The notes beneath the pieces are model-generated. The model was not told the DNA's origin, did no database searches, and saw only the letters and a list, made by a program, of their open reading frames with translations. From NCBI GenBank assembly GCA_944388175.1, contig CALXHR010000003.1, positions 170,904 to 234,903 on the forward strand: a stretch of DNA of 64,000 nt. The letters run 5' to 3'. Position 1 is the stretch's first letter. Every line of letters starts with the position of its first letter. This document shows, one piece after another, positions 1 to 64,000 of this stretch. Made by a program: the position numbers and the translations under genes. Source of the stretch: an uncultured Gemmiger sp. Its GTDB lineage: Bacteria; Bacillota; Clostridia; Oscillospirales; Ruminococcaceae.

Positions 1-1
1 A

Positions 2-286
2 CCCGCCGAGTGCGCCGCCATCTCGGGCGGGATGATCGGCCAGCACGGCATTGCCGGCATCGGCCCCGGCTTTGTGCCGGAAAACTACAACCCCTACGTG
101 GTGGACACCGTATTGACGGTGACCACCGCCGACGCCGAGCGCGCGGCGCGCGAAGTGCTGTTTTTTGACGGCGTGCCCGCCTGCACCAGCGCCGGGGCCA
201 CGCTGGCCGCCGCCGTGCAGCTGGTGGGCGCCGGCAAGGCCAAACGCCCGCTGTGCGTGTTTGCCGGGCGCAAAATGTACGAATAA
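2..286 (+). CDS. Cysteine synthase family PLP enzyme, C-terminal part
   Basis: Only the last 94 residues are inside the window; the gene enters from the left edge. The visible part has the glycine-rich PLP-phosphate region and tail of the O-acetylserine sulfhydrylase family: an EC-A-ISGG stretch, then GIAGIGPGFVP, close to the HGIQGIGAGFVP motif of CysK, then TSAGA, which corresponds to the SSGA motif near the C-terminus. Such enzymes make cysteine from O-acetylserine and sulfide in the cytoplasm; some family members use homocysteine/serine or other substrates, so the exact reaction is not settled by this fragment. The tail is short and ends soon after the last beta strand. A strong intrinsic terminator follows 50 bases downstream. 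Confidence 0.75.
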   Translation, partial: PAECAAISGGMIGQHGIAGIGPGFVPENYNPYVVDTVLTVTTADAERAAREVLFFDGVPACTSAGATLAAAVQLVGAGKAKRPLCVFAGRKMYE

Positions 287-337
287 GCGCGGCTGCGCAA
301 AGCTTTTTTGTAGCGCAGCGCGTCGCACAGGGCCCGC

Positions 338-367
338 CGCCCCGTTCCTGCGAACGGGGCGACTTTT
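338..367 (+). terminator. Intrinsic terminator after the cysteine synthase-like gene
   Basis: A GC-rich stem (arms 338-346 and 353-361, hexanucleotide loop) is followed by a T-run, a classic Rho-independent terminator that separates the cysteine synthase-like gene from spoIIID. Confidence 0.85.
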
Positions 368-394
368 TTATGGGCATGCCGCCGCCCTTTTTTG

Positions 395-419
395 CATAGG
401 ATTTGGCAGACATCCTATG
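395..419 (+). repeat. Inverted repeat in front of spoIIID
   Basis: A perfect 8-bp inverted repeat, CATAGGAT, nine bases, ATCCTATG, ends two bases before the ribosome binding site of spoIIID. It could be a protein operator or a hairpin at the 5' end of the messenger. No clear sigma-A promoter lies between it and the upstream terminator, which fits a sporulation-sigma promoter that I cannot assign with confidence. Confidence 0.5.
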
Positions 420-435
420 GGAAGGGGTTGGCGGT

Positions 436-711
436 ATGAAAGGTGACCCGGAAGAGCGGGCCGTGGCGGTAGGCCGGTACATTGTGCGCAGCGGCGCGAC
501 GGTGCGCGCGGCGGCCGCCGTGTTTGGGGTGAGCAAAAGCACAATCTGGAAAGACCAGGGCCGGCTGCGGCGCACCCACCCCGGCCTGTGGGCCGAGGTG
601 CAGACCGTGGTGCAGCGCAACAAGGCCGAGCGCCACCTGCGCGGCGGCGAAGCGACGCGCCGCAAATATTTGCACCGCGCCGCTTGCGCCGCGCCGCGCC
701 GCACAGTATAA
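436..711 (+). CDS. spoIIID: Sporulation transcriptional regulator SpoIIID
   Basis: The 91-residue product matches the length and layout of SpoIIID, the mother-cell DNA-binding protein that adjusts the sigma-E regulon in endospore formers. A helix-turn-helix runs from about residue 20 to 45 with the family signature FGVSKST followed by KD, and the basic HLRGGEAT motif near residue 75 is the hallmark of the C-terminal DNA-contacting region. The ATG at 436 has an AAGGGG ribosome binding site and aligns with the Bacillus start; an upstream in-frame TTG at 403 lies inside the inverted repeat and is unlikely. The short basic tail after the core is longer in arginine than usual. The promoter of the next gene lies inside its 3' end. 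Confidence 0.93.
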
Positions 712-712
712 T
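684..712 (+). promoter_or_regulatory. Sigma-A promoter of the dCMP deaminase gene
   Basis: TTGCGC (684-689), a 17-bp spacer and a perfect TATAAT (707-712) lie across the last codons of spoIIID, so the deaminase gene can be expressed independently of sporulation. Confidence 0.8.
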
Positions 713-715
713 AAA

Positions 716-728
716 GGTAAATTTTACC
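716..728 (+). promoter_or_regulatory. Palindrome at the deaminase transcription start
   Basis: GGTAAA-T-TTTACC is a 13-bp palindrome placed at the predicted transcription start, a common operator position. The binding protein is unknown. Confidence 0.4.
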
Positions 729-749
729 CGGAAAAGGACGGCGAATGCG

Positions 750-1229
750 ATGAAGCGGAAGGATTATATCAGCTGGGACGAATATTTCATGGGCATTGCC
801 CTGCTTTCGGCCATGCGCTCCAAAGACAACAACAGCCAGGTGGGCGCCTGCATCGTAAGCCCGGAAAACAAAATTCTCTCGCTGGGGTACAACGGCATGC
901 CCATCGGCTGCAACGACGACGACATGCCGTGGGAACGCGAGGGCGACGACCTGGACACGAAATACATGTACGTCTGTCACTCGGAACTCAACGCGATTTT
1001 GAACAGCCCGCACAACGATTTGCACGGCGCGCGCATGTATGTGACGCTGTTCCCCTGCAATGAGTGCGCCAAGGCCATCATCCAGAGCGGCATCAAGGAA
1101 CTGATCTATCTTTCGGACAAATACCACGACAGCCATGCCAGCATTGCCAGCCGCCGCATGTTCAACATGACCGGCGTGAAATACCGCGCCTACGAACCGA
1201 CCGGGCGTGAGATCCGCCTGGATGTGTGA
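750..1229 (+). CDS. dCMP deaminase (ComEB family)
   Basis: This 159-residue cytidine/deoxycytidylate deaminase family enzyme most likely converts dCMP to dUMP, feeding thymidylate synthesis. The zinc site is complete: a His and catalytic Glu in CHSELNAI near residue 80, and the two Cys of PCNEC near residue 110. The N-terminal WDEYFMGIA and SQVGACIV segments are typical of the ComEB/dCMP deaminase branch and of its length. The ATG at 750 has an AAAAGGA ribosome binding site; the frame is open upstream but there is no better start. The gene runs straight into udk (17 bases apart), making a small pyrimidine-nucleotide salvage operon. An assignment as a competence-related deaminase is only a naming variant. 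Confidence 0.92.
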
Positions 1230-1246
1230 CGCGGGGGGGGCAAAGC

Positions 1247-1870
1247 ATGGAGACCATCATCATTGGCATTGCGGGCGGCACCGGCAGCGGCAAAACGACG
1301 CTGACCGAGCGCCTGCGCGAACATTTTGGCGCTAACGAAGTCAGCGTATTGAACCACGACAGCTATTACAAGCGCCACGACGAACTGCCGTATGAGGAGC
1401 GCTGCAAGCTCAACTACGACCACCCCGACAGCTTCGACACCCCGCTGATGGCCGCCCACCTGCGCGAGCTGCGTGCCGGGCACGCCGTGCAGGTGCCGGT
1501 GTACGACTACACGGTCCACAACCGCAGCGACGAGACGGTGCTGGTGAAGCCCGCGCCGGTCATCATTGTGGAGGGTATCCTGATTTTTGACGCGCCGGAG
1601 CTGTGCGAGCTGATGGACATGAAGGTGTTTGTGGACACCGACGCCGACGTGCGTATTTTGCGGCGCATTGTGCGCGACGTCAAGGAGCGCGGCCGCACGC
1701 TAGACAGCGTGGTGACGCAGTACCTGACGACGGTCAAGCCGATGCACGAACAGTTCGTGGAGCCCAGCAAGCGCAAGGCCGACCTGATCGTGCCCGAGGG
1801 CGGGCGCAACCTGGTGGCGCTGGAGTTGCTAATCAAGTGGATTGCCGACCACCTGCGCGCGGCCGAGTGA
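1247..1870 (+). CDS. udk: Uridine kinase
   Basis: The 207-residue protein phosphorylates uridine and cytidine to UMP and CMP with ATP or GTP. The P-loop GGTGSGKT starts near residue 8, followed by the NHDSYYK segment and the NYDHP motif that bind the nucleoside, and by the VEGILIF Walker B-like strand; all are diagnostic of uridine kinase rather than phosphoribulokinase. The ATG at 1247 follows a G-rich ribosome binding site; an in-frame ATG at the overlap with the deaminase gene lacks one. It is the second gene of the pyrimidine salvage pair and is closed by a bidirectional terminator. Confidence 0.94.
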   Translation: METIIIGIAGGTGSGKTTLTERLREHFGANEVSVLNHDSYYKRHDELPYEERCKLNYDHPDSFDTPLMAAHLRELRAGHAVQVPVYDYTVHNRSDETVLVKPAPVIIVEGILIFDAPELCELMDMKVFVDTDADVRILRRIVRDVKERGRTLDSVVTQYLTTVKPMHEQFVEPSKRKADLIVPEGGRNLVALELLIKWIADHLRAAE

Positions 1871-1918
1871 GCGCCGCCGCACAGGCAAGCACAAAAAGTA
1901 CCACAAAACAACACGCAA

Positions 1919-1955
1919 AAATCCGGCAGGGTCTCCCCTGCCGGATTTTTTGCGG
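1919..1955. terminator. Bidirectional terminator between udk and glgA
   Basis: A strong stem (arms about 1919-1930 and 1938-1948) has a T-run on the right for the + strand and an A-run on the left that becomes a T-run for the - strand, so it can stop both udk and the glycogen operon. Confidence 0.85.
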
Positions 1956-1971
1956 GCGTTATGCGGGCGGT

Positions 1972-3390
1972 TTACCAGAGGTTGACGACCTCGTTGTACA
2001 GGCCCTCGTAGCTCTTGGCGGAACTGGCCCAGCTGAAATCGCATTCCATGGCGCGGCGGACCAGGATCGGCCAGCCGTCTTTCTGCCAGTAGCCCTCCTT
2101 GGCGCGCCAGCAGGCTTCGTACAGTTCGTGGGCGTTGTAGTTGGCAAAGGTGAAGCCGTTGCCGTAGCCGTCGCCGGAGTCGTGGATGGAGTCGCGCAGG
2201 CCGCCGGTCTCGCGCACAACGGGGATGGTGCCGTAGCGGCAGGCCACCATCTGGGACAAACCGCACGGCTCAGAGCGCGAAGGCATCAGGAAGATATCGG
2301 CGCCGGCATAGATGCGCTGCGCCAGCGCGGCGTTGAAGCCGATGTAGACGCCCACGCGGCCGGGGTTGCGCGCGCAGAGTTCATTGAAGAAGTTTTCGTA
2401 CTGCGCTTCGCCGGAACCGAGGATGACCAGCTCGATGCCCTGCTGCAGCAGGCCTTCGGCAATGGCGCGCACGAGGTCCAGGCCTTTGTGGCCGACCAGA
2501 CGGGTGACCATGGCCATGACGGGGCTGCCGTCTTTGTGCAGGCCGAACTCATCCTGCAGGGCGGCCTTGCAGACCGCCTTGCCGTCCTGGAAGGTGTCGG
2601 CGTCGTAGTTTTTGGCGATATCGGGGTCGGTGGCCGGGTTGAACACATCGACGTCGATGCCGTTGAGGATGCCGCAGGTCTTGTACTGTTTCTGGCGCAG
2701 CAGGCCGTCCAGGCCGTGGCTGAACCAGGGGTCCAGGATCTCCTGCGCGTAGGTGGGGCTGACGGTCGTGACTTTGTCGGCGGTCTCGATGGCGCCTTTC
2801 ATAAAGTTGGCGCAGCCGTCATACTCGACGATATGGGCGTCGCGCGCGCCGATGCCGCAGGTATCCTCGAGGATATCGAGACCGTACTTGCCCTGGTAGG
2901 CGATGTTGTGGATGGTGAACACCGTCTTGATGCGGTTGAATTTGTCGAGGTGACGGTAGTACAGGTTGAGGTACACCGGCGTGAGCGCGGTCTGCCAGTC
3001 GTTGCAGTTGATGATATCGGGCTCGAAATCGGTGTAGAACAGCATCTCGAGGATGGCGCGCGCAAAGAAGGCGAAGCGCTCGCCGTCGTCGTAGAAGCCG
3101 TACAGGCCGCTGCGCTTAAAGTAGTACTCGTTGTCGATAAAGTAGTAGGTGACGCCGTCGTGCTCGGCCTTGAACAGGCCGCAGTACTGGCTGCGCCAGC
3201 CGACCGGCACGCTGAAGTTGGTGACGTAGGTCAGCGTGTCTTTAAACTTCAAATCGCCGTACAGCGGCATGACGACGCGGCAGTCGACGCCGTCTTTGAC
3301 GAGCGCCTTGGGCAGCGCGCCCGCCACGTCGGCCAGGCCGCCGGATTTGGCATAGGGGGCAGCTTCGCTGGCTGCATACAAAATTTTCAT
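1972..3390 (-). CDS. glgA: Glycogen synthase (ADP-glucose)
   Basis: This 472-residue GT5 enzyme elongates alpha-1,4-glucan from ADP-glucose. The N-terminus carries the KSGGLADV motif that binds the substrate phosphate, and the C-terminal half has the GT-B nucleotide-binding segments (a STGGL-like region is present as RETGGLRDS, and PSRSEPCG near residue 370). The length is normal for bacterial GlgA. The ATG at 3390 has a GGAGGT ribosome binding site seven bases away; an upstream in-frame start would remove this fit. It is the last gene of the glgB-glgC-glgD-glgA operon, separated from glgD by 121 bases that hold a perfect 12-bp hairpin. Confidence 0.96.
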   Translation of the reverse strand: MKILYAASEAAPYAKSGGLADVAGALPKALVKDGVDCRVVMPLYGDLKFKDTLTYVTNFSVPVGWRSQYCGLFKAEHDGVTYYFIDNEYYFKRSGLYGFYDDGERFAFFARAILEMLFYTDFEPDIINCNDWQTALTPVYLNLYYRHLDKFNRIKTVFTIHNIAYQGKYGLDILEDTCGIGARDAHIVEYDGCANFMKGAIETADKVTTVSPTYAQEILDPWFSHGLDGLLRQKQYKTCGILNGIDVDVFNPATDPDIAKNYDADTFQDGKAVCKAALQDEFGLHKDGSPVMAMVTRLVGHKGLDLVRAIAEGLLQQGIELVILGSGEAQYENFFNELCARNPGRVGVYIGFNAALAQRIYAGADIFLMPSRSEPCGLSQMVACRYGTIPVVRETGGLRDSIHDSGDGYGNGFTFANYNAHELYEACWRAKEGYWQKDGWPILVRRAMECDFSWASSAKSYEGLYNEVVNLW

Positions 3391-3424
3391 AAGTACCTCC
3401 ATACAGATGGTGGTTTTCAAAAGC

Positions 3425-3461
3425 AGAAGGACGGGGCGGCCTGCGGTCTCCCCGTCCTTCT
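3425..3461 (-). terminator. Perfect 12-bp hairpin between glgD and glgA
   Basis: Arms 3425-3436 and 3450-3461 are perfectly complementary. On the operon strand only a weak T-stretch follows, so this may be a partial terminator or a processing/stability hairpin that sets glgA expression relative to glgD. Confidence 0.55.
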
Positions 3462-3511
3462 CATGTACGCCGCCCCGCGGGGAGAAGGCGGGCGGCTACG
3501 ATGAGCTTGCG

Positions 3512-4636
3512 TTAGACGCTGTGGCCTTTGGCGATGAACACCGGGAAGGTGTCGGTGCCGGAAAGTTTCTTGCCCTCGGTGATGTGGACGTTCTTATCGG
3601 TGACCACATACTCGACATGGCAGTCCGGCTCGACGACGGTATCCTGCATGAGCACACAGTTTTTGACGACGGCGCCCTTTTTGACCTGGCAGCCGCGGAA
3701 CAGCACACAATTCTCCACCGTGCCTTCGATCACGCAGCCGTCGGCCAGCAGGCTGTTCTTGACAGAGCTGCCCTCCAGGTAGCGCGTGGGGTTATCGTCG
3801 CGGATCTTGGTGTAGATCGGCGCGCCGCCAAACAGCGCTTCCATGCTGCCAGGCTTCAGCAGGCGCATGTTCTCGTCGAAATAGCTCTTCATATCCGAGA
3901 TGCGCGCCGCATAGCCCTTGAACTCATACGCCTGCACGTTGAGCAGCTTGAGGTTGCGGGCCAGGATATCGCGCTCAAAGTAGATCAGGCCGCGCACCGC
4001 CGCGTCGTGCACAAGGTGGATGAGGGTCTCGCGCTCGATGACATAGATGTTCATCGAGAGGTTCTGCTCGCCCAGGCGGTAGTCGTTGGAGAGAATCTCG
4101 GTCACGCGGCCGCCCTCGTCGATGCGGACGGTGTAGTTGTCGCTGCGCGCGCCCTCGGGGATGGACGCGCGGTTGTAGACCATCGTGACGTCGGCGCCGC
4201 TGGCGATGTGCGCTTCGATCAGTTTGCCAAAGTCAAAGTTGACGGCAATGTAGGAATCCGAGAGGATGACGTAGCGCTCTTTCTGCGCTTCGAGCCAGGA
4301 GAGGATGCTCTCCAGCGCGTCGACGCGGCCGGAGTACATTTTGACGCCGCGCTCTGCAAAAGGCGGCACGATGTTCAAACCGCCGCGCTTGCGGGTGAGG
4401 TCCCATTCACGGCCGGCGCCAAGGTGGTCCATCAGCGAGTGGTAGTTGCGGCGCACGATGATGGAGACGTTGTCGATGCCGGTGTTGGCCATGCTGGACA
4501 GCATGAAGTCGATCAGACGGTAGCGGCCGCCGAACGGGATGGAGGCCATCGAGCGCTCCGCCACCAGTTCGGGAACAAGATTATCGTAGGTGTTGGCGAA
4601 AATGACGCCGAGAGCGTTGACGTTGCTGTTTACCAT
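3512..4636 (-). CDS. glgD: Glucose-1-phosphate adenylyltransferase regulatory subunit GlgD
   Basis: This 374-residue nucleotidyltransferase-fold protein is the GlgD type found beside GlgC in Firmicutes. It has the ADP-glucose pyrophosphorylase layout (N-terminal Rossmann-like domain with [12 protein letters not shown]-terminal left-handed beta-helix of hexapeptide repeats after about residue 280), but the N-terminal glycine-rich nucleotide loop of GlgC is degenerate (it starts [12 protein letters not shown]). In known systems GlgD has little activity alone and modulates GlgC in a hetero-tetramer; that role is inferred here. It overlaps the 3' end of glgC by seven bases and has a GAGGAAC ribosome binding site. 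Confidence 0.93.
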
Positions 4637-5853
4637 TGTTCCTCACCATCCTTTACATTGGTAGATACCATTGCCTTGGGGCCGACCGTGGCGCCCTTGC
4701 CGACGACGACGCCGGAACCGACCGTGGCAACGTCGCCGGGTTCGGCGATGTTGAGCGCGCCCTCCGGCATGGCGCCGACCGTGGCGCCCTCCTCAATCGT
4801 GACGTTCTCGGCCACGATGCAGTGCTTGACCGACGCGCCCGCCTTGATGACGGTGCCGCCCATGACGACGGCCGCTTCCACCGTAGCGCCCTTTTCGACG
4901 GTGACGCCGGGGAACAGGATGGAGTGGGTGACCGTGCCGTCTACGCGGCAGCCCTCGGACACCATCGAGTTGACGATGGTAGCGTCGGAGCCGATTTTCT
5001 GGCAGGGCTGGCCGGAGTTGCGGGAATAAATCTTCCAGTTTTCGTCAAACAGGTTGATGCCGGACGTCTTGGGGTCCAGCACCTCCATGTTGGCCTGCCA
5101 CAGGCTGGCGATGGTGCCGACGTCTTTCCAGTAGCCGCTGAAATGGTAGGCGTACATGCGGCGGCCGTCCTTGAGCAGGTTGGGGATGACGTTTTTGCCA
5201 AAGTCGTTCTCGGAGTTGGGGTCGGCCTCGTCCTCGGTGAGGTATTTCTTGAGGATGTCCCAGTTGAAGATGTAGATACCCATCGACGCCAGGTTGCTCT
5301 TGGGGTTTTTGGGTTTTTCCTGGAACTCGTTGATGCGGTCGTTTTCGTCGGTGACCATCAGGCCGAAGCGGGGCGCTTCGCTCCAGGGCACTTCCATGAC
5401 GGCGACGCTGAACTCGGCGTCTTTTTCTTTGTGGAAGCGCAGGAAGTCCGAGTAATCCTGCTTGCAGATCTGGTCGCCGGAAAGGATGATGACATATTTG
5501 GGGTCGTAGCGGTCGATGAAGGACATGTTCTGGTAGATCGCGTTGGCAGTGCCCTTGTACCAGTCGGAACCGGTGGCCTGCTGGTAGGGCGGCAGCACAT
5601 GGACGCCGCCGTGCAGGCGGTCAAGGTCCCACGGCTGGCCGTTGCCGATATACTCGTTGAGGACCAGCGGCTGGTACTGGGTCAGGATGCCGACGGTGTC
5701 GATATCCGAGTTGACGCAGTTGGACAGCGGAAAGTCGATGATACGGTACTTTCCGCCAAACGGAACTGCGGGCTTGGCGAGCTTTTGGGTCAGCGCATAC
5801 AGGCGCGAGCCCTGGCCGCCGGCCAGGATCATTGCGATCATTTCTTTTGCCAT
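4630..5853 (-). CDS. glgC: Glucose-1-phosphate adenylyltransferase GlgC
   Basis: The catalytic subunit makes ADP-glucose and pyrophosphate from glucose-1-phosphate and ATP, the committed step of glycogen synthesis. The N-terminus has LAGGQGSRL, followed by [24 protein letters not shown] and the LSGDQI metal-binding segment follow, and the Glu-Lys of FQEKP near residue 175 binds glucose-1-phosphate. The last 120 residues are hexapeptide beta-helix repeats. Length (407) is typical. The ATG at 5853 has an AGGGGAG ribosome binding site. It follows glgB by 77 bases and overlaps glgD. Confidence 0.97.
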
Positions 5854-5930
5854 AAGATTTCTCCCCTTAATTTACTGGCGTATGCCATTACTAACAAGTG
5901 GTCTATCCATCCACGCAGAGGTAAGCGGGC

Positions 5931-7943
5931 TTACGCCTGCGGTTTGGCGGTGGTGGCGCGGCGCTTGGCCGGCTTTTTGGCGGCCGGTTTTTTGGCGGCG
6001 GGTTGGGTTTCCTCCGCCGCGGCCTTGGCGCGCGGTTTGCGGGCGGCCGGCACCTGGAAATACAGCGTCGACAGCGGCGGCAGCGTCAGCGAGATATGCT
6101 GGGCAAAGCCGTGCATCTCGCCCTTTTTGCTGCGCACGGTGCCGTTGGTCACGCCCGCGCCGCCGTACTTGGGATCGTCCGAGTTGAGGATCTCTTTGTA
6201 GCTGCCGGGGTTGGGCACGCCCATCTCGTAATTCTCCCGCAAAACGGGGTTGAAGTTGCACACGACCAGCAGCATCTTGCCGGCGGCGTCGCGCCGCAGG
6301 AAGGCGATGACGCTCTGCTGGTTGTCGTCGGGCACGATCCACTGGAACCCCTCCCAGCTGTAATCGACCTGCCAGAGGGCCGGCGTGTCGCGGTACAGGC
6401 GGTTGAGGTCCTTGACGTAGCCTTGCAGCTGGCGGTGTTTGTCGTAGCCCAGCAGCATCCAGTCCAGCTGCTTTTTCTCGTCCCACTCGATAAACTGGCC
6501 GAACTCCTGCCCCATGAACAGCAGCTTTTTGCCGGGGTGGGCCATCATGTAGCCGTAGAAGGTGCGCAGGTTGGCAAACTTTTCCTCATAGTCGCCGGGC
6601 ATCTTGTTGATAAGGCTGCACTTGCCGTGCACAACCTCGTCGTGGCTGATGGGCAGCACGAAATTCTCGCTGAACGCGTAGAAGAAGCTGAACGTGACCT
6701 TGCCGTGGTTGCCGGAGCGGAACAGCGGGTCGGTTTTCATGTAGCTGAGCATGTCGTTCATCCAGCCCATGTTCCACTTGAAGTTGAAGCCCAGGCCGCC
6801 GTCCGACGCGGGTTTGGTGACCAGCGGCCAGGCGGTGGATTCCTCGGCGATCATCATCTTGTGCGGGTAGCGGCCCAGCACGGCCGAGTTGAGCTTTTGC
6901 AGGAAGGCGATGGCCTCGAGATTTTCTTTGCCGCCCTTGCTGTTCTGCTCCCACTCGCCGTCGCGGCGGTTGTAGTCGAGGTAGAGCATGCTGGCCACCG
7001 CGTCGACGCGCAGGCCGTCGATGTGGTATTTCTCGATCCAGAACATCGCGCTGGAAATCAGGAAGCTGGCGACCTCGTTCATGCCATAGTTAAAGACCAT
7101 GGTCCCCCACTCTTTGTGCTCGCCGCGGCGGGGGTTGGGGTCCTCATAGCAGGGGGCGCCGTCAAACATGTACAGCCCGTAGCCGTCCTTGGGGAAGTGC
7201 GCGGGCACCCAGTCCAGAATGACGCCGATGCCGGCCTGGTGCAGCTTATCCACAAAGGCCATAAAGTCCTTGGGGGTGCCGTAGCGGCTGGTGGGCGCAA
7301 AGTACCCGGTGACCTGGTAGCCCCAGCTGCCGTCGAACGGGTATTCGGTCACGGGCAGCAGCTCCACATGGGTGTAGCCCATCTCTTTTATGTAGGGGAT
7401 CAGTTCGTCGGCAAGTTCCGAGTAGTTGTAGGGCACGCCGTTCTCGGGGTCCTTCATCTTCCAGCTGCCGGCGTGCAGCTCGTAGATGGACATGGGGCCG
7501 TTGATGATATCGCGGCCCTGCTCGGCCTTGTTCCAGGCATCGTCGCCCCAAGGGTAGCCCTCGATGTCATAGACCTTGCTGCCGTTGGAGGGGCGGGTCT
7601 CGGTATGGAAGGCATAGGGGTCGGCTTTGTAGATGCGCTCATCCGACGCCGTGGTGATGCAGTACTTATAGACGTCATACTCCCGGATGCCGGGGATGAA
7701 CAGCTCCCAGATGCCTTCGGCCACCTTCTGCATGGGGTGGTCCTCCGGCGCCCAGTTGTTAAAATCGCCGACGACGGTTACGGCACGCGCGTGGGGTGCC
7801 CATACGCGGAACACCGCGCCGGGCTGGCCGTCCTGCTCACACAGGTGCGCGCCGAAATAGCTGTACGCCTCCTGATTGTTGCCCTGATGGAAGAGGTAAA
7901 GGGGCAGATCAGAACTTTTGGGCGTCTGGTTGCCTTGCTTCAA
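5931..7943 (-). CDS. glgB: 1,4-alpha-glucan branching enzyme (first copy)
   Basis: This 670-residue GH13 enzyme makes the alpha-1,6 branches of glycogen. A CBM48 domain (FRVWAPHA, GDFNNW) precedes the catalytic barrel, whose nucleophile lies in DGLRVDAV, the acid/base in MIAEEST and the third acidic residue in ISHDEVVHGK. I start it at the TTG at 7943: it has an AAAGGAGAG ribosome binding site eight bases away, while the longer open frame would begin upstream of the promoter at 8002-8030. The last 35 residues form an unusual low-complexity tail rich in Lys, Ala and Pro with AAKKPA repeats. First gene of the glycogen operon; a second branching enzyme lies at 23685-25460. Confidence 0.95.
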   Translation of the reverse strand: MKQGNQTPKSSDLPLYLFHQGNNQEAYSYFGAHLCEQDGQPGAVFRVWAPHARAVTVVGDFNNWAPEDHPMQKVAEGIWELFIPGIREYDVYKYCITTASDERIYKADPYAFHTETRPSNGSKVYDIEGYPWGDDAWNKAEQGRDIINGPMSIYELHAGSWKMKDPENGVPYNYSELADELIPYIKEMGYTHVELLPVTEYPFDGSWGYQVTGYFAPTSRYGTPKDFMAFVDKLHQAGIGVILDWVPAHFPKDGYGLYMFDGAPCYEDPNPRRGEHKEWGTMVFNYGMNEVASFLISSAMFWIEKYHIDGLRVDAVASMLYLDYNRRDGEWEQNSKGGKENLEAIAFLQKLNSAVLGRYPHKMMIAEESTAWPLVTKPASDGGLGFNFKWNMGWMNDMLSYMKTDPLFRSGNHGKVTFSFFYAFSENFVLPISHDEVVHGKCSLINKMPGDYEEKFANLRTFYGYMMAHPGKKLLFMGQEFGQFIEWDEKKQLDWMLLGYDKHRQLQGYVKDLNRLYRDTPALWQVDYSWEGFQWIVPDDNQQSVIAFLRRDAAGKMLLVVCNFNPVLRENYEMGVPNPGSYKEILNSDDPKYGGAGVTNGTVRSKKGEMHGFAQHISLTLPPLSTLYFQVPAARKPRAKAAAEETQPAAKKPAAKKPAKRRATTAKPQA

Positions 7944-8001
7944 AACGATCTCTCCTTTGGGGGGCCGGCGCAGGGTCGGCCCGGTGTATTTGGCTATTTC
8001 T

Positions 8002-8030
8002 ATATTACCCGTTTCGCACAGGAATTTCAA
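8002..8030 (-). promoter_or_regulatory. Sigma-A promoter of the glycogen operon
   Basis: On the - strand TTGAAA (8025-8030), a 17-bp spacer and TATAAT-like TAATAT (8002-8007) stand about 60 bases before the TTG start of glgB, giving a leader of about 50 bases. Confidence 0.85.
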
Positions 8031-8126
8031 GGTTTTTCTGTAATAATCCGCTAAAATTTTGGGGGCATTTTTTTGCGATTTGTGCAACTTTTACACAAAG
8101 CACGTCGCATTGTTGTATTCTTATAC

Positions 8127-8165
8127 AAAAAAGCCCCGCGCAAGATTTTTACACCTTGCGCAGGG
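8127..8165 (-). terminator. Terminator of the SGNH hydrolase gene
   Basis: On the - strand an 11-bp GC-rich stem (arms about 8155-8165 and 8133-8144) is followed by six T residues just after the stop codon of the SGNH hydrolase. Confidence 0.9.
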
Positions 8166-8176
8166 TTGTATAATTT

Positions 8177-9199
8177 TCAGGCACCGTAGATATAGTAGGG
8201 GTTCTGCCCGCTGTACAGGCTGCGGCGGTTCCACACGGTGTGGGTGGCCAGATACTCGGCCCAGGCGCGGTAACCGGACGCGTTGAAATGCACGCCGTCG
8301 CCCACCTGGTAGTCGTCGACCTGGCTGCCGTCCGAGGGGTTGGTCAGCACCTCGCGGATGTTGACAAAGTAGCAGCCCTTGCGCAGCGCCAGGTTGGCCA
8401 GCAGGTCGTTGACGGTATAGATGCGCGTGTTGTCCAGCCCGGGTTTGGTCTCGATGACGTTCTCCTGCACGCCGGGGATCGCCTGGATGTAGAAGATGAC
8501 GCCGGGGTTGAGCTGCTCGCGCAGCATATCGATCATACGCTCGTAATAGGCCAGGAAACTGTCCTCATTGCCCTGGCTGACCAGGTTGTTGGTGCCCACC
8601 AGGATATAGACGTAGTCCGGCTGGGTGGCCACAATGGCTTCCATCGGCGTTTCCTCGGCGCCGGTGACGGCGTTTTTCATCGCTGTGTTGTTGACGAAAC
8701 TGTTGACGCCGGCGCTGGTATAGGTGGCGTATTTTGCGCCGGGCAGGCCGGTGTTGTAGATGCCCAGGCCCGAGGCGATGCTGTCGCCCACAAAGGTGAC
8801 GGTGTTGAAGTACTGGTTGGTGACGGTGCCCAGCATCGGCACACCGATCATGCGGTGGTCGGTGTTGAGGTACTCGGTGTCAATGGTCTGCGTTACCGGG
8901 GTCGAGGTGTTCCACACCGCCGTATCCACCGCCTGCACAATGCGCTGCGGGCCCTCGCCCGTGACAGGTTCCGGCGTGGGGGACGGCGTAGGCGAAGGCG
9001 TGGGGGTGGCGCTTGTCTCCGGCGTCTGCGTCGGTTCCGCCGATACGGACGGCGCAGCCTGCGGCAGTTTGCCGTGGTACCGCCAGTACAGCCCCGCAGC
9101 TGCGCAGGCCAGCGCCAGCAGCACCAGGGTCGCCACGACCAGACGGCGTTTGCGGCGGCGTCTGGCATATTTGTTGCGGTAGGTATAAAAATCAGCCAT
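8177..9199 (-). CDS. Membrane-anchored SGNH/GDSL hydrolase
   Basis: A 340-residue protein with a very basic cytoplasmic N-terminus (KYARRRRKRR), one membrane segment at about residues 19-38 and an extracellular Pro/Thr-rich linker (TPSPTPSPTP, about residues 60-80). The outer domain is an SGNH hydrolase: block I FVGDSIASG with the catalytic Ser, a GTNN block III near residue 200, and DGVHFNASGY carrying the catalytic Asp and His near the C-terminus. Such proteins deacylate or transfer acyl groups on cell-wall polymers or glycans; the substrate here is unknown. The start at 9199 is chosen because GAGAG precedes it; an ATG eight codons upstream lacks a binding site. It has its own promoter and terminator. 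Confidence 0.85.
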   Translation of the reverse strand: MADFYTYRNKYARRRRKRRLVVATLVLLALACAAAGLYWRYHGKLPQAAPSVSAEPTQTPETSATPTPSPTPSPTPEPVTGEGPQRIVQAVDTAVWNTSTPVTQTIDTEYLNTDHRMIGVPMLGTVTNQYFNTVTFVGDSIASGLGIYNTGLPGAKYATYTSAGVNSFVNNTAMKNAVTGAEETPMEAIVATQPDYVYILVGTNNLVSQGNEDSFLAYYERMIDMLREQLNPGVIFYIQAIPGVQENVIETKPGLDNTRIYTVNDLLANLALRKGCYFVNIREVLTNPSDGSQVDDYQVGDGVHFNASGYRAWAEYLATHTVWNRRSLYSGQNPYYIYGA

Positions 9200-9240
9200 G
9201 TAAGCTCTCCCTGACAGGGTCAATCTTGCGATACGCGTTT

Positions 9241-9269
9241 ATTATACCGCGTTTGGCGGGCAGTGGCAA
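9241..9269 (-). promoter_or_regulatory. Sigma-A promoter of the SGNH hydrolase gene
   Basis: On the - strand TTGCCA (9264-9269), 17 bp, and a perfect TATAAT (9241-9246) lie 42 bases before the start codon. Confidence 0.85.
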
Positions 9270-9308
9270 GGGGCGGCGGGCAGCTTTTACAACTGCCGCC
9301 CCCGGCGT

Positions 9309-11063
9309 TCAACGCTTTTTCAACTGCGCTTCCAGCCCGGGGCGCGGCGTGACGTAGACGGTGGTGTAGACGTTGTACAGCACCATGCCGGGCTTGGCGC
9401 CGTTGGCTTTCCAGATGTTCTTGACCTCGGTGGTATCCACCGCCACCTTGGCCCCGGCGTTCTGGCTGGAATGCAGCACGGCCAGCTCGGCGGCTTCCTG
9501 CCTAGTGGCGTCGGGGATATCCAGCCCGCGGCTCATGACGACGCAGTGGCTGCCGGGGGCTTTTTGCACATGGAACCACAGGTCCTTGCCGCGGGCGGTA
9601 TGCAGCGTGAGTTTGTCGTTTTGTAAATTGTTGCGGCCCACCAGAATCTCGAACCCGTCGCTGGAGGTATAGCGCAGGAAATCGGCGGGTTTCTGGCGTT
9701 TGTCGCGCGGTTTGTAGTATTTCAGGTACCCCTGGCTCTTGAGTTCGGCGCGGATTTCGTTGAGGGCGGCCTCGCCGGGGGCGGTTTCGACCTCATACAG
9801 CACGGTGGCCAGGTATTCGATCTCGGCTTCGCCCTCCACCAGCAGCTTTTGCAGCATGGCGTGGGCGGTCTGCTTCTTTTTATAGTCCTTGAAATATTTC
9901 TGCGCGTTCTCGTTGGGGCCCAGGCGCGGGTCCAGCCGGATGGTGACATCCTCGCCGGTGTAGTAGTTCTGCACGGTTACCTGGCGGTCGCCCTTGTGCA
10001 TGGCCCACAGGTTTGCCTGCAGCAGTTCGCCGTACAGGCGCAGCGTGTCGGCCTTGCTGGACTGGGCCAGCTCCTCGCGCCGGGCGGCCTGCTTGCGCAC
10101 GGCGCGCTCGTGCATATTGTGCACGGCCTTGTACAGTTCGCGGCTTTTCTGGCGCAGGCGCTCGGCGCGGTCCTTGGTGGCGTAGTAATCCTCCAGCAGT
10201 TCGCTGTAGGTCGCGTACTGCGTCAGCAGAGCCTGCGCCCCGTACTGCCGCGGCACAAAAAAGCTGAACTCCACGGGTTTGGGCGCGCCGTCGGCCTGGG
10301 GCAGCCGCACCGCCGTGGGCGTGCCGCCGGCGGCGTGCTCCCGCTTGAGTTCGTGCAGCGCGGCGGTCAGCGCGGCGCGTTCTTCTTCCTTCAAGTCGCA
10401 GGCCAGGGCCGGGGTCTCGCCCAAAGCACGGCAGACGGCTTCCCGCATGACGATGGGCCCCACGCCCGACACCGTTTTGCCCAGCGCCGCGGCCACCGGC
10501 AGGTCTTTCTGGCAGGCGGCGGCCACCAGGTCGGCGGCGTCCGTTGCCAGAAAATCCGGCCGGGCCGGTTTGGGCGGCAGCGTGTAGGGCAGGCCCGGCA
10601 GCAGCTGGCGGACTTCGCTGTCCTCAAAATCCACGCGCTTGAGCGCGTCGATGATGCGGCCGTTTTGCACCAGCACGAGGTTGGAGTAGCGGCCCATCAG
10701 TTCAGCTGCCAGCGTGTTGGTGACCAGGTCGCCCATCTCGTTGGTGCAGCGGAAATCAAAATAGACGATGCGGTCGCCGGGTTCGCGCCGCAGCGCGATG
10801 AGCCGCCCACCCGTGAGGTGCTTGCGCAGCAGCATGCAGAAGCCCGGCGGCGTCAGCGGGTTTTCAAACGTTTCTTTCGTCAGGCAGACGCGGGCCGAAC
10901 CGCTGCGCGCCGACAACAGCAGCCGGAACGTATCGGTGCGGGTGCGCAGCGTCAGCACGACTTCGTCGCGCGTCGGCTCAAAGATTTTGTCGATCTTGGC
11001 GTCCAGCAGCGTTTTGTTCAGTTCGTCGGCGACAAGCGCCAGCGTGGCGGCATCCAGAGCCAT
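9309..11063 (-). CDS. rqcH: Ribosome-associated quality control protein RqcH (NFACT)
   Basis: This 584-residue NFACT family protein binds stalled 50S subunits and adds C-terminal alanine tails to unfinished peptides so that they are degraded. The NFACT-N domain covers about residues 1-200, a helical, charged middle region with coiled-coil character about 280-430 (ERLRQKSRELYKAVHNMHE), and the NFACT-R domain about 450-565, with VGRNNLQND and DLWFHVQKAPGSH. Older names are fibronectin-binding protein or FbpA. The ATG at 11063 has an AAGGAGAAC ribosome binding site. It is the last gene of a housekeeping cluster, only 12 bases after nif3. Confidence 0.95.
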   Translation of the reverse strand: MALDAATLALVADELNKTLLDAKIDKIFEPTRDEVVLTLRTRTDTFRLLLSARSGSARVCLTKETFENPLTPPGFCMLLRKHLTGGRLIALRREPGDRIVYFDFRCTNEMGDLVTNTLAAELMGRYSNLVLVQNGRIIDALKRVDFEDSEVRQLLPGLPYTLPPKPARPDFLATDAADLVAAACQKDLPVAAALGKTVSGVGPIVMREAVCRALGETPALACDLKEEERAALTAALHELKREHAAGGTPTAVRLPQADGAPKPVEFSFFVPRQYGAQALLTQYATYSELLEDYYATKDRAERLRQKSRELYKAVHNMHERAVRKQAARREELAQSSKADTLRLYGELLQANLWAMHKGDRQVTVQNYYTGEDVTIRLDPRLGPNENAQKYFKDYKKKQTAHAMLQKLLVEGEAEIEYLATVLYEVETAPGEAALNEIRAELKSQGYLKYYKPRDKRQKPADFLRYTSSDGFEILVGRNNLQNDKLTLHTARGKDLWFHVQKAPGSHCVVMSRGLDIPDATRQEAAELAVLHSSQNAGAKVAVDTTEVKNIWKANGAKPGMVLYNVYTTVYVTPRPGLEAQLKKR

Positions 11064-11075
11064 GGGGTTCTCCTT

Positions 11076-11828
11076 TTACAAGTAGGTATAGGGGTCGGTG
11101 TCGGCGGCGGCGTGGCGCACGGCCAGCTGCGGGAACGCCGCAGCCAGCCGCGCGGCCAGCACGTCGGCAATGGCATGCTCGGTGCCCCAGTGGCCGGCCA
11201 CGATGAGCCCGACGCCCTTTTGCTGCGCCAGCAGCGCAATGTGGTGCGCGCCCTCGCCGGTGACCAGGCAGTCGGCCCCCTCGTCGATGGCCTGCTGCAG
11301 GTAGCTGCCGCCCGCGCCGCTGACTTCGGCCAGGCAGGTCACGGACCGGCCGCCCGCAACATATTTGACGCCGCTGTGCAGCGTTTCGGCGCAATGGCGC
11401 GCCAGGGCTTCGACGGTGGTGGGTTGTACCGCGCCGATGCGGCCGCAGCCTTCGGCAAACGCGCGGCGGCCTTCGCGCGCGATGCCCAAGGCGTCGGCCA
11501 GCAGGTCGTTGACGCCGCCCTCGGCCGCGTCAAGGTTGGTGTGCATGCAGATGGCGGAGATGCCGTTTTGCAACAGCAGCGCCGGGACGTCGTCTGCCGC
11601 GATGCGCTTGAGCGCGTCAAAAATGACCGGGTGGTGGCTGACGATGAGCGTGCAGCCGGACGCGGCGGCTTCCCGCACGACGGCGGGGGTGATGTCGAGC
11701 GCCGTCAGCACGCCATCCACCGGGGCCCCGGCGTCGACGAGCAGGCCGACGTTGTCCCAACCGCAGGCCAGTTCCGGCGGGGCAAAGGCTTGCAGCTGCT
11801 GCAAAACCTCCTGTACAGTCACAGACAT
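11076..11828 (-). CDS. Nif3-like dinuclear metal center protein
   Basis: A 250-residue NIF3/YqfO family protein without the extra central insert seen in Bacillus YqfO. Metal ligands expected for the family are visible: the paired His in IVSHHP near residue 65, His and Asp in CMHTNLD near residue 100, and the C-terminal GHWGTEHA segment near residue 215. The biochemical role is unsettled; it has been linked to GTP cyclohydrolase-like activity and iron handling. It starts inside the last ten bases of trmK with a GGAGG site, and the trmK-nif3 pairing is conserved across Firmicutes. Confidence 0.92.
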   Translation of the reverse strand: MSVTVQEVLQQLQAFAPPELACGWDNVGLLVDAGAPVDGVLTALDITPAVVREAAASGCTLIVSHHPVIFDALKRIAADDVPALLLQNGISAICMHTNLDAAEGGVNDLLADALGIAREGRRAFAEGCGRIGAVQPTTVEALARHCAETLHSGVKYVAGGRSVTCLAEVSGAGGSYLQQAIDEGADCLVTGEGAHHIALLAQQKGVGLIVAGHWGTEHAIADVLAARLAAAFPQLAVRHAAADTDPYTYL

Positions 11829-12478
11829 GAGCGTTCCTCCAGTTCCAAAATCAGGGCGTCCACCGCGTCGGCTTCGGAGCCGGGCGGCAGGCCGCGGCGG
11901 TATTTTTTGAGCTTGGCGTTCTGCTGCGCGCAGTAGGCGGCAAAACCGGGCTGCCCGGCCGTTTGGCCGCACAGACATTCGAGGCCGTCCGGCTCGTGCG
12001 CCGCGCCGGTATAGCGGGCGTTCATGACGGCGTACCACCGCCCGGCCGCCTGGCACAGCGTTTCGCCCGCCAGTGCAAAGCCGCGGCGCGCCAGCCAGCG
12101 GCGCAGCACGCTGTGCTTGGTGGCCGGCACCAGCACCAGGTTGTAGCGCGCGTCGAACACCCAGGGGGCGGCTTCCAGAATTTCCATGATGGTCTCGGCC
12201 CCCATACCGGCGATGATGAGGTCGTCGGCTTCGCCGGGGTGCAGCACCGAAAGCCCGCTGCCCAGCCGGCACTGCACTTTGTCCCCGTAGGGCGCGCAGC
12301 GCTGGCGGGCTTTGGCCAGCGGGTCGGGGCGCAGGTCGCACGCCAAAACAAGCGGGCAGCGACCGCTGCCCGCCAGTGCGGCGCTTAATTTGCCGTGGTC
12401 GCAGCCGATATCCGCCGCGACGTGCCCCGGCCGCACATAGCGGAACGCCGCCGCCAGGCGGGCGTCCAGCCGCGGCAC
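11819..12478 (-). CDS. trmK: tRNA (adenine-22-N1)-methyltransferase TrmK
   Basis: The 219-residue protein is a class I SAM-dependent methyltransferase. The SAM-binding glycine motif is HVAADIGCDHGKL near residue 20; the catalytic-domain IIAGMGAETIMEIL segment near residue 90 is characteristic of TrmK, which methylates A22 of tRNA. A helical C-terminal domain follows. The only start that fits the family length is GTG at 12478, one base after the stop of the DUF1858 gene, which implies translational coupling. The long open frame upstream is the shadow of that gene. Confidence 0.92.
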   Translation of the reverse strand: MPRLDARLAAAFRYVRPGHVAADIGCDHGKLSAALAGSGRCPLVLACDLRPDPLAKARQRCAPYGDKVQCRLGSGLSVLHPGEADDLIIAGMGAETIMEILEAAPWVFDARYNLVLVPATKHSVLRRWLARRGFALAGETLCQAAGRWYAVMNARYTGAAHEPDGLECLCGQTAGQPGFAAYCAQQNAKLKKYRRGLPPGSEADAVDALILELEERSCL

Positions 12479-12479
12479 G

Positions 12480-12686
12480 TTACTGGCGGCCAAAATACTC
12501 GTTGAGCTGGGCCACCAGCGCGTCGGCATCGACGCCGTGCACGGCACAGGCCTGCTCGACGGTTTCGCCATGGGCGGCCATGCAGCCCAGGCAGTGCATG
12601 CCGGTGGCCAGGAAGATGGGCACGCAGCCCTGGGCGGGGTCGTTGTTGAGGATTTCGGCAATGATGGTATCTTTGGTAACAGTCAT
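12480..12686 (-). CDS. DUF1858 small cysteine-motif protein
   Basis: A 68-residue DUF1858 protein. The core is MHCLGCMAA, a CxxC-like pair, following a short helix-strand segment (IIAEILNNDP). This domain is common in anaerobes, either alone or fused to redox enzymes, and is presumed to take part in electron transfer or metal binding; the exact role is not known. The start at 12686 has an AAAGGA site. It is the first gene of the DUF1858-trmK-nif3-rqcH run and its stop codon almost touches the trmK start. Confidence 0.85.
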   Translation of the reverse strand: MTVTKDTIIAEILNNDPAQGCVPIFLATGMHCLGCMAAHGETVEQACAVHGVDADALVAQLNEYFGRQ

Positions 12687-12718
12687 GGCAGTACGTTCCT
12701 TTCTGGTAAAAAGTAGTT

Positions 12719-14980
12719 TTATGATACCGGCTGCCAGGCGGCGTACAGCGCAAAGCCTTGCAGCTGGGTCAACAAAGTCAGCAACGCCACGGCCAGCGCC
12801 GCCCCATGGGCAGCGCTGCGGCGCAGGGTTACCAGGCGCTGGGCCCACAACAGCAGCAGCGCCAGCGGCAGCACCGGCAGCAGGTAACGCCCCTGCATGC
12901 CGAACAGCGTCTGGTAGTTGATGGGCGTCCAGTTGAGCGCCGCGGCCAGCACAGCCAGCGCCACGCAGGCCAGAATGCCCGCCGTGCCCCATGCCATGCG
13001 GCGGCCCAGGGGGGCGCTTTCCGCTGTGGGCAGGGCGGCCGCCAGCAGCGCCAGCATCAGCCCGACGCCCAGCAGCCAGCTGACGTCGATGCGGTAGACG
13101 ATGGGTTCGCCCAGCGTCGTGCCCAGCAGCCCCTGCAGCCACAGCGCGCCCTGCTCGGGCAGGGTACGCAGCAACAGTTTGAGCGTAGCGGGCAGGTTGC
13201 GGCAGATATACCCGAACGAGAAAGTCCACACCGAATCGCCGTTGGGCTGCACCTGCAGCAGCTGGTCGGGCGTCAGGCCGCCGCCCATGCGGGAAAACAC
13301 GAACAGCCCCGCCGCGGCGGCCAACACCATGGCCACCGCCACGCCGCGCCAGAACGAGCGCCGTTTGCCGGCATCGGCCCGCACGCGCAGGTACAGCGCG
13401 CAGAGCGCCGCCAGCGCCCCGGCCGCCACCACCGTGCCGCCAACCAGCAGTGCGGTGTTCATATCGCGCGCGGCATAGCCCAGCGCCTGCGCGTTGGCCG
13501 CCGCCCACAGGGCAGCCGCCAGCGCCAGCACCGCCGCCTGCACCAGGCGGCCCGGGCGGACCGAAACGCCATGCAGCGAGACCGCAGCCCCTGCGGGGGC
13601 GCGGCGCGGGTCAAGGTGCTTCGGCGGGATGGCCAGGCACAGCAACACCACCGGCAGGTAGATCGCTTTGGCCGGGGCCACTGCGGCCCCCAGCAGTACC
13701 AGCAGCGCCAGTTGCCAGCGCCTGCCTGGCTGCGCGCGCAGCGAAAGGCACAGCGCCGTGAACAGGAACACCGTGCCCAGCACGGCGGCGTCGGGTGAAA
13801 GGCTGGCTGCCAGCTGCAACGGCATGGGCAGCAGCGCCACGGCGGCCAGCAGGCCCCGCAGCGCGGCGGGCGCCAGCGCCACGGCCGCCGCCGCCAGTGC
13901 CAGGTACAACAGCAGGTTGGCGGTGCGGCCCCAGTCCAGCATGGTGTAGAAGTTTTTGCCCAGGCTGCGCGCCAGCCGGATGCCGGCCGCCTGCGCCCAG
14001 TAGCTGCCGCTGCCCTGCCCGGCGTCGGCGTCGCTGATTTCGGTCAGCGTATCGGGCCCGCCGGGCGCGCTTGGCCGGGCCTGGGCCTGCGCTTTGTAGG
14101 CAAAAATGCCGATCTCACCGGTTTTGGTGGCAAAATACGGCGCGTCGCAGCTGCGCACCAGCAGTTTGCCGCCCTGCGACGTCGTCTGCCCGCCCCAGGC
14201 GCTGGCCAGCTCATACGCGGCGGCCAGGTGGGTGTATTCGTCGGGCGCGACGAGGGCGGGCGTGACGCGCAGAAAGCCCAGCCCCAAAAGCAGCCCGGCC
14301 GCGGCGACCAGCAGCGCCAGCGGCGCATGCAGCACCGCCAGAAACACTGCCGCAAAGGCGGCCGCCGCCAACGGCAGGGCCAGCTGCGCGGCCAGCGCGG
14401 CCGGCCAGCTGCCGGAATAATCGCGCACGCGCTGGATTGCCAGCGTGGCGTCCAGCGCCGGCGCGCCGTCCGCCCCGCTATACAGCGGCATACCGTCCAC
14501 TTCGCCCTCGCTGGCCCACAGGCCCAGCGGGCCGTCCCACGGCACAGCGTTGTACAGGTGCACGGTCAGCGTTTCGTCCTGCGCAACCACATAGGGGCGC
14601 TCGGTCGTGAACTCGGTAAACGTATCGTTGAAGATGTTCAAAAAATTGCCGGCGCTTTGCAGCAGCTGCTCGCCCTGCGCATTGTAGACATCCACCATCA
14701 CCATGCCGGATTTATACAGCTGGTCATGGGTACTGAACCGCAGCCGCACGCCGTAAAACGCCTGCCCGGCTTTGAGGGGGATCTGCTGGGTCAACCCTTC
14801 TTCCGGCAGGTCGATGACCTGGGTGTAATCGTCGTTGAGGATCTCGTACACCGGCTGGCCGCCCAGACGCTGCTGCAGGTCGTAACCAACCCAGCGGCAG
14901 GCCAGCCAGACGGCCCCCGCCGCCAGCAGCGCCGCCAGCAGGGCGGCCAACGCCCGGTGTGCGCGCAAAAATGGGAACAT
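12719..14980 (-). CDS. DUF2142 polytopic membrane protein
   Basis: A 753-residue membrane protein with about 11-12 hydrophobic segments, including one at the extreme N-terminus and a cluster in the C-terminal half. The PDEYTHLAAAYELA motif near residue 255 is the DUF2142 hallmark and resembles the acidic first-loop motif of GT-C glycosyltransferases, with a large extracytoplasmic domain at about residues 40-190. It probably transfers sugars from polyprenyl-phosphate donors to envelope polymers. The start at 14980 follows GGCGAGAG; an ATG seven codons upstream is possible but lacks a binding site. It lies between a second GT-C-like protein and the DUF1858 operon on the same strand. Confidence 0.82.
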   Translation of the reverse strand: MFPFLRAHRALAALLAALLAAGAVWLACRWVGYDLQQRLGGQPVYEILNDDYTQVIDLPEEGLTQQIPLKAGQAFYGVRLRFSTHDQLYKSGMVMVDVYNAQGEQLLQSAGNFLNIFNDTFTEFTTERPYVVAQDETLTVHLYNAVPWDGPLGLWASEGEVDGMPLYSGADGAPALDATLAIQRVRDYSGSWPAALAAQLALPLAAAAFAAVFLAVLHAPLALLVAAAGLLLGLGFLRVTPALVAPDEYTHLAAAYELASAWGGQTTSQGGKLLVRSCDAPYFATKTGEIGIFAYKAQAQARPSAPGGPDTLTEISDADAGQGSGSYWAQAAGIRLARSLGKNFYTMLDWGRTANLLLYLALAAAAVALAPAALRGLLAAVALLPMPLQLAASLSPDAAVLGTVFLFTALCLSLRAQPGRRWQLALLVLLGAAVAPAKAIYLPVVLLCLAIPPKHLDPRRAPAGAAVSLHGVSVRPGRLVQAAVLALAAALWAAANAQALGYAARDMNTALLVGGTVVAAGALAALCALYLRVRADAGKRRSFWRGVAVAMVLAAAAGLFVFSRMGGGLTPDQLLQVQPNGDSVWTFSFGYICRNLPATLKLLLRTLPEQGALWLQGLLGTTLGEPIVYRIDVSWLLGVGLMLALLAAALPTAESAPLGRRMAWGTAGILACVALAVLAAALNWTPINYQTLFGMQGRYLLPVLPLALLLLWAQRLVTLRRSAAHGAALAVALLTLLTQLQGFALYAAWQPVS

Positions 14981-15054
14981 CCGGCTCTCGCCGCCTTTCA
15001 TACAGGATTTGCAGGGCCAGCCTGATTATACCGCAACGGCGGCAAAAGCGCAAA

Positions 15055-16503
15055 TCAACCCTGTTTCTGGTAGAGGTACCAGGTCACTTCGCCCTCGCCG
15101 CCGTCGTAACGGCAGGCGTCGATGCAGGCATATTGCGGGAACCGTTCCTGCAAATTGCCGGCCAGCGCCACGGCAAAGTCGACGGCGCCGCTTTCCAGCA
15201 GGGTGTCCTGCTCCTGCCACTGGTCTTGCAGCGGCATGTTGGTGATGCAGAAATACCGGCAGGGCGGCAGCAGCCCGGCGGCCGTGTAAAAACCGCCGTC
15301 CAGCGTGCCGTAATTGAGCAAACTTGCGCCCGGCACGGCGTTGATGCACGCCGCAAAGCGGTTTTGCGGCAGCGTACCGGCCGCGCGGCTGCGCAAGGCG
15401 CGGTTGGGGCTGGCCACCGCGCAGGCCAGCGCCGCGGCTGCCAACGCCAGCCAGGGCGCGGCCGTGCGCAGCGCACGGCCGCGCGGCAACCGCGCCGCCC
15501 CGGCCGCCAGCGGTGCCAACCCCAGCGGTGCAAAGACCGCCAGCACCAGCCCGTAATAGACGAGGTACCCGCCCGCCAGGCTCGTCAGCGCCAGGCCCAC
15601 CGCCAGCGCGCAGGCCCAGCCGGCCGCCGCACGGCGGCCGGTGCACAGCGCCCAGACCAGGAACAGCGCAAACAGCGCCGCCCCGGGCAGCGCATCGCGC
15701 ACCGCCCACCAAAGATGCTGCGCCAGCGCGGCCGGGCCGCCGCTGTTGCCGGTGTACAGGAACAGGTTATCATAAAAATAGGCGGTGAACCAGTCCCCCA
15801 GCGCGCCGTGCACGCCAAAGTAGACGGCCCACGGCAGCGTGGCTAGCGCCATGCCGCCCAGGCAGGCCCCGCAGCTTTGGGCCAGCGCGCGGCCCCAGCC
15901 GCGGCGCGCGTACAGCGCCGCCAGCAACAGCACCCATACCAGGTAGAACCCCAGCACCGTATATTTGAGCCACAGCGCGCACCCGGCCAAAAAGCCCTGC
16001 AGCGCTACGGTGGGCAGCGGCATGCGACGCCCGGTTTGTACAACGCGCAGGCCGCCGTACAGCGCCGCCGCCAAAAACGGCAGCAGAAACTCCTCGGCGC
16101 TGCCGCCGTGGGAAAACGCCCGCCCCGCCGCGATGGCGGCCGCGGGCAGCGCCGCCCACGCCGGGTGCAGCGCGCGGCCGCACAGCAGCGACGCCGTGCG
16201 CACCCCCAGCGCCAGAAACAGCGCGAAAGAGAGCACTTCCAGCGCAAAAACGCCGGTAAACCCGGTGCGGTCGGCCAGCGACCCCAGCCCGTACAGCAGG
16301 TAGAGCACCGGGCCTTTGTGGTCGAACACGTCGCGGTACAGCACTTTGCCGCGAAACATCGCCTTGCCCATGGTATAAAAGATGTTGGCGTCCATCCAGT
16401 CGTTGAGCGCGAACAGCGGCGACGATTTGCTGCACAGCAGCAGGGCCGCGGCGGCTATGGCCAGATACCACAGCGCCCGTTTGGTTTTTGCCTGCCAGGC
16501 CAA
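15055..16503 (-). CDS. GT-C type membrane glycosyltransferase
   Basis: A 482-residue polytopic protein with about ten membrane segments. The motif RDVFDHKGPVLYLLYGLG near residue 60 is typical of the ArnT/PMT-like GT39/GT83 group, with the acidic residue in the first extracytoplasmic loop, and the C-terminal 90 residues form a soluble extracytoplasmic domain. It likely uses a polyprenyl-phosphate sugar donor. There is no good ATG: a GTG at 16512 sits directly against the AGGGGG site, whereas a TTG at 16503 has ideal eight-base spacing, so I use the TTG. It is followed by the DUF2142 gene after 74 bases and may be co-transcribed with it. Confidence 0.8.
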   Translation of the reverse strand: MAWQAKTKRALWYLAIAAAALLLCSKSSPLFALNDWMDANIFYTMGKAMFRGKVLYRDVFDHKGPVLYLLYGLGSLADRTGFTGVFALEVLSFALFLALGVRTASLLCGRALHPAWAALPAAAIAAGRAFSHGGSAEEFLLPFLAAALYGGLRVVQTGRRMPLPTVALQGFLAGCALWLKYTVLGFYLVWVLLLAALYARRGWGRALAQSCGACLGGMALATLPWAVYFGVHGALGDWFTAYFYDNLFLYTGNSGGPAALAQHLWWAVRDALPGAALFALFLVWALCTGRRAAAGWACALAVGLALTSLAGGYLVYYGLVLAVFAPLGLAPLAAGAARLPRGRALRTAAPWLALAAAALACAVASPNRALRSRAAGTLPQNRFAACINAVPGASLLNYGTLDGGFYTAAGLLPPCRYFCITNMPLQDQWQEQDTLLESGAVDFAVALAGNLQERFPQYACIDACRYDGGEGEVTWYLYQKQG

Positions 16504-16514
16504 CCCGCACACCC

Positions 16515-16556
16515 CCTAAAACAAACCGCGTCCCGGTCCGCTGGACCGGGGCGCGG
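16515..16556 (-). terminator. Terminator after the zinc-ribbon gene
   Basis: On the - strand a 14-bp nearly perfect GC stem (16543-16556 with 16526-16539) is followed by TTTGTTTT, stopping transcription from the zinc-ribbon gene before the membrane glycosyltransferase. Confidence 0.75.
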
Positions 16557-16596
16557 CGTGGAAATCAAACTTGCGTTACACGTACAGGCGCGTAAA

Positions 16597-16875
16597 TCAG
16601 CCGTTCTCTTTCATCTGGGCGAAGCACTCGCTGCAATAGACCGGGCGGTCCTCACGCGGCTGGAACGGCACCTTGCAGGCTTTGCCGCAGTTGGCACAGA
16701 CAGCGTCAAACATCTGGCGCTCGCCGCGGGTGGCGTTCTTGCGGGCATCGCGGCAGGGCTTGCAGCGCTGGGGCTGGTTCTCGAAACCACGGCTGGCGTA
16801 GAACTCCTGCTCGCCGGCGGTCCAGACGAACTCTTTGCCGCAATCCTTGCATACCAAAGTCTTGTCTTCGAACAT
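16597..16875 (-). CDS. Zinc-ribbon domain protein
   Basis: A 92-residue protein with repeated paired cysteines: LVCKDCGKEF near residue 8, RCKPCRDARK near residue 40, AVCANCGKAC near residue 60 and VYCSECF near the C-terminus. The first half matches the probable zinc-binding domain family found widely in Clostridia, and the second pair looks like a CxxCx ribbon of the type seen in RNA polymerase or ribosome-associated small proteins. Function is unknown; a nucleic-acid or stress role is a guess. The ATG at 16875 has a GGAGAT site; the open frame upstream has no better start. Confidence 0.8.
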   Translation of the reverse strand: MFEDKTLVCKDCGKEFVWTAGEQEFYASRGFENQPQRCKPCRDARKNATRGERQMFDAVCANCGKACKVPFQPREDRPVYCSECFAQMKENG

Positions 16876-17014
16876 AATGGGTATCTCCTCTGTTTGTATT
16901 TGCCCGCGGAAGAATCTAAACCAACGCATATGGAATGGACCAACGAACTGATTTTAGGCGCTACTGGGGGCAGGTTGATATATGACCAGGCAGATGCCTA
17001 GATCCAAAGTCGGC

Positions 17015-17557
17015 TCACCCGCGCAGTTTGCGGCGGGCGCGTGCCAGTGCGTTGGCCACGCCTTTGGGCGTGATGCCAAGTTGCTGCGCCGTGCGCGCGG
17101 CGGGCTGGCCATGCAGGCTGGCCACCAGGGCGCGGCGCTCCAGCGGGGAAAGTTCGGTCTGCAGGCGGCCCAGCGTGGCGGCCCAGCGCTCCCCCGCGAT
17201 GGCCAGTTCCTCCGGCCCGGGCTGGGGGATGCTTTCGGCGTCCGGCAGCGGCACGCTGAAATTGAGCGGCGCGTGCTTTTTGCGCAAAGCGGCGCGGCGG
17301 GCGTCCTGCTGGGCGTGGCGGATGCACGCTGCGGCATAAGGCGCAAACGGCGCGCCGGCCGCCGGGCGGTAGCTGCGCACGGCCTGGAACAGGCCGATCA
17401 GCCCCTCCTGCACGGCGTCCTCAAAGTCAAGGCCGGGCGCCTGGCAGGCGGCCGCCCCTTTGCGGATGACCGGCATCAGCCGGGCGATGAGCGCGGCAAG
17501 CGCCGTCTCCTCCCCCTGCTGTGCGCGGGCCAGCATATCGTCATCGATGTTCTGCAT
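17015..17557 (-). CDS. Sigma-70 family RNA polymerase sigma factor
   Basis: A 180-residue sigma factor with region 2 at about residues 20-85 (LDFEDAVQEGLIGLFQAVRSY, the core-binding and -10 recognition helices) and a region 4 helix-turn-helix at the C-terminus (ARTAQQLGITPKGVANALARARRKL). Region 3 is missing. The region 2 motif LIGLFQAV resembles sporulation-type and stationary-phase sigma factors, but no specific member can be named. The ATG at 17557 has a GGAGAAGG site and a strong promoter upstream. No anti-sigma gene is adjacent. Confidence 0.85.
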   Translation of the reverse strand: MQNIDDDMLARAQQGEETALAALIARLMPVIRKGAAACQAPGLDFEDAVQEGLIGLFQAVRSYRPAAGAPFAPYAAACIRHAQQDARRAALRKKHAPLNFSVPLPDAESIPQPGPEELAIAGERWAATLGRLQTELSPLERRALVASLHGQPAARTAQQLGITPKGVANALARARRKLRG

Positions 17558-17591
17558 GAGACCTTCTCCACCGGCAGATACGAACACCTTT

Positions 17592-17620
17592 ATAATACCC
17601 GTAAGGGCACGGTTTGTCAA
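17592..17620 (-). promoter_or_regulatory. Sigma-A promoter of the sigma factor gene
   Basis: On the - strand TTGACA (17615-17620), 17 bp, TATTAT (17592-17597), about 35 bases before the start codon. Confidence 0.8.
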
Positions 17621-17678
17621 CCTGTTTTTTGGGCAATTTGCTGCATAGTCCCCGCGGGAATTTTGCGGCGGCGGGGGC

Positions 17679-17707
17679 TTGTAATCCGCTTTGCAACCTG
17701 CTATACT
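17679..17707 (+). promoter_or_regulatory. Sigma-A promoter of the oadB transcript
   Basis: TTGTAA (17679-17684), 17 bp, TATACT (17702-17707); transcription should start near 17714 and run directly into the riboswitch. Confidence 0.8.
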
Positions 17708-17718
17708 GGGCTGGAAAG

Positions 17719-17860
17719 GCAAAAGGGAGTAAGCGGCAGGGCCGGCCGGGGTGCGGGCCGTGCGTTTGGCATCGTCACCACGGGCGCTTTGCGCCCCGGG
17801 CCACACCCAAGCACTGAGACTTTTGCCGCGGCACACTTTGCTGCGGTAAAAGCCTTTTTT
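17719..17860 (+). ncRNA. yybP-ykoY manganese riboswitch with terminator
   Basis: The leader carries the conserved elements of the yybP-ykoY aptamer in order: GGCAAAAG opening the P1 stem (17719-17726), GGGAGTA just after it, TCGTCA before a GGGCGC/GCGCCC hairpin (about 17772-17800), and CTGAGAC leading into CTTTTGCC (17820-17827), which closes P1. The expression platform is a 13-bp terminator stem (17821-17833 with 17839-17851) and six T residues at 17855-17860. The terminator's left arm overlaps the 3' half of P1, so the two are mutually exclusive: metal-stabilised P1 should prevent termination, an ON switch for Mn2+. That logic is inferred from pairing; the family's Mn2+ response is established. 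Confidence 0.87.
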
Positions 17861-17903
17861 ATTGCCGCTTTGCCCCCGCACCAAAATAAGGAGGAACCCC
17901 TGT

Positions 17904-19037
17904 ATGGATGTTTTGCAAACGTTTGCCGGGCTGTTTGCCAACTTTGGCAACCTGACCTGGCAGATGGTCGTCATGTGGGCCATCGGCGGCCTGCTGGTCT
18001 ACCTGGGCATTGTCAAAAAGATGGAGCCCAGCCTGCTGCTGCCGATGGGTTTTGGCGCCATCCTCGTCAACCTGCCGTTGTCGGGCGCCATCACCCAGGG
18101 CGACACCGAAGGCCCCATCACCGCGCTGTTTGAAGCGGGCATGTCCAATGAGCTGTTCCCGCTGCTGCTGTTCATCGGCATCGGCGCGATGATCGACTTC
18201 GGCCCGCTGCTGGAAAAGCCGTGGCTGATGCTGTTCGGCGCGGCGGCGCAGTTCGGCATCTTCTTCACGCTGGCGGTCGCCGGGCTGTTCTTTGACCTGC
18301 CCGACGCCGCGTCCATTGCCATCATCGGCGCGGCCGACGGCCCCACGGCCATCTTTGTGGCCAACACACTGGGCAGCAAGTACCTGGGCGCCATCATGGT
18401 GGCCGCGTACAGCTACATGGCGCTGGTGCCCATTGTGCAGCCGCCGGTCATCCGCCTGTGCACGACCAAAAAAGAGCGCATGATCCGCATGCCCTACCGC
18501 AAGGGCAACGTGACCCAGACCACCAAAATCCTGTTCCCCATCGTGGTCACGGTGCTGGCCGGCCTGGTGGCCCCCGCCAGCGTGGCGCTGGTCGGCTTTT
18601 TGATGTTCGGCAACCTGATCCGCGAGTGCGGCGTGCTGAACTCGCTGTCCGAGACGGCGCAGAACGTGCTGGCCAACCTGATTACCATCGTGCTGGGCCT
18701 GACGGTGGCCGGGCAGATGACGGCCGACAAGTTCGTCAAGCCCGACACGCTGCTGATTTTGGCGCTGGGCCTGGTCGCCTTTGTGTTTGACACGGCCGGC
18801 GGTGTGCTGTTTGCCAAGCTGCTGAACCTGTTCCTGCCCGAGGGCAAAAAGCTCAACCCGATGATCGGCGCGGCCGGGATCTCGGCGTTCCCGATGAGCG
18901 GGCGCGTCGTCAACCAGATGGGCCTGGCCGAGGACAACCAGAACTTCCTGCTGATGTACTCCATCAGCGTCAACGTCTCGGGCCAGATCGCCTCGGTCAT
19001 TGCCGGCGGTTTGATCCTGACCCTGATGGGCATGTAA
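17904..19037 (+). CDS. oadB: Sodium-translocating decarboxylase beta subunit (OadB family)
   Basis: A 377-residue integral membrane protein of the OadB/MmdB/GcdB family, which couples decarboxylation of a carboxybiotin to Na+ export. About ten hydrophobic segments are visible. The re-entrant GAADGPTAIF motif near residue 150 carries the conserved Asp of the Na+ site, and the C-terminal ISAFPMSGRVV motif near residue 325 carries the second conserved segment. The length matches the family. The ATG at 17904 has an AAGGAGG site. It is followed after 12 bases by a gamma-like peptide, but no alpha (carboxyltransferase) subunit or biotin carrier lies in the window. Control by a Mn2+ riboswitch is unexpected for this family. 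Confidence 0.92.
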   Translation: MDVLQTFAGLFANFGNLTWQMVVMWAIGGLLVYLGIVKKMEPSLLLPMGFGAILVNLPLSGAITQGDTEGPITALFEAGMSNELFPLLLFIGIGAMIDFGPLLEKPWLMLFGAAAQFGIFFTLAVAGLFFDLPDAASIAIIGAADGPTAIFVANTLGSKYLGAIMVAAYSYMALVPIVQPPVIRLCTTKKERMIRMPYRKGNVTQTTKILFPIVVTVLAGLVAPASVALVGFLMFGNLIRECGVLNSLSETAQNVLANLITIVLGLTVAGQMTADKFVKPDTLLILALGLVAFVFDTAGGVLFAKLLNLFLPEGKKLNPMIGAAGISAFPMSGRVVNQMGLAEDNQNFLLMYSISVNVSGQIASVIAGGLILTLMGM

Positions 19038-19049
19038 GGAGGGGTTTGT

Positions 19050-19187
19050 ATGAACATGGCATCGCTTGCTTCCACGCTGCCGATGATGCTTGTCGGCATG
19101 CTGGGGATTTTCCTGGTCATCGGCGTCATCATTCTGGCGGTCTACCTGCTCAACCGGCTGACCGCGAAAAAGGACGACAAAGAATAA
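19050..19187 (+). CDS. Small OadG/gamma-like membrane subunit
   Basis: A 45-residue peptide with a single hydrophobic helix (about residues 12-34, LVGMLGIFLVIGVIILAVYL) and a charged tail ending AKKDDKE. Size, topology and position immediately downstream of oadB match the OadG-type gamma subunits that anchor the decarboxylase complex, although the usual Pro-rich zinc-binding tail is absent. The ATG at 19050 has an AAGGAGGGG site. It is short enough to be missed by gene finders. Confidence 0.8.
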   Translation: MNMASLASTLPMMLVGMLGIFLVIGVIILAVYLLNRLTAKKDDKE

Positions 19188-19202
19188 CGGTTTGTACCTG
19201 AT

Positions 19203-19250
19203 ATAAGACAGCGGGGCCCGCGGCGTATGCCGCGGGCCCCGCTGTCTTAT
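19203..19250. terminator. 22-bp perfect inverted repeat between convergent genes
   Basis: Arms 19203-19224 and 19229-19250 are perfectly complementary around a GTAT loop. It sits between the convergent oadG-like and degV genes and probably terminates both, although neither side has a good T-run. Confidence 0.7.
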
Positions 19251-19272
19251 GGAGGTGCCCGTTTGACCGGGT

Positions 19273-20133
19273 TTATGCCTGTTCGTCCTGCGGGGCTTTG
19301 GCCACAAACAGGATGCCGGCCGCGCGCGGGCCGACGTGGGTGCCGATGGTCGCGCCGATCTGGCAGGTGCGCACGCCCTCGAGCTTGAGGTTCTGCGTCA
19401 GGTAGTAATGCACCGGGCCGGCCATCTGCTTTTCGTCGCTGTACAGCACCGTGCAGGGGTAGTCGGTGTCGACGCCGCCCAGCTCGTCAAGCTGCTTGAA
19501 CATCGCCACCAGCGCACCGGGGCGGCCGCGGCCTTTGCCGGCCAGCTTGACGGCGCCGCCGTACAGCGCAATGACCGGTTTGATGCCCAGCGCGCCGCCG
19601 ACGATGGCGACCGCGGCCGATACGCGCCCGCCTTTTTGCAGATGCTTGAGACTGTCGACGACCGCGACGATGCGCACGCGCTTTTTGAAGGTCTCGAGCT
19701 CGGCAGCGATCTCCTCTGCCGTCAGGCCCCGGTCGCGCAGGCGCAGTGCTTCGCGCAGCAATTCGGCTTCGCCCTGGGCCGCCGTCTCGGAGTCGACGAC
19801 GTACACCGGCGTGTCGACCTCCTTGGCGGCCAGCACAGCGCACTGGTAGGTGCCGGACAGTTTTTGGGCCACCGTGATGACGACGACCTCGTCGCCGGCC
19901 GCTTCGGCGTCGGCGTATGCTTCGATAAAAGCGGCCGGGCTGGGCTGGCTGGTGCGCGGCAGCTTGGCGTCGGCGGCCAGCCGCGCAAAGAACTCGTCTT
20001 TGGTCATGCGGCCGTCGTCCTCGATGGTGGTGCCGTCCTCGAACGTGATGGCCATGGGCACCACGGCCACGCCGGGCTGCGCCTGCTCCTGTTCGGTCAG
20101 GTCGGCGGCGGAATCGGTCAGGATACGGATCAT
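19273..20133 (-). CDS. DegV family fatty-acid-binding protein
   Basis: A 286-residue DegV/FakB protein. Family members bind a fatty acid between two domains and present it to the FakA kinase for phosphorylation and entry into phospholipid synthesis. The N-terminal TDSAADL motif, the TSQPSPAAF segment near residue 62 and the IGTHVGPRAAGI motif near residue 265 are the conserved ligand-binding elements. Length and start (ATG at 20133, GAGGAAAG upstream) are normal. No fakA is in the window, so the partner is elsewhere. Confidence 0.93.
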   Translation of the reverse strand: MIRILTDSAADLTEQEQAQPGVAVVPMAITFEDGTTIEDDGRMTKDEFFARLAADAKLPRTSQPSPAAFIEAYADAEAAGDEVVVITVAQKLSGTYQCAVLAAKEVDTPVYVVDSETAAQGEAELLREALRLRDRGLTAEEIAAELETFKKRVRIVAVVDSLKHLQKGGRVSAAVAIVGGALGIKPVIALYGGAVKLAGKGRGRPGALVAMFKQLDELGGVDTDYPCTVLYSDEKQMAGPVHYYLTQNLKLEGVRTCQIGATIGTHVGPRAAGILFVAKAPQDEQA

Positions 20134-20197
20134 AGGGCTTTCCTCGCTTTGTTATCAATGTAAAATCAAATCTATGCGGGCGGCGCAACGCCGCGGG

Positions 20198-21562
20198 TCA
20201 CTGTGGGGCAGGCTCTTGCAAACCCAGCAGGCCGGCGGCGGCATCGGGGTCCAGCTGCTGCACGGCTTCCAGCTTGCGGGTGATGGCGCGGCTGCGCGGG
20301 CCGATGAGTTCCTCGAGGTCGGAGCCGGTCTGGTTGAGATGCCGCTGCATCTGCTGCAGCCCGGCGCCGAACTTTTCAAACTCGGTCTTGACGGCGCCCA
20401 GCACCGTCCACACCTCGCCGGAGCGTTTCTGGATGGCCAGCGTGCGGAAGCCCATCTGCAAGGCGTTCAGCAGCGCCGCCATCGTGGACGGGCCGGCGAC
20501 GGTGATCTGGTAGTCGCGCTGCAGCATCTCTGGCATTGTGCCGGAGACGACCTCGGCATACAGCCCCTCAAACGGCAGGAACAGGATGCCGAAACTGGTG
20601 GTGTAGGGCACCTCGATGTATTTGTCGTGGATGTCTTTGGCTTCCTGCCGCAGCACGGCGTACAGCGCTTTGCGCGCAGCGGCCACGGCCGCGGCGTCAC
20701 CGCGCTGCTGCGCGGTCTGCAGGTGGGCGTAGGCGTCGCCGGGGAATTTGGCGTCGATGGGCAGCCAGACCGGCCCGCCCTGCCCCGGCAGTTTGACGGC
20801 ATACTCGACCCGGTTGGCGCTGCCCGGCACGGTGGCGACGTTGCGCTCGTACTGGCCGGGGGCGAGAATCTGCTCCAGAATGGCGCCGAGCTGTACCTCG
20901 CCCAAAATGCCGCGTGTCTTGACGCCGGACAACACCTGCTTCAGGCTGCCGACGTCGGCGGCCAGCGTCTGCATCTCGCCCAGGCCCTTGTAGACCTGTT
21001 CCAGCTGGGTGCTGACGGTGCGGAAGGAATCGCTGATGCGCTTTTGCAGCGTATCCTGCAATTTTTCTTCCACCGTGCCGCGGATCTCGTCAAGTTTTTG
21101 GTTGTTGTCGGCCCGGATGACGTTAAGCCCCTGTACCAGCGCGCCGCGCACGCCGTCCAGCCGGGCGGCATTGGAATCTTCCAGATTCTTCAGCCGCTGT
21201 TCCAGCACGGTCAGCTGGGTCAGCAGCGCGTCGTTGGCCGCTTTCTGGCGGGCGGCCCCGGCACGGTCGATGGCGTCCAGCCGGGCGGTGTCGGCCGCGG
21301 CCTGCTGGCGCTGGTTCTCGGCCAGAACGCCGGAAAAATCCCGCAGGGCGGCTGTGGTGGTGCGGGCGCTCTCGCCCTGCATGGCGCGCAGCTGCTCGGC
21401 CAGCAGGTCGGTCTCGCCCTGCAGCACCGGCGTCACGGCCTGCACAAAGTCCTGCGGCGTGGCGGCCGGTGGCTGCCGGCGGCGGCTTTGCGCCAGCAGT
21501 ACGGCCAGCAGCACATCCCCCACCAGGGCCAGCGCCAAAAGAAGATACAACATCCAATCCAT
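20198..21562 (-). CDS. rmuC: RmuC family DNA recombination protein
   Basis: A 454-residue RmuC protein. An N-terminal membrane anchor (about residues 5-24) is followed by a long coiled coil (about 60-200, rich in Gln, Glu, Arg and Leu) and a C-terminal nuclease-like domain (about 210-430) with RGILGEVQLG, LPIDAKFPGDAY and the LPFEGLYAEV segment. RmuC limits recombination at inverted repeats; its PD-(D/E)XK-like fold suggests it is a nuclease, though activity is not firmly shown. It has its own promoter and is followed by degV after 65 bases. Confidence 0.92.
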   Translation of the reverse strand: MDWMLYLLLALALVGDVLLAVLLAQSRRRQPPAATPQDFVQAVTPVLQGETDLLAEQLRAMQGESARTTTAALRDFSGVLAENQRQQAAADTARLDAIDRAGAARQKAANDALLTQLTVLEQRLKNLEDSNAARLDGVRGALVQGLNVIRADNNQKLDEIRGTVEEKLQDTLQKRISDSFRTVSTQLEQVYKGLGEMQTLAADVGSLKQVLSGVKTRGILGEVQLGAILEQILAPGQYERNVATVPGSANRVEYAVKLPGQGGPVWLPIDAKFPGDAYAHLQTAQQRGDAAAVAAARKALYAVLRQEAKDIHDKYIEVPYTTSFGILFLPFEGLYAEVVSGTMPEMLQRDYQITVAGPSTMAALLNALQMGFRTLAIQKRSGEVWTVLGAVKTEFEKFGAGLQQMQRHLNQTGSDLEELIGPRSRAITRKLEAVQQLDPDAAAGLLGLQEPAPQ

Positions 21563-21590
21563 AGGTCATCCTTCCGGCCGCCGTAAGCCC

Positions 21591-21620
21591 AGTATAGCAT
21601 ATCCGGCGGCCTGATACCAA
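21591..21620 (-). promoter_or_regulatory. Sigma-A promoter of rmuC
   Basis: On the - strand TTGGTA (21615-21620), 18 bp, TATACT (21591-21596), about 29 bases before the rmuC start. Confidence 0.75.
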
Positions 21621-21648
21621 GTACATTTGTTTAATTTTGCCGCCGGGT

Positions 21649-22035
21649 TCAGCGGATTACCAGCAGCGCGACGCCCGCCAGCGCCATGGCGGCGGCCAGC
21701 AGTTCGGTGCCGGGGTTGTGGCGTTCCAGCAGCGGGCGGCCGGGGCGGTACCACACACGGATGCTTTTGCCTTTCTGCGCGCTGTGGCAGAAGCAGAACG
21801 AATCGTTGGTCTCGCATTCCAGGCGCTCGCCGTCCACATACACTTCCACCACATAGCGGTAGCCGCCGGCCCCGCTGCGCGGGCTGGTGCGGTCGGCTTT
21901 GCGGCAGTCCAAAATGCGGGCAGGCAGCAGCGTGCCGCCGCGCACAGTGCGGTATTTTTCCCACAGGGCGGCGGCGGCCAGCGCCAGAAACAGCACCCCC
22001 AGCACCCGGTATACGATCATAAGCGGCAGCGGCAT
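21649..22035 (-). CDS. Small membrane protein, DUF3592-like
   Basis: A 128-residue protein with a hydrophobic helix at each end (about residues 5-25 and 108-127) around a soluble beta-rich middle with the segment VEVYVDGERLECETNDSF. This layout resembles DUF3592 proteins, whose function is unknown. No closer family could be recognised. It has its own good promoter and stands alone between rmuC and the divergent yerC gene. Confidence 0.7.
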   Translation of the reverse strand: MPLPLMIVYRVLGVLFLALAAAALWEKYRTVRGGTLLPARILDCRKADRTSPRSGAGGYRYVVEVYVDGERLECETNDSFCFCHSAQKGKSIRVWYRPGRPLLERHNPGTELLAAAMALAGVALLVIR

Positions 22036-22073
22036 AGGCAGCGATCCTTTCGCAAACAGTTTGGTTTTCCTTT

Positions 22074-22102
22074 ATCATACCGTGCTTTTGCAAAAGCTGC
22101 AA
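22074..22102 (-). promoter_or_regulatory. Sigma-A promoter of the DUF3592-like gene
   Basis: On the - strand TTGCAG (22097-22102), 17 bp, TATGAT (22074-22079), about 39 bases before the start codon. Confidence 0.7.
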
Positions 22103-22153
22103 GGGGCCGGGGCAAAGTTGCCGCCGCAAGCGGCACTTTCGCCGTTTAAAGTA

Positions 22154-22182
22154 TTGACTAAGCTCGGCATAGTTGCTACAAT
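22154..22182 (+). promoter_or_regulatory. Sigma-A promoter of yerC-galM
   Basis: TTGACT (22154-22159), 17 bp, TACAAT (22177-22182), with a leader of about 48 bases to the yerC start. Confidence 0.85.
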
Positions 22183-22236
22183 AAATCTATCGGCAGGCCC
22201 TGCTTGCAACACTTTCACCAAAAAAAGGAGGCGCCT

Positions 22237-22554
22237 ATGCGCCCGGAGACCCAAAACGAAAAAGAGCGCAGCACCGCCCTGTATGAGGCGATCCTGCGCC
22301 TGAACACGCTGGAGGAATGCATCCGCTTTTTTGAGGACCTGTGCGCCGTGACCGAGCTGCACACGCTGGAACAGCGCTACGCTGTGGCCGGCTGCCTGCT
22401 GCAGGGCAAGGTCTACAGCGAGATCCGGCGCGAGACCGGCGCTTCCAGCGCGACGGTGAGCCGCGTCAACCGCATGCTCAACTACGGTACCGGCAGCGTG
22501 GCCGCCAGCGTCCGGCAGGACCTGGCCAACCAGCCGGAGACCGACACAGAATAA
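22237..22554 (+). CDS. TrpR-like regulator, YerC/YecD family
   Basis: A 105-residue protein of the Trp repressor-like YerC/YecD family. The helix-turn-helix lies at about residues 45-85: LEQRYAVAGCLLQGKVYSEI and then TGASSATVSRVNRML, a typical TrpR recognition helix. In other Firmicutes these proteins are of poorly known function. The ATG at 22237 has an AAGGAGG site. It is 16 bases before galM and shares its promoter, so it may regulate this small carbohydrate operon; that is inference from position. Confidence 0.88.
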   Translation: MRPETQNEKERSTALYEAILRLNTLEECIRFFEDLCAVTELHTLEQRYAVAGCLLQGKVYSEIRRETGASSATVSRVNRMLNYGTGSVAASVRQDLANQPETDTE

Positions 22555-22570
22555 AACAGGAGGTGCCGTG

Positions 22571-23623
22571 ATGTCTGTTTCCATCACACCGTTCGGCAAA
22601 ACGACCGCCGGCGTACCGGTACAGTGCGCCGTGCTGAAAAACGACCAGCTGGAGGTCCACGTTTTGACCTATGCCGCGCTGATCCACCGCATTCTTGTGC
22701 CCAACCGCAAGGGCGAGCCCACGGATGTTGTGCTGGGCTACCCGACCGTGCCCGACTATGAGGTGAACAGCAGCGACGCCATGGGCGCGGCCGTGGGCCG
22801 GTTTGCCAACCGCATCGGCGGGGCGCAGTTCCCGCTGTATGAGGAGATTGTGCACGTGACGGCCAACGAAAACGGCAACTGCCTGCACAGCGGCCTGCAC
22901 GGGTTCCACCACACGGTGTTTGCCGTGGAGCCGACCCCCGGCGAGACCGACAGCGTGACAATGACCGCCCAAAGCCCCGACGGCACCGACGGGTTCCCCG
23001 GCAATGTAGAGCTGGAAATCCAGTACCAGCTCGTCAAGCGCGGGCTGATGGTGCGCTACACCGCCACCACCGACGCGCCGACGGTGTGCAGCATGACCAA
23101 CCACAGCTATTTCAACCTCAACGGCCATGCCAGCGGCACGGCGCTGGGGCACCGCATCAGCGTGGACGCCGACGCCTACCTGGAAACCGACGACGCCAGC
23201 ATCCCCACCGGGCGCATTGTGCCGGTGGCGGGCACCCCGATGGATTTTAACGAGGAAAAGACGCTGGGGCGGGACATCGAAGCCGACTACCCCGCCCTGA
23301 AACAGGCCGCCGGGTACGACCACTGCTATGTCATCCGCGACAACGGCCTGCGCCACGCCGCCTGGGTGACCGGCCCGCAGACTGGCATCCGCATGGAAGT
23401 GCTGACGACGCTGCCCGGCATGCACCTGTACAGCGCCAACTTCCTGGCCCCGGCCACCGACGGCAAGGACGGCGCGCACTACCAAAAGTACGACGCCGTC
23501 TGCTTTGAGACCGAGGAGTTCCCCGACGCGCCCAACCACCCCAATTTCCCCGACGCGACGCTGCTGCCCAACGCGCCGTACAGTTCCACCACGATCTACC
23601 GCTTTGATCTGGCGCCGCAGTAA
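22571..23623 (+). CDS. galM: Aldose 1-epimerase (mutarotase)
   Basis: A 350-residue galactose mutarotase-like enzyme that interconverts alpha and beta anomers of hexoses. Diagnostic residues are the Arg of GRFANRIGGAQF near residue 77, the catalytic His pair region LHSGLHGFH (about 103-111) and TNHSYFNLNGH (about 177), and the catalytic Glu in VCFETEEFPDAPNHPNFP near residue 312. ATG at 22571 has better spacing from AGGAGG than the GTG one codon earlier. It follows yerC and ends at a strong terminator. Confidence 0.94.
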   Translation: MSVSITPFGKTTAGVPVQCAVLKNDQLEVHVLTYAALIHRILVPNRKGEPTDVVLGYPTVPDYEVNSSDAMGAAVGRFANRIGGAQFPLYEEIVHVTANENGNCLHSGLHGFHHTVFAVEPTPGETDSVTMTAQSPDGTDGFPGNVELEIQYQLVKRGLMVRYTATTDAPTVCSMTNHSYFNLNGHASGTALGHRISVDADAYLETDDASIPTGRIVPVAGTPMDFNEEKTLGRDIEADYPALKQAAGYDHCYVIRDNGLRHAAWVTGPQTGIRMEVLTTLPGMHLYSANFLAPATDGKDGAHYQKYDAVCFETEEFPDAPNHPNFPDATLLPNAPYSSTTIYRFDLAPQ

Positions 23624-23635
23624 CCTGCTTACACA

Positions 23636-23677
23636 GCGGCCCCGCCCGGTTTTGCCCGGGCGGGGCCGCATTTTTTT
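23636..23677 (+). terminator. Terminator of yerC-galM
   Basis: A 14-bp perfect GC stem (23636-23649 with 23656-23669) followed by seven T residues. Confidence 0.92.
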
Positions 23678-23684
23678 GTCTGCC

Positions 23685-25460
23685 TTACAGCGGGTCCAGG
23701 CGGTAAAGCTGGCCGCTGAACGGCGCCAGCGCAAAGGCGGTGGACCCTGCCGCCTGCACAGGCGGCGCATCCTGCGGGGCCGGGGTATCGCCGCCCCAGC
23801 ACTGCCAGTCGGTGTCCAGCAACAGCGTCAGGCGGCCGGCGGGCAGGTCCAGCGTGTAATCCGTCTGCGGGTCCGCCCCGAAATTGAACAGCGCCGCCAC
23901 GCGGCTTTCGCGCCCGGTGCGCAGCAGCGCGCAGACGTTTTGTTCGCCGTGGTCGCAGTCCAGCCACTGGAACGCCGCGGGGTCGTACTCCCGCGACCAG
24001 AGCGCTTCGTTTTGCAGGTAGACCTCGTGCAGACGGCGGCGGAAATGCCAGAACGCGTCGTGCACGGGGTAGCGCAGCAGCATCCAGTCCTGCTCGCGGC
24101 TTTCGTCCCACTCGCGCAGCTGGGCGAACTCATTGCCCATAAAGTCCAGCTTTTTACCGGGGTGGGCCATCATATACAGGTACAGCGCCCGCGCCTGGGG
24201 GAACTTGCCCTCGTACCCGCCGTACATTTTCTGGGCGATGGTCGCCTTGCCATGGACGTTCTCGTCATGGCTGAAGGGCAGGATGTAGTGCTCGTTCCAG
24301 GCGTAGACCATCGAGAACGTCAGCTTGCCCAGCTGGGTTTTGCGCTCATCGCCGGTCTTTTTGCAATAGTCCAGCGTGTCGTTCATCCAGCCCAGGTCCC
24401 ACTTGTAGTCAAAACCCAGGCCGCCGTATTCTACCGGGGCCGTGACTTTGGGGTAGGCGGTGCTGTCCTCGGCAATCAGCATCGCCGTGGGGTGGCGCTG
24501 CTGCAAACCCTGGTTCATGGCCTTTAAAAATTCCAGCGTCGAGCCGTTGACGCCGCGCGCGGGGTCGCCCTGCCAGTAGATCAGGCGCGAGACGGCGTCC
24601 ATGCGCAGGCCGTCGGCATGGAAGGCCCGCAGCCAGTAGTCGGCGCAGGACTGCACAAAGCAGCGGATCTCGCCGCGGGAATGCATGAAATTGCAGCTGC
24701 CCCACTCGCTCTGGCCCACGGCGGCGGCCGGGTACTCGTACAGCGGGGTGCCGTCGAACTGTTTGAGCCCGTAGTCGTCCACCGCAAAGTGGACGGGCAC
24801 AAAATCCAGAATGACGCCGACGCCCTGCGCATGGCAGGCGTCGACGAACTGCGCCAGCTGCGCCGGCGTGCCGTAGCGGCTGGTGGGCGCGTAAAAGCCG
24901 GTGATCTGGTAGCCCCAGCTGCCGTCGAACGGGTGTTCGGCCAGCGGCATCAGTTCGATGTGGGTGTAGCCGTTTTCCTTACAGTAGGCGGGCAGCTGCT
25001 CGGCCAGCTCGGCGTAGGTATACCAGCCGCCGTCCGGCTTGCGCCGCCAGCTGCCGGCGTGAACTTCATAGATGTTCAGCGGGCGGTCAAAATTTTTGCT
25101 GCGCGCGGCCATCCAGGCGTCGTCGGCAAACGGGTAGTCCGGCACCCCGGCAATGATGCTGCGGCCGTCGGGGCGCAGCGCCATCGCAAAGCCGTAGGGG
25201 TCGCAGTGCTGCGTCTCGCGCCCGTCGGGGCCGGTGATGCGGTACTGGTACGCCATGCCCGGCGCCGCGCCGGGCACCTCGGCCTGCCAGACGGCGGACC
25301 GAATCTGGGTAAGGTCAAATACGCCAAACGCGCCTTCCACCTGGACGCGACGGGCCGCCGGGGCCCACACGGCAAAGCGCGTGCCGCCCGGCCCCGGGTG
25401 CGCGCCAAAAAACGTATAGGCGTCAAACGCGCGGCCGGTGTAAAAATCCTGCAATTCCAT
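23685..25460 (-). CDS. glgB: 1,4-alpha-glucan branching enzyme (second copy)
   Basis: A second GH13 branching enzyme of 591 residues. A short CBM48 (YTFFGAHPG, FAVWAPAARRV) starts almost at the N-terminus; the catalytic barrel has the nucleophile in DGLRMDAVS, the acid/base in LIAEDSTAYP and the third acid in FSHDENVHGKA. It is about 80 residues shorter than the first copy, lacking its N-terminal extension and the Lys/Ala-rich tail, and the sequence is clearly diverged, so it is an old paralog, not a recent duplication. The ATG at 25460 has an AGGAAAAC site. It stands alone with a palindromic promoter, outside the glycogen operon. Confidence 0.93.
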   Translation of the reverse strand: MELQDFYTGRAFDAYTFFGAHPGPGGTRFAVWAPAARRVQVEGAFGVFDLTQIRSAVWQAEVPGAAPGMAYQYRITGPDGRETQHCDPYGFAMALRPDGRSIIAGVPDYPFADDAWMAARSKNFDRPLNIYEVHAGSWRRKPDGGWYTYAELAEQLPAYCKENGYTHIELMPLAEHPFDGSWGYQITGFYAPTSRYGTPAQLAQFVDACHAQGVGVILDFVPVHFAVDDYGLKQFDGTPLYEYPAAAVGQSEWGSCNFMHSRGEIRCFVQSCADYWLRAFHADGLRMDAVSRLIYWQGDPARGVNGSTLEFLKAMNQGLQQRHPTAMLIAEDSTAYPKVTAPVEYGGLGFDYKWDLGWMNDTLDYCKKTGDERKTQLGKLTFSMVYAWNEHYILPFSHDENVHGKATIAQKMYGGYEGKFPQARALYLYMMAHPGKKLDFMGNEFAQLREWDESREQDWMLLRYPVHDAFWHFRRRLHEVYLQNEALWSREYDPAAFQWLDCDHGEQNVCALLRTGRESRVAALFNFGADPQTDYTLDLPAGRLTLLLDTDWQCWGGDTPAPQDAPPVQAAGSTAFALAPFSGQLYRLDPL

Positions 25461-25479
25461 TGTTTTCCTGCTCCTGTCG

Positions 25480-25510
25480 GTTTTGCCGCCGGGGCAGCCC
25501 CGGCGGCAAA
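25480..25510 (-). repeat. 14-bp hairpin in the leader of the second glgB
   Basis: TTTTGCCGCCGGGG, three bases and its exact complement form a strong hairpin between the palindromic promoter and the ribosome binding site. On the - strand no T-run follows, so it is more likely a leader structure than a terminator. Confidence 0.55.
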
Positions 25511-25542
25511 AAAATTGTACCACACCCCAGGGTGTGGTACAA
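25508..25542 (-). promoter_or_regulatory. Palindrome that is both mgtE terminator and glgB promoter
   Basis: A perfect 13-bp inverted repeat (25515-25527 and 25530-25542). On the - strand it is followed by a T7 run, giving an intrinsic terminator for mgtE, whose stop codon is 28 bases upstream. The same bases hold TTGTAC (25537-25542), exactly 17 bp, and TACAAT (25514-25519), a good sigma-A promoter for the second glgB. Confidence 0.7.
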
Positions 25543-25570
25543 GCACAAAATTTAACACAGTGTTTAAATT

Positions 25571-26932
25571 TTACAATCGCAGGATCGCGGTGGCCACATT
25601 AAAGTAGACCAGCAGCGTCGTGGTATCGACGATGGTGGTGATGAGCGGCGACGCCATGACGGCGGGGTCGATCTTGGCTTTTTGCGCGGCGACCGGCAGC
25701 AGCCCGCCGATAAGCTGGCTGAGCAGCACTGTGCAGATCAGCGTCAGGCTGACGACCAGCGCCACCGGCGCGGCCACACGGTCCAAAAACAGCAGCTTGG
25801 CAAAGCTGCACACGGCCAGTGTCAGCCCGCACAGCAGCGCGACGCGGCATTCGCGCCAGAGGATGCGCGGCAGGTCGCGCGGGGCGATATCCCCCACCGC
25901 CATACCGCGGATGATGGTGGAGGTACTCTGGCTGCCGGCGTTGCCGCCGGCGTCGGTGAGCATGGGGATGTAGGCGGTCAGCACCGTCACGGCGGCAAGC
26001 GCTTCCTCATACCCGCGGATGACCATGCTGGAAAACGTGGCGCTGATCATCAAAAAGATCAGCCACGGCGCGCGGCTTTTGTACAGGTCCCACATCGACT
26101 GTTTGAAATAGGGTTTGTCGCTGGGACCGATGGCGTTCATTTTGGCGATATCCTCGCTGGCTTCGTCCTGCAAAATCGAGATGGCGTCGTCGATGGTGAC
26201 GATGCCGACAAGACGTTTTTCGGCGTCGACGACGGGGATGGCCAGGAAGCCGTATTTTTCAAACAGGCGCGAGACGTCCTCCTGGTCGGTGGTGGTGGTG
26301 ACGCTGACGACGTTCGTGTCCATCATGGTGCGCAGGGTGCGGGTTTCGTCTTTTTCCAGCACCAGCGCGCGCAGCGAGACCACGCCCGCCAGCGTGCGGT
26401 CGGGCTCGGTGATATAGCAGTTGTTGATGGTTTCCTTGTCAAAGCCGTGGGCGCGGATAGCCCCCATGGCCTGGGTGACGGTCATATCGGGGCGCAGTTC
26501 CATCAGTTCGGTGGTCATAACGCCGCCGGCGGAATCCTGCGGGTAGCGCAGCAGTTCGTTGATCATGCGGCGGGTCGCGGGGTCGGCCTGGGCCAGAATG
26601 CGTTTGACCACGCCGGCGGGCATCTCCTCGACCAGATCCGTCGCATCATCGACGAACAGTTCATCAATGACCGCCTTGAGTTCGGTGTCGCTCAGGCTGT
26701 CGATCAGCTTCTGCTGGGTCTCGGGCGTGAGTTCGGCAAAGACCTCGGCCGCCTGGTCTTTGGGGCACAGGCGGAACAGCACCGGCAGTTTTTCCGGCGG
26801 CAGGTCCTCAAACACCGCGGCCAGGTCGGGCGCGGGCAGGCTGGCCATAACGTCGCGCAGGCTCTGGTATTTTTTGGCGTCGTCCAGGTTGGCCAGCATC
26901 GTTTTCAGGGTCAGGATGGTTGCATCAGACAT
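25571..26932 (-). CDS. mgtE: Magnesium transporter MgtE
   Basis: A 453-residue MgtE channel. The cytoplasmic N domain (about residues 1-130, Leu/Asp/Glu-rich) and two CBS domains (about 135-255) form the Mg2+ sensor, and five membrane helices (about 285-450) form the pore, with the selectivity segment MLTDAGGNAGSQ near residue 325. It mediates gated Mg2+ uptake. The ATG at 26932 follows a T-run; its ribosome binding site AGGAGG lies inside the terminator-like stem at 26933-26961. A long structured leader and a good promoter stand upstream, which suggests Mg2+-dependent control. Confidence 0.95.
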   Translation of the reverse strand: MSDATILTLKTMLANLDDAKKYQSLRDVMASLPAPDLAAVFEDLPPEKLPVLFRLCPKDQAAEVFAELTPETQQKLIDSLSDTELKAVIDELFVDDATDLVEEMPAGVVKRILAQADPATRRMINELLRYPQDSAGGVMTTELMELRPDMTVTQAMGAIRAHGFDKETINNCYITEPDRTLAGVVSLRALVLEKDETRTLRTMMDTNVVSVTTTTDQEDVSRLFEKYGFLAIPVVDAEKRLVGIVTIDDAISILQDEASEDIAKMNAIGPSDKPYFKQSMWDLYKSRAPWLIFLMISATFSSMVIRGYEEALAAVTVLTAYIPMLTDAGGNAGSQSTSTIIRGMAVGDIAPRDLPRILWRECRVALLCGLTLAVCSFAKLLFLDRVAAPVALVVSLTLICTVLLSQLIGGLLPVAAQKAKIDPAVMASPLITTIVDTTTLLVYFNVATAILRL

Positions 26933-26961
26933 AAAAAAGCTGCCTCCTTTCGGCGGCAGCT
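26933..26961 (-). terminator. Terminator hairpin that contains the mgtE ribosome binding site
   Basis: On the - strand AGCTGCC (26955-26961) pairs with GGCAGCT (26938-26944) and is followed by six T residues that touch the ATG. The AAAGGAGG ribosome binding site forms part of the loop and right arm, so folding would block both elongation and translation start. Confidence 0.7.
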
Positions 26962-27148
26962 ACCCGGTTATGCGGCACGTTCAGGCAATGCAAAGCACGG
27001 CCCTGCCCGGCGCGGTCTGCGCAGGGCAAAGCCCGCCCGTGTGCAACAGGGTGGCTGCCATAAGGGTTCTTCGGTTTACAGGGCTGGGACTACCGGCCGT
27101 ATCCATGGCAACCACCTCACTTCGCTCTGGTTTTGGGGGCTCTCCCCC
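26933..27148 (-). ncRNA. Structured mgtE leader, putative Mg2+-responsive element
   Basis: The roughly 215-base leader has a 12-bp stem (27105-27116 with 27050-27061, one G-U pair) enclosing a 43-base region that includes GGATACGG and AACCGAAGAACCC, a second GCCCTGC/GCAGGGC hairpin (about 26999-27026), and the terminator/RBS hairpin at the end. Position ahead of mgtE and the GTGAGG start recall the M-box, but the M-box core (CUGCCC and AAUGGGU) is not seen. It may be a divergent M-box or another type of leader. Confidence 0.5.
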
Positions 27149-27154
27149 GCCCCT

Positions 27155-27184
27155 ACTGTACCACCCCGGGCGGGTGCGCGTCAA
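27155..27184 (-). promoter_or_regulatory. Sigma-A promoter of mgtE
   Basis: On the - strand TTGACG (27179-27184), 18 bp, TACAGT (27155-27160), immediately after the upstream gene, predicting a start near 27148. Confidence 0.75.
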
Positions 27185-27199
27185 CCCCCGGCGCGCGTT

Positions 27200-27781
27200 T
27201 TACAGGACCAGTTCGCGGAAATAATGTGTGTTGACGCTGTGGTCCTGCCCGGCCAGTTTGCCGATGCAGGCGTCCAGCGTATGGGCGACGTCGTCCAGGC
27301 TGCGCCACTGGGCGGCCTGGGGTTTGACCTCGCGCTCCAGCCAGGGGGCGATCTCGGTGTGGGAGCAGGCGCCCTCGATCAGATACGCCCCGGCGCGGGC
27401 GGGCTGCGTCTGGGGGACGTACTGCTCGGCGCTGCCCAGCGTGGTAAGCACGAACTGCCCCTTGCGGTTGCGCCCGCCCACCAGCAGGCGCACGCCCACC
27501 GGCTGCACCTTGACCGACGGCGCGCGCTGGCGCAGCACCTTGACGGCTTTTTCCAGCGTGAGGTAACGGGTGTCGTATTCGTCCAGCGCGTGGATGATCT
27601 GCACGGCGGCCAGCGTATCGCCCGCAAAACCCACCAGCACATTGCGGTTGAGCTTGCGCACCTTGGGCACGTCCTCGCTGAGGATGTTGGGCGCCGTGCC
27701 GGTGATGGGCTCCTCGACCAGGCGGCCGTCGCTGACCATGGCGCAGAACGCTTCGCCGCATACGGCTAAGATCGCACTCAT
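27200..27781 (-). CDS. Proteasome-fold (Ntn hydrolase-like) protein
   Basis: A 193-residue protein whose first 60 residues resemble the beta-sandwich start of proteasome/HslV subunits: ILAVCGEAFCAMVSDGR and then KVRKLNRNVLVGFAGDTLAA, the equivalent of the K-x-GFAG-AD region. The residue after the initiator Met is Ser, and an N-terminal Thr or Cys nucleophile is not apparent at position 2, so it may be an inactive or differently processed member. No partner ATPase or subunit is adjacent. The function is unknown. The start at 27781 has an AAAGGAAG site; a possible promoter overlaps the preceding terminator. Confidence 0.65.
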   Translation of the reverse strand: MSAILAVCGEAFCAMVSDGRLVEEPITGTAPNILSEDVPKVRKLNRNVLVGFAGDTLAAVQIIHALDEYDTRYLTLEKAVKVLRQRAPSVKVQPVGVRLLVGGRNRKGQFVLTTLGSAEQYVPQTQPARAGAYLIEGACSHTEIAPWLEREVKPQAAQWRSLDDVAHTLDACIGKLAGQDHSVNTHYFRELVL

Positions 27782-27821
27782 AGTTTTTTCTTCCTTTCCC
27801 GGTTGTGTGTTGTGCGGGGCC

Positions 27822-27851
27822 ATTGTAGCATAGAAAACGGGCATACCGCAA
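27822..27851 (-). promoter_or_regulatory. Possible promoter of the proteasome-fold gene
   Basis: On the - strand TTGCGG (27846-27851), 18 bp and TACAAT (27822-27827). The -35 lies inside the terminator of the upstream PTS gene. Confidence 0.5.
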
Positions 27852-27862
27852 GGGTATGCCCG
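27834..27862 (-). terminator. Terminator of the PTS EIIA gene
   Basis: A 10-bp stem (27853-27862 with 27838-27847) followed by TTTTC on the - strand, shortly after the EIIA stop codon. Confidence 0.75.
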
Positions 27863-27875
27863 CGCATTTGCCGTC

Positions 27876-28385
27876 TTACTTGCTGATCTTGAGCAGGTCG
27901 TCGCCCGGTGCGACCGTGCCGGAAGCCACCAGTTCGACGTTCTGGTAGTCGTCGGTGTTGGTGACGACGGTGATAACGACCGCCGGGTGGTTGGCCGCCG
28001 CGATCTTGGCAAGGTCCATCTCCAGCAGCAGCTGGCCTTTGGTGATGGTATCGCCCTCTTTGACTTTGGGGCTGAACCCGTCGCCCTTCATCTCGACCGT
28101 GTCGACGCCGACATGGATCAGCACCTCGACGCCGCCGTCGCCCTGGATGCCCAGCGCGTGGCCGCTGTCCGGCGCCTGGGTGATGGTGCCGCCGACCGGG
28201 GCGTAAACTTTGCCCTCCGACGGGTCAATGCCGCAGCACTTGCCCAGGATGCCCTGCGCGAATACTTCGTCGGGGATCTGCTCCATCGGGACGACGGTAC
28301 CTTTGGCGTCCGCCGCCAGCGCCATCGGGAACGCGGGAGCCGCCGGCTGCGCCGGGGCCTTTTTCAAGAAATCAAAAAATCCCAT
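27876..28385 (-). CDS. PTS EIIA component, glucose type (Crr-like)
   Basis: A 169-residue free-standing EIIA of the glucose family. The phosphorylated His is in VLIHVGVDTV (His91), with the second active-site His in GHALGI (His76); AKGTVVP, PSEGKVYAPVGG and EGDTITKGQLL complete the beta-sandwich signature. An N-terminal Pro/Ala-rich stretch (residues 8-20) precedes the domain. In Firmicutes such proteins pass phosphate from HPr to sugar permeases; the permease is not in this window. The ATG at 28385 is preferred over a GTG three codons earlier by spacing from GGAGAGG. It is monocistronic. Confidence 0.93.
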   Translation of the reverse strand: MGFFDFLKKAPAQPAAPAFPMALAADAKGTVVPMEQIPDEVFAQGILGKCCGIDPSEGKVYAPVGGTITQAPDSGHALGIQGDGGVEVLIHVGVDTVEMKGDGFSPKVKEGDTITKGQLLLEMDLAKIAAANHPAVVITVVTNTDDYQNVELVASGTVAPGDDLLKISK

Positions 28386-28438
28386 GTTATACACCTCTCC
28401 TTTACAAAGCCCGCAGCGCGGGCCGTCTGGTCGTGTTT

Positions 28439-28467
28439 ATTATACCGCTGCCGGCGGCAGAAAGCAA
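28439..28467 (-). promoter_or_regulatory. Sigma-A promoter of the PTS EIIA gene
   Basis: On the - strand TTGCTT (28462-28467), 17 bp, perfect TATAAT (28439-28444). Confidence 0.85.
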
Positions 28468-28482
28468 CGGGAATTTGCCGCC

Positions 28483-29049
28483 TTACAAAAGTTCTTTGAC
28501 CGCGCGGATCGCCTGCCAGGTAATAACCGCCATCTCCTGCGGGGCGGGCTGGTAGGCCTGCTGCTGCCAGGCGGCAATGCTGCCAAAACAGCCGTTGATG
28601 GCAAACGCCAGCAGGTATTGCTGGCGGGGGGTCGCCCCCTCGGGGGTCAGCTGGCCCAGGCAGCGCCGGGCAATGACTTCCTTGGCACTGCGGGTAAACT
28701 CCGACTCCCACGTTTTGCCGTACAGCGCACAGCAGACGTCCCGGTTTTCGTCCAGATACTCAAACAGCGTCACCAGCGCGGGGGGCACATCGTCCTGCGA
28801 GATGCTGGGCACCAGCGCGTCCATCAACTCGCACAGGTGGTCCAGCTGCGCGGCTTCCATCTGTTCCATCAAAGAGTAGATATCGGCATAGTGGAAATAA
28901 AATGTACCACGGCTGATCCCCGCCATTTCGGTCAATTCGCGGACGGTGATCTCCCGCAGGTCTTTTTGTTGCAGCAGGCTGATCAACGCCTGATACAGCC
29001 GCTGCTTGGTCATGCGCACACTGCGGTTGGCATCCCCCTTGGCGTTCAT
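28483..29049 (-). CDS. TetR/AcrR family regulator
   Basis: A 188-residue TetR-type repressor. The N-terminal helix-turn-helix is clear (ITVRELTEMAGISRGTFYFHY, about residues 35-55 with the usual FYFHY end), and the C-terminal ligand-binding part belongs to the type common in Clostridia (DhaS-like), with no identifiable ligand. The start at 29049 gives good spacing from AAAGGTG; a GTG four codons upstream touches that site and is unlikely. It is divergent from an HD-domain gene, and a perfect 6-4-6 palindrome overlaps its own -35, which suggests autoregulation. Confidence 0.85.
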   Translation of the reverse strand: MNAKGDANRSVRMTKQRLYQALISLLQQKDLREITVRELTEMAGISRGTFYFHYADIYSLMEQMEAAQLDHLCELMDALVPSISQDDVPPALVTLFEYLDENRDVCCALYGKTWESEFTRSAKEVIARRCLGQLTPEGATPRQQYLLAFAINGCFGSIAAWQQQAYQPAPQEMAVITWQAIRAVKELL

Positions 29050-29098
29050 CGCACGCACCACCTTTCAAACGGACTTCCAGACTTTGATCGTTTTTATA

Positions 29099-29127
29099 AG
29101 AATACCGTCTTTTGACATAGTTGTCAA
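29099..29127 (-). promoter_or_regulatory. Sigma-A promoter of the TetR gene
   Basis: On the - strand TTGACA (29122-29127), 17 bp, TATTCT (29099-29104), followed by an extra A/T-rich TATAAAA stretch. Confidence 0.8.
29112..29127. promoter_or_regulatory. Palindromic operator candidate at the TetR promoter
   Basis: TTGACA-TAGT-TGTCAA is a perfect palindrome that includes the -35 hexamer of the tetR promoter; a further TGTCAA occurs at 29183-29188 in the opposite promoter. TetR autoregulation is inferred. Confidence 0.55.
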
Positions 29128-29172
29128 GTTTTTTCACTTACGGCATGAAAAATTGTCTATTCTGTACGAATC

Positions 29173-29201
29173 TTGGCAGTTTTGTCAAATCGTGGTACAA
29201 T
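29173..29201 (+). promoter_or_regulatory. Sigma-A promoter of the HD-domain gene
   Basis: TTGGCA (29173-29178), 17 bp, TACAAT (29196-29201), about 45 bases before the start codon. Confidence 0.8.
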
Positions 29202-29246
29202 GCTGGGGTAGACTGGTATTCTATCCGACACAAGGGAGGGTTTTGC

Positions 29247-30023
29247 ATGCCGCTGGACCGCCGCCGCGCCCGGCAGGCGTTTGCCGCTTATGCCGCGCGC
29301 TATGATGCCCGGGACCCCAAAGTCAAACTGAAAATCGACCACACCTACCGTGTGGCCGCGCTGTGCGAGCGCATCGCCGCCAGCCTGGACCTGCCCGGCC
29401 CGGAACGGGACCTGGCCTGGCTGTGCGGGCTTTTGCACGACATTGGCCGCTTTGAGCAGCTGCGCCAATACGGCACATTCAACGACGCGCAGTCCATTGA
29501 CCATGCCGCCATGAGCGCCCGCGTGCTGTTTGACGAGGGGCATATTGCCGAATACCTGGACGACCGCACACAGGACGAGACACTGCGCACCGCCGTGGCG
29601 TGGCACAGCGCCTACCGCCTGCCGGACGGCCTGGACGCCCGCACGCTGCAGTTTTGCCAGATTTTGCGCGACGCCGACAAGGTGGACATCCTGCGCGTCA
29701 ACGTGGAGACGCCGATGGAGGAAATTTACAACGTTTCCTCCGCCGCGTTGCAGCAAAGCCCCGTCAGCCCCGCCGTGCTGCAGGCGTTTTACGAGCACCA
29801 CTGCGTGCTGCGCAGCCTGAAACAGTACCCGGCCGACAACGTTGTGGGGCATGCCTCGCTGGTGTTTGAGCTGTGCTACCCCGAGAGCCTGCGCGCCGTG
29901 GCCGAACAGGGCTGGCTGTGGAAACTGCTGGACCGTCCCTTTGCCAACCCCGATACCGCCCGCGCCATGGACGCTTTGCGCGCCGAGTTGCAGCGCTGGC
30001 TGCAGGAGCGGCTGCCGGCCTGA
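29247..30023 (+). CDS. HD-domain metal-dependent phosphohydrolase
   Basis: A 258-residue HD superfamily protein. The metal ligands are visible in order: His in IDHTYRV near residue 32, HD in LLHDIGRFEQ near residue 65, His in SIDHAAMS near residue 90, and the Asp in LRDADKVDILR near residue 146. Such enzymes hydrolyse nucleotide or second-messenger phosphates; the substrate is unknown. The ATG at 29247 has a GGGAGGG site. It is divergent from a TetR gene and may be its target. Confidence 0.87.
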   Translation: MPLDRRRARQAFAAYAARYDARDPKVKLKIDHTYRVAALCERIAASLDLPGPERDLAWLCGLLHDIGRFEQLRQYGTFNDAQSIDHAAMSARVLFDEGHIAEYLDDRTQDETLRTAVAWHSAYRLPDGLDARTLQFCQILRDADKVDILRVNVETPMEEIYNVSSAALQQSPVSPAVLQAFYEHHCVLRSLKQYPADNVVGHASLVFELCYPESLRAVAEQGWLWKLLDRPFANPDTARAMDALRAELQRWLQERLPA

Positions 30024-30045
30024 CCTTGGCCGGCCCGTACAGCAA

Positions 30046-30093
30046 AACCGCCCCGGGTGCTGCCAAAAACAGCACCCGGGGCGGTTGGTTTTT
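30046..30093. terminator. Bidirectional terminator between the HD gene and the sodium symporter
   Basis: A 17-bp perfect stem (30046-30062 with 30070-30086), with GGTTTTT on the right and an A-stretch on the left for the opposite strand. Confidence 0.88.
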
Positions 30094-30097
30094 CAAT

Positions 30098-31465
30098 TTA
30101 CAGCAGGCCCTGGATCAGAATGACCGCAATGATTACCGGCAAAAGGAACTGGAAGTAGTATTTGAGACCGCGCGGCATGCGCAGGCCCTCGCCGGTGTTG
30201 CACTCGGCCATGTACTTGTCGTACCCCCAGCCCCAGCGGCTGACGCAGAACATCAGGTAAACCAGGCTGCCGCCGGGCAGCAGCAGGTTGCTGACGAGGA
30301 AGTCCTCAAAGTCCAAAATGGTGGTGCCGGCGCCAAGCGGCTGCACGCCGCTGAGCAGGTTGAAGCCCAGCGCGCAGGGCAGCCCCGCCAGCACCAGCAC
30401 GACGCACCACACAATGCAGCCTTTGCGGCGGCTCCAGCCGAACTGGTCCATGGCGGTGGCGATGAGGTTTTCAAACACCGCAATGACGGTGGTAAAGCTG
30501 GCGAACGTCATAAACAGGAAGAACAGCGCGCCCCACAGGCGGCCGCCCGCCATGTTGGCAAAGACGTTGGGCAGCGTGACGAAGATGAGCTGCGGGCCGT
30601 AGTCCGGCGCGATGCCGAACGTAAAGCAGGCCGGGAAGATGATAAGCCCCGCGCACACCGCCACAAAGGTATCCAGGATGCAGACGCGCACAGCTTCGCC
30701 CGGCAGGGTGAACTTGCGCTCCATATAGCTGCCGAAAATTTCCATGGCGCCGATGCCCAGGCTGAGGGTAAAGAACGACTGGTTCATGGCCGCGCTGATG
30801 ACGTTGCCCAGGCCCTGTTCCGACGCGCGCTCCCAGTCCGGCAGCAGGTAGAAGGCCAGGCCCTCGCCGACGCCGGGCAGCACAAAGCTGTGCGCCACCA
30901 GCACCAGAATGAGCACGATCAGCGCACCCATCATCCATTTGCCGGCGCGCTCCAGCCCGCTTTGCAGGCCCTGGCCGCAAACCAGGAACCCCGCCACCGT
31001 GATGAGCACCATCCAGAACACCTGCTCGGCCGGGTTGGCCAGCGACGCCTGGAAAATCGTCTCGACGTCGGTGCCGCTGACGCCCTCAAAGTTGCCGGCC
31101 AGGAAGCGGAAGAAATAGTCCAGCATCCAGCCGGAGACGGTGGTGTAGTACATCATCAGGATCGCGCAGCCCAGCATGCAGACCCACCCGTGCAGGTGCC
31201 ATTTGCTGCCTTTGGGTTCCAGCGCTTTGTACGCCGTGCCGGCGCTGCCGCGGCCCGCACGGCCCACGGCCAGTTCCATCGTCAGCACGGGCACGCCCAT
31301 GATGACCAGGAACAACAGGTAGAACAGCACAAACACACCGCCGCCGCTTTCGCCAGTGATGGTGGGGAACCGCCATACGTTGCCGATGCCGATGGCGCAG
31401 CCCGCGCTGACCAGAATGAAGCCGAGACGGGAGGCAAAACTCTCCCGCTGTTTTGTTGAGTCCAT
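30098..31465 (-). CDS. Neurotransmitter:sodium symporter (SNF family)
   Basis: A 455-residue LeuT-fold transporter with eleven to twelve membrane helices. The first helix has the unwound GCAIGIGNVWRFP motif that binds substrate and Na+, followed by the GGGVF and ELAVGRAGR segments and a TTVIAVFENL stretch in helix 8. It likely imports an amino acid with Na+. Bacterial members are often shorter than animal ones, as here. The ATG at 31465 follows AAGGAAAATT. The promoter shares its -35 with the divergent aldolase-like gene, so the two may be regulated together or exclusively. Confidence 0.94.
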   Translation of the reverse strand: MDSTKQRESFASRLGFILVSAGCAIGIGNVWRFPTITGESGGGVFVLFYLLFLVIMGVPVLTMELAVGRAGRGSAGTAYKALEPKGSKWHLHGWVCMLGCAILMMYYTTVSGWMLDYFFRFLAGNFEGVSGTDVETIFQASLANPAEQVFWMVLITVAGFLVCGQGLQSGLERAGKWMMGALIVLILVLVAHSFVLPGVGEGLAFYLLPDWERASEQGLGNVISAAMNQSFFTLSLGIGAMEIFGSYMERKFTLPGEAVRVCILDTFVAVCAGLIIFPACFTFGIAPDYGPQLIFVTLPNVFANMAGGRLWGALFFLFMTFASFTTVIAVFENLIATAMDQFGWSRRKGCIVWCVVLVLAGLPCALGFNLLSGVQPLGAGTTILDFEDFLVSNLLLPGGSLVYLMFCVSRWGWGYDKYMAECNTGEGLRMPRGLKYYFQFLLPVIIAVILIQGLL

Positions 31466-31497
31466 AATTTTCCTTCTTTCCTCACACGAATAGGGTT

Positions 31498-31526
31498 ATT
31501 ATAGCGCAGTTTTGCGGGCGTTGCAA
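31498..31526 (-). promoter_or_regulatory. Sigma-A promoter of the sodium symporter
   Basis: On the - strand TTGCAA (31521-31526), 17 bp, TATAAT (31498-31503). The -35 hexamer is its own reverse complement and is used by the opposite promoter too. Confidence 0.85.
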
Positions 31527-31549
31527 GGGCAAAACCCCCGTGCTATAAT
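31521..31549 (+). promoter_or_regulatory. Sigma-A promoter of the aldolase-like gene
   Basis: TTGCAA (31521-31526), 17 bp, TATAAT (31544-31549). The same six bases are the -35 of the symporter promoter. Confidence 0.85.
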
Positions 31550-31580
31550 AGGGAAAATGCGCTTGGAAGGAGAAAGTAGC

Positions 31581-32633
31581 ATGCTTCGTTTTGAATGTGA
31601 CTACGGCGAGGGCGCGGCCCAGTCGGTACTGGACCTTTTGCAAAAGACCAACCTGGAGCAGACCCCCGGCTATGGCGAGGACGCCTACTGCGCCGCCGCG
31701 GCGGACAAAATCCGCGCGCTGTGCGACGCGCCCGACGCCGCCGTGCACTTTTTTGTGGGGGCGACCCAGGCCAACCTGACGGTGATTGACGCCGCGCTGA
31801 AACCCTGGCAGGGGGTGCTGTGCGCCGAGACCGGGCATATTCATGTGCACGAGACCGGTTCGATCGAAGCCACCGGCCACAAATGCCTGGCGCTGCCCGC
31901 GCGGGAGGGCAAGATCACCGCGCAGCAGGTGCGCGACGCCGTGGCCGCCCACCGCGCCAACCCCAGCCATGAGCACGAGGTGCAGCCCGGTATGGTGTAC
32001 ATTTCCAACCCGACGGAAGTGGGCACGCTGTACAGTAAAGAGGAACTGACCGAGCTTTCGGCCGCCTGCTACGAACTGGGGCTGTACCTGTTTGTGGACG
32101 GCGCGCGCATGGCCTACGGCCTGATGAGCCCGCGCAACGACCTGAACTTGCAGGACTACGCCGCGCTGTGCGACGTGTTCTACCTGGGCGGCACCAAGTG
32201 CGGCGCGCTGTTTGGCGAGGCCGTCGTCATCACCAACGACGACCTGAAACCCGATTTCCGCTACGCCCTCAAACAGCACGGCGGCATGCTGGCCAAAGGC
32301 CGGCTGCTGGGCCTGCAGTTTTTGGCGCTACTGGACGGCGAGGACGGCAGCGGCAACAGCCCCTACTTTGCCCTGGCCGCCGAAGCCGACCGCCAGGCGC
32401 TGCAGATCCGCGACGCGTTTGCCGCCAAAGGGCTGGCGGCGCAGTACGACGCCCCCGCCAACCAGCAGTTCTTTGCGCTGCCCAACGCCTGGTACGACGC
32501 GCTGGCCGCGCGCTATGCGATGAGCCCGATGGGCAAGCCCGACGCTGAACACACCGCCGTGCGCTTTTGCACAAGCTGGGCGACCCGGCCCGAAGCCGTG
32601 GCCCAGCTGCTGGCCGATATCGCGGCGCTGTAA
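31581..32633 (+). CDS. Threonine aldolase / beta-eliminating lyase family PLP enzyme
   Basis: A 350-residue fold-type I PLP enzyme of the low-specificity threonine aldolase group, which cleaves L-threonine or allo-threonine to glycine and acetaldehyde. The internal aldimine Lys is in YLGGTKCGALFGEA near residue 210, the aspartate that holds the pyridine nitrogen in LFVDGARMAYG near residue 175, and GHIHVHETGSIEATGHK near residue 85 stacks over the cofactor. Other beta-eliminating lyases share the fold, so substrate is not certain. The ATG at 31581 has an AAGGAGA site. It is monocistronic and opposite the sodium symporter. Confidence 0.9.
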   Translation: MLRFECDYGEGAAQSVLDLLQKTNLEQTPGYGEDAYCAAAADKIRALCDAPDAAVHFFVGATQANLTVIDAALKPWQGVLCAETGHIHVHETGSIEATGHKCLALPAREGKITAQQVRDAVAAHRANPSHEHEVQPGMVYISNPTEVGTLYSKEELTELSAACYELGLYLFVDGARMAYGLMSPRNDLNLQDYAALCDVFYLGGTKCGALFGEAVVITNDDLKPDFRYALKQHGGMLAKGRLLGLQFLALLDGEDGSGNSPYFALAAEADRQALQIRDAFAAKGLAAQYDAPANQQFFALPNAWYDALAARYAMSPMGKPDAEHTAVRFCTSWATRPEAVAQLLADIAAL

Positions 32634-32650
32634 CGCCCCAACCAAACCAA

Positions 32651-32688
32651 TGTCCCCGGAGCCTGACGGCCCCGGGGACACTTTTTTT
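32651..32688 (+). terminator. Terminator of the aldolase-like gene
   Basis: A nine-bp stem (32651-32659 with 32672-32680) followed by seven T residues. Confidence 0.9.
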
Positions 32689-32700
32689 GCGGTTTTGCGC

Positions 32701-34152
32701 TTACTTGGCGCCGCGGCCGCCCAGCACAACGCCGACGGTCTTGAAAAGGATTTTGATATCGCTCCACAGCGACCAGTTGTCAATGTACTGGACGTCCAGC
32801 TTGACGACTTCCTCAAAATTTTCGATGTCACTGCGGCCACTGATCTGCCACAGGCCGGTGATGCCGGGTTTCATGCTCAGGCGGCGCTTGTGGTGGCTCT
32901 GGTACTGCCTGTACTCGTCCACCGTCGGCGGGCGGGTGCCCACCAGCGACATGTTGCCCACCAGCACGTCAAAAAACTGCGGCAGTTCGTCGATGCTGGT
33001 GCGGCGGATGAACCGCCCCACCCGGGTCACGCGGGGGTCGTCCTCCATCTTGAACATCAGGCCGTCCATCTCGTTGCGGCACAGCAGGTCTTTTTTGCGC
33101 TGCTCGGCGTCGACATACATGCTGCGCAGCTTGTGGATGTAAAAGTAGCGCCCGTTGCGGCCCACGCGCTTCTGTTTGAAGATCAGCGGGCCGGGGCTTT
33201 CGAGCTTGAGCGGGATGGCGACGATGGCGATGATGGGGATGCTGATAATACACCCCACCAGCGCGCCGATGATATCCATTGCCCGCTTGAGGATCATATC
33301 GCGCAGCGCCAGTTCGATGGTGCCTATGGTGACGACGTTGCCGCCGGCACAGCGGCCGAGTTCGCGGCTCAGGCGGGCGGCGCTGGTCTCGTCGCAGCAG
33401 ACTTCCTCAATGCGGTCGAGCAGTTTTAAGCGGAAATGCACGGTCAGGCCCATGCTCTCCATCTCTTCAAGGTACGGCAAAAAAGATTCGCCGCTGTCCA
33501 TCGGGATATCGACGTGAATTTCATCGAGCGCGGCGCGGCGGATCCAGTCCATAAAATTCTCATAGGTCGCCCGCACCGGCACGCCCTCGACCTCCTGGCC
33601 GACGCATTCGGCGGGCGCGTCCAGCAGCACCACGCCACACACCCGCCGGGACCAGTCCTCGCGCAAGGCGCGGATGACCGCCGGGGCGTGGTCAGTGGTG
33701 GAAAGGACGCCGACCAGGCTTTCCATGCCGCGGCGGTTCTGCGCGCGGCGCAGATGCTGCTTGAGCAGGCTGTGGCTCAACGGCATCAGCGCGGTGTTGA
33801 CCAGTGGCACCGCCACGGCGAAATAGCGCGAATCCAGCATTTCGGCTTTGGCCAGCAGCATCAGCGTCGAGTAGACGGCCGCCATCAGCACATTGAACCG
33901 CAGGGAAAGCGCAATCTCCCGCCCGGCGCCGCGGGTGGCGATGTTCTCGCGCTGGTTGAAAAAGAGAAAGGTCATGATAAAGGCGACCGCCACCAGGCAC
34001 AGCGTCTGCGCCCAGTCGCCGGCGCTGTAGGGCACGATGCGCCCCAGCAAACCGTCGGTGATAAGCCAGGCCAGCAGCACGCTGACGCCCAGCGTGAGCA
34101 GGTCCAGCACAAAGACGTAAGCGTATTGCAGTTTTTCGCGTTTGTTAATCAT
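32701..34152 (-). CDS. Polyprenyl-phosphate sugar-1-phosphate transferase
   Basis: A 483-residue exopolysaccharide/undecaprenyl-phosphate sugar transferase. Four hydrophobic segments fill about residues 10-130 and a NAD-like, non-catalytic linker follows; the C-terminal 195 residues form the Bac_transf catalytic domain with KRAMDIIGALV, the SPGPLIFKQKRVGRNG active-site region, HKLRSM and DELPQFFDVLVGNMSLVGTRP. It adds the first sugar phosphate to undecaprenyl phosphate, starting a capsule or teichoic-type repeat. The ATG at 34152 follows AGGACAG, a weak site; longer frames have none. Its own promoter lies upstream; no Wzx/Wzy is adjacent. Confidence 0.92.
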   Translation of the reverse strand: MINKREKLQYAYVFVLDLLTLGVSVLLAWLITDGLLGRIVPYSAGDWAQTLCLVAVAFIMTFLFFNQRENIATRGAGREIALSLRFNVLMAAVYSTLMLLAKAEMLDSRYFAVAVPLVNTALMPLSHSLLKQHLRRAQNRRGMESLVGVLSTTDHAPAVIRALREDWSRRVCGVVLLDAPAECVGQEVEGVPVRATYENFMDWIRRAALDEIHVDIPMDSGESFLPYLEEMESMGLTVHFRLKLLDRIEEVCCDETSAARLSRELGRCAGGNVVTIGTIELALRDMILKRAMDIIGALVGCIISIPIIAIVAIPLKLESPGPLIFKQKRVGRNGRYFYIHKLRSMYVDAEQRKKDLLCRNEMDGLMFKMEDDPRVTRVGRFIRRTSIDELPQFFDVLVGNMSLVGTRPPTVDEYRQYQSHHKRRLSMKPGITGLWQISGRSDIENFEEVVKLDVQYIDNWSLWSDIKILFKTVGVVLGGRGAK

Positions 34153-34215
34153 GCTATCTGTCCTGTCCTTCGCCCCGGCCAGGTACCGGGGCGCAATCCT
34201 CCATGATGTTCTGCT

Positions 34216-34244
34216 ATTGTAGCATGTTTGGGGCGCATTTTCAA
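34216..34244 (-). promoter_or_regulatory. Sigma-A promoter of the sugar transferase gene
   Basis: On the - strand TTGAAA (34239-34244), 17 bp, TACAAT (34216-34221). Confidence 0.82.
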
Positions 34245-34304
34245 TCGCCTGCCCGCCGGGGCGGCGCGCCACCCAAAACGCGTAAAAAATTTTGCGCCGC
34301 AGGC

Positions 34305-34353
34305 TTGACAACTGTGTATACTGTGTATATACTGTAAATATCGAATATGTACA
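34305..34353 (+). promoter_or_regulatory. GntR-ABC operon promoter with repeated operator
   Basis: TTGACA (34305-34310), 17 bp, TATACT (34328-34333). The spacer and downstream region contain repeated ACTGTGTAT / ATACTGTA units and an outer AACTGT...ACAGTT pair ending near 34356, the kind of site expected for an autoregulating YtrA-type GntR repressor. Confidence 0.75.
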
Positions 34354-34375
34354 GTTCGATGCAAAGGAGCGCTTC

Positions 34376-34747
34376 ATGGAGATTTATCTTTCCAATTCCG
34401 GGCAGGAGCCGATCTACGCGCAGATCACGCAGCAGATCAAGCAGCAGATCCTGTCCGGCCAGTTACAGGCAGGCGACGCCCTGCCCAGCATCCGGCTATT
34501 GGCCAAAGAGCTGCGCATCAGCGTCATCACCACCAAACGCGCGTATGAGGACCTGGAAAGCGCCGGGTTCATCGTCACGCAGCCGGGCCGCGGCAGTTTT
34601 GTAGCTGCGCAAAACCCCGCCCTGCTGCGCGAAACGCACTTAAAAGAAGTAGAGGACCATTTGCAGCGCGCGGTGGATGCCGCGCGCCAGGGCGGCATCC
34701 GCTACGAGGAAGTATGCGAGACGCTGCGCCTTTTATGGGAGGGCTGA
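34376..34747 (+). CDS. GntR family regulator, YtrA type
   Basis: A 123-residue short GntR protein of the YtrA subfamily. The winged helix-turn-helix fills residues 10-75 (PIYAQITQQIKQQIL, then LPSIRLLAKELRISVITTKRAYEDLE, then GFIVTQPGRGSFV) and is followed by only a short helical dimerisation tail. YtrA-type repressors usually sit directly before the ABC transporter that they control, as here. The ATG at 34376 has an AAAGGAG site. It ends 2 bases before the ATPase start. Confidence 0.92.
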   Translation: MEIYLSNSGQEPIYAQITQQIKQQILSGQLQAGDALPSIRLLAKELRISVITTKRAYEDLESAGFIVTQPGRGSFVAAQNPALLRETHLKEVEDHLQRAVDAARQGGIRYEEVCETLRLLWEG

Positions 34748-34749
34748 CT

Positions 34750-35610
34750 ATGTCGACCGAAGCGGCCGCCTTGCGCGGCGTGCAGAAACACTACAAAGAT
34801 TTTACGCTGGGCCCGCTGGACCTGACGGTGCCCGCCGGGACCATCGTGGGGCTGGTGGGCGAAAACGGCGCCGGCAAAACGACGACGCTGCGCCTGTTGT
34901 GCGGCGTAAGCAAGCCGGACGCCGGGCAGATCACGCTGCTGGGCGGCGCGCCGGGCGAAGCGGCCGTGCGCGCCAGAGTGGGCGTGGTGTTTGAGGACGC
35001 CTACTTTTATTATGGCATGACGGCCGCGCAGATTGGCCGCAGTATGGCGGGCATCTACGGCACGGCGTGGGACGCCGGGCGCTTTGCGGGCTACCTGCAG
35101 CGCTTTGGGCTGAACCCCGCCAAAAAGATGAAGGACTACAGCCGCGGCATGCGCTTAAAACTGAACCTGGCCACGGCGCTGGCGCACGACCCCGAGCTGC
35201 TGGTGCTGGACGAAGCGACCGCCGGGCTGGACCCCGTGGTGCGCAGCGAGATGCTGGACCTGTTTATGGAATTTATCCAGGACGAGCGCCACAGCATTTT
35301 GATGAGCAGCCACATTACCAGCGACCTGGAACAGGCGGCGGATTCCATCGCCTACCTGCACCACGGGCGGCTGCTGTTCCACGAGAACAAGGACGACCTG
35401 CTGCAGGAATACGGCCTGCTGCGCTGCGGGCGCGACGCGCTGGACCGCCTGCCCGCCGGGGCCGTCATCTACACGCGGCAGGGGGCGTTTGGCTGCGAGA
35501 GTCTGGTCAAAGGGCGCGAGGACGTGCGCCGGCTGTTGCCCGACGCCGTCTGCGACCCGGCCGGCATCGACGACATCATGCGCTTTTACAGTGGGAGGGA
35601 CGCACAATGA
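34750..35610 (+). CDS. ABC transporter ATP-binding protein, YtrB/CcmA-like
   Basis: A 286-residue ABC ATPase. Walker A GENGAGKTT is near residue 38, the signature motif is the slightly unusual YSRGMRLKLN near residue 135, Walker B LLVLDEATAGLDP near residue 155 and the switch His in SSHITSDLEQ near residue 190. It pairs with the four-base overlapping permease downstream to form a small exporter or peptide-resistance module controlled by the GntR protein upstream. The substrate is unknown. The ATG at 34750 has a GGGAGGG site. Confidence 0.9.
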   Translation: MSTEAAALRGVQKHYKDFTLGPLDLTVPAGTIVGLVGENGAGKTTTLRLLCGVSKPDAGQITLLGGAPGEAAVRARVGVVFEDAYFYYGMTAAQIGRSMAGIYGTAWDAGRFAGYLQRFGLNPAKKMKDYSRGMRLKLNLATALAHDPELLVLDEATAGLDPVVRSEMLDLFMEFIQDERHSILMSSHITSDLEQAADSIAYLHHGRLLFHENKDDLLQEYGLLRCGRDALDRLPAGAVIYTRQGAFGCESLVKGREDVRRLLPDAVCDPAGIDDIMRFYSGRDAQ

Positions 35611-36287
35611 AAGGACTTTTGTATAAAGACCTGACGCTGATTGTGGGCAGCTACCGCATGAACTTTTTGTTTTTGCTGGTGGTCTACACCGCGATGGCCT
35701 TTGCGCTGAAAATGGATTTTATGGCCTATGCGCTGGTGTTTGTGGTGGGGCTATACGCTTCCACAACCATCTCGATGGACGAAAACAGCCGTTGGGACCT
35801 GTACGCCCGCGCGCTGCCGGTGACGCCGGGGCAGGTTGTGGCCGGCAAGTTTTTGCTGACGCTGGGCTGCACCGCCGCGGGCGCGGCGTTGGGCTTTTTG
35901 CTGCTGGCCGTGATGCCGCACAACCCGCCGCTGCCCGACGCCCTGGCCGGGCTGGCGGCTTCCGTCACCACGACGCTTGTGTACAGTTCGCTGGTGATCC
36001 CGCTTTCGTACAAATTCGGCGCAGCCAAAGCGCGCAGCTGGGTGATGGCGGCGCTGTTTGCCCTGATTTTTCTGCCGCTGCTGGCGCTGACCTCGCTGCC
36101 GGAAGAAACGCGCGACACCCTTTGGGGCGCGCTGGGGCTGCGCGGCGACGGGCAGCCCGACGCTTTGTCCCTGACGGAGGGGCAGGGCCTGTGGCTGTTC
36201 CTGGGTGCGATGCTGACGGTCTCGCTGCTGGCAGTCGGCATCAGCTGGGCGGTGAGCGTGCCGCTGTACCGCCAAAAGACCGATTGA
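35607..36287 (+). CDS. ABC-2 type transporter permease
   Basis: A 226-residue membrane protein with about six hydrophobic segments and no clear domain beyond the ABC-2 permease shape, with a conserved early cytoplasmic segment (SMDENSRWDLYARALPVT) seen in YtrC/YhaP-like permeases. The ATG at 35607 overlaps the ATPase stop as ATGA, so translation is coupled. The promoter of the next gene lies across its stop codon. Confidence 0.85.
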   Translation: MKGLLYKDLTLIVGSYRMNFLFLLVVYTAMAFALKMDFMAYALVFVVGLYASTTISMDENSRWDLYARALPVTPGQVVAGKFLLTLGCTAAGAALGFLLLAVMPHNPPLPDALAGLAASVTTTLVYSSLVIPLSYKFGAAKARSWVMAALFALIFLPLLALTSLPEETRDTLWGALGLRGDGQPDALSLTEGQGLWLFLGAMLTVSLLAVGISWAVSVPLYRQKTD

Positions 36288-36312
36288 CCCCGCCCGAAGC
36301 GCGCAGTATAAT
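36284..36312 (+). promoter_or_regulatory. Sigma-A promoter of the epimerase-CocE pair
   Basis: TTGACC (36284-36289), 17 bp, TATAAT (36307-36312); the -35 contains the stop codon of the permease gene. Confidence 0.85.
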
Positions 36313-36341
36313 GAGGAAAATTGCACCGGGAGGGCTGGTGT

Positions 36342-37415
36342 ATGAGAATCACCGAAGTCAAAACCGAAGTTGTGCATATCCCGCTGAAAAAACCGTTCCG
36401 CATTGCGTTTGCGGTGCAGGACCACTCGGTCAACGTGCTGGTCAAGATCATGACCGACGACGGCGTGTGGGGCATCGGCGAGGCCGCGCCCTTTGAGCCG
36501 GTGACCGGCGAGAACGCCGGCACCGTGCTGGAGGTGCTCAAGCTGTTCCGGCAGGGGCTGATCGGCCGCGACGCGCTGGACATCGAGGGCGCGCACCGCA
36601 TGATGGACGGCCTGATCGCCGGCAACACCGCCGCCAAGGCCGCCGTGGACATTGCGCTGTACGATCTCCGCGGCAAAGCGATGGGCCAGCCGCTGTACAA
36701 GGTGCTGGGCGGCGGCAAAAACCAGTTTGTCACCGATATGACCGTCGGCATCGACACGCCGGAAGCGATGGCCGCCGAAGCGCGCGAACGGGTCGAGAAA
36801 GACGGCTTCACAGTGCTGAAGATCAAGGCCGGCATCTGCCCGGCGGACGACGTGCGCGCCCTGCAGTTGATCCGCCAGGCGGTGGGCCCCAACATCCGCC
36901 TGCGGGTGGACGCCAACCAGGGCTATACCTACAGCGACGCCGTGCGCACGCTGAAAGCCTTTGCCGACCTCGGCGTCGAAGCCGTGGAACAGTGCCTGCC
37001 CGGCTGGGACCTGGAAGGCATGCGCGACCTGCGCGGGCGCGTGGACCTCAAGCTGATGCTGGACGAAGCCGTCCACTCCCCCATTGACGCGGCGCGGGCC
37101 TGCCGGATGGGCGCGGCCGACAGCATCAACATTAAGCTGATGAAATGCGGCGGGCTGTACCCGGCGCAGCAGATCAACGCCATTGCCGAAGCCAACCACG
37201 TCGAGTGCATGGTGGGCTGCATGGTGGAGACGAAAGTCGCCATGGCGGCCGGCGCGGCGCTGGTGGCCGCGCGCGACAACATCACCGAAGCGGACTGCGA
37301 CAGCTTTATGTCGGCCGTCGACCCCGAGATGGGCATGCCCGGCGGCTTTACCGTGCAAAACGGCGTATACACCCTGGGCGACCGGCCGGGCCTGGGGCTG
37401 GATATCGACTTTTAA
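36342..37415 (+). CDS. Enolase-superfamily dipeptide epimerase
   Basis: A 357-residue mandelate racemase/muconate cycloisomerase family enzyme. The capping domain is residues 1-120; the barrel has the catalytic Lys in LKIKAG near residue 160, metal ligands Asp in RVDANQGY near residue 188, Glu in EQCLPGWDL near residue 215 and Asp in MLDEAVHS near residue 238, and the second Lys in NIKLMKCGG near residue 265. This pattern fits L-Ala-D/L-Glu or other dipeptide epimerases used to recycle murein peptides; specificity cannot be read from sequence. ATG at 36342 with GGGAGGG. Thirty bases before a CocE hydrolase. Confidence 0.88.
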   Translation: MRITEVKTEVVHIPLKKPFRIAFAVQDHSVNVLVKIMTDDGVWGIGEAAPFEPVTGENAGTVLEVLKLFRQGLIGRDALDIEGAHRMMDGLIAGNTAAKAAVDIALYDLRGKAMGQPLYKVLGGGKNQFVTDMTVGIDTPEAMAAEARERVEKDGFTVLKIKAGICPADDVRALQLIRQAVGPNIRLRVDANQGYTYSDAVRTLKAFADLGVEAVEQCLPGWDLEGMRDLRGRVDLKLMLDEAVHSPIDAARACRMGAADSINIKLMKCGGLYPAQQINAIAEANHVECMVGCMVETKVAMAAGAALVAARDNITEADCDSFMSAVDPEMGMPGGFTVQNGVYTLGDRPGLGLDIDF

Positions 37416-37445
37416 GCCCGCCGGGCAGGAAAGGCGGCCAACGCG

Positions 37446-39521
37446 ATGGACAACACAAGACGGTTCGACCTCTATGTTTCGGGCATTTTGTACGCCCGGC
37501 TGCAGCTGGGCGGGCAGGGGCCGCTGCTGCAAAAACTGGATGTGTACAGCGGGGCGTTTTCCCCCTGGGGGCCGCTGACGCCGGAGGACCGGGCGTTTTA
37601 TAAAAACTTTACCAAGCTGGACCTTGGCCACATTGCCGAGACGCTGCCCGTCTACGAAACCGCGCTGCGCGGCCGGGGCGAGGTATGGGCCGCCGGCGAG
37701 CGCTATACCAGCGACGACGGCGTGACCTACCGGCAGCGGGACGTCAAGTTCCCCGCCAACAAGCGCATGGCAGACGGGCGGCTGACCGCCGTGTGCTGCC
37801 CGGCGCGGGAGATGGCGGTGGCCCTGGTGGAGCCCGGGCAGGAGGATGCGACCTTTTTGCGGGACTGGCGGCGCGAACGCCCCGCCGAGACGCTGTGGCC
37901 GGTGGTTTATGACGGTGAGCATGCCGTGCCGATGCGCGACGGCGTGCGCCTGGCCACCGACGTCTACCTGCCCGCAGGCTGCCCCGGCCCGGTGCCCGCC
38001 GTGCTGGTGCGCACGCCCTACGGCAAAGAGGACGGGCGCGAAGCCTACTACCGCTATGTGCAGCGCGGCTACGCCGTGGTGATCCAGGATGTGCGCGGCC
38101 GCAACAAAAGCGAGGGCGAATGGATGCCCAACTATTATGAGGTGGAGGACGGCGACGACACGCTGAACTGGATCGCCGCGCAGCCCTGGTGCAGCCGGCG
38201 CATCGGCATGGTGGGCGGGTCCTACCTGGGGTTTGTGCAGTGGGCGGCGGCCGCCAGCGGCAACCTGTACTTAAAAGCGCTGATCAGCGTGGTCTGCGCG
38301 GGCAGCCCCTTTGTGGACCTGCCGCGGCGGGGCGGGTCCTTCACGTCCGGCTCGCTGGCGTGGGCTTTTGCGGTCTCGCAAAAGCAGTTCAAGCCGGAAC
38401 TGATGGAGCGCGACGACTGGGACGAGGTGCTGAACATCCGCCCGCTGGCCGATTTGCCCCGCAAAGCGCTGGGCTACGACGTGCCGTTTTTGACGCGCTG
38501 GCTGCAGCCCGGCGACTACGACGATTTCTGGCGCCGGGCCGACTGGAGCGCCCGCGCGCAGGGCGCGGTGATCCCGGCGCTGATCCAGTCTGGTTGGTTT
38601 GACGACAACGGCATGGGCACCACCGAAGCGCTGGACCTGACGGCGCAGTACCCGCGCGGGCTGCGCAAGGTTATTTTGGGCCCGTGGCAGCACAGCGGCA
38701 ATAGCCGGTACGACCTGCACGCGCTGCACTTTGGCCCCGACGCGCTGCGGTTTGACCTGGACCGGCTGTATTTCCGGTGGTTTGACCATTTCCTGAAAGG
38801 CGCCGACAACGGCGTGGAACAAAGCCCGCCGGTGGAATATTACACCACCGGGCAGGAGCGCTGGAAAACCGCCGAGACCTGGCCGCCGGAAACCACGGCG
38901 CAGACGGCGCTGTACCTGGCCGGCGGCACACCGGGCCGGGGGCGGCTGGTGGACGCGCCCCCGCCACACGAAGGCGCCGACGCCTACGACTACGACCCGC
39001 GCGACCCCGCTATGCATATCATCGACCTTTCGGAAAACGAGCTGGAAGTGCCCGAGGACTACACCGAGCAGGAGCAGCGCCCCGACGTGCTGTGCTTTAC
39101 CACCGACGCGCTGGAACGCGACCTGGTGGTGACCGGCGACATGACGGTGCGGCTGTATGTGTCCTCCGACGCGCCGGACACCGACTTTATTGTGCGCGTC
39201 ACCGACGTCGACGCGCAGGGGCGTTCCCGCAAGCTGGCCGACGGCATGCGCAGCGCGCGGTACCGCGGCGGGTTTGACCACGCGGAATTTCTGCACCCCG
39301 GCGAAGTGGTACCACTGGAGATCCGCACGACCAAGATTTCGCACTGTTTTGCCAAGGGGCACCGGCTGCGGCTGACCGTGACTTCCAGCGCCAAAAACTT
39401 TATCTTCCCCCACAGCAACACGCGCGAGGGCTACCACAGCGCGCGCACCGTGGTGGCGCACAACGCGGTGCACTACGGCGGGCGCTGGCCCGCCTGCCTG
39501 CTGCTGCGGGTGGAAGCGTGA
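37446..39521 (+). CDS. CocE/NonD family hydrolase (X-Pro dipeptidyl-peptidase-like)
   Basis: A 691-residue serine hydrolase. After an N-terminal region of about 160 residues, the alpha/beta hydrolase domain starts at DGVRLATDVYLPAG; Ser259 in the nucleophile elbow GGSYLG, the Asp in SGWFDDN and the His in GPWQHSG complete the triad. The C-terminal 190 residues form the jelly-roll domain with FSRAL-like and HRLRLTVTSS segments. Related enzymes cleave X-Pro peptides or acyl esters; the pairing with a dipeptide epimerase suggests a peptide substrate, which is inference. The N-terminal segment is not found in the short CocE forms. No terminator is seen apart from the palindrome in front of rpsF. 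Confidence 0.88.
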   Translation: MDNTRRFDLYVSGILYARLQLGGQGPLLQKLDVYSGAFSPWGPLTPEDRAFYKNFTKLDLGHIAETLPVYETALRGRGEVWAAGERYTSDDGVTYRQRDVKFPANKRMADGRLTAVCCPAREMAVALVEPGQEDATFLRDWRRERPAETLWPVVYDGEHAVPMRDGVRLATDVYLPAGCPGPVPAVLVRTPYGKEDGREAYYRYVQRGYAVVIQDVRGRNKSEGEWMPNYYEVEDGDDTLNWIAAQPWCSRRIGMVGGSYLGFVQWAAAASGNLYLKALISVVCAGSPFVDLPRRGGSFTSGSLAWAFAVSQKQFKPELMERDDWDEVLNIRPLADLPRKALGYDVPFLTRWLQPGDYDDFWRRADWSARAQGAVIPALIQSGWFDDNGMGTTEALDLTAQYPRGLRKVILGPWQHSGNSRYDLHALHFGPDALRFDLDRLYFRWFDHFLKGADNGVEQSPPVEYYTTGQERWKTAETWPPETTAQTALYLAGGTPGRGRLVDAPPPHEGADAYDYDPRDPAMHIIDLSENELEVPEDYTEQEQRPDVLCFTTDALERDLVVTGDMTVRLYVSSDAPDTDFIVRVTDVDAQGRSRKLADGMRSARYRGGFDHAEFLHPGEVVPLEIRTTKISHCFAKGHRLRLTVTSSAKNFIFPHSNTREGYHSARTVVAHNAVHYGGRWPACLLLRVEA

Positions 39522-39572
39522 CGCCCCCCGCCCGCAAAATGCGCCGTTTGGGCGTTCCTTTGTGAAAAAATG

Positions 39573-39612
39573 CCCGCCGCGGCTTGACAAAGCCGCGGCG
39601 GGTTGCTATAAT
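39573..39612 (+). promoter_or_regulatory. rpsF operon promoter built on a 13-bp palindrome
   Basis: A consensus promoter, TTGACA (39584-39589), 17 bp, TATAAT (39607-39612). Its -35 sits at the center of a perfect 13-bp inverted repeat (39573-39585 and 39590-39602, loop GACA), which may also act as the terminator hairpin of the preceding cocE gene. Confidence 0.8.
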
Positions 39613-39618
39613 AAGTTG

Positions 39619-39666
39619 CTGTGCCGGATGGCACAGATTTCCTTGCCCTTTGCGTGGGCAAAGGGC
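39619..39666 (+). promoter_or_regulatory. Two hairpins in the rpsF leader
   Basis: CTGTGCC/GGCACAG (39619-39636) and a nine-bp GCCCTTTGC/GCAAAGGGC stem (39645-39666) precede the AGGAGG site of rpsF. An S6:S18-type autoregulatory leader is expected here, but I cannot match its conserved binding motif. Confidence 0.45.
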
Positions 39667-39694
39667 CATACGTCCAAAAGGAGGTGCACAGAAT

Positions 39695-39979
39695 ATGGCT
39701 AAGTACGAAACCATGATGGTTACCACCGCCACCCTCGACGAGGAGGCCTCCGCCGCTCTGGTCAACAAGTTCAAGAACCTGATCGCGGCGAATGGTACGA
39801 TCGATTCTGTTGATGATTGGGGCAAGAAACGCCTTGCCTACCCCATCAACGATGAGACCGAAGGTGTGTACACCGTGATCAAGTTCACCAGCGAGCCCGA
39901 TTTCCCCGCTGAGCTGGACCGCGTTTACAAGATCACGGAAGGCGTTCTTCGCAGCATGACCATTGCTGAGGAAGAGTAA
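39695..39979 (+). CDS. rpsF: 30S ribosomal protein S6
   Basis: A 94-residue S6 protein, which binds the central domain of 16S rRNA together with S18. The YETMMVTTATLDEE start and the DWGKKRLAYPINDETEGVYTVIKF core are characteristic. The ATG at 39695 has an AGGAGG site. It opens the classic rpsF-ssb-rpsR operon, 11 bases before ssb. Confidence 0.97.
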   Translation: MAKYETMMVTTATLDEEASAALVNKFKNLIAANGTIDSVDDWGKKRLAYPINDETEGVYTVIKFTSEPDFPAELDRVYKITEGVLRSMTIAEEE

Positions 39980-39990
39980 GGAGAAGCAAA

Positions 39991-40470
39991 ATGCTGAATG
40001 TTGTTGCAATCATGGGCCGCCTTGCGCGTGACCCGGAACTCCGCCAGACCACGACCGGCAAAAACGTGGCGTCTTTCCGCATCGCCTGCGACCGCGGGCG
40101 CCGCGACGCCAACGGCCAGAGCCAGGCTGACTGGTTCGACGTCGTCGCGTGGGACCGCACGGCGGAATTTGTGTGCAAGTATTTCCAGAAAGGCTCGCTG
40201 ATCATCGTCGACGGCCGCCTGCAGAGCCGGTCCTACCAGGACAAGGCCGGGAACAACCGCACCGCCATTGAGATCGTGGCCAACAACGTCAACTTTGCCG
40301 GCCCCAAATCTTCCAACGCCGCACCCGGTATGGGCGACGCCAGCTACGGCGCGCCCATGGCAGAACCCGCCGCCCGCCCCGCTGTGCAGCAGGCCCCCGC
40401 GCCGAGCTACAGCGCCGGCAGCAACGACGACTTTGCCCTGATTGAAGATGAGGGCGATCTGCCGTTCTGA
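39991..40470 (+). CDS. ssb: Single-stranded DNA-binding protein
   Basis: A 159-residue SSB with an OB-fold at residues 1-105 (IMGRLARDPELR, DWFDVVAW, IIVDGRLQSRSY) and a flexible Ala/Pro-rich linker that ends in the acidic tip DEGDLPF, which recruits repair and replication proteins. It is in the standard position between rpsF and rpsR; AGGAG precedes the ATG. Confidence 0.97.
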   Translation: MLNVVAIMGRLARDPELRQTTTGKNVASFRIACDRGRRDANGQSQADWFDVVAWDRTAEFVCKYFQKGSLIIVDGRLQSRSYQDKAGNNRTAIEIVANNVNFAGPKSSNAAPGMGDASYGAPMAEPAARPAVQQAPAPSYSAGSNDDFALIEDEGDLPF

Positions 40471-40513
40471 CAAACGAATCGAACGAAAATACCTGATAAG
40501 GAGGTAAACCACC

Positions 40514-40756
40514 ATGGCTATGGATCGTTCTTCCCGCCCGATGCATCGCGGCCGCAAAAAGGTCTGCAGCTTCTGCGTCGACCGCGTGGAGCACATTGAT
40601 TACAAGGATCTGCCCCGCCTGCGCAAGTACGTGAGCGAGCGCGCCAAGATCATCCCCCGCCGTGTGACCGGTACCTGCGCGTTCCATCAGCGTGAGCTGA
40701 CGGTCGCCATCAAGCGTGCCCGTTATATGGCGCTGATGCCCTACGTGAGCGATTGA
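40514..40756 (+). CDS. rpsR: 30S ribosomal protein S18, zinc-binding form
   Basis: An 80-residue S18. Cys18, Cys21, Cys55 and His58 (CSFC and CAFH) form a zinc-ribbon, so this is the metal-binding C+ type; organisms with this type often have a zinc-free paralog for zinc shortage, but none is in the window. [20 protein letters not shown] is the rRNA-binding core. AAGGAGG precedes the ATG at 40514. Last gene of the operon before a strong terminator. Confidence 0.96.
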
Positions 40757-40783
40757 TCCGCCGCGGCATCTGACCCACGAACC

Positions 40784-40818
40784 AAAGCCCCGGTCCTGAC
40801 GGACCGGGGCTTTTTGGG
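40784..40818 (+). terminator. Terminator of the rpsF operon
   Basis: A 13-bp perfect stem (40784-40796 with 40801-40813) followed by TTTTTGG. Confidence 0.9.
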
Positions 40819-40831
40819 TTTCCTCACAAAG

Positions 40832-40866
40832 CAGGCGGGCCGCCCCGTGCCGGGGCGGCCCGCCTG
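40832..40866 (-). terminator. 15-bp hairpin downstream of dnaJ
   Basis: Arms 40832-40846 and 40852-40866 form a perfect, very GC-rich stem just after the dnaJ stop codon; on the - strand only CTTTG follows, so it is a terminator without a strong T-run. Confidence 0.65.
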
Positions 40867-40874
40867 TTGCCATG

Positions 40875-42044
40875 TTACGATGTAAACCGGTCGCGCAGGT
40901 TTTTAAAAAAGCCCTTGCGTTTTTCGTAGTTTTCTTCCTTGAGGCTGTCCTCAAAGGCTTTGAGGGCCTCGCGCTGGGTTCGGTTGAGCTTTTTGGGGAT
41001 CTCGACGTCGACGATGACGTACTGGTCGCCGCGGCCGCGCCCGTTGAGGTACTGGATGCCCTGCCCGCGCAGGCGGAACTTGGTGCCGCTCTGCGTGCCT
41101 TCGGGGATGCGCTGGGCCACCTTGCCGTCGACGGTGGGGACCTCGACCTCGGCGCCGAGGACCGCCTGCGAGTAGGTGATGGGCACGCGGACGTAGACGT
41201 CGTAGCCGTCGCGCTCAAACACGGCGTCGGGTTTGACCGTCACATGCACAATGACGTCGCCCGCCGGGCCGCCGTTGCTGCCGGCGTCGCCCTGGCCGCG
41301 CAGCGCGATGTTCTGGTCGTCGTCGATGCCCGCGGGGATTTTGACTTCCAGCGTTTTGCGCGCGGCGGTCTTGCCGGTGCCGTGGCAAACCTTGCAGGGG
41401 TTTTTGATGATGGTGCCGCGGCCGCCGCAGTGCGGGCAGGGCTGCTGGCTTTGCATGACGCCGAACGGCGTGCGCTGCTGGGTGACCACGTAGCCGCGGC
41501 CGCCGCACTGGGTGCAGGTTTCGGGGGCGGTGCCCGGCTCGCAGCCGGTGCCGTTGCAGCTGGAACAGGTCTGCTGGCGGTTGAGGGTGATCTTTTTGGT
41601 GCAGCCGTGGGCTGCTTCCTCAAACGTCAGCACGACGCTGGCCTGGATATCGTGGCCTTTGCGCGGCGCGTTGGCGCTGCTGCGCGCCGAACCGCCGAAC
41701 CCGCCAAAGCCGCCGAAGCCGCCGAAAATATCGCCAAAGATATCGCCCAAATCGACGCCGCCGGCGCCGCCGAACCCGCCAAAGCCCGCGCCGCCCTGGC
41801 CGGCCCCGTAGTTGGGGTCGACCCCGGCAAAGCCGAACTGGTCATAGCGTTTGCGCTTTTCGGGGTCCGAGAGGATGTCGTGCGCTTCGTTGACTTCCTT
41901 GAACTTTTCCTCGGCCACTTTGTCGCCGGGGTTCAGGTCGGGGTGGTACTTTTTGGCCAGTTTGCGGTAGGCGCTTTTGATCTCGGCGTCGGTGGCGTTT
42001 TTGCCAAGGCCCAGCACCTCATAGTAATCACGTTTTTCTGCCAT
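40875..42044 (-). CDS. dnaJ: Chaperone protein DnaJ
   Basis: A 389-residue type I Hsp40. The J domain (residues 1-70) has the HPD motif in [11 protein letters not shown]; a long Gly/Phe region (about 75-125, repeated GFGGFGG and DIFGDIF) follows, then four CxxCxGxG zinc repeats (about 145-215) and the C-terminal peptide-binding domain. It delivers clients to DnaK and stimulates its ATPase. The ATG at 42044 has a GAGGGGAA site. Last gene of the hrcA operon, 116 bases after dnaK. Confidence 0.97.
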
Positions 42045-42094
42045 AGGATCATTCCCCTCTATTGGGTGGTGCGGGGGCACCGTAACCCTGCAAG

Positions 42095-42121
42095 GGCCGC
42101 CATCCTGCGCGGACGGCGGCC
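42095..42121. repeat. Hairpin in the dnaK-dnaJ intergenic region
   Basis: GGCCGCC-A-TCC and GGA-C-GGCGGCC pair around a short loop. There is no T-run on the operon strand; it may act in messenger processing or differential stability of dnaK and dnaJ. Confidence 0.4.
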
Positions 42122-42160
42122 TTTGCGGGCGGGGTGCTTACCCGTCATGTTCTGGGTGGA

Positions 42161-44014
<1,854 letters not shown>

Positions 44015-44077
44015 TCAAAATTGCTTTGAGTGGTGGATGTCTTTGTATCTGAAGCGGGGGTTGGCCCGCATCAAGCG

Positions 44078-44662
44078 TTATTCGGCCACGACGACGGTGG
44101 CGTGGCGGATGATCTTATCGCCGATCTTGTAGCCTTTCTGGAACACCTGCACGACAGTGCCGCTCTCCTGCCCTTCGGCAGCGGGCACCTGCTGCACGGC
44201 GTTCATAAAGTTGGGGTCGAACGGCTTTTCCAGCGCTTCAATCTCGGTGATGTGCAGGTTTTCGAGCGCTTTGGCGGCTTTGTCCAGCGTCATCATGACG
44301 CCCTTTTTATAGTTTTCGTCGGCGCAGACGGCGTTGGCCGCCATGTCCAGCGTGTCGAGGATGCCCAAAATCTGGGTGACGGCGTGGGAAACGCCGTCGT
44401 TGAATTTCTGGTCGGCTTCGCGTTGCGAGCGCTTGCGGTAGTTATCGTACTCGGCCGCCGTGCGCAGCAGCTGGTCTTTGAGCTCGGCGTTTTTCGCTTC
44501 GCTGGCTTCCAGCTGGGCCTGCAGGGCTGCGGCCTCGCGGTTGGCTTTGTCTTTTTTGCCTTTCTTGGGCGGTTCAGCGCTTTGGGCTTGCGGTTCCTGC
44601 ACCGCTTCCTGCGCCGCTTCCGGGGCAGGCGCCGCGCGCTTTTCGGTATCGTTCTGACTCAT
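44078..44662 (-). CDS. grpE: Nucleotide exchange factor GrpE
   Basis: A 194-residue GrpE. The Ala/Glu/Pro-rich start (residues 1-40) leads to a long coiled coil (about 45-100, LLRTAAEYDNYRKRSQREAD) and a C-terminal beta domain with PFDPNFMNAVQQVP and VFQKGYKIGDKIIRHATV. It opens DnaK for ADP release. It lies 21 bases after hrcA, with an AGGAGG site. Confidence 0.97.
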   Translation of the reverse strand: MSQNDTEKRAAPAPEAAQEAVQEPQAQSAEPPKKGKKDKANREAAALQAQLEASEAKNAELKDQLLRTAAEYDNYRKRSQREADQKFNDGVSHAVTQILGILDTLDMAANAVCADENYKKGVMMTLDKAAKALENLHITEIEALEKPFDPNFMNAVQQVPAAEGQESGTVVQVFQKGYKIGDKIIRHATVVVAE

Positions 44663-44683
44663 TGCGGGTCCTCCTTACTGTAT

Positions 44684-45697
44684 CTACTGGCCCTGGCCGG
44701 CCATACACTGCCCCAGCTTGAGGGCAAAGTAGTTGAGCACCGGCAGCAGCCGGCTGTACGCCATGCGGGTGGAGCCGATCAGCGCCACCGAACCGGTCAG
44801 GCCGCCGCCGGCCAGGTACCGCTTGCTGACGATGCAGGCCCCCGGCATCGGCTGGTCCATATCGCTGCCCAGCGTTGCGGTGATCTTGCCGCCGTCGGGC
44901 TGCAGCAGCGCGGCCGCGGCTTCGTTGTCAGAGAAAATCTCCAGCAGCGTGCCAAGGTTCTGGCGCACATCGGGCATCTTGGCCAGGTACTGCGCGCCCT
45001 GCAGGCAGGCCTGCGGGCCGGTGGTGACCAGCGCCTGCGCCGCCATCACAACGGGGGCCAGGCGCTGCCCGGCCGCCAGCACCATGCTGGCCATCAGCCG
45101 GGGCGTCAGGTCCTGCGGGGCCACAAAGGTCAGCCCGCGGTTGAGCAGCTGCGCCAGGTTGGCGGCGTCGTCGCGCGTAAGGCCGGTGTCCACGCGGGCC
45201 ACCCGCGTGCGCACGCCGCCCGCGCTGGTAACGGCCAGCACCGCCGCCGAGTAGCGGCCGACCTGCACGACCTCAAAATGGGCGATGCACAGGTCCGGCG
45301 CCTGGGGCGTCGTGACCGCCGCCGCACAGCCGGTCAAATCGGCCAGGCTGCGCGCCGCGGCCGGGGCCAGCTTTTCGGGCTCAGCGTCCATGCCGACGAA
45401 CAACTCGTCAATGTGGGCGCGGTCCTCCTCCGGCAGTTGGGTGCTGCCCGGCGCTTCGATCAGATGGTCCAGGTAGTATCGGTACCCCTGCGCGCTGGGC
45501 ACGCGCCCGGCGCTGGTGTGCGGCTGCTCCAGCAAACCCAGGCGGGTCAGGGCCGCCATCTCGTTGCGCAGCGTCGCGCTGGAGAGCGCCATATCAAAGT
45601 AATTGGCCAGCAGCCCGGAACCAACCGGTTCCCCGGCGCTGGCATACAAGGCAACGATGGCTTCCAAGATTCGCTGTTTGCGCGCATCCATCGCCAT
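44684..45697 (-). CDS. hrcA: Heat-inducible transcription repressor HrcA
   Basis: A 337-residue HrcA, which represses the dnaK operon by binding CIRCE and is kept active by GroEL. The N-terminal winged helix includes PVGSGLLANYF and SSATLRNEMAALTRLGLLEQPHTSAGRVPS, with the dimerising and inserted domains behind it. I start at the ATG at 45697, nine bases from the AAAGGAG; an ATG at 45706 is directly against that site. It leads the hrcA-grpE-dnaK-dnaJ operon and so controls its own synthesis. Confidence 0.95.
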   Translation of the reverse strand: MAMDARKQRILEAIVALYASAGEPVGSGLLANYFDMALSSATLRNEMAALTRLGLLEQPHTSAGRVPSAQGYRYYLDHLIEAPGSTQLPEEDRAHIDELFVGMDAEPEKLAPAAARSLADLTGCAAAVTTPQAPDLCIAHFEVVQVGRYSAAVLAVTSAGGVRTRVARVDTGLTRDDAANLAQLLNRGLTFVAPQDLTPRLMASMVLAAGQRLAPVVMAAQALVTTGPQACLQGAQYLAKMPDVRQNLGTLLEIFSDNEAAAALLQPDGGKITATLGSDMDQPMPGACIVSKRYLAGGGLTGSVALIGSTRMAYSRLLPVLNYFALKLGQCMAGQGQ

Positions 45698-45731
45698 GCT
45701 GCTCATCTCCTTTGCTGGGCTCGGGGTTGTT

Positions 45732-45758
45732 TTAGCACTCCATATCCTTGAGTGCTAA
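45732..45758. promoter_or_regulatory. CIRCE operator
   Basis: A perfect CIRCE: TTAGCACTC, nine bases, GAGTGCTAA, placed at the transcription start of hrcA. It is the established binding site of HrcA. Confidence 0.98.
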
Positions 45759-45762
45759 ATTC

Positions 45763-45790
45763 ATTATAATCCGCAATTTGCCCCTGTCAA
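45763..45790 (-). promoter_or_regulatory. Sigma-A promoter of the hrcA operon
   Basis: On the - strand TTGACA (45785-45790), 16 bp, TATAAT (45763-45768); the start point falls in the CIRCE element. Confidence 0.9.
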
Positions 45791-45939
45791 GGGTTTTGGC
45801 AAAACTTTTTGCAAGTTTAACAGTTTCGTCACAAACACCGGCCGGGGCCCGGCTTGACACCGCCGCAGGCCCGGCCCTATACTGTACCTTATAAATGCGC
45901 ATGTAACCCGGCGCTGGGCCGGGGCGGGGCCGGGCGGCG

Positions 45940-46482
45940 TCACTCTTCCATCCAGCGCGACAAAAAGTTGGCAGCCAGCGCCGCCGCCTGCACATCCGCG
46001 GCGGACGGCACGGGGTCTTTGGCGGCGCCGGGCAGCAGGATGCCGCCCTCGACGTCGCCATGCGCCACAATGGGCGCCGCGCACAGCACCAGCCGCTCGC
46101 CGTGTTCCAGCAGTTTGTGGCGGCGGGCGGGGTTTTCGGGCGCGGTATACACGCTGCGCCCGGCCAGCAGATGCTCGGTCTGAGGGGAAAGTTCGCGCCC
46201 CACCATCTCGGTCTTGCCGCCGCCGGCTGCCGCGGTGATGCGCGCGCGGTCGCACACCAGCACAGCGCGGCCCAGGTTTTTGGCCAGCACCTCGGCATAG
46301 ATGGCCGAGAGTTGCCCCAGTTCCGCCAGCGGCGAATATTTTTTGAACACCACTTCCCCGTCGGCTGCGGTAAAAATCTCCAGCGTATCGCCCTGGCGGA
46401 TGCGCTGGGTGCGGCGGATCTCTTTGGGGATGACCACGCGCCCCAGTTCGTCGATGCGCCGCACGATTCCGGTTGCTCTCAT
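45940..46482 (-). CDS. spoVT: Stage V sporulation protein T
   Basis: A 180-residue SpoVT, the forespore regulator of sigma-G genes. The AbrB-type swapped-hairpin DNA-binding domain (residues 1-50, MRATGIVRRIDELGRVVIPKEIRR) is nearly identical to the family; the C-terminal part (about 55-180) is the GAF-like dimerisation domain. Length matches the 178-residue Bacillus protein. The ATG at 46482 has a GGAGGG site. No sigma-A promoter is obvious upstream, which fits a sporulation sigma factor, although I cannot point to a certain sigma-G site. With spoIIID it argues for spore formation or a recent spore-forming ancestor. Confidence 0.96.
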   Translation of the reverse strand: MRATGIVRRIDELGRVVIPKEIRRTQRIRQGDTLEIFTAADGEVVFKKYSPLAELGQLSAIYAEVLAKNLGRAVLVCDRARITAAAGGGKTEMVGRELSPQTEHLLAGRSVYTAPENPARRHKLLEHGERLVLCAAPIVAHGDVEGGILLPGAAKDPVPSAADVQAAALAANFLSRWMEE

Positions 46483-46506
46483 CTGACTTCCCTCCGTTAC
46501 GGTTGT

Positions 46507-46531
46507 GCGGACGCCCTGCCGCGGCGTCCGC
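46507..46531. repeat. Hairpin between spoVT and the NUDIX gene
   Basis: GCGGACGCC (46507-46515) pairs with GGCGTCCGC (46523-46531). A second, GGCCCGGT/ACCGGGCC, lies at 46550-46571 just before the NUDIX ribosome binding site. Both are in the divergent intergenic region; their role is unknown. Confidence 0.45.
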
Positions 46532-46586
46532 AGGTAGTATCTGCCAAACGGCCCGGTTTATGTACCGGGCCAGAAAGGACCCCCTT

Positions 46587-47063
46587 ATGGAACTGCTGCA
46601 AACGACGCTGTGTTACCTGGAACAAGACGGCTGTTACCTGATGCTACACCGCGTCAAAAAGAAAAACGACGTCAACCACGACAAATGGATCGGCGTGGGC
46701 GGCAAGTTTGAGCCCGGCGAGGACGCCCACACCTGCGCGCTGCGCGAAGTGTATGAGGAGACCGGCCTGACGATGCGCGCGCCGCGCTACCGCGGCATGG
46801 TGGACTTTTTCTGCCCGCCCTGGCCGGCCGAGCGCATGCACCTGTTCACCTGCAACGACTTTACCGGTACGATGACCGACTGCGACGAGGGCACGCTGGA
46901 ATGGGTGCCCAAACAGGCCGTGCAGACGCTGCCGATCTGGCCCGGCGACAGGCTGTTTTTCCGCCTGCTGGAACAGAACGCGCCGTTTTTCCACCTGGAA
47001 CTGCACTACGACGGCGACACGCTGACGCGCGCGGTGTGCGACGGGCGGGAACTGGCGCTGTAA
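46587..47063 (+). CDS. NUDIX hydrolase, MutT-like
   Basis: A 158-residue NUDIX protein with a complete Nudix box: GGKFEPGEDAHTCALREVYEE, then TGL. The HDKWIGVGGKFEPGE start and the later MVDFFCPPW segment resemble 8-oxo-dGTP diphosphatases of Firmicutes (YtkD/MutX type), so cleaning oxidised nucleotides is likely but not proven. The ATG at 46587 follows AGAAAGGAC. It is divergent from spoVT and followed by its own terminator. Confidence 0.9.
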   Translation: MELLQTTLCYLEQDGCYLMLHRVKKKNDVNHDKWIGVGGKFEPGEDAHTCALREVYEETGLTMRAPRYRGMVDFFCPPWPAERMHLFTCNDFTGTMTDCDEGTLEWVPKQAVQTLPIWPGDRLFFRLLEQNAPFFHLELHYDGDTLTRAVCDGRELAL

Positions 47064-47070
47064 CATATGC

Positions 47071-47108
47071 CGCCTGCACCGGTATTTTGCCGGGGCGGGC
47101 GGTATTTT
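47071..47108 (+). terminator. Terminator of the NUDIX gene
   Basis: An imperfect GC-rich stem of about 13 bp (CCGCCTGCACCGG with CCGGGGCGGGCGG) followed by TATTTTTC. Confidence 0.75.
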
Positions 47109-47110
47109 TC

Positions 47111-47139
47111 TTGCACAAACGCCGCAAAAAAGGTATACT
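47111..47139 (+). promoter_or_regulatory. Sigma-A promoter of the ppk2-glycosyltransferase operon
   Basis: TTGCAC (47111-47116), 17 bp, TATACT (47134-47139). It is the only good promoter seen before the ten-gene run that ends at 58068. Confidence 0.82.
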
Positions 47140-47172
47140 ATTGAATATATATGCCTGTGAAGGAGGCCCGCC

Positions 47173-48048
47173 ATGAAAGCCGACCGTTACCGCTTTGACG
47201 GCACGAACCGCTGCGACCTGCGCGAACTGCCCTGCAACGGCAAGGACGACGACCTGGACAAAGAAAAAATCCTGGCCAAGACGGCCGAAAACCTGCAGGA
47301 GATGGCCGCGCTGCAGGACGCCCTGTACGCTGACGGGCGCGAGGGCGTGATTTTTGTATTGCAGGCGCTGGACGCCGCCGGCAAAGACAGCACCATCAAG
47401 CACGTGATGGGCGGGCTGAACCCTCAGGGCGTGCAGGTGACGAGTTTCAAGCAGCCCAGCAGTGAGGAACTGCGCCACGACTTTTTGTGGCGCGTGCACA
47501 AGGTGCTGCCGCCGCGCGGGGGCGTGGCCATCTTCAACCGCAGTTACTATGAGGATGTGCTGGTAGTGCAGCTGCATGAGCTGTACAAAGGCTACAAGAT
47601 GCCGCCGCGCACGCTGGACGACGGCAAGAAGGAGTTTTTTAGAAAGCGCTACCGCCAGATCGAGCATTACGAGGAGTACCTGTACGAGAACGGCTACCGC
47701 GTCGTCAAGATTTTTTTGCATGTCTCGAAAAAAGAGCAGAAAAAGCGCTTCCTGGAGCGCATCGACGACCCGGCCAAGAACTGGAAATTCTCACACAGCG
47801 ACGTGGCCGAGCGCGCCTTTTTTGACGAATATATCGACCTGTTCAATACCGTCATCAACGAGACGGCGTGCGAGCACAGCCCCTGGTACGCCCTGCCGGC
47901 CGACCAGAAATGGTATACGCGGTATCTTGTGAGCGAGATCGTCGTCGATACGCTGCGCCGCTGCTGCCACACCTACCCCCGCCTGAGCGAGGAAGCGCTG
48001 GCCGAACTGAAAGACTGCCGCGTGCAGCTGGAAGCGGAGGACCTGTGA
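47173..48048 (+). CDS. Polyphosphate kinase 2 family protein
   Basis: A 291-residue PPK2. The Walker A-like loop is LDAAGKDSTIKHV near residue 58, the lid Asp-Arg region NRSYYEDVL near residue 118 and the Lys/Arg-rich substrate arm follow. PPK2 enzymes phosphorylate nucleoside mono- or diphosphates from polyphosphate; the subclass (AMP, ADP or both) cannot be fixed by eye. The ATG has an AAGGAGG site. Its stop overlaps the start of the first glycosyltransferase by one base, so it is translated with the glycan genes and may regenerate nucleotides for them; that is inference. Confidence 0.93.
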   Translation: MKADRYRFDGTNRCDLRELPCNGKDDDLDKEKILAKTAENLQEMAALQDALYADGREGVIFVLQALDAAGKDSTIKHVMGGLNPQGVQVTSFKQPSSEELRHDFLWRVHKVLPPRGGVAIFNRSYYEDVLVVQLHELYKGYKMPPRTLDDGKKEFFRKRYRQIEHYEEYLYENGYRVVKIFLHVSKKEQKKRFLERIDDPAKNWKFSHSDVAERAFFDEYIDLFNTVINETACEHSPWYALPADQKWYTRYLVSEIVVDTLRRCCHTYPRLSEEALAELKDCRVQLEAEDL

Positions 48049-49163
48049 TGCCGCCGATCCGCGTTTTGCAGGTTATGCCCGCCATGGACGCCGGCGGCAT
48101 GGAAACCTTTGTGATGAACCTGTACCGTGCCGTCGACCGCGAGCGGGTGCAGTTTGACTTTATGTACCATTACGACAAACCCTGCTTTTTTGACGGGGAG
48201 ATTGAAGCGCTGGGCGGGCGCATTTATAAAACGACCGTGCGGCAGGACAATGACCTGCCCCGCTACCTGCGCGACCTGCGCGCGCTGTTTGCCGCCCACC
48301 CCGAGTGGCGCATTTTGCACGGGCACTACAGCGGGTTTGGCATGTTTTACAACGCCGCCGCCCGCCGGGCCGGCGTGCCGGTGCGCGTGGGCCACAGCCA
48401 CAACACCGCCTACGAACACAACCTGGTGGGCACGCTGGACCGGGTGATGAGTATGCGGTTTTCGGCCGGGCTGACCGACCGTTTTGCCTGCAGCGAGCAG
48501 GCCGGCCGCATGCTGTTTGGCAAAGCGCCGTTCACGGTGCTGCCCAACGGCATTGACACCGCGCTGTTTGCCGGGCACAATGCCCAGCGCCGCGCGCTGT
48601 TGCGCGGCGAGCTGGGCGTGGCCGACGACGAAGTGCTGTTCGGGCACGTGGGGCGGTTCTCGGCCCAGAAAAACCACCCGGGCCTGTTGCGCATTTTTGC
48701 CGCCGTGCGCAAGCGGATGCCGAACGCGCGCTTAGTGTTGCTGGGCGGCGGCCCGGCCCCCTACCTGGACGACATCCGCGCGCTGGCCCAGCAGCTGCAG
48801 CTGGGCGACAGCGTGATCTTTGCCGGGGTGCGCAGCAATATGCAGAGCTTTTACGACGCGATGGACGCGTTTTTGCTGCCCAGTTTGTTTGAGGGGCTGC
48901 CCGTCGTGCTGGTGGAAGCGCAGACCGCCGGCCTGCCCTGCTTTGTGGCCGACACCGTCGACCGCGGCGCGGCGTTTACCGACCGCGTGCGCTTTCTGCC
49001 GCTGGGCGACGAAGCCGCGTGGGCCAACGCCATCGCCGCCGCCAGCCTGCGCCGCGACCCCGACGCGCGCCGCAAAGCCGTGGAGGCGGGGTATGACATC
49101 CACACCAGCGCCCAAACCTTGCAGGACTTCTACCTGCGCCGCTATGCGGAGGTGACGGCATGA
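48048..49163 (+). CDS. Glycosyltransferase family 4-like
   Basis: A 371-residue GT-B glycosyltransferase. DAGGMETFVMNL near residue 14 is the N-terminal acceptor-side glycine loop; VGHVGRFSAQKNHPGLL (about residue 205), FAGVRSNMQSFYDAMD and LPSLFEGLPVVLVEAQTAG (about 285-305) are the donor-binding E-x7-E region of GT4. It likely adds a hexose from an NDP-sugar. ATG at 48048 in TGATG, with GGAGG upstream. It overlaps the next gene by four bases. Confidence 0.9.
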   Translation: MPPIRVLQVMPAMDAGGMETFVMNLYRAVDRERVQFDFMYHYDKPCFFDGEIEALGGRIYKTTVRQDNDLPRYLRDLRALFAAHPEWRILHGHYSGFGMFYNAAARRAGVPVRVGHSHNTAYEHNLVGTLDRVMSMRFSAGLTDRFACSEQAGRMLFGKAPFTVLPNGIDTALFAGHNAQRRALLRGELGVADDEVLFGHVGRFSAQKNHPGLLRIFAAVRKRMPNARLVLLGGGPAPYLDDIRALAQQLQLGDSVIFAGVRSNMQSFYDAMDAFLLPSLFEGLPVVLVEAQTAGLPCFVADTVDRGAAFTDRVRFLPLGDEAAWANAIAAASLRRDPDARRKAVEAGYDIHTSAQTLQDFYLRRYAEVTA

Positions 49164-50164
49164 GCTCCCCGCGGTGTGAGATCGCCGTCATCGTGCCGGT
49201 GCACAACGCGGCGGCGTTTTTGCCGGACTGCCTGCGCGCGCTCGCCGCGCAGCGGTTCCGCGATTTTTATGCCATCCTGGTGGACGACGGTTCCACCGAC
49301 GCTTCCGCCGCGCTGTGCGTCGAAACCGCGCGCCGCGACGGGCGTTTTTGCGTGCTGCGCCAACCGCAGAGCGGCGTGGCGGCCGCCCGCACGGCCGGTG
49401 TGCGCCGGGCGCTGGCCCTGGGCGCGCAATGGCTGGCCTTTTGCGATGCCGACGACCAATACCACCCGGATTTTCTGGCCACGCTGCACGCGGCGGCCCG
49501 TGCCAGCGGCCTGCCGCTGGCCTGCTGCCGTTACGACACCTTTGCCGAGACGCCGCCCGCCGAGTCCTCCGCCCCGCAGGGCTGGCAGGTGCTGGCGGCG
49601 CCGCAGCATCTGGACGCGCTGCTGCACGACCATGCCGTCGACTACGGGCTGTGGAACAAGCTGTACAGCGCCGCCTTGCTGACGCCCGCCATGCTGGACA
49701 ACGGCCTGGCCTACAACGAAGACCTGCTGGCCAACTGGCAGGCGTTTTTGGCCGCGCCGGGTTGCGCGTTTTGCGACTTTGCCGGCTACCACTACCGCCA
49801 GCACGCCGCCAGCGCCACCCACCGCGCACTGCCGCCCCAGAGCATCGACGACCAGCGCCGCGCGGCCGCGCTGATCCGCGCCGGGGTGCCCGCCCAATGG
49901 CCGGAGCTGCAGCAATCCGCCAATGCGTTCTACTATGAAAAGCTCGTCTACCTGGCCAGCATGATCCTGCGCCGGGCCGACGCCGGGGCCTACCGCGCCC
50001 AGCTGGGCGAGTTGACCATCGGCATTGCGGCCGGCCTGCGGGACCGCCAGCTGGGCCGCAACCCGCGCCTGCCACGCAGCATCCGCCTGGCGGCCTGGGC
50101 GACCGTACATACCCCCAAACTGTGGCAGCGCGTCTGCCGCAAGCTGTTAAAGGACAGGCAATGA
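49160..50164 (+). CDS. Glycosyltransferase family 2
   Basis: A 334-residue GT-A enzyme. The nucleotide-binding start IAVIVPVHNAAAFL, AILVDDGSTDAS near residue 38 and the metal-binding DxD in LAFCDADDQYHP near residue 92 are complete. NKLYSAALL and the later AYNEDLLANWQAF stretch correspond to the acceptor region. Donor and acceptor unknown. ATGA overlap with the genes on both sides shows translational coupling. Confidence 0.9.
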   Translation: MSSPRCEIAVIVPVHNAAAFLPDCLRALAAQRFRDFYAILVDDGSTDASAALCVETARRDGRFCVLRQPQSGVAAARTAGVRRALALGAQWLAFCDADDQYHPDFLATLHAAARASGLPLACCRYDTFAETPPAESSAPQGWQVLAAPQHLDALLHDHAVDYGLWNKLYSAALLTPAMLDNGLAYNEDLLANWQAFLAAPGCAFCDFAGYHYRQHAASATHRALPPQSIDDQRRAAALIRAGVPAQWPELQQSANAFYYEKLVYLASMILRRADAGAYRAQLGELTIGIAAGLRDRQLGRNPRLPRSIRLAAWATVHTPKLWQRVCRKLLKDRQ

Positions 50165-51384
50165 TGCGTTTTTTGCTGATCCTGGACCGGGTAGAAAACC
50201 CGGCCAGCGCCAACGCCCTGATGGGCTGCCGCCTGGCGGCGGAACTGACCGCCGCCGGGCACACCGTGCATCTTTTGGAGCTGTGGGACGGCCAGACGCC
50301 GCCCCCCGCCCCGCCGCAGGGCGTGACGCAGCACGCGCTGCCGTTTGCCGACGAGCGCCTGATGAACGCCGCGCTGGAAAACGGCGCCAAGGGCGGTACG
50401 CCGGTGCCGCTGCGCCTTGCACGCCTGGCCGCCCACCCCACGGCGACGGTGGCGGCGTTCCGCCAGCTGGTGCTGCATGCGCCGCGGCGCACCGTCGCCA
50501 CCCGCCGCGCCGTTGAGCAGCTGGACGCGCAGTTCCATTTTGACGCCGTCTGCGCTGTCTGCGCGCCCTACCGCGCCGCCTTTGCGCTGGAAACCGCGCG
50601 CATCAGCGGCAAAAAGCTGCTGTGGCAGCTGGACCCCTATGCTTCCAACCGGGATTACACCGCCCCGGGCGGCTACGCGCGCGAGGGCAAATTGCTGGAC
50701 GCCATGGACGCGGCGTTTGTCACGCCGCAGGCCCTGCCGGATTATGCCGAGGGCGCGCCCCTGCACGCCTGGCGCGGCAAAGTGCGGGCGCTGGGGTTCC
50801 CGGCGCTGCTGCCGGTCGCCCCGCCCCCGGCGCATGAGGGCTGGCGCTGTGTCTTTTGCGGCAGCCTGTACCCGGGCGTGCGGGAACCGGACTTTGCCCT
50901 GCAGTTGTTCACTGCGCTGGACGACCCCCGCCTGACACTGACGATGGCAGGTGGCGGCTGGCCGCGGTTTGCCGCGCAGGCGCAGGCGGCCAGCGCCGCG
51001 CTGGGCGGGCGCTTTGTGCGCCCCGGGCCGCTACCGCCCGACGAAGCCGCCGCGCTGGAAGCCGAGGCCGATGTGCTGCTGAACCTGGGCAACCGGTACG
51101 ACAACCAGATGCCCAGCAAGCTGTTTGGCTACCTGGGCACCGGCAAACCGGTGCTGCACCTGGCCGTGAGCGAGAGCGACCCCACACTGCCCTACCTGGC
51201 GCGGTACCCGCTGGCGCTGGTGCTGCACAAAAAGGACGGCGTAACGCCGCAGACCGTGCAGACCCTGCGCGGTTGGCTGGACGCCGTGTGCGGGCAGTAC
51301 CTGCCCTATGCGCGGGTGGCCGCGCTGTACCCTGAATTTACCCCCGCCCGCGTGGCGCAGGACTTTTTGGCTGCGCTGGGCTGA
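50161..51384 (+). CDS. Glycosyltransferase, GT-B fold
   Basis: A 407-residue protein predicted to be a GT4-like glycosyltransferase, though divergent. The N-terminus MMRFLLILDRVENPASANALMGCRLAAEL resembles the GT4 acceptor domain start; the C-terminal half has AVSESDPTLPY and the donor-site-like MPSKLFGYLGTGKPVLHLAV near residue 325, where GT4 enzymes have their conserved Glu residues, but the E-x7-E pair is not intact. The start at 50161 overlaps the preceding stop as ATGA; an ATG one codon later is as good. The exact activity is uncertain. Confidence 0.75.
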   Translation: MMRFLLILDRVENPASANALMGCRLAAELTAAGHTVHLLELWDGQTPPPAPPQGVTQHALPFADERLMNAALENGAKGGTPVPLRLARLAAHPTATVAAFRQLVLHAPRRTVATRRAVEQLDAQFHFDAVCAVCAPYRAAFALETARISGKKLLWQLDPYASNRDYTAPGGYAREGKLLDAMDAAFVTPQALPDYAEGAPLHAWRGKVRALGFPALLPVAPPPAHEGWRCVFCGSLYPGVREPDFALQLFTALDDPRLTLTMAGGGWPRFAAQAQAASAALGGRFVRPGPLPPDEAAALEAEADVLLNLGNRYDNQMPSKLFGYLGTGKPVLHLAVSESDPTLPYLARYPLALVLHKKDGVTPQTVQTLRGWLDAVCGQYLPYARVAALYPEFTPARVAQDFLAALG

Positions 51385-51410
51385 ATTTTGTACCGAGAGG
51401 AGCGCCCGCT

Positions 51411-52685
51411 ATGCAGACCCTGTGGCTCGTGAGCATGGTGCTGCCGCAGGCCGCGGCCGCCTGCGGCCTGGCCGCCGCCAGCGACGTGAGCGGCGGCTGG
51501 CTGACCGGCCAGCTGACCGCCCTGCAACCCCGGGTGGACCTGCGCCTGACCGTCGCGTGCGTGGACCCGCGCCGCAAAACGCCCCTGTGCGGCGCGCAGG
51601 ACGGCGTGACCTACCGCATTTTGCCCAGCGCGCAGGACTTTGCCGCGCTGCTGGACGCCGTGCGCCCCGACCTTGTGCACATCTGGGGCACCGAGTACGC
51701 GGCGGCCGCCGCCATGCAGCAGGCTGCCGCGGCGCGCGGGGTGCCGGTTCTGGTGGGCATCCAGGGCGTGATGCGCGACTGCGCCGCCCACCTGTGCGGC
51801 GGCGTGCCGGACGCCTACCGGCACAGCACGCTGCTGGACCGCGCGCTGGACGCTGTACTTCCCGGCGCGCTGCTGGACAAAACCCAGGCCCAGTTTGACG
51901 CGCTGGCCCAAAGCGAAGCGCAGATGCTGGCAAACGCACGGTACGTGACGGGCCGCACCGCCTTTGACCGCCGCGCGGTGGCCGCGCTGGCCCCGCAGGC
52001 GCACTATTTTGCCTGCAACGAGACGCTGCGCCCGCTGTTTTACACCGGCACGCTGTGGCACGCGCGGGACTTTGGCAAAGCGCCGGTGCTGCTGCTGCCG
52101 CAGGGCAACTACCCGCTGAAAAACCTGCACACCGTGCTGCGCGCGCTGCCCGCCATTTTGCAGCGCTGGGGCGACGCGCAGCTGGCCATCGCCGGCTGGC
52201 CGCCGGTGGACAAAGGCCCGCTGCTGCGCCCGGTGCTGGCGCGGCTGTTCCCCTACCAGCGCTACTGCCGCCGCCTGGCGCAGGAGTTGGGCGTGGCGGG
52301 GCATATCCATTACACCGGCCCGCTGGACGCCGCCGCCATGCGGCAGACCTACCTGGAAGCCGACGTGTTTTTGCTGCCCTCGCAGAGCGAGAACAGCCCC
52401 AACAGCCTGGGCGAAGCGATGTTGCTGGGCCTGCCGTGCGTGGCCAGCTGCGCCGGTGGCATCCCCGACATGCTGGCAAACGGGCAGGAAGGCCTTTTGT
52501 ACGGCGACGCCCTGGACGCCGACGCGCTGGCGCGCGCTGTATGCGCCGTACTGGACGCCCCCGACGGCGGCGCGGCGCTGGGGCAGGCCGCCCGCGCCCG
52601 CGCACTGCGCACGCATGACCCTGCCGCCAACGCCGAGACTATATGCAACATCTACCGGACCATTTTGCAGGAGGCCACGCCGTGA
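51411..52685 (+). CDS. Glycosyltransferase family 4
   Basis: A 424-residue GT-B enzyme. LVSMVLPQAAAACGL and SGGWLTGQL form the N-terminal domain; GNYPLKNLHTVLRAL near residue 230 and LLPSQSENSPNSLGEAMLLGLP near residue 320 are the donor-binding helix-loop with the E-x7-E pair. The GAGAGGAGC site before the ATG at 51411 is strong. The gene ends in a GTGA overlap with the next gene. Confidence 0.9.
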   Translation: MQTLWLVSMVLPQAAAACGLAAASDVSGGWLTGQLTALQPRVDLRLTVACVDPRRKTPLCGAQDGVTYRILPSAQDFAALLDAVRPDLVHIWGTEYAAAAAMQQAAAARGVPVLVGIQGVMRDCAAHLCGGVPDAYRHSTLLDRALDAVLPGALLDKTQAQFDALAQSEAQMLANARYVTGRTAFDRRAVAALAPQAHYFACNETLRPLFYTGTLWHARDFGKAPVLLLPQGNYPLKNLHTVLRALPAILQRWGDAQLAIAGWPPVDKGPLLRPVLARLFPYQRYCRRLAQELGVAGHIHYTGPLDAAAMRQTYLEADVFLLPSQSENSPNSLGEAMLLGLPCVASCAGGIPDMLANGQEGLLYGDALDADALARAVCAVLDAPDGGAALGQAARARALRTHDPAANAETICNIYRTILQEATP

Positions 52686-53686
52686 ACCCCGCCCGCGCCA
52701 GCATTATCATCCCCTGTTACCGTGCCGCCGCCACGCTGCGCCGCGCGGTGGCCAGCGCCCTGGACGGCGCGCCGGACGGCGTGCAGCTGCTGCTCGTCGA
52801 CGACGGCAGCCCCGACGACACCGGCGCTGTGTGCGACGCGCTGGCCCAAACCGACGCGCGCATCACGGCGCTGCACCGCCCCAACGGCGGCGCGGGCGCG
52901 GCGCGCAACACCGGGCTGGACGCCGCAAACGGCGACTGGGTGCTGTTTTTGGACGCCGACGACGAGCTGCTGCCCGGTTTATGGCCGGCGCTGGACGCCC
53001 TGGGCGACACCGGGGCGGATTTGATCCTGTTTGGGCTGCGCCGCGCCAGCGCCCCCAGCCGCGACGTGCTGCCGCCGCTGCCCGCCGGGCGGTACGACGG
53101 CCTGGCGGCGCTGGGCGACGCGCTGGACCCGCTGCTGTTTGAGACCGGCCTGCTGGCCGCGCCCTACCCAAAATTGTTCCGCCGGGCCGCGCTGGGCGCG
53201 CTGCGCTTTGACGAAAGCCTGAAAATCAATGAAGATGTCCTGTTTAATTTGCTTTTTTTACAAAAAACGACTGCCATTTATTGCCTGCATGGTGTATACT
53301 ATAAGCAAAACGATGTGGGGGCGGGCAGTTTGTCCCGTTCTTTGCGCGGCGACTTGCTGGACGCCGAAGCCGTGACCCGCCCGGCGCTGAAAGCGCTGCT
53401 TGTGCAAAACGGCCTGGACCCCGCGCCCTACCTGTGCAAAAGCCGGGTGCGCGCCTGCCTGAACCAGTACGGCCTGTTGACGGGCTGCCGCGGCGCCATG
53501 CCGTTTGCCCGGCGCCGCGCGCTGTTTGCCCGCATTTTGGCCGACGCCGACGCCCGCGCCGCGCTGCGCGCCCGCCTGCGCGCCGACCCCCACCGCCTGC
53601 TGGCTCTGCCCTACCGCCTGGGCCTTGCCTGCCGCGCGCCGGGCCTGCTGGCGGCTTATACGCTGGCAAAACAGCGTTTTTTGTAA
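52682..53686 (+). CDS. Glycosyltransferase family 2 with an AT-rich island
   Basis: A 334-residue GT-A enzyme. ASIIIPCYRAAATL, LLLVDDGSPDDTG near residue 38 and the DxD in LFLDADDELLPG near residue 92 are clear. It starts with GTG at 52682 in a GTGA overlap, with GCAGGAGG upstream; no ATG is available. Bases 53221-53330, which encode KINEDVLFNLLFLQK and the following 20 residues, are strikingly AT-rich against a GC-rich gene, a sign of local recombination or of selection on the messenger there. Confidence 0.9.
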   Translation: MNPARASIIIPCYRAAATLRRAVASALDGAPDGVQLLLVDDGSPDDTGAVCDALAQTDARITALHRPNGGAGAARNTGLDAANGDWVLFLDADDELLPGLWPALDALGDTGADLILFGLRRASAPSRDVLPPLPAGRYDGLAALGDALDPLLFETGLLAAPYPKLFRRAALGALRFDESLKINEDVLFNLLFLQKTTAIYCLHGVYYKQNDVGAGSLSRSLRGDLLDAEAVTRPALKALLVQNGLDPAPYLCKSRVRACLNQYGLLTGCRGAMPFARRRALFARILADADARAALRARLRADPHRLLALPYRLGLACRAPGLLAAYTLAKQRFL

Positions 53687-53715
53687 AGCGCGAAACCGCA
53701 TAAAAGGAGCACCCC

Positions 53716-54741
53716 ATGGGCGAGACCCCCAAAATCAGCATCATTACCAGCGTCTACAACGCCGAGGATTACCTGGAGCGCACCGTGCGCAGCATTCTGG
53801 CGCAGACGTTTGCCGACTTTGAGCTGCTGCTCGTCGACGACGGCAGCCCCGACAACTCCGGCGCACTGTGCGACGAACTGGCCAAGACCGACGCGCGCAT
53901 CCGCGTGTTCCACCAGGCCAACGGCGGCCCGGCGCACGCCAGCAACACCGGGCTGGACAACGCCCGCGGCGACTATGTAGGGTTTGTGGATTCCGACGAT
54001 GTGATTGAACCCACGATGTACGAAAAACTCTACGCCGCCGTGCAGGCGCCCGGCGTGCGGCTGGCCGCCTGTACCGGCGACTGCATCGACGAAAACGACC
54101 AACCCATTGCGGGGCGGCTGGTGGCCATCCGCGAGCACGGCATCCGCGACGCGCAGGAGCTGCTGCTGGAGACGTTCCAGACCGGCAGCTTTTACGGGCC
54201 GTTGAGCTGGAACAAACTGTTCGACATCCGCCTGTTCCGCGACAAAGGCATCCACTACGACGAGACGATGCTGTTTGGCGACGACGCCAGCGTGCTGCAC
54301 CGCGTATTTGAGGGCGAGCGCTGCCACTGCCTGCCGGACGTTTTGTACCACTACCGCACCCGCGCCGGGCAGATTACCAGCACCGCGACGTTCCAGCCGC
54401 GCAAGCTGGATGACCTGCGCATGTACTGGGACTGGCTGCAGTACTTTGCCGCCCAGCCCCACCGGGCCGAATACCGCGCCTGGGCCAGCGTATGGTATTG
54501 GCGGGTATTTTACCAGTTCTGGTGCCAGGCCGGCGCGGCCGGCAACCTGGGGGAACTCAAACCCCAGTTTTTCGCCCACAAAAAACACCTGGACGCCATT
54601 TTGCCGGACCTTGTGCGCAGCCCGCTGCTGCCCGCCGGCGAAAAGCTGCGTGCCGTGCTGTTTTGCGCCAACCCCGGCGCGCTGTATACCGCAGCCACCG
54701 CCTGGGGGCGCTTTACCACAAAACACAGGAAGGGGAATTGA
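53716..54741 (+). CDS. Glycosyltransferase family 2
   Basis: A 341-residue GT-A enzyme with ISIITSVYNAEDYLERTV, FELLLVDDGSPDNSG near residue 37 and the DxD in GFVDSDDVIEPT near residue 92; SWNKLFDIRLF and LFGDDASVLHRVF near residue 190 are the acceptor-side and catalytic acid region. AAAAGGAG precedes the ATG. It is 29 bases after the preceding gene and 3 before the next. Similar to its neighbours 54745-55725 and 49160-50164, so the cluster grew partly by duplication. Confidence 0.92.
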   Translation: MGETPKISIITSVYNAEDYLERTVRSILAQTFADFELLLVDDGSPDNSGALCDELAKTDARIRVFHQANGGPAHASNTGLDNARGDYVGFVDSDDVIEPTMYEKLYAAVQAPGVRLAACTGDCIDENDQPIAGRLVAIREHGIRDAQELLLETFQTGSFYGPLSWNKLFDIRLFRDKGIHYDETMLFGDDASVLHRVFEGERCHCLPDVLYHYRTRAGQITSTATFQPRKLDDLRMYWDWLQYFAAQPHRAEYRAWASVWYWRVFYQFWCQAGAAGNLGELKPQFFAHKKHLDAILPDLVRSPLLPAGEKLRAVLFCANPGALYTAATAWGRFTTKHRKGN

Positions 54742-54744
54742 TCG

Positions 54745-55725
54745 ATGGAACGCATCATGATCAGCGTGATCGTGCCGATCTACAATACCAAACCGTATCT
54801 GCGGGAATGCCTGGACAGCATCCTGGCCCAGGATATCCAGGTGCCGTATGAAGTGCTGCTGGTCGACGACGGCTCCACCGACGGCGGCGGCGAAGTCTGC
54901 GACGAGTACGCTGCCAAAGACGAGCGCGTCCGCGTGTTCCACCAAGAAAACCAGGGCCTTTCGGCCGCGCGCAACACCGGCATCGACGCTGCGCGCGGGC
55001 GGTACTATGCCTTTGTGGATTCTGACGACGTCGTGCTGCCCGCCTACCTGCGCACGCTGTACGAAGCCTGCGAAAAGCACGACGCCTACATGGCGCTGTG
55101 CGCGGTGGAGGACGTGCAGGAAAACGGCCAGAGCTGCGACCCGCCGGACTATACCCGCCCCACGCAGGAGGGGGTATTTTGCGGCAAAGACCTGCTGAAC
55201 CAGTTTTACACCCCCAGCGGCACGGTGTACACGGTAGCGTGGAACAAGCTGTACCGCGCCGAGGTGTGGAAACTGCTGCACTACCCCGAAGGCCGCCTGC
55301 ATGAGGACGACTTTGTGGCCCACCGCCTGTTCTGGCGCTGCGACAAGGTCGTCTGCGTGGACACCGTATTGTACCAGTACCGGCTGCGCGGCGGCAGCAT
55401 CTGCCGCACCACCTTAAAGCCGCAGGCGTTTGACGCCGTGGACGGCCTGGCCGACCGCTACCGCTTTTATGTCGAGAACAACGCCGACCGCAGCGTCATT
55501 GACGCGGCGTACGCGGCGTGCTGGCGGCGGTACCTGTACCTGTGCGCCCAGGTGCGCCAGAACCCCACGCCGGAACTGGTCAAGGCCATCAGCAAAGAGC
55601 AGTTTTTGATGCAGGGGCTTATCAGCTACCTGCCCAACTGCCGCCACATGAAGATGACCGAGAAACTTTCGGCCGCCCGCTGGGCGATGATGAGCGCCGA
55701 GAGCCTGTGCCCGATCAAAAAGTAA
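54745..55725 (+). CDS. Glycosyltransferase family 2
   Basis: A 326-residue GT-A enzyme: ISVIVPIYNTKPYLREC, EVLLVDDGSTDGGGEV near residue 38, DxD in YAFVDSDDVVLPAY near residue 93 and LHEDDFVAHRLFWR near residue 190. The ATG at 54745 is preceded by AGGAAGGGG. It is typical of enzymes building capsule or wall polysaccharide repeats. The exact sugar is unknown. Confidence 0.92.
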   Translation: MERIMISVIVPIYNTKPYLRECLDSILAQDIQVPYEVLLVDDGSTDGGGEVCDEYAAKDERVRVFHQENQGLSAARNTGIDAARGRYYAFVDSDDVVLPAYLRTLYEACEKHDAYMALCAVEDVQENGQSCDPPDYTRPTQEGVFCGKDLLNQFYTPSGTVYTVAWNKLYRAEVWKLLHYPEGRLHEDDFVAHRLFWRCDKVVCVDTVLYQYRLRGGSICRTTLKPQAFDAVDGLADRYRFYVENNADRSVIDAAYAACWRRYLYLCAQVRQNPTPELVKAISKEQFLMQGLISYLPNCRHMKMTEKLSAARWAMMSAESLCPIKK

Positions 55726-55768
55726 GCCCGGCTCGCCGGGCAAATCCACCTTTGTAAAGGAGCCGACG

Positions 55769-57010
55769 TTGGCGATCCTGAAACCCGAGCCAAAACCCGA
55801 GAAAGCGACCACCAAACGCCCGCGCGTGGTGTTGATTCCCCCGCCGGACCTGCCGGTGCCCGCCGTGCAGGGCGGTGCGGTGGAAACGCTGCTGACCCAG
55901 CTGATCCAGGAAAACGAGCGCTGCGGCGAGTTGGACCTTTGGTGCGCCAGCGTGCCCGACGAAGCCGCGCAGCGCGCCGCGGCCGGGTGGCGGCACACCA
56001 AAATGCTGTATGTGCCGCGCCCGCACGGCCACCGGCGCTACTGGCCGCTGGTGTTTATTGAGCGGTGCCTGGGCATTGCCGCCCCCTATGACCCGTGGTA
56101 CCAGAAAGTGCAGCTGGCGCTGGCGCTGGAACGCCTGACGCCCGACGTCATTGTGGCCGAGGGCGGCAACCTGACGCAGTGCAGCGCCATCAGCCGCATG
56201 TACGGCCGCCGCCGCTGCCTGGCGCACCTGCACGGCCAGACGACCTGCAGCCCCGTCATGGACGAAATCTATGGCGGCGTGCTGGCGTTGAGCCGGTTTA
56301 TCCGGGACGATTACCTTAAAACCAGTGCATTGCCGCTGAAAAACGCCTATATCTGGCACAACTGTGTCGATGTGCACCGCTTTTGCCCCGGCCCGGCGCC
56401 CGCCGCATTGCGCAAACGCCTGGGCCTTACCGGGCAGGATTTTGTGGTGCTGTTTTGCGGCCGCCTGGAACCCGACAAGGGCATCCACAAGCTGATGGAA
56501 GCGCTGGCGCTGCTGCCGGTGCCGCACATCAAGCTGCTGATTGTAGGCAGCCCGTTTTTTGGCCGCACCCAGCAGAGCAGTTTTTTGCGCAGGCTGGAAC
56601 AGCAGGCCCGCAGCCTGGGCGACCGCGTGCAGTTTACCGGTTATATCCCCAACGACGACCTGCCCGACTACTACCGCCTGGCCGACCTGGTGTGCGTGCC
56701 GACGCTGGTGGAGGAAGCCGCCGGCCTGGTGGCGCTGGAAGCCATGGCCTGCGGCTGCCCCATTCTGGCAACCCGCAGCGGCGGCATGCCGGAATATCTG
56801 GACGGCAGCCAGGCCGTGCTGGTAGAGCGCGGCGACAACATCGCCGACCAGCTGGCCTGGAGCATCCGCATGCTGTATGAACACCCGGCCCTGTGCGCCG
56901 ATATGCGCAGCGCCGGGCCGCGCCGCGCACAGGATTTCTCGGTCGAGCGCTACTACCGCGATTTTGTGCGCATTGTGCAGGACGTGATGGAAAACGGAGG
57001 TACCGTATGA
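55769..57010 (+). CDS. Glycosyltransferase family 4
   Basis: A 413-residue GT-B enzyme. After a basic/Pro-rich start, RVVLIPPPDLPVPAVQGGAVETLL is the acceptor-domain glycine loop; VLFCGRLEPDKGIHKLMEAL near residue 230 and VPTLVEEAAGLVALEAMACGCP near residue 312 are the donor site with the E-x7-E pair. It starts with TTG at 55769, 7 bases from AAAGGAG, the only start with a good site. It overlaps the next gene by ATGA. Confidence 0.92.
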   Translation: MAILKPEPKPEKATTKRPRVVLIPPPDLPVPAVQGGAVETLLTQLIQENERCGELDLWCASVPDEAAQRAAAGWRHTKMLYVPRPHGHRRYWPLVFIERCLGIAAPYDPWYQKVQLALALERLTPDVIVAEGGNLTQCSAISRMYGRRRCLAHLHGQTTCSPVMDEIYGGVLALSRFIRDDYLKTSALPLKNAYIWHNCVDVHRFCPGPAPAALRKRLGLTGQDFVVLFCGRLEPDKGIHKLMEALALLPVPHIKLLIVGSPFFGRTQQSSFLRRLEQQARSLGDRVQFTGYIPNDDLPDYYRLADLVCVPTLVEEAAGLVALEAMACGCPILATRSGGMPEYLDGSQAVLVERGDNIADQLAWSIRMLYEHPALCADMRSAGPRRAQDFSVERYYRDFVRIVQDVMENGGTV

Positions 57011-58068
57011 GCCGCCCCGCTGTGTGCGTCGTCGTGCCGGTCTACCGCGCCGAAACGACGCTGGACCGCTGCGTGCAGAGCGTGCTTGCGCAGGATGTCG
57101 GCGGCGGGCTGGCGTGCATCCTGGTGGACGACGGCAGCCCCGACGCCTCCGGCGCGCTGTGCGACGCCTGGGCGGCGCGCGACGCCCGCGTGCGGGTCAT
57201 CCACCAGGAGGACCGCGGCGTTTCCGGCGCGCGCAACAGCGGCCTGGCCGCCGCCGACAGCGACTACCTTGTCTTTTTGGACGCCGACGACGCGCTACGC
57301 CCCGGCGCGTTGCAGGCCGCGCTGAACGCCCAGCGCGCCGACCCCGCCGCGTTTGTGCTGTGGCAGTACACCACCGACGCGGCCGACCCCGCCGCCGTGA
57401 CCGACGCCGCCGCTGTGCACCCGCAGCAGGCCCTGGCCCGGCTGTGGCTGGACTGCGTGCTGGCGATGCCGTGGAACAAACTGTACCGCACGGCGCTGGC
57501 ACAGCAGATTAAATTTGACGAAACGTATACTTTGGGAGAAGATTTACAGTTTGTATTGGATTACATCGCCCTGCTGGGCCAAACGCAGCCGGGTTTCACC
57601 TACCGCCTGCTGCAAAGCCCGCTGACTTTTTACGATTGCAGCCACACGGGTTCGCTTTCGACACGGTACCACGCCAACTACTGCGAGATCTGGCCCGAAC
57701 ATTTTGCCAAGCTGAACGCCGCCTGCCTGGCGGCCGCCTGCCCCGAACCGGACCTGCGCGACCTGCACCGCGCCGAGCTGACGGTGTACGCCGAGGGCGT
57801 GGCCGACATTTTGCGGCGCGACCCCACGCCGCTGCGGGGCATCCGGCGCGACAAGGCCGCCCAGGCGCTGCGCCGCCCCTGGCTGCGCGCGCTGCTGGAC
57901 CGCATGCGGCAGGAGCGCTGCTACAGCGCCTACTACCTGCCCTGCCGCTGGCGCAGCACCCGCCTGGTGTATGCGATGGCCGAAGCCAGGCGCACCGGTT
58001 CGCCGCTGTACGGCAAGCTGGACTGGGCGGGCTACTACCTGCTGGGCGGCCGCTTGCAGCGGGATTGA
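57007..58068 (+). CDS. Glycosyltransferase family 2 with an AT-rich island
   Basis: A 353-residue GT-A enzyme: VCVVVPVYRAETTLDRC, ACILVDDGSPDASG near residue 38 and the DxD in LVFLDADDALRPG near residue 92. As in the gene at 52682, the bases that encode the acidic motif near residue 178 (FDETYTLGEDLQFVLDY, about 57510-57560) are AT-rich compared with the rest. It is the last of the nine glycosyltransferase genes and is followed by a strong terminator. It starts at an ATGA overlap with AACGGAGG upstream. Confidence 0.9.
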   Translation: MSRPAVCVVVPVYRAETTLDRCVQSVLAQDVGGGLACILVDDGSPDASGALCDAWAARDARVRVIHQEDRGVSGARNSGLAAADSDYLVFLDADDALRPGALQAALNAQRADPAAFVLWQYTTDAADPAAVTDAAAVHPQQALARLWLDCVLAMPWNKLYRTALAQQIKFDETYTLGEDLQFVLDYIALLGQTQPGFTYRLLQSPLTFYDCSHTGSLSTRYHANYCEIWPEHFAKLNAACLAAACPEPDLRDLHRAELTVYAEGVADILRRDPTPLRGIRRDKAAQALRRPWLRALLDRMRQERCYSAYYLPCRWRSTRLVYAMAEARRTGSPLYGKLDWAGYYLLGGRLQRD

Positions 58069-58100
58069 AGGCACTGCCCCCTCCCACCTCCAAATGACCA

Positions 58101-58135
58101 AACCCGGCGCAGCCTTGCGGCTGCGCCGGGTTTTT
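58101..58135 (+). terminator. Terminator of the glycosyltransferase operon
   Basis: A 14-bp perfect stem (58101-58114 with 58119-58132), the right arm running into TTTTT. Confidence 0.92.
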
Positions 58136-58141
58136 GTGCAC

Positions 58142-58178
58142 AAAAAAGCCCTGCCGTTTGGAGCAGAAACGGCAGGGC
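58142..58178 (-). terminator. Terminator of the orphan leftward transcript
   Basis: On the - strand a 12-bp perfect stem (58167-58178 with 58148-58159) followed by six T residues. It has no coding gene upstream on its strand except pflA, which is separated by the promoter at 58330-58358. Confidence 0.88.
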
Positions 58179-58302
58179 ACAGCATGGAGAGACCGGCAGG
58201 CTGCTAAAAAAAGAGTGCAGAGCAAGACACCCAAAACGGAGGCACAGCCAGCGCCGGCACCCGCGGCCCGGGGATGCACCCGGCGCCGCTCGGAATTGGT
58301 CA

Positions 58303-58320
58303 TAGTTAGCAGTAACTAAC
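58303..58320. promoter_or_regulatory. Operator at the small RNA start: TAGTTAGC-N5-CTAAC
   Basis: The site covers about +4 to +21 of the predicted transcript. The same arrangement is found at 61729-61746 before pflB. It resembles metal-dependent DtxR/IdeR-type boxes, but the regulator is not known. Confidence 0.65.
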
Positions 58321-58329
58321 TACAGCTAT

Positions 58330-58358
58330 ACTATACCATGCCCCGGCGCCGGTGTCAA
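58330..58358 (-). promoter_or_regulatory. Promoter of the candidate small RNA
   Basis: On the - strand TTGACA (58353-58358), 17 bp, TATAGT (58330-58335), a near-consensus sigma-A promoter pointing away from pflA. Confidence 0.85.
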
Positions 58359-58392
58359 GTGCCCCGGCCAATTTTTTTTGCGCTTTTTCGCC

Positions 58393-59157
58393 TTATTCTT
58401 TGGGCGCGTCGGGGTAGGCGCGCACATGCAGCAGTTCCTCGGCGGCCTGGACTTCCGCGTCGGTGGGGGTGCGCACGCCGTCCAGCGGGTACGGGATACC
58501 GAGGTTCTGCCACTTGAACAGCCCCAGCGTGTGGTAGGGCAATACCTCGACCCGGCGCACGGTGGGCAGCGTCTGCAGAAAGGCGTCCAGCTGGCGCAGG
58601 CCGTCCGCATCGTCGGTCAGGCCCGGCACCAGCACATGGCGCACCCACAGCGCCACGCCCTTTTGCGCCACATACTGCGCCATGGCCAGGATGTTCCCGT
58701 TGCTGTGGCCGGTCAGCACGCGGTGCTTTTCCTCATCCATCTCTTTGAGGTCGAGGATGACGAGGTCGGTGTTTTGCAGCAGCGCATCAAAGCGCGCCAT
58801 CCAGGCGGCGTTGTCCGGCGCAAAGGGCTGGCCGCAGGTGTCCAGCGCCGTGTGCACGCCTTTTTGCCGCGCCAGACGGAACAGCTCGGCCACAAAATCC
58901 AGCTGCAGCAGCGGTTCGCCGCCGCTGACGGTCAGGCCGCCGTTGTTGCGCCAGTAGTTGTGGTAGCGGTAGGCGGCGTCGAACGCCTGCTGCGGGGTCT
59001 TGGCGTTGTCCTGGGTAAAGGCCCAGGTTTCGGGGTTGTGGCAGTACTGGCAGCGCATGGCGCAGCCCTGCAAAAACAGGACGTAGCGCACGCCGGGGCC
59101 GTCGACAAGGCCGAACGTCTCGACCGAGTGGATAAAACCGGTGGGGGTCTGTGCCAT
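58393..59157 (-). CDS. pflA: Pyruvate formate-lyase activating enzyme
   Basis: A 254-residue radical SAM enzyme that installs the glycyl radical on PflB. The cluster motif CAMRCQYCHNP is near residue 33; VSGGEPLLQ near residue 80 and the SAM-binding DLKEMDEEKH region near residue 130 follow. The ATG at 59157 has an AAGGAG site at the longer end of normal spacing; the open frame extends upstream through the intergenic terminator. It follows pflB by 90 bases with an intrinsic terminator in between, so some read-through or a separate promoter is needed. Confidence 0.95.
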   Translation of the reverse strand: MAQTPTGFIHSVETFGLVDGPGVRYVLFLQGCAMRCQYCHNPETWAFTQDNAKTPQQAFDAAYRYHNYWRNNGGLTVSGGEPLLQLDFVAELFRLARQKGVHTALDTCGQPFAPDNAAWMARFDALLQNTDLVILDLKEMDEEKHRVLTGHSNGNILAMAQYVAQKGVALWVRHVLVPGLTDDADGLRQLDAFLQTLPTVRRVEVLPYHTLGLFKWQNLGIPYPLDGVRTPTDAEVQAAEELLHVRAYPDAPKE

Positions 59158-59193
59158 AGAGGGAAAACTCCTTTGCGTGTAAAATACCCCGCC

Positions 59194-59224
59194 AAAAAAA
59201 TCCGCAGCCGCGGGGGCTGCGGAT
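59194..59224 (-). terminator. Terminator between pflB and pflA
   Basis: On the - strand a 10-bp stem (59215-59224 with 59200-59209) followed by a run of seven T. It should reduce pflA expression relative to pflB. Confidence 0.82.
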
Positions 59225-59247
59225 TGCACAGGTACGGGGGAACCCGC

Positions 59248-61500
59248 TTACAGCACCTTGTGGCAGGTGCGGGCAATGACGTCGAGCTGCTGCTCACGCG
59301 TGAGGTCGATGAACTTGACGGCGTAGCCGGACACGCGGATGGTGAAGTTGGCGTACTCCTCTTTTTCGGGGTGTTCCATGGCGTCGATGAGTTTCTCAGT
59401 GCCAAAGACGTTGACGTTGAGGTGGTGCGCGCCCTGGTCAAAGTAGCCGTCCATGACCTGGACGAGGTTTTCGACCCGCTCCTGCTCGCTGTGGCCCAGC
59501 GCGCCGGGGTTGATGGTCTGCGTGTTGGAGATGCCGTCCAGCGCCCAGTGGTAGGGCAGCTTGGTGAGCGAGTTCAGCGACGCCAGCAGGCCGTGGGTCT
59601 CGGCCCCGTAGCTGGGGTTGGCGCCCGGCGCAAACGGCGTGTAGGCTTTGCGGCCGTCGGGCATGGCGCCGGTGGCCTTGCCGTAGACGACGTTGGAGGT
59701 GATGGTCAAAATCGAGGTCGTCGCCTCGGAGTTGCGGTAGGTGTGGCGGCGCTTGATCTTCTCGAGGAAGCTGCGCAACAGGTCGACGGCGATGTTGTCG
59801 GCGCGGTCGTCGTCGTTGCCGTATTTGGGGAAATCGCCCTCGATCTCATAGTCGGTGACAAGGCCCTGCTCATTGCGGATGCACTTGACCTTGGCGTACT
59901 TGATGGCCGAAAGGCTGTCCACCACGTGGCTGAACCCGGCGATGCCGGTGGCAAAGGTGCGGCGCACGTCGGTGTCAATGAGCGCCATCTCGGCGGCTTC
60001 GTAGTAGTATTTGTCGTGCATATACTGGATGAGGTTGAGGATGTTGACATACAGCCCGGCCAGCCAGTCCAGCATGACGTCGTATTTTTGCACGACCTCG
60101 TCGTAGTCGAGGTATTCCGAGGTGATGGGCGCGTAGTGGGGGGCGATCTGCTCGCCGAGTTTTTCGTCGACGCCGCCGTTGATGGCGTACAGCAGGCACT
60201 TGGCCAGGTTGGCCCGCGCGCCGAAGAACTGCATCTCCTTGCCGGTCTGCGTGGCGGAGACACAGCAGCAGATGGAGTAGTCGTCGCCCCAGACGGGTTT
60301 CATGACGTCGTCGTTCTCATACTGGATGGAGGACGTGTCGATGGAAACGCGGGCGGCGTAGTCCTTAAAGGTCTTGGGCAGCGCCGAGGAATACAGCACC
60401 GTGATGTTGGGTTCCGGCGCGGGGCCCATGTTTTCCAGCGTGTGCAGGAAGCGGAAATCGGTCTTGGTGACCATCGAACGGCCGTCCATGCCGATGCCGG
60501 CGACCTCCAGCGTGGCCCAGACGGGGTCGCCGCTGAACAGCTGGTTGTAGCTGGGGATGCGCGCGAATTTGACCATGCGGAACTTCATGACCAGGTGGTC
60601 GATGAGCTCCTGGGCTTCGCTCTCGGTCAGGATGCCGCGGTCGAGGTCGCGCTGGATATAGATATCGAGGAAGGTCGAGATGCGCCCGACGCTCATGGCG
60701 GCGCCGTTCTGCGTCTTGATGGCGGCCAGGTAGCCGAAGTAGAGCCACTGCACGGCTTCTTTGGCGTTGGCGGCCGGCTGCGAAATGTCGTAGCCGTAGG
60801 CGGCGGCCATCTGCTTCATGCCCTTGAGGGCATTGATCTGCAGGGCCAGTTCCTCGCGCTGGCGGATGACGTCGTCGGTCATGGTGCCGTCGCCGCAGTT
60901 GGCAAAATCGTTCTGCTTGGCCTGGATCAGGTAGTCGATGCCGTACAGCGCCACGCGGCGGTAGTCTCCGACGATGCGGCCGCGGCCGTAGGTGTCGGGC
61001 AGGCCGGTGACGATGTGGCTGTGGCGGGCCTTGCGCATCTCGGGCGTGTAGGCGTCAAACACCGCCTGGTTGTGGGTGCGGGTGTACTGGGTAAAAATCT
61101 CGTGCAGTTTGGGGCTGGGCTCGTAGCCGTAGGTGGTGCAGGCCTGCTCGGCCATTTTGATGCCGCCGTAGGGCATGAACGCGCGCTTGAGCGGTTTGTC
61201 GGTCTGCAGGCCGACAACCTGCTCCAGATCCTTGAGCGCGGGGTCGATATAGCCGGGGCCGTAAGCCGTCAGGCCGGAAACAACCTCGGTCTCCATATCC
61301 AGCACGCCGCCCTTGGCGCGCTCTTCTTTCTGCAAGGCCTGCAGCGCGCCCCACAGCTTGTTGGTCGCGTCCGTCGGGCCGGCGAGGAAACTCTCGTCGC
61401 CCGCATAGGGTTTATAGTTTTTCTGGATGAAGTCGCGGGTGTTGACTTCCTCTTTCCAGATACGGCCCTCAAAGCCTTCCCACTGTTTGAACTCCGTCAT
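59248..61500 (-). CDS. pflB: Formate acetyltransferase (pyruvate formate-lyase)
   Basis: A 750-residue glycyl-radical enzyme that converts pyruvate and CoA to acetyl-CoA and formate under anoxia. The paired active-site Cys are in the [16 protein letters not shown] region near residue 410, and the radical Gly is Gly725 in RVSGYAVKF, 25 residues from the end. Length and motifs match PflB and not a diol dehydratase. The ATG at 61500 has AAAGGAG at eight-base spacing; a GTG three codons earlier touches that site. It has two possible promoters and a 240-base leader. Confidence 0.97.
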
Positions 61501-61547
61501 AACGTGCACTCCTTTGATCGTTCAGATCGCCTATATATGGTATGGGC

Positions 61548-61572
61548 GCAGATATTATAATACCATATCTGC
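61548..61572. promoter_or_regulatory. Inverted repeat over the proximal pflB promoter
   Basis: GCAGATAT, nine bases, ATATCTGC surrounds the -10 of the proximal promoter, a good operator position. Confidence 0.5.
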
Positions 61573-61584
61573 AAGAAAACGCAA
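61557..61584 (-). promoter_or_regulatory. Proximal pflB promoter
   Basis: On the - strand TTGCGT (61579-61584), 16 bp, TATTAT (61557-61562). A very similar 28-bp sequence occurs at 63309-63336 before the membrane protein gene. Confidence 0.65.
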
Positions 61585-61728
61585 GAGACAAATAGGCCGG
61601 TTTTGCTTATTTTTCCCTTTGCCTGCGTATACTATAGCAAATTTATAGGAAATCGCATGTTGTCCCGGCAACAATTTGTTAAAAAACTTTGCCGCCCCCC
61701 TTCCCTGCCGGCAGAACCGGCGCGCTTT

Positions 61729-61746
61729 TAGTTAGCTATCGCTAAC
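61729..61746. promoter_or_regulatory. Operator at the distal pflB start: TAGTTAGC-N5-CTAAC
   Basis: Covers about +2 to +19 of the transcript from the distal promoter and matches the site at 58303-58320 base for base in both half-sites. Confidence 0.65.
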
Positions 61747-61753
61747 CAGCAAC

Positions 61754-61782
61754 AGCATACCACGCGTCCGGGCTGCTGTCAA
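61754..61782 (-). promoter_or_regulatory. Distal pflB promoter
   Basis: On the - strand TTGACA (61777-61782), 17 bp, TATGCT (61754-61759), giving a 240-base leader to pflB. The -35 is only a few bases from the T-run of the preceding terminator. Confidence 0.78.
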
Positions 61783-61787
61783 GCGGC

Positions 61788-61831
61788 AAAAAAGGGAAAG
61801 CGGCGCCGCCCTTACCGCAGGGCAGCGCCGC
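61788..61831 (-). terminator. Terminator of the membrane protein gene
   Basis: On the - strand a 13-bp nearly perfect stem (61819-61831 with 61800-61812), then TTTCCC and six T residues. Confidence 0.85.
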
Positions 61832-61847
61832 CGGTTTGAAAACGCGG

Positions 61848-63065
61848 TTACCACAAATTGTACGTGAGGATGGGCACGCCGTACGAAGCGCCCTGCAGCA
61901 GCATGACCAGGAAGCATGCGCCGCTGATGATGTGCCAGGCCAGCGCCGCGCCGCACACGGCCAGCCGCAGCCCCAGGCGGCCGCCGCGCTGCCCGCCGCG
62001 CCAGGCCACGCAGCCGCGCAGCCAGGCCGCGACCGATTCCAGCAGAAAGACCCCGTAGCAGATAAAGGGCCCCCACCAGAGGTTGCCATGGTACAGGCGG
62101 TCCCCGCCCTCGACGAGCAACAGCGCTTCCGCCATGGCGATGCAGAACAGCAAGAGACTGAACCGGTACCGGAAGCTTTGCCACGCCAAGCGGCCCAGCA
62201 ACAGCCCCACGGCCGCCACAAACACAAGCGAGCGCAGCAACCCCAGCACGGCCGGTTCGTTCCAAATCCCCCACCACAGCAAAGACGGGTCGAGGTCCAC
62301 GGTCCAAATCAGGCGCAGGCCGCTTTCTTCTTCAGTAAACAGCGTGTTGGCCTGGATCAGGCATACCGCAATGCTGGGCAGCACGCTGCAGCCCATAAGA
62401 ATCTCCCGCACAAGGTTTTTGCCGCGGGTGCGCACAAGGTCGGCAACCAGCAAAAGCAGCAGCGCCGGGGCAAAGGCAAACACATAGTTTGCCTTAAACG
62501 CGGTTGTGATGGCAAGCAGTACTGTGTACGCCAGCCAGGCGCGGGCATCCAGGCGGCTGTGCATGCCCTGCCAGGCGCGGTAAAACGCCAGCGCCGCCAG
62601 CAGCGCCCAGGGGGCCATCATAATGTAGGTGGTGTTGTGGTAGATTGTCGTGGTGATCGTGCCGCGGTACCAGTACCCGCCGCGCGGAATCCACACTGCC
62701 TGAGCCAGATACACCGCCAGGCTGAGCAGCAGCCGGGCCCCCGGCGGGCAGTTCCCCGCCAGAAAGCGCAGCCCCCAGGAAAACGCCAGGACTGCCGCCA
62801 CCTGGCAAAGCCCCAGGAGCACCGCGACCCCCCAGTACCCGCACAGGCGGTACGCCGGGCCGATCAGCAGCGACGTGGCCGAGTAGATCATATCCACCTG
62901 CGAGGCTTCCATCAGGTGGAGCCCCAAGTCGGAGGTATAGGGGTCGTTGCCGCCCCCCGGCGAGCAAAGCTGCTGGTAGTGCAGCCAGACCATGGCCGCG
63001 CCGAACAGCGTCAATGCCAGCAGCGCCGCCACCCATAACAGGCGTTGTCTTACCGTTTTGGTCAA
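61848..63065 (-). CDS. Polytopic membrane protein, glycosyltransferase-like
   Basis: A 405-residue protein with about ten membrane segments and a basic N-terminus. The segment DPYTSDLGLHLMEASQVDMIYSA near residue 50 has the acidic first extracytoplasmic loop seen in GT-C type enzymes, but no family could be named with confidence. I start at TTG (63065), seven bases from AAAGGAAG; no ATG has a binding site and the longer frame runs through a low-complexity leader. It has a 240-base leader and a promoter nearly identical to the proximal pflB promoter. Confidence 0.65.
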   Translation of the reverse strand: MTKTVRQRLLWVAALLALTLFGAAMVWLHYQQLCSPGGGNDPYTSDLGLHLMEASQVDMIYSATSLLIGPAYRLCGYWGVAVLLGLCQVAAVLAFSWGLRFLAGNCPPGARLLLSLAVYLAQAVWIPRGGYWYRGTITTTIYHNTTYIMMAPWALLAALAFYRAWQGMHSRLDARAWLAYTVLLAITTAFKANYVFAFAPALLLLLVADLVRTRGKNLVREILMGCSVLPSIAVCLIQANTLFTEEESGLRLIWTVDLDPSLLWWGIWNEPAVLGLLRSLVFVAAVGLLLGRLAWQSFRYRFSLLLFCIAMAEALLLVEGGDRLYHGNLWWGPFICYGVFLLESVAAWLRGCVAWRGGQRGGRLGLRLAVCGAALAWHIISGACFLVMLLQGASYGVPILTYNLW

Positions 63066-63302
63066 AAAGCGTCTTCCTTTCTTAGCGCGAGCGAAATAAA
63101 AAACAACGGGGTTGCAAAAACTGCGCAGGCCCGCAAACCCGCTGCAAAGCGGTGGATGCAAGGCAGCGGGGCGCAGCGCTCTTACATAGAACGCAAGCTC
63201 CGAGAACGCAGCGATACAGCCTTGCCGGCAGGTTTGTGCGGCTTTGTTTTTTAGGGAACCGCGCAGTTCAGCCGCCGGGCAGCACCGCGCCCGGCAGATT
63301 CT
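63066..63302 (-). promoter_or_regulatory. Long leader of the membrane protein gene
   Basis: About 237 bases without a plausible gene. It contains a GCCGGGC/GCCCGGC hairpin (near 63268-63290) soon after the transcription start and GC-rich palindromic stretches around CCGCTTTGCAGCGG (63141-63155). I see no known riboswitch. Confidence 0.4.
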
Positions 63303-63308
63303 GCTACC

Positions 63309-63336
63309 ATGATACCATATCCGCAGCAAAACGCAA
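63309..63336 (-). promoter_or_regulatory. Promoter of the membrane protein gene
   Basis: On the - strand TTGCGT (63331-63336), 16 bp, TATCAT (63309-63314); 24 of 28 bases agree with the proximal pflB promoter, including the spacer. Confidence 0.65.
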
Positions 63337-63338
63337 GC

Positions 63339-63369
63339 AAAACAGGCAGCCCGCAAAAGGGCTGCCTGT
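63339..63369 (-). terminator. Terminator of the tRNA-binding domain gene
   Basis: On the - strand an 11-bp perfect stem (63359-63369 with 63342-63352) followed by TTTTG. It lies next to the promoter of the membrane protein gene. Confidence 0.82.
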
Positions 63370-63384
63370 CTGGTTGCGGAAACC

Positions 63385-63840
63385 TTAATACAGTTTGGCG
63401 CCAGCCGGGATGTGGTCGTCGACCATCAGCAGGTGCAGGCGTTCCTCGCCTTCCTCGTGGTGGACGGCGGAGATCAGCATCCCGCAGGAGTCGATGCCCA
63501 TCATCTTGCGCGGCGGCAGGTTGGTGATGGCGATGCAGGTCTTGCCGACCAGTTCCTCCGGCTCGTAGTAGTCGTGGATGCCGCTGAGGATGACGCGGTC
63601 GGCGCCGGTGCCGTCGTCCAGCACAAAGCGCAGCAGTTTTTTGCTCTTGGGCACGGCGGTGCATTCCCTGACCTTGACGGCGCGGAAATCCGATTTGCTG
63701 AAGGTCTCAAAATCCACAAAATCGCTGAACAGCGGCTCGATCTCGACCTTGGAGAAGTCGATGGGCGCTGCGGGGGCCGGGGCGGCCGCTTCGGCGGCGT
63801 CCGTCTTGGCGGCCCTGGGGGCGTTGCCCTCCGGCTTCAT
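63385..63840 (-). CDS. Free-standing MetRS-type tRNA-binding domain
   Basis: A 151-residue protein with an Ala/Pro-rich start and then the EMAP/CsaA-type OB-fold tRNA-binding domain that is normally fused to the C-terminus of methionyl-tRNA synthetase: FETFSKSDFRAVKVREC, LLRFVLDDGTG, LPPRKMMGIDSCGMLISA. It could dimerise MetRS or bind tRNA alone. The ATG at 63840 is the better start; a GTG at 63864 has no binding site, and a stop lies in frame just before it, so the protein is not a cut-off part of a longer synthetase inside this window. Confidence 0.82.
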   Translation of the reverse strand: MKPEGNAPRAAKTDAAEAAAPAPAAPIDFSKVEIEPLFSDFVDFETFSKSDFRAVKVRECTAVPKSKKLLRFVLDDGTGADRVILSGIHDYYEPEELVGKTCIAITNLPPRKMMGIDSCGMLISAVHHEEGEERLHLLMVDDHIPAGAKLY

Positions 63841-63861
63841 GGTGGGGATTTTTCCTGGTTT

Positions 63862-63904
63862 CACCGTGCCACGCTTCGCAGCGCTTCACGGTGCTGTTTT
63901 TTCA
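63862..63904. terminator. Hairpin with T-run near the right edge
   Basis: CACCGTG and CACGGTG arms with an inner CGCTTCG/CAGCG region, followed on the + strand by six T. There is no + strand gene before it; it may be a leader structure for the - strand gene. Confidence 0.5.
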
Positions 63905-63953
63905 ACAGACCCACCCATTCGTGATGCCCTGTAATGCTTCGTGATTCTCGTAT

Positions 63954-63995
63954 ATTTGCTGTCAATTTGCTGTCATTTCAAGAATTTTGCTGTCA
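63954..63995. repeat. Three ATTTGCTGTCA repeats at the window edge
   Basis: Two tandem 11-bp copies (63954-63964 and 63965-63975) and a third nearly identical copy (63985-63995), on the - strand TGACAGCAAAT. This last 100-base stretch is unusually AT-rich. It could be a regulator or recombinase site array, or the edge of a mobile region that continues beyond the window. Confidence 0.5.
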
Positions 63996-64000
63996 GACAA

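Follow-up and report, generated by a model that had tools for sequence, protein, structure and literature searches.

A yybP-ykoY-family RNA leader ahead of the gene for a solitary OadB-like membrane protein in Gemmiger

The leader at positions 17715-17860 of the 64,000-nucleotide stretch of Gemmiger DNA analysed here (the window) is a real, conserved RNA switch, and it is almost certainly an RNA of the yybP-ykoY family. The reading that best accounts for the locus, and that we hold with reasonable confidence, is a yybP-ykoY-family ON switch, most likely for Mn2+, placed ahead of an OadB-like exporter of divalent cations. Under this reading, a common OadB-like protein of gut Clostridia, including Faecalibacterium, acquires a function that can be tested: it may help to clear excess manganese or a similar metal.

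The source assembly is a Gemmiger bin of 1.75 Mb that is 69% complete. The leader sits between a sigma-factor gene on the minus strand and an OAD_beta gene on the plus strand (PF03977, 480.5 bits in a Pfam scan), and the closest protein to the product of the latter, with 99% identity, is from Candidatus Gemmiger excrementipullorum. The features of the locus are listed below.

17679-17707, plus strand: sigma-70-like promoter, TTGTAA-17 nt-TATACT, 9 of 12 matches
17718-17725, plus strand: 5' strand of the switch helix P1.1, GGCAAAAG (GGCAAAA at 17718-17724), from the sequence and as covarying helix 1
17725-17731, plus strand: 5' strand of the L1 loop, GGGAGUA, also in the RF00080 consensus and in loci flagged by RF00080, and near-invariant in 43 leaders, which had been gathered by that same motif
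17732-17735, plus strand: 5' strand of P1.2, pairing with 17812-17815; three of the four pairs are standard in the window
17737-17766, plus strand: P2 hairpin, covarying; limits approximate, by eye
17767-17774, plus strand: 5' strand of P3.1, UGGC-A-UCG, pairing with 17797-17803; by eye, helix 4 in the covariation analysis
17775-17781, plus strand: L3 heptamer UCACCAC, the putative metal site; its C, A and last C are invariant in 43/43 aligned leaders
17782-17796, plus strand: P3.2 apical hairpin, GGGCGC-UUU-GCGCCC, from the sequence; helix 5 in the covariation analysis
17816-17820, plus strand: 3' strand of the L1 loop, GAGAC; AGAC is invariant in the 43-leader alignment
17820-17827, plus strand: 3' strand of P1.1, CTTTTGCC (UUUUGCC at 17821-17827), common to the left arm of the terminator
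17820-17860, plus strand: intrinsic terminator from a terminator scan, stem 17820-17852 (14 pairs), T-run 17855-17860
17888-17894, plus strand: ribosome binding site AAGGAGG, from the sequence
17904-19037, plus strand: OadB-like membrane protein of 377 aa, solitary (IQ-type) clade of PF03977, from Pfam, homology and tree

The aptamer-like region covers 17718-17827 and the terminator region 17820-17860, and a transcript start is expected near 17714 from the promoter-like site at 17679-17707. All of the motifs named in a preliminary description of this DNA are in place (GGGAGTA at 17725-17731, TCGTCA at 17772-17777 and CTGAGAC at 17814-17820). The P1 stem given there also exists, but its 5' strand had been set one base off, and 17718-17725 pairs with 17820-17827. 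The left arm of the terminator does reuse the 3' strand of this stem, as had been described. By an automatic rule, 45 of 46 leaders have a terminator arm whose start falls within the P1.1 3' strand or next to it. Among these, L045 and L048 look false; L080 fails the rule, though its terminator is visible by eye. The ON switch that had been proposed fits this anatomy, and its direction is one that we infer. Covariation bore out a junction that joins P1.2, P2 and P3 in the yybP-ykoY manner; it is three-way in the window, where P4 is absent as in most oadB leaders, and a hairpin-like insert was seen by eye in L024, L031, L041 and L042. MFE folding of the leader gave z = -1.77, which is not striking, and the terminator scan found 2 sites against a shuffle mean of 1.4. 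Because the z value is modest and the terminator count lies near the shuffle level, the case for the leader rests on conservation. On the other side of the locus, a divergent promoter-like site on the minus strand (TTGACA-17-TATTAT, 17620-17592, 11/12 matches) reads into the sigma-factor gene, and the listed 322-aa sigma-factor frame, 17015-17983, overlaps the leader; its real start is probably closer to 17560.

The best 80 of 575 OadB relatives in genome contigs were examined by pattern and by R1, a covariance model built from 43 oadB leaders (alignment A1). The two approaches agree on an element ahead of oadB in 45 of these 80 relatives, and R1 adds one weak match, on the wrong strand of L039. 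The occurrence ahead of oadB homologs in related genomes, which the preliminary description had put forward as a check, is thereby established. The training set of R1 consists of the window and 42 of the 45 element-bearing loci; L010, L011 and L034 were left out of A1 (two near copies and one long insert). Across the 43 leaders, standard pairs fill 84.3% of 986 proposed pair cells, compared with 34.7-47.4% in slid controls, and changes on both sides occur at 19/23 pairs. Double-changed cells in A1 number 213, against 78.1 in shuffles, and a separate alignment of 24 more distant leaders gives the same covariation picture. A second model, R2, was made from these 24 oadB leaders, all of them from Clostridia other than Gemmiger and Faecalibacterium; when the 64-kb window was searched with it up to E 10, the leader was the sole match (E 3.9e-7). 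Since this match is unique in 64 kb and the paired cells covary relative to slid controls, the leader stands above chance.

The Rfam model of the family, RF00080, gave no match in the 64-kb window at its gathering score, which is a database threshold and no biological feature, none in 17600-17950 even at E 10, and none in the Gemmiger genome itself. Two riboswitches of E. coli, those of mntP and alx, which are reported to respond to Mn2+ (PMC9603457), served as controls: RF00080 gives the mntP riboswitch 41.6 bits against a cut-off of 45, and alx is absent from its matches at E 0.01. Because mntP falls below the cut-off and alx is unlisted, the negative result with RF00080 cannot refute family membership, and we rejected this model as a sufficient test of it. 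A third model, R3, was built from 13 MntP/GDT1 leaders only (12 of the genes confirmed by Pfam and L170 by tblastn). In the 64-kb window its sole match is the leader (E 6e-4). Thus the covariance check proposed at the outset came out negative for RF00080, which is too weak a model here, and positive for the model of MntP/GDT1 leaders. R3 also recovers 39/45 element-bearing oadB loci, missing L006, L009, L010, L011, L018 and L026, and gives no match on 35 oadB loci without the element. It recovers in addition L104 and L107, two oadB leaders that are sub-threshold RF00080 matches (26.6 and 24.4 bits). In the other direction, R1 (E 7e-4 to 6e-10) and R2 each recover 19/19 of the loci flagged by RF00080 that were searched, a set from which the 20th, L110, a 33-base match, was left out. 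The ORF following L103 has no Pfam match. On the E. coli sequences, mntP is found by R3 at E 8e-7, by R2 at only E 0.16 and not by R1, and alx is found by R1 at E 0.029 and not by R2 or R3. The leader models recover the RF00080-flagged loci and the MntP/GDT1 model recovers the leader, so that family membership is seen both ways. A large group of riboswitches escapes the Rfam manganese model.

R1 has three matches in the Gemmiger genome, which precede genes for OadB (63.8 bits), a P-type ATPase (42.9 bits, L169) and MntP (34.8 bits, L170), and it has a match in 192/391 genomes of the class. The genes behind 72 R1 matches were typed by tblastn as Na/Ca exchanger (24), OadB (22), P-type ATPase (18) and MntP (1), with 7 untyped. 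The first 32, namely 30 listed loci and two of the Gemmiger genome, comprise 15 OadB, 12 Na/Ca exchangers, 4 P-type ATPases and the one MntP. The next 40 comprise 14 P-type ATPases, 12 Na/Ca exchangers, 7 OadB and the 7 untyped, and were taken from the following 44, leaving out three known oadB matches and G506. A Pfam scan of six of the untyped genes gave HlyD, ABC, Band_7, CitMHS (twice) and a K+ transporter, and the seventh lies at a contig edge. R1-type elements at L266, L267, L280, L263, L252 and L254 precede such CitMHS/ArsB-like, K+ transporter, Band_7 and HlyD/ABC export genes, which are possible further targets of the riboswitch family. R1 elements also occur as close pairs, at L147 (1501-1605 and 2653-2754) and on contig C199 of G436 (16056-16172 and 16466-16582), possibly as tandem riboswitches or as the elements of two adjacent regulated genes. 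The preliminary description had placed OadB outside the known targets of yybP-ykoY riboswitches. Our full-text literature searches agree with this, having returned nothing that links yybP-ykoY to OadB or oxaloacetate decarboxylase except a paper on a Na+ riboswitch, and an earlier mention in the tables of the main papers is possible.

The L3 loop has the sequence expected of the metal site. The Mn2+ riboswitch of L. lactis has an L3 of U C A41 A U43 U C, in which N7 of A41 contacts Mn2+ (reported in PMC6754395 and PMC9190785). The L3 of the oadB leaders reads (U/C/A) C A n n n C, and by sequence A17777 of the window would be the counterpart of A41 in L. lactis (A48 in X. oryzae), the metal-contacting adenosine. 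The L3 of E. coli alx, UCAUUAC, is the same as that of L049. The idea, drawn from the RF00080 consensus, that this L3 is unlike those of all Mn2+ riboswitches was ruled out by the L. lactis L3 in PMC6754395. By a simple pattern, which left a few rows unclear or mistyped (probably L097 and L281), and in a biased sample, where ACA rows come mostly from RF00080 matches and the contrast arises partly from which model found the loci, a UCA-type L3 was assigned to 22/24 typed OadB, 22/27 Na/Ca exchanger and 17/19 P-type ATPase leaders. The ACA type is that of the MntP leaders, and two OadB leaders, L104 and L107, have it as well. Downstream of R1 matches with a UCA-type L3, Na/Ca exchangers and P-type ATPases are far commoner than MntP. 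The two L3 types might differ in ligand, and the split sharpens the question of whether they sense different metals.

The protein encoded behind the leader belongs to a clade of its own. In a tree of 126 OAD_beta proteins made by a quick method (60 that have the element, 35 that came from the same search and lack it, and 31 canonical), the canonical proteins form one clade with a support of 100 and the window protein lies on the opposite side; the solitary rows were picked by similarity and the canonical ones by top Pfam score, so intermediates may be missing. The presence of the element requires 13 changes on this tree, of which well-supported branches force 6 or more, and such recurrent gain or loss of one riboswitch type argues for a functional tie. 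In a broad sample, comprising the full-length copies of 60 genomes of the class and, among short fragments, only L139, the element was found at 5/28 IQ-type copies, not counting the window and with fewer than 300 bases upstream at L221, L240 and L212. No R1 element was found at 48 canonical copies (the 31 of the tree and 17 more). The link between riboswitch and OadB is therefore common in close relatives and sporadic beyond them. One OadB locus, L054, is labelled Methanobrevibacter and falls within Clostridia in the tree; it is likely a mis-binned contig.

The neighbours of the window oadB are the sigma-factor and DegV genes, without decarboxylase partner genes. The gene had been described as one of an OadB pair, but a single OadB lies near the leader, and the second, canonical copy of the genome is on a separate contig (C5, L138:6016-7767), with OadG immediately upstream. 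No riboswitch element was found within 13 kb around this canonical gene; a P-type ATPase gene lies just past it on the opposite strand. A biotin-carrier reading frame was found in the flanks examined of 0/95 solitary-clade loci, 69 of which extend 800 bases or more to either side of the match, compared with 23/31 canonical loci. Membership of the window OadB in a local decarboxylase operon was rejected, given its sigma-factor and DegV neighbours and the clade loci without a biotin carrier. The Na+-site residues D203, S382 and N412 (StOAD numbering; D145, S327 and N357 in the window) are kept in 126/126 proteins, and E40 and R389 are also kept in the solitary clade, which throughout carries substitutions next to the cation site: T148I, G201A, V384F, A387S, P411V/A and V416Q. 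According to PMC7274780, changes at T148 and some other positions did not severely inhibit decarboxylation, and T148I alone therefore says little.

By analogy with the L1-L3 metal mechanism of the L. lactis and X. oryzae riboswitches (reported in PMC6754395 and PMC11087558), metal at the L1-L3 interface would dock L1 and L3 and lock P1.1. The locked helix would block the terminator that uses the same 3' strand, and the gene would be transcribed; without metal, transcription would end ahead of the gene. In this way metal would stabilise P1.1 and exclude the terminator. The product, related to the OAD beta subunit but standing alone, would carry Mn2+ or some comparable divalent cation out of the cell, probably against Na+ or H+.

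We take Mn2+ to be the probable physiological ligand of the leader, and Ca2+ is its serious rival. The same RNA family might contain an L3 subtype that senses mainly Ca2+, or several divalent ions, with OadB, the Na/Ca exchangers and the P-type ATPases forming a calcium regulon. The way in which L3 type tracks target family, ACA for MntP and mostly UCA for the other three, would suit such a regulon, but which model found the loci accounts for part of this contrast, the OadB leaders L104 and L107 are of the ACA type, and the UCA type also occurs in the Mn2+ riboswitch of L. lactis and in the Mn2+-responsive alx of E. coli (PMC9603457). The three-way-junction riboswitch of mgtA is reported to bind Ca2+ more tightly than Mn2+, although in vitro Mn2+ is the stronger activator of its transcription (PMC9495176), and variants for other divalent ions are said to be likely in this family (PMC7266159). 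On balance we consider the calcium regulon unlikely. Far less probable still are two readings that dispense with the family altogether. A Na+ riboswitch would suit a sodium pump, and Na+-I riboswitches are reported with oxaloacetate decarboxylase genes (PMC9337991); however, the Na+-I model RF03071 has no match in the leader at E 10 or in the Gemmiger genome, and the core GGUUGGGC...CUUCUGGGGUGG of its consensus has no resemblance in the leader, so that the assignment was rejected. A plain attenuator, or chance hairpins without a ligand, would agree with the unremarkable folding score, but is hard to reconcile with an L3 that is conserved while the stems covary across diverse genomes, and we give it very little weight.

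As for the protein, the preliminary description had offered two options, a link of Mn2+ excess to a Na+-coupled decarboxylase pump or an OadB that moves metal. Under the former, OadB would still be a pump subunit that, in metal excess, replaces or supplements the canonical beta subunit and borrows the alpha and biotin subunits, which would constitute a metabolic link. The retained cation and catalytic residues are compatible with this, as are the short OadG-like genes after some copies and the biotin carrier beside one of the 28 IQ-type copies of the second sample (L223). A canonical copy is also present in the Gemmiger genome and in 27/29 sampled genomes with an IQ-type copy, compared with 20/31 others (Fisher p 0.011 over 60 non-independent genomes). 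Set against these points are the missing biotin carriers in the flanks of the solitary-clade loci and the clade-wide substitutions beside the cation site, and we regard this explanation as improbable. The gene probably does not encode part of such a pump, since its OadB-like clade is a distinct one whose members mostly have no partner genes close by, and the current annotation of this clade as a sodium-pump decarboxylase subunit is probably wrong. Metal transport appears to be the better of the two options; whether the window OadB itself moves a divalent metal we regard as evenly balanced. Extending the exporter reading to the whole solitary clade, we tentatively suggest, with somewhat more doubt than belief, that it consists of unrecognised exporters of Mn2+ (or Mn2+/Ca2+), elevator-type antiporters freed from the decarboxylase that repeatedly gained yybP-ykoY control, and that the UCA-type L3 may form a ligand subclass of its own.

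Among known systems, the Na+-I riboswitch (DUF1646, RF03071) resembles the present case in being sometimes linked to oxaloacetate decarboxylase genes, but the leader differs from it in sequence and fold. Na+-I matches, some below the cut-off, lie a few kb from canonical OadB genes on G337:C114, on G351:C1 near 1.23 Mb and on G375:C241. Canonical OadB proteins may follow Na+ and the other clade Mn2+. With the beta subunit of the OAD pump, the window OadB shares homology over nearly its full length (E 2e-94) and the residues D203, S382 and N412; unlike that subunit, it belongs to a separate clade with substitutions adjacent to the cation site, lacks partner genes nearby and stands under a riboswitch. 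The yybP-ykoY riboswitch of Streptococcus mgtA (PMC9495176) also has a three-way junction and a cation transporter downstream, but its target is an ATPase and it is reported to respond to both Mn2+ and Ca2+, with a higher affinity for Ca2+ and a stronger in vitro activation of transcription by Mn2+. The leader departs from the usual RF00080 RNA in its three-way junction without P4, in lying below Rfam detection and in preceding OadB, and shares with it the L1 strands GGGAGUA and AGAC, the helices P1.2, P2 and P3, an L3 with the invariant adenosine, and a terminator that shares P1.1.
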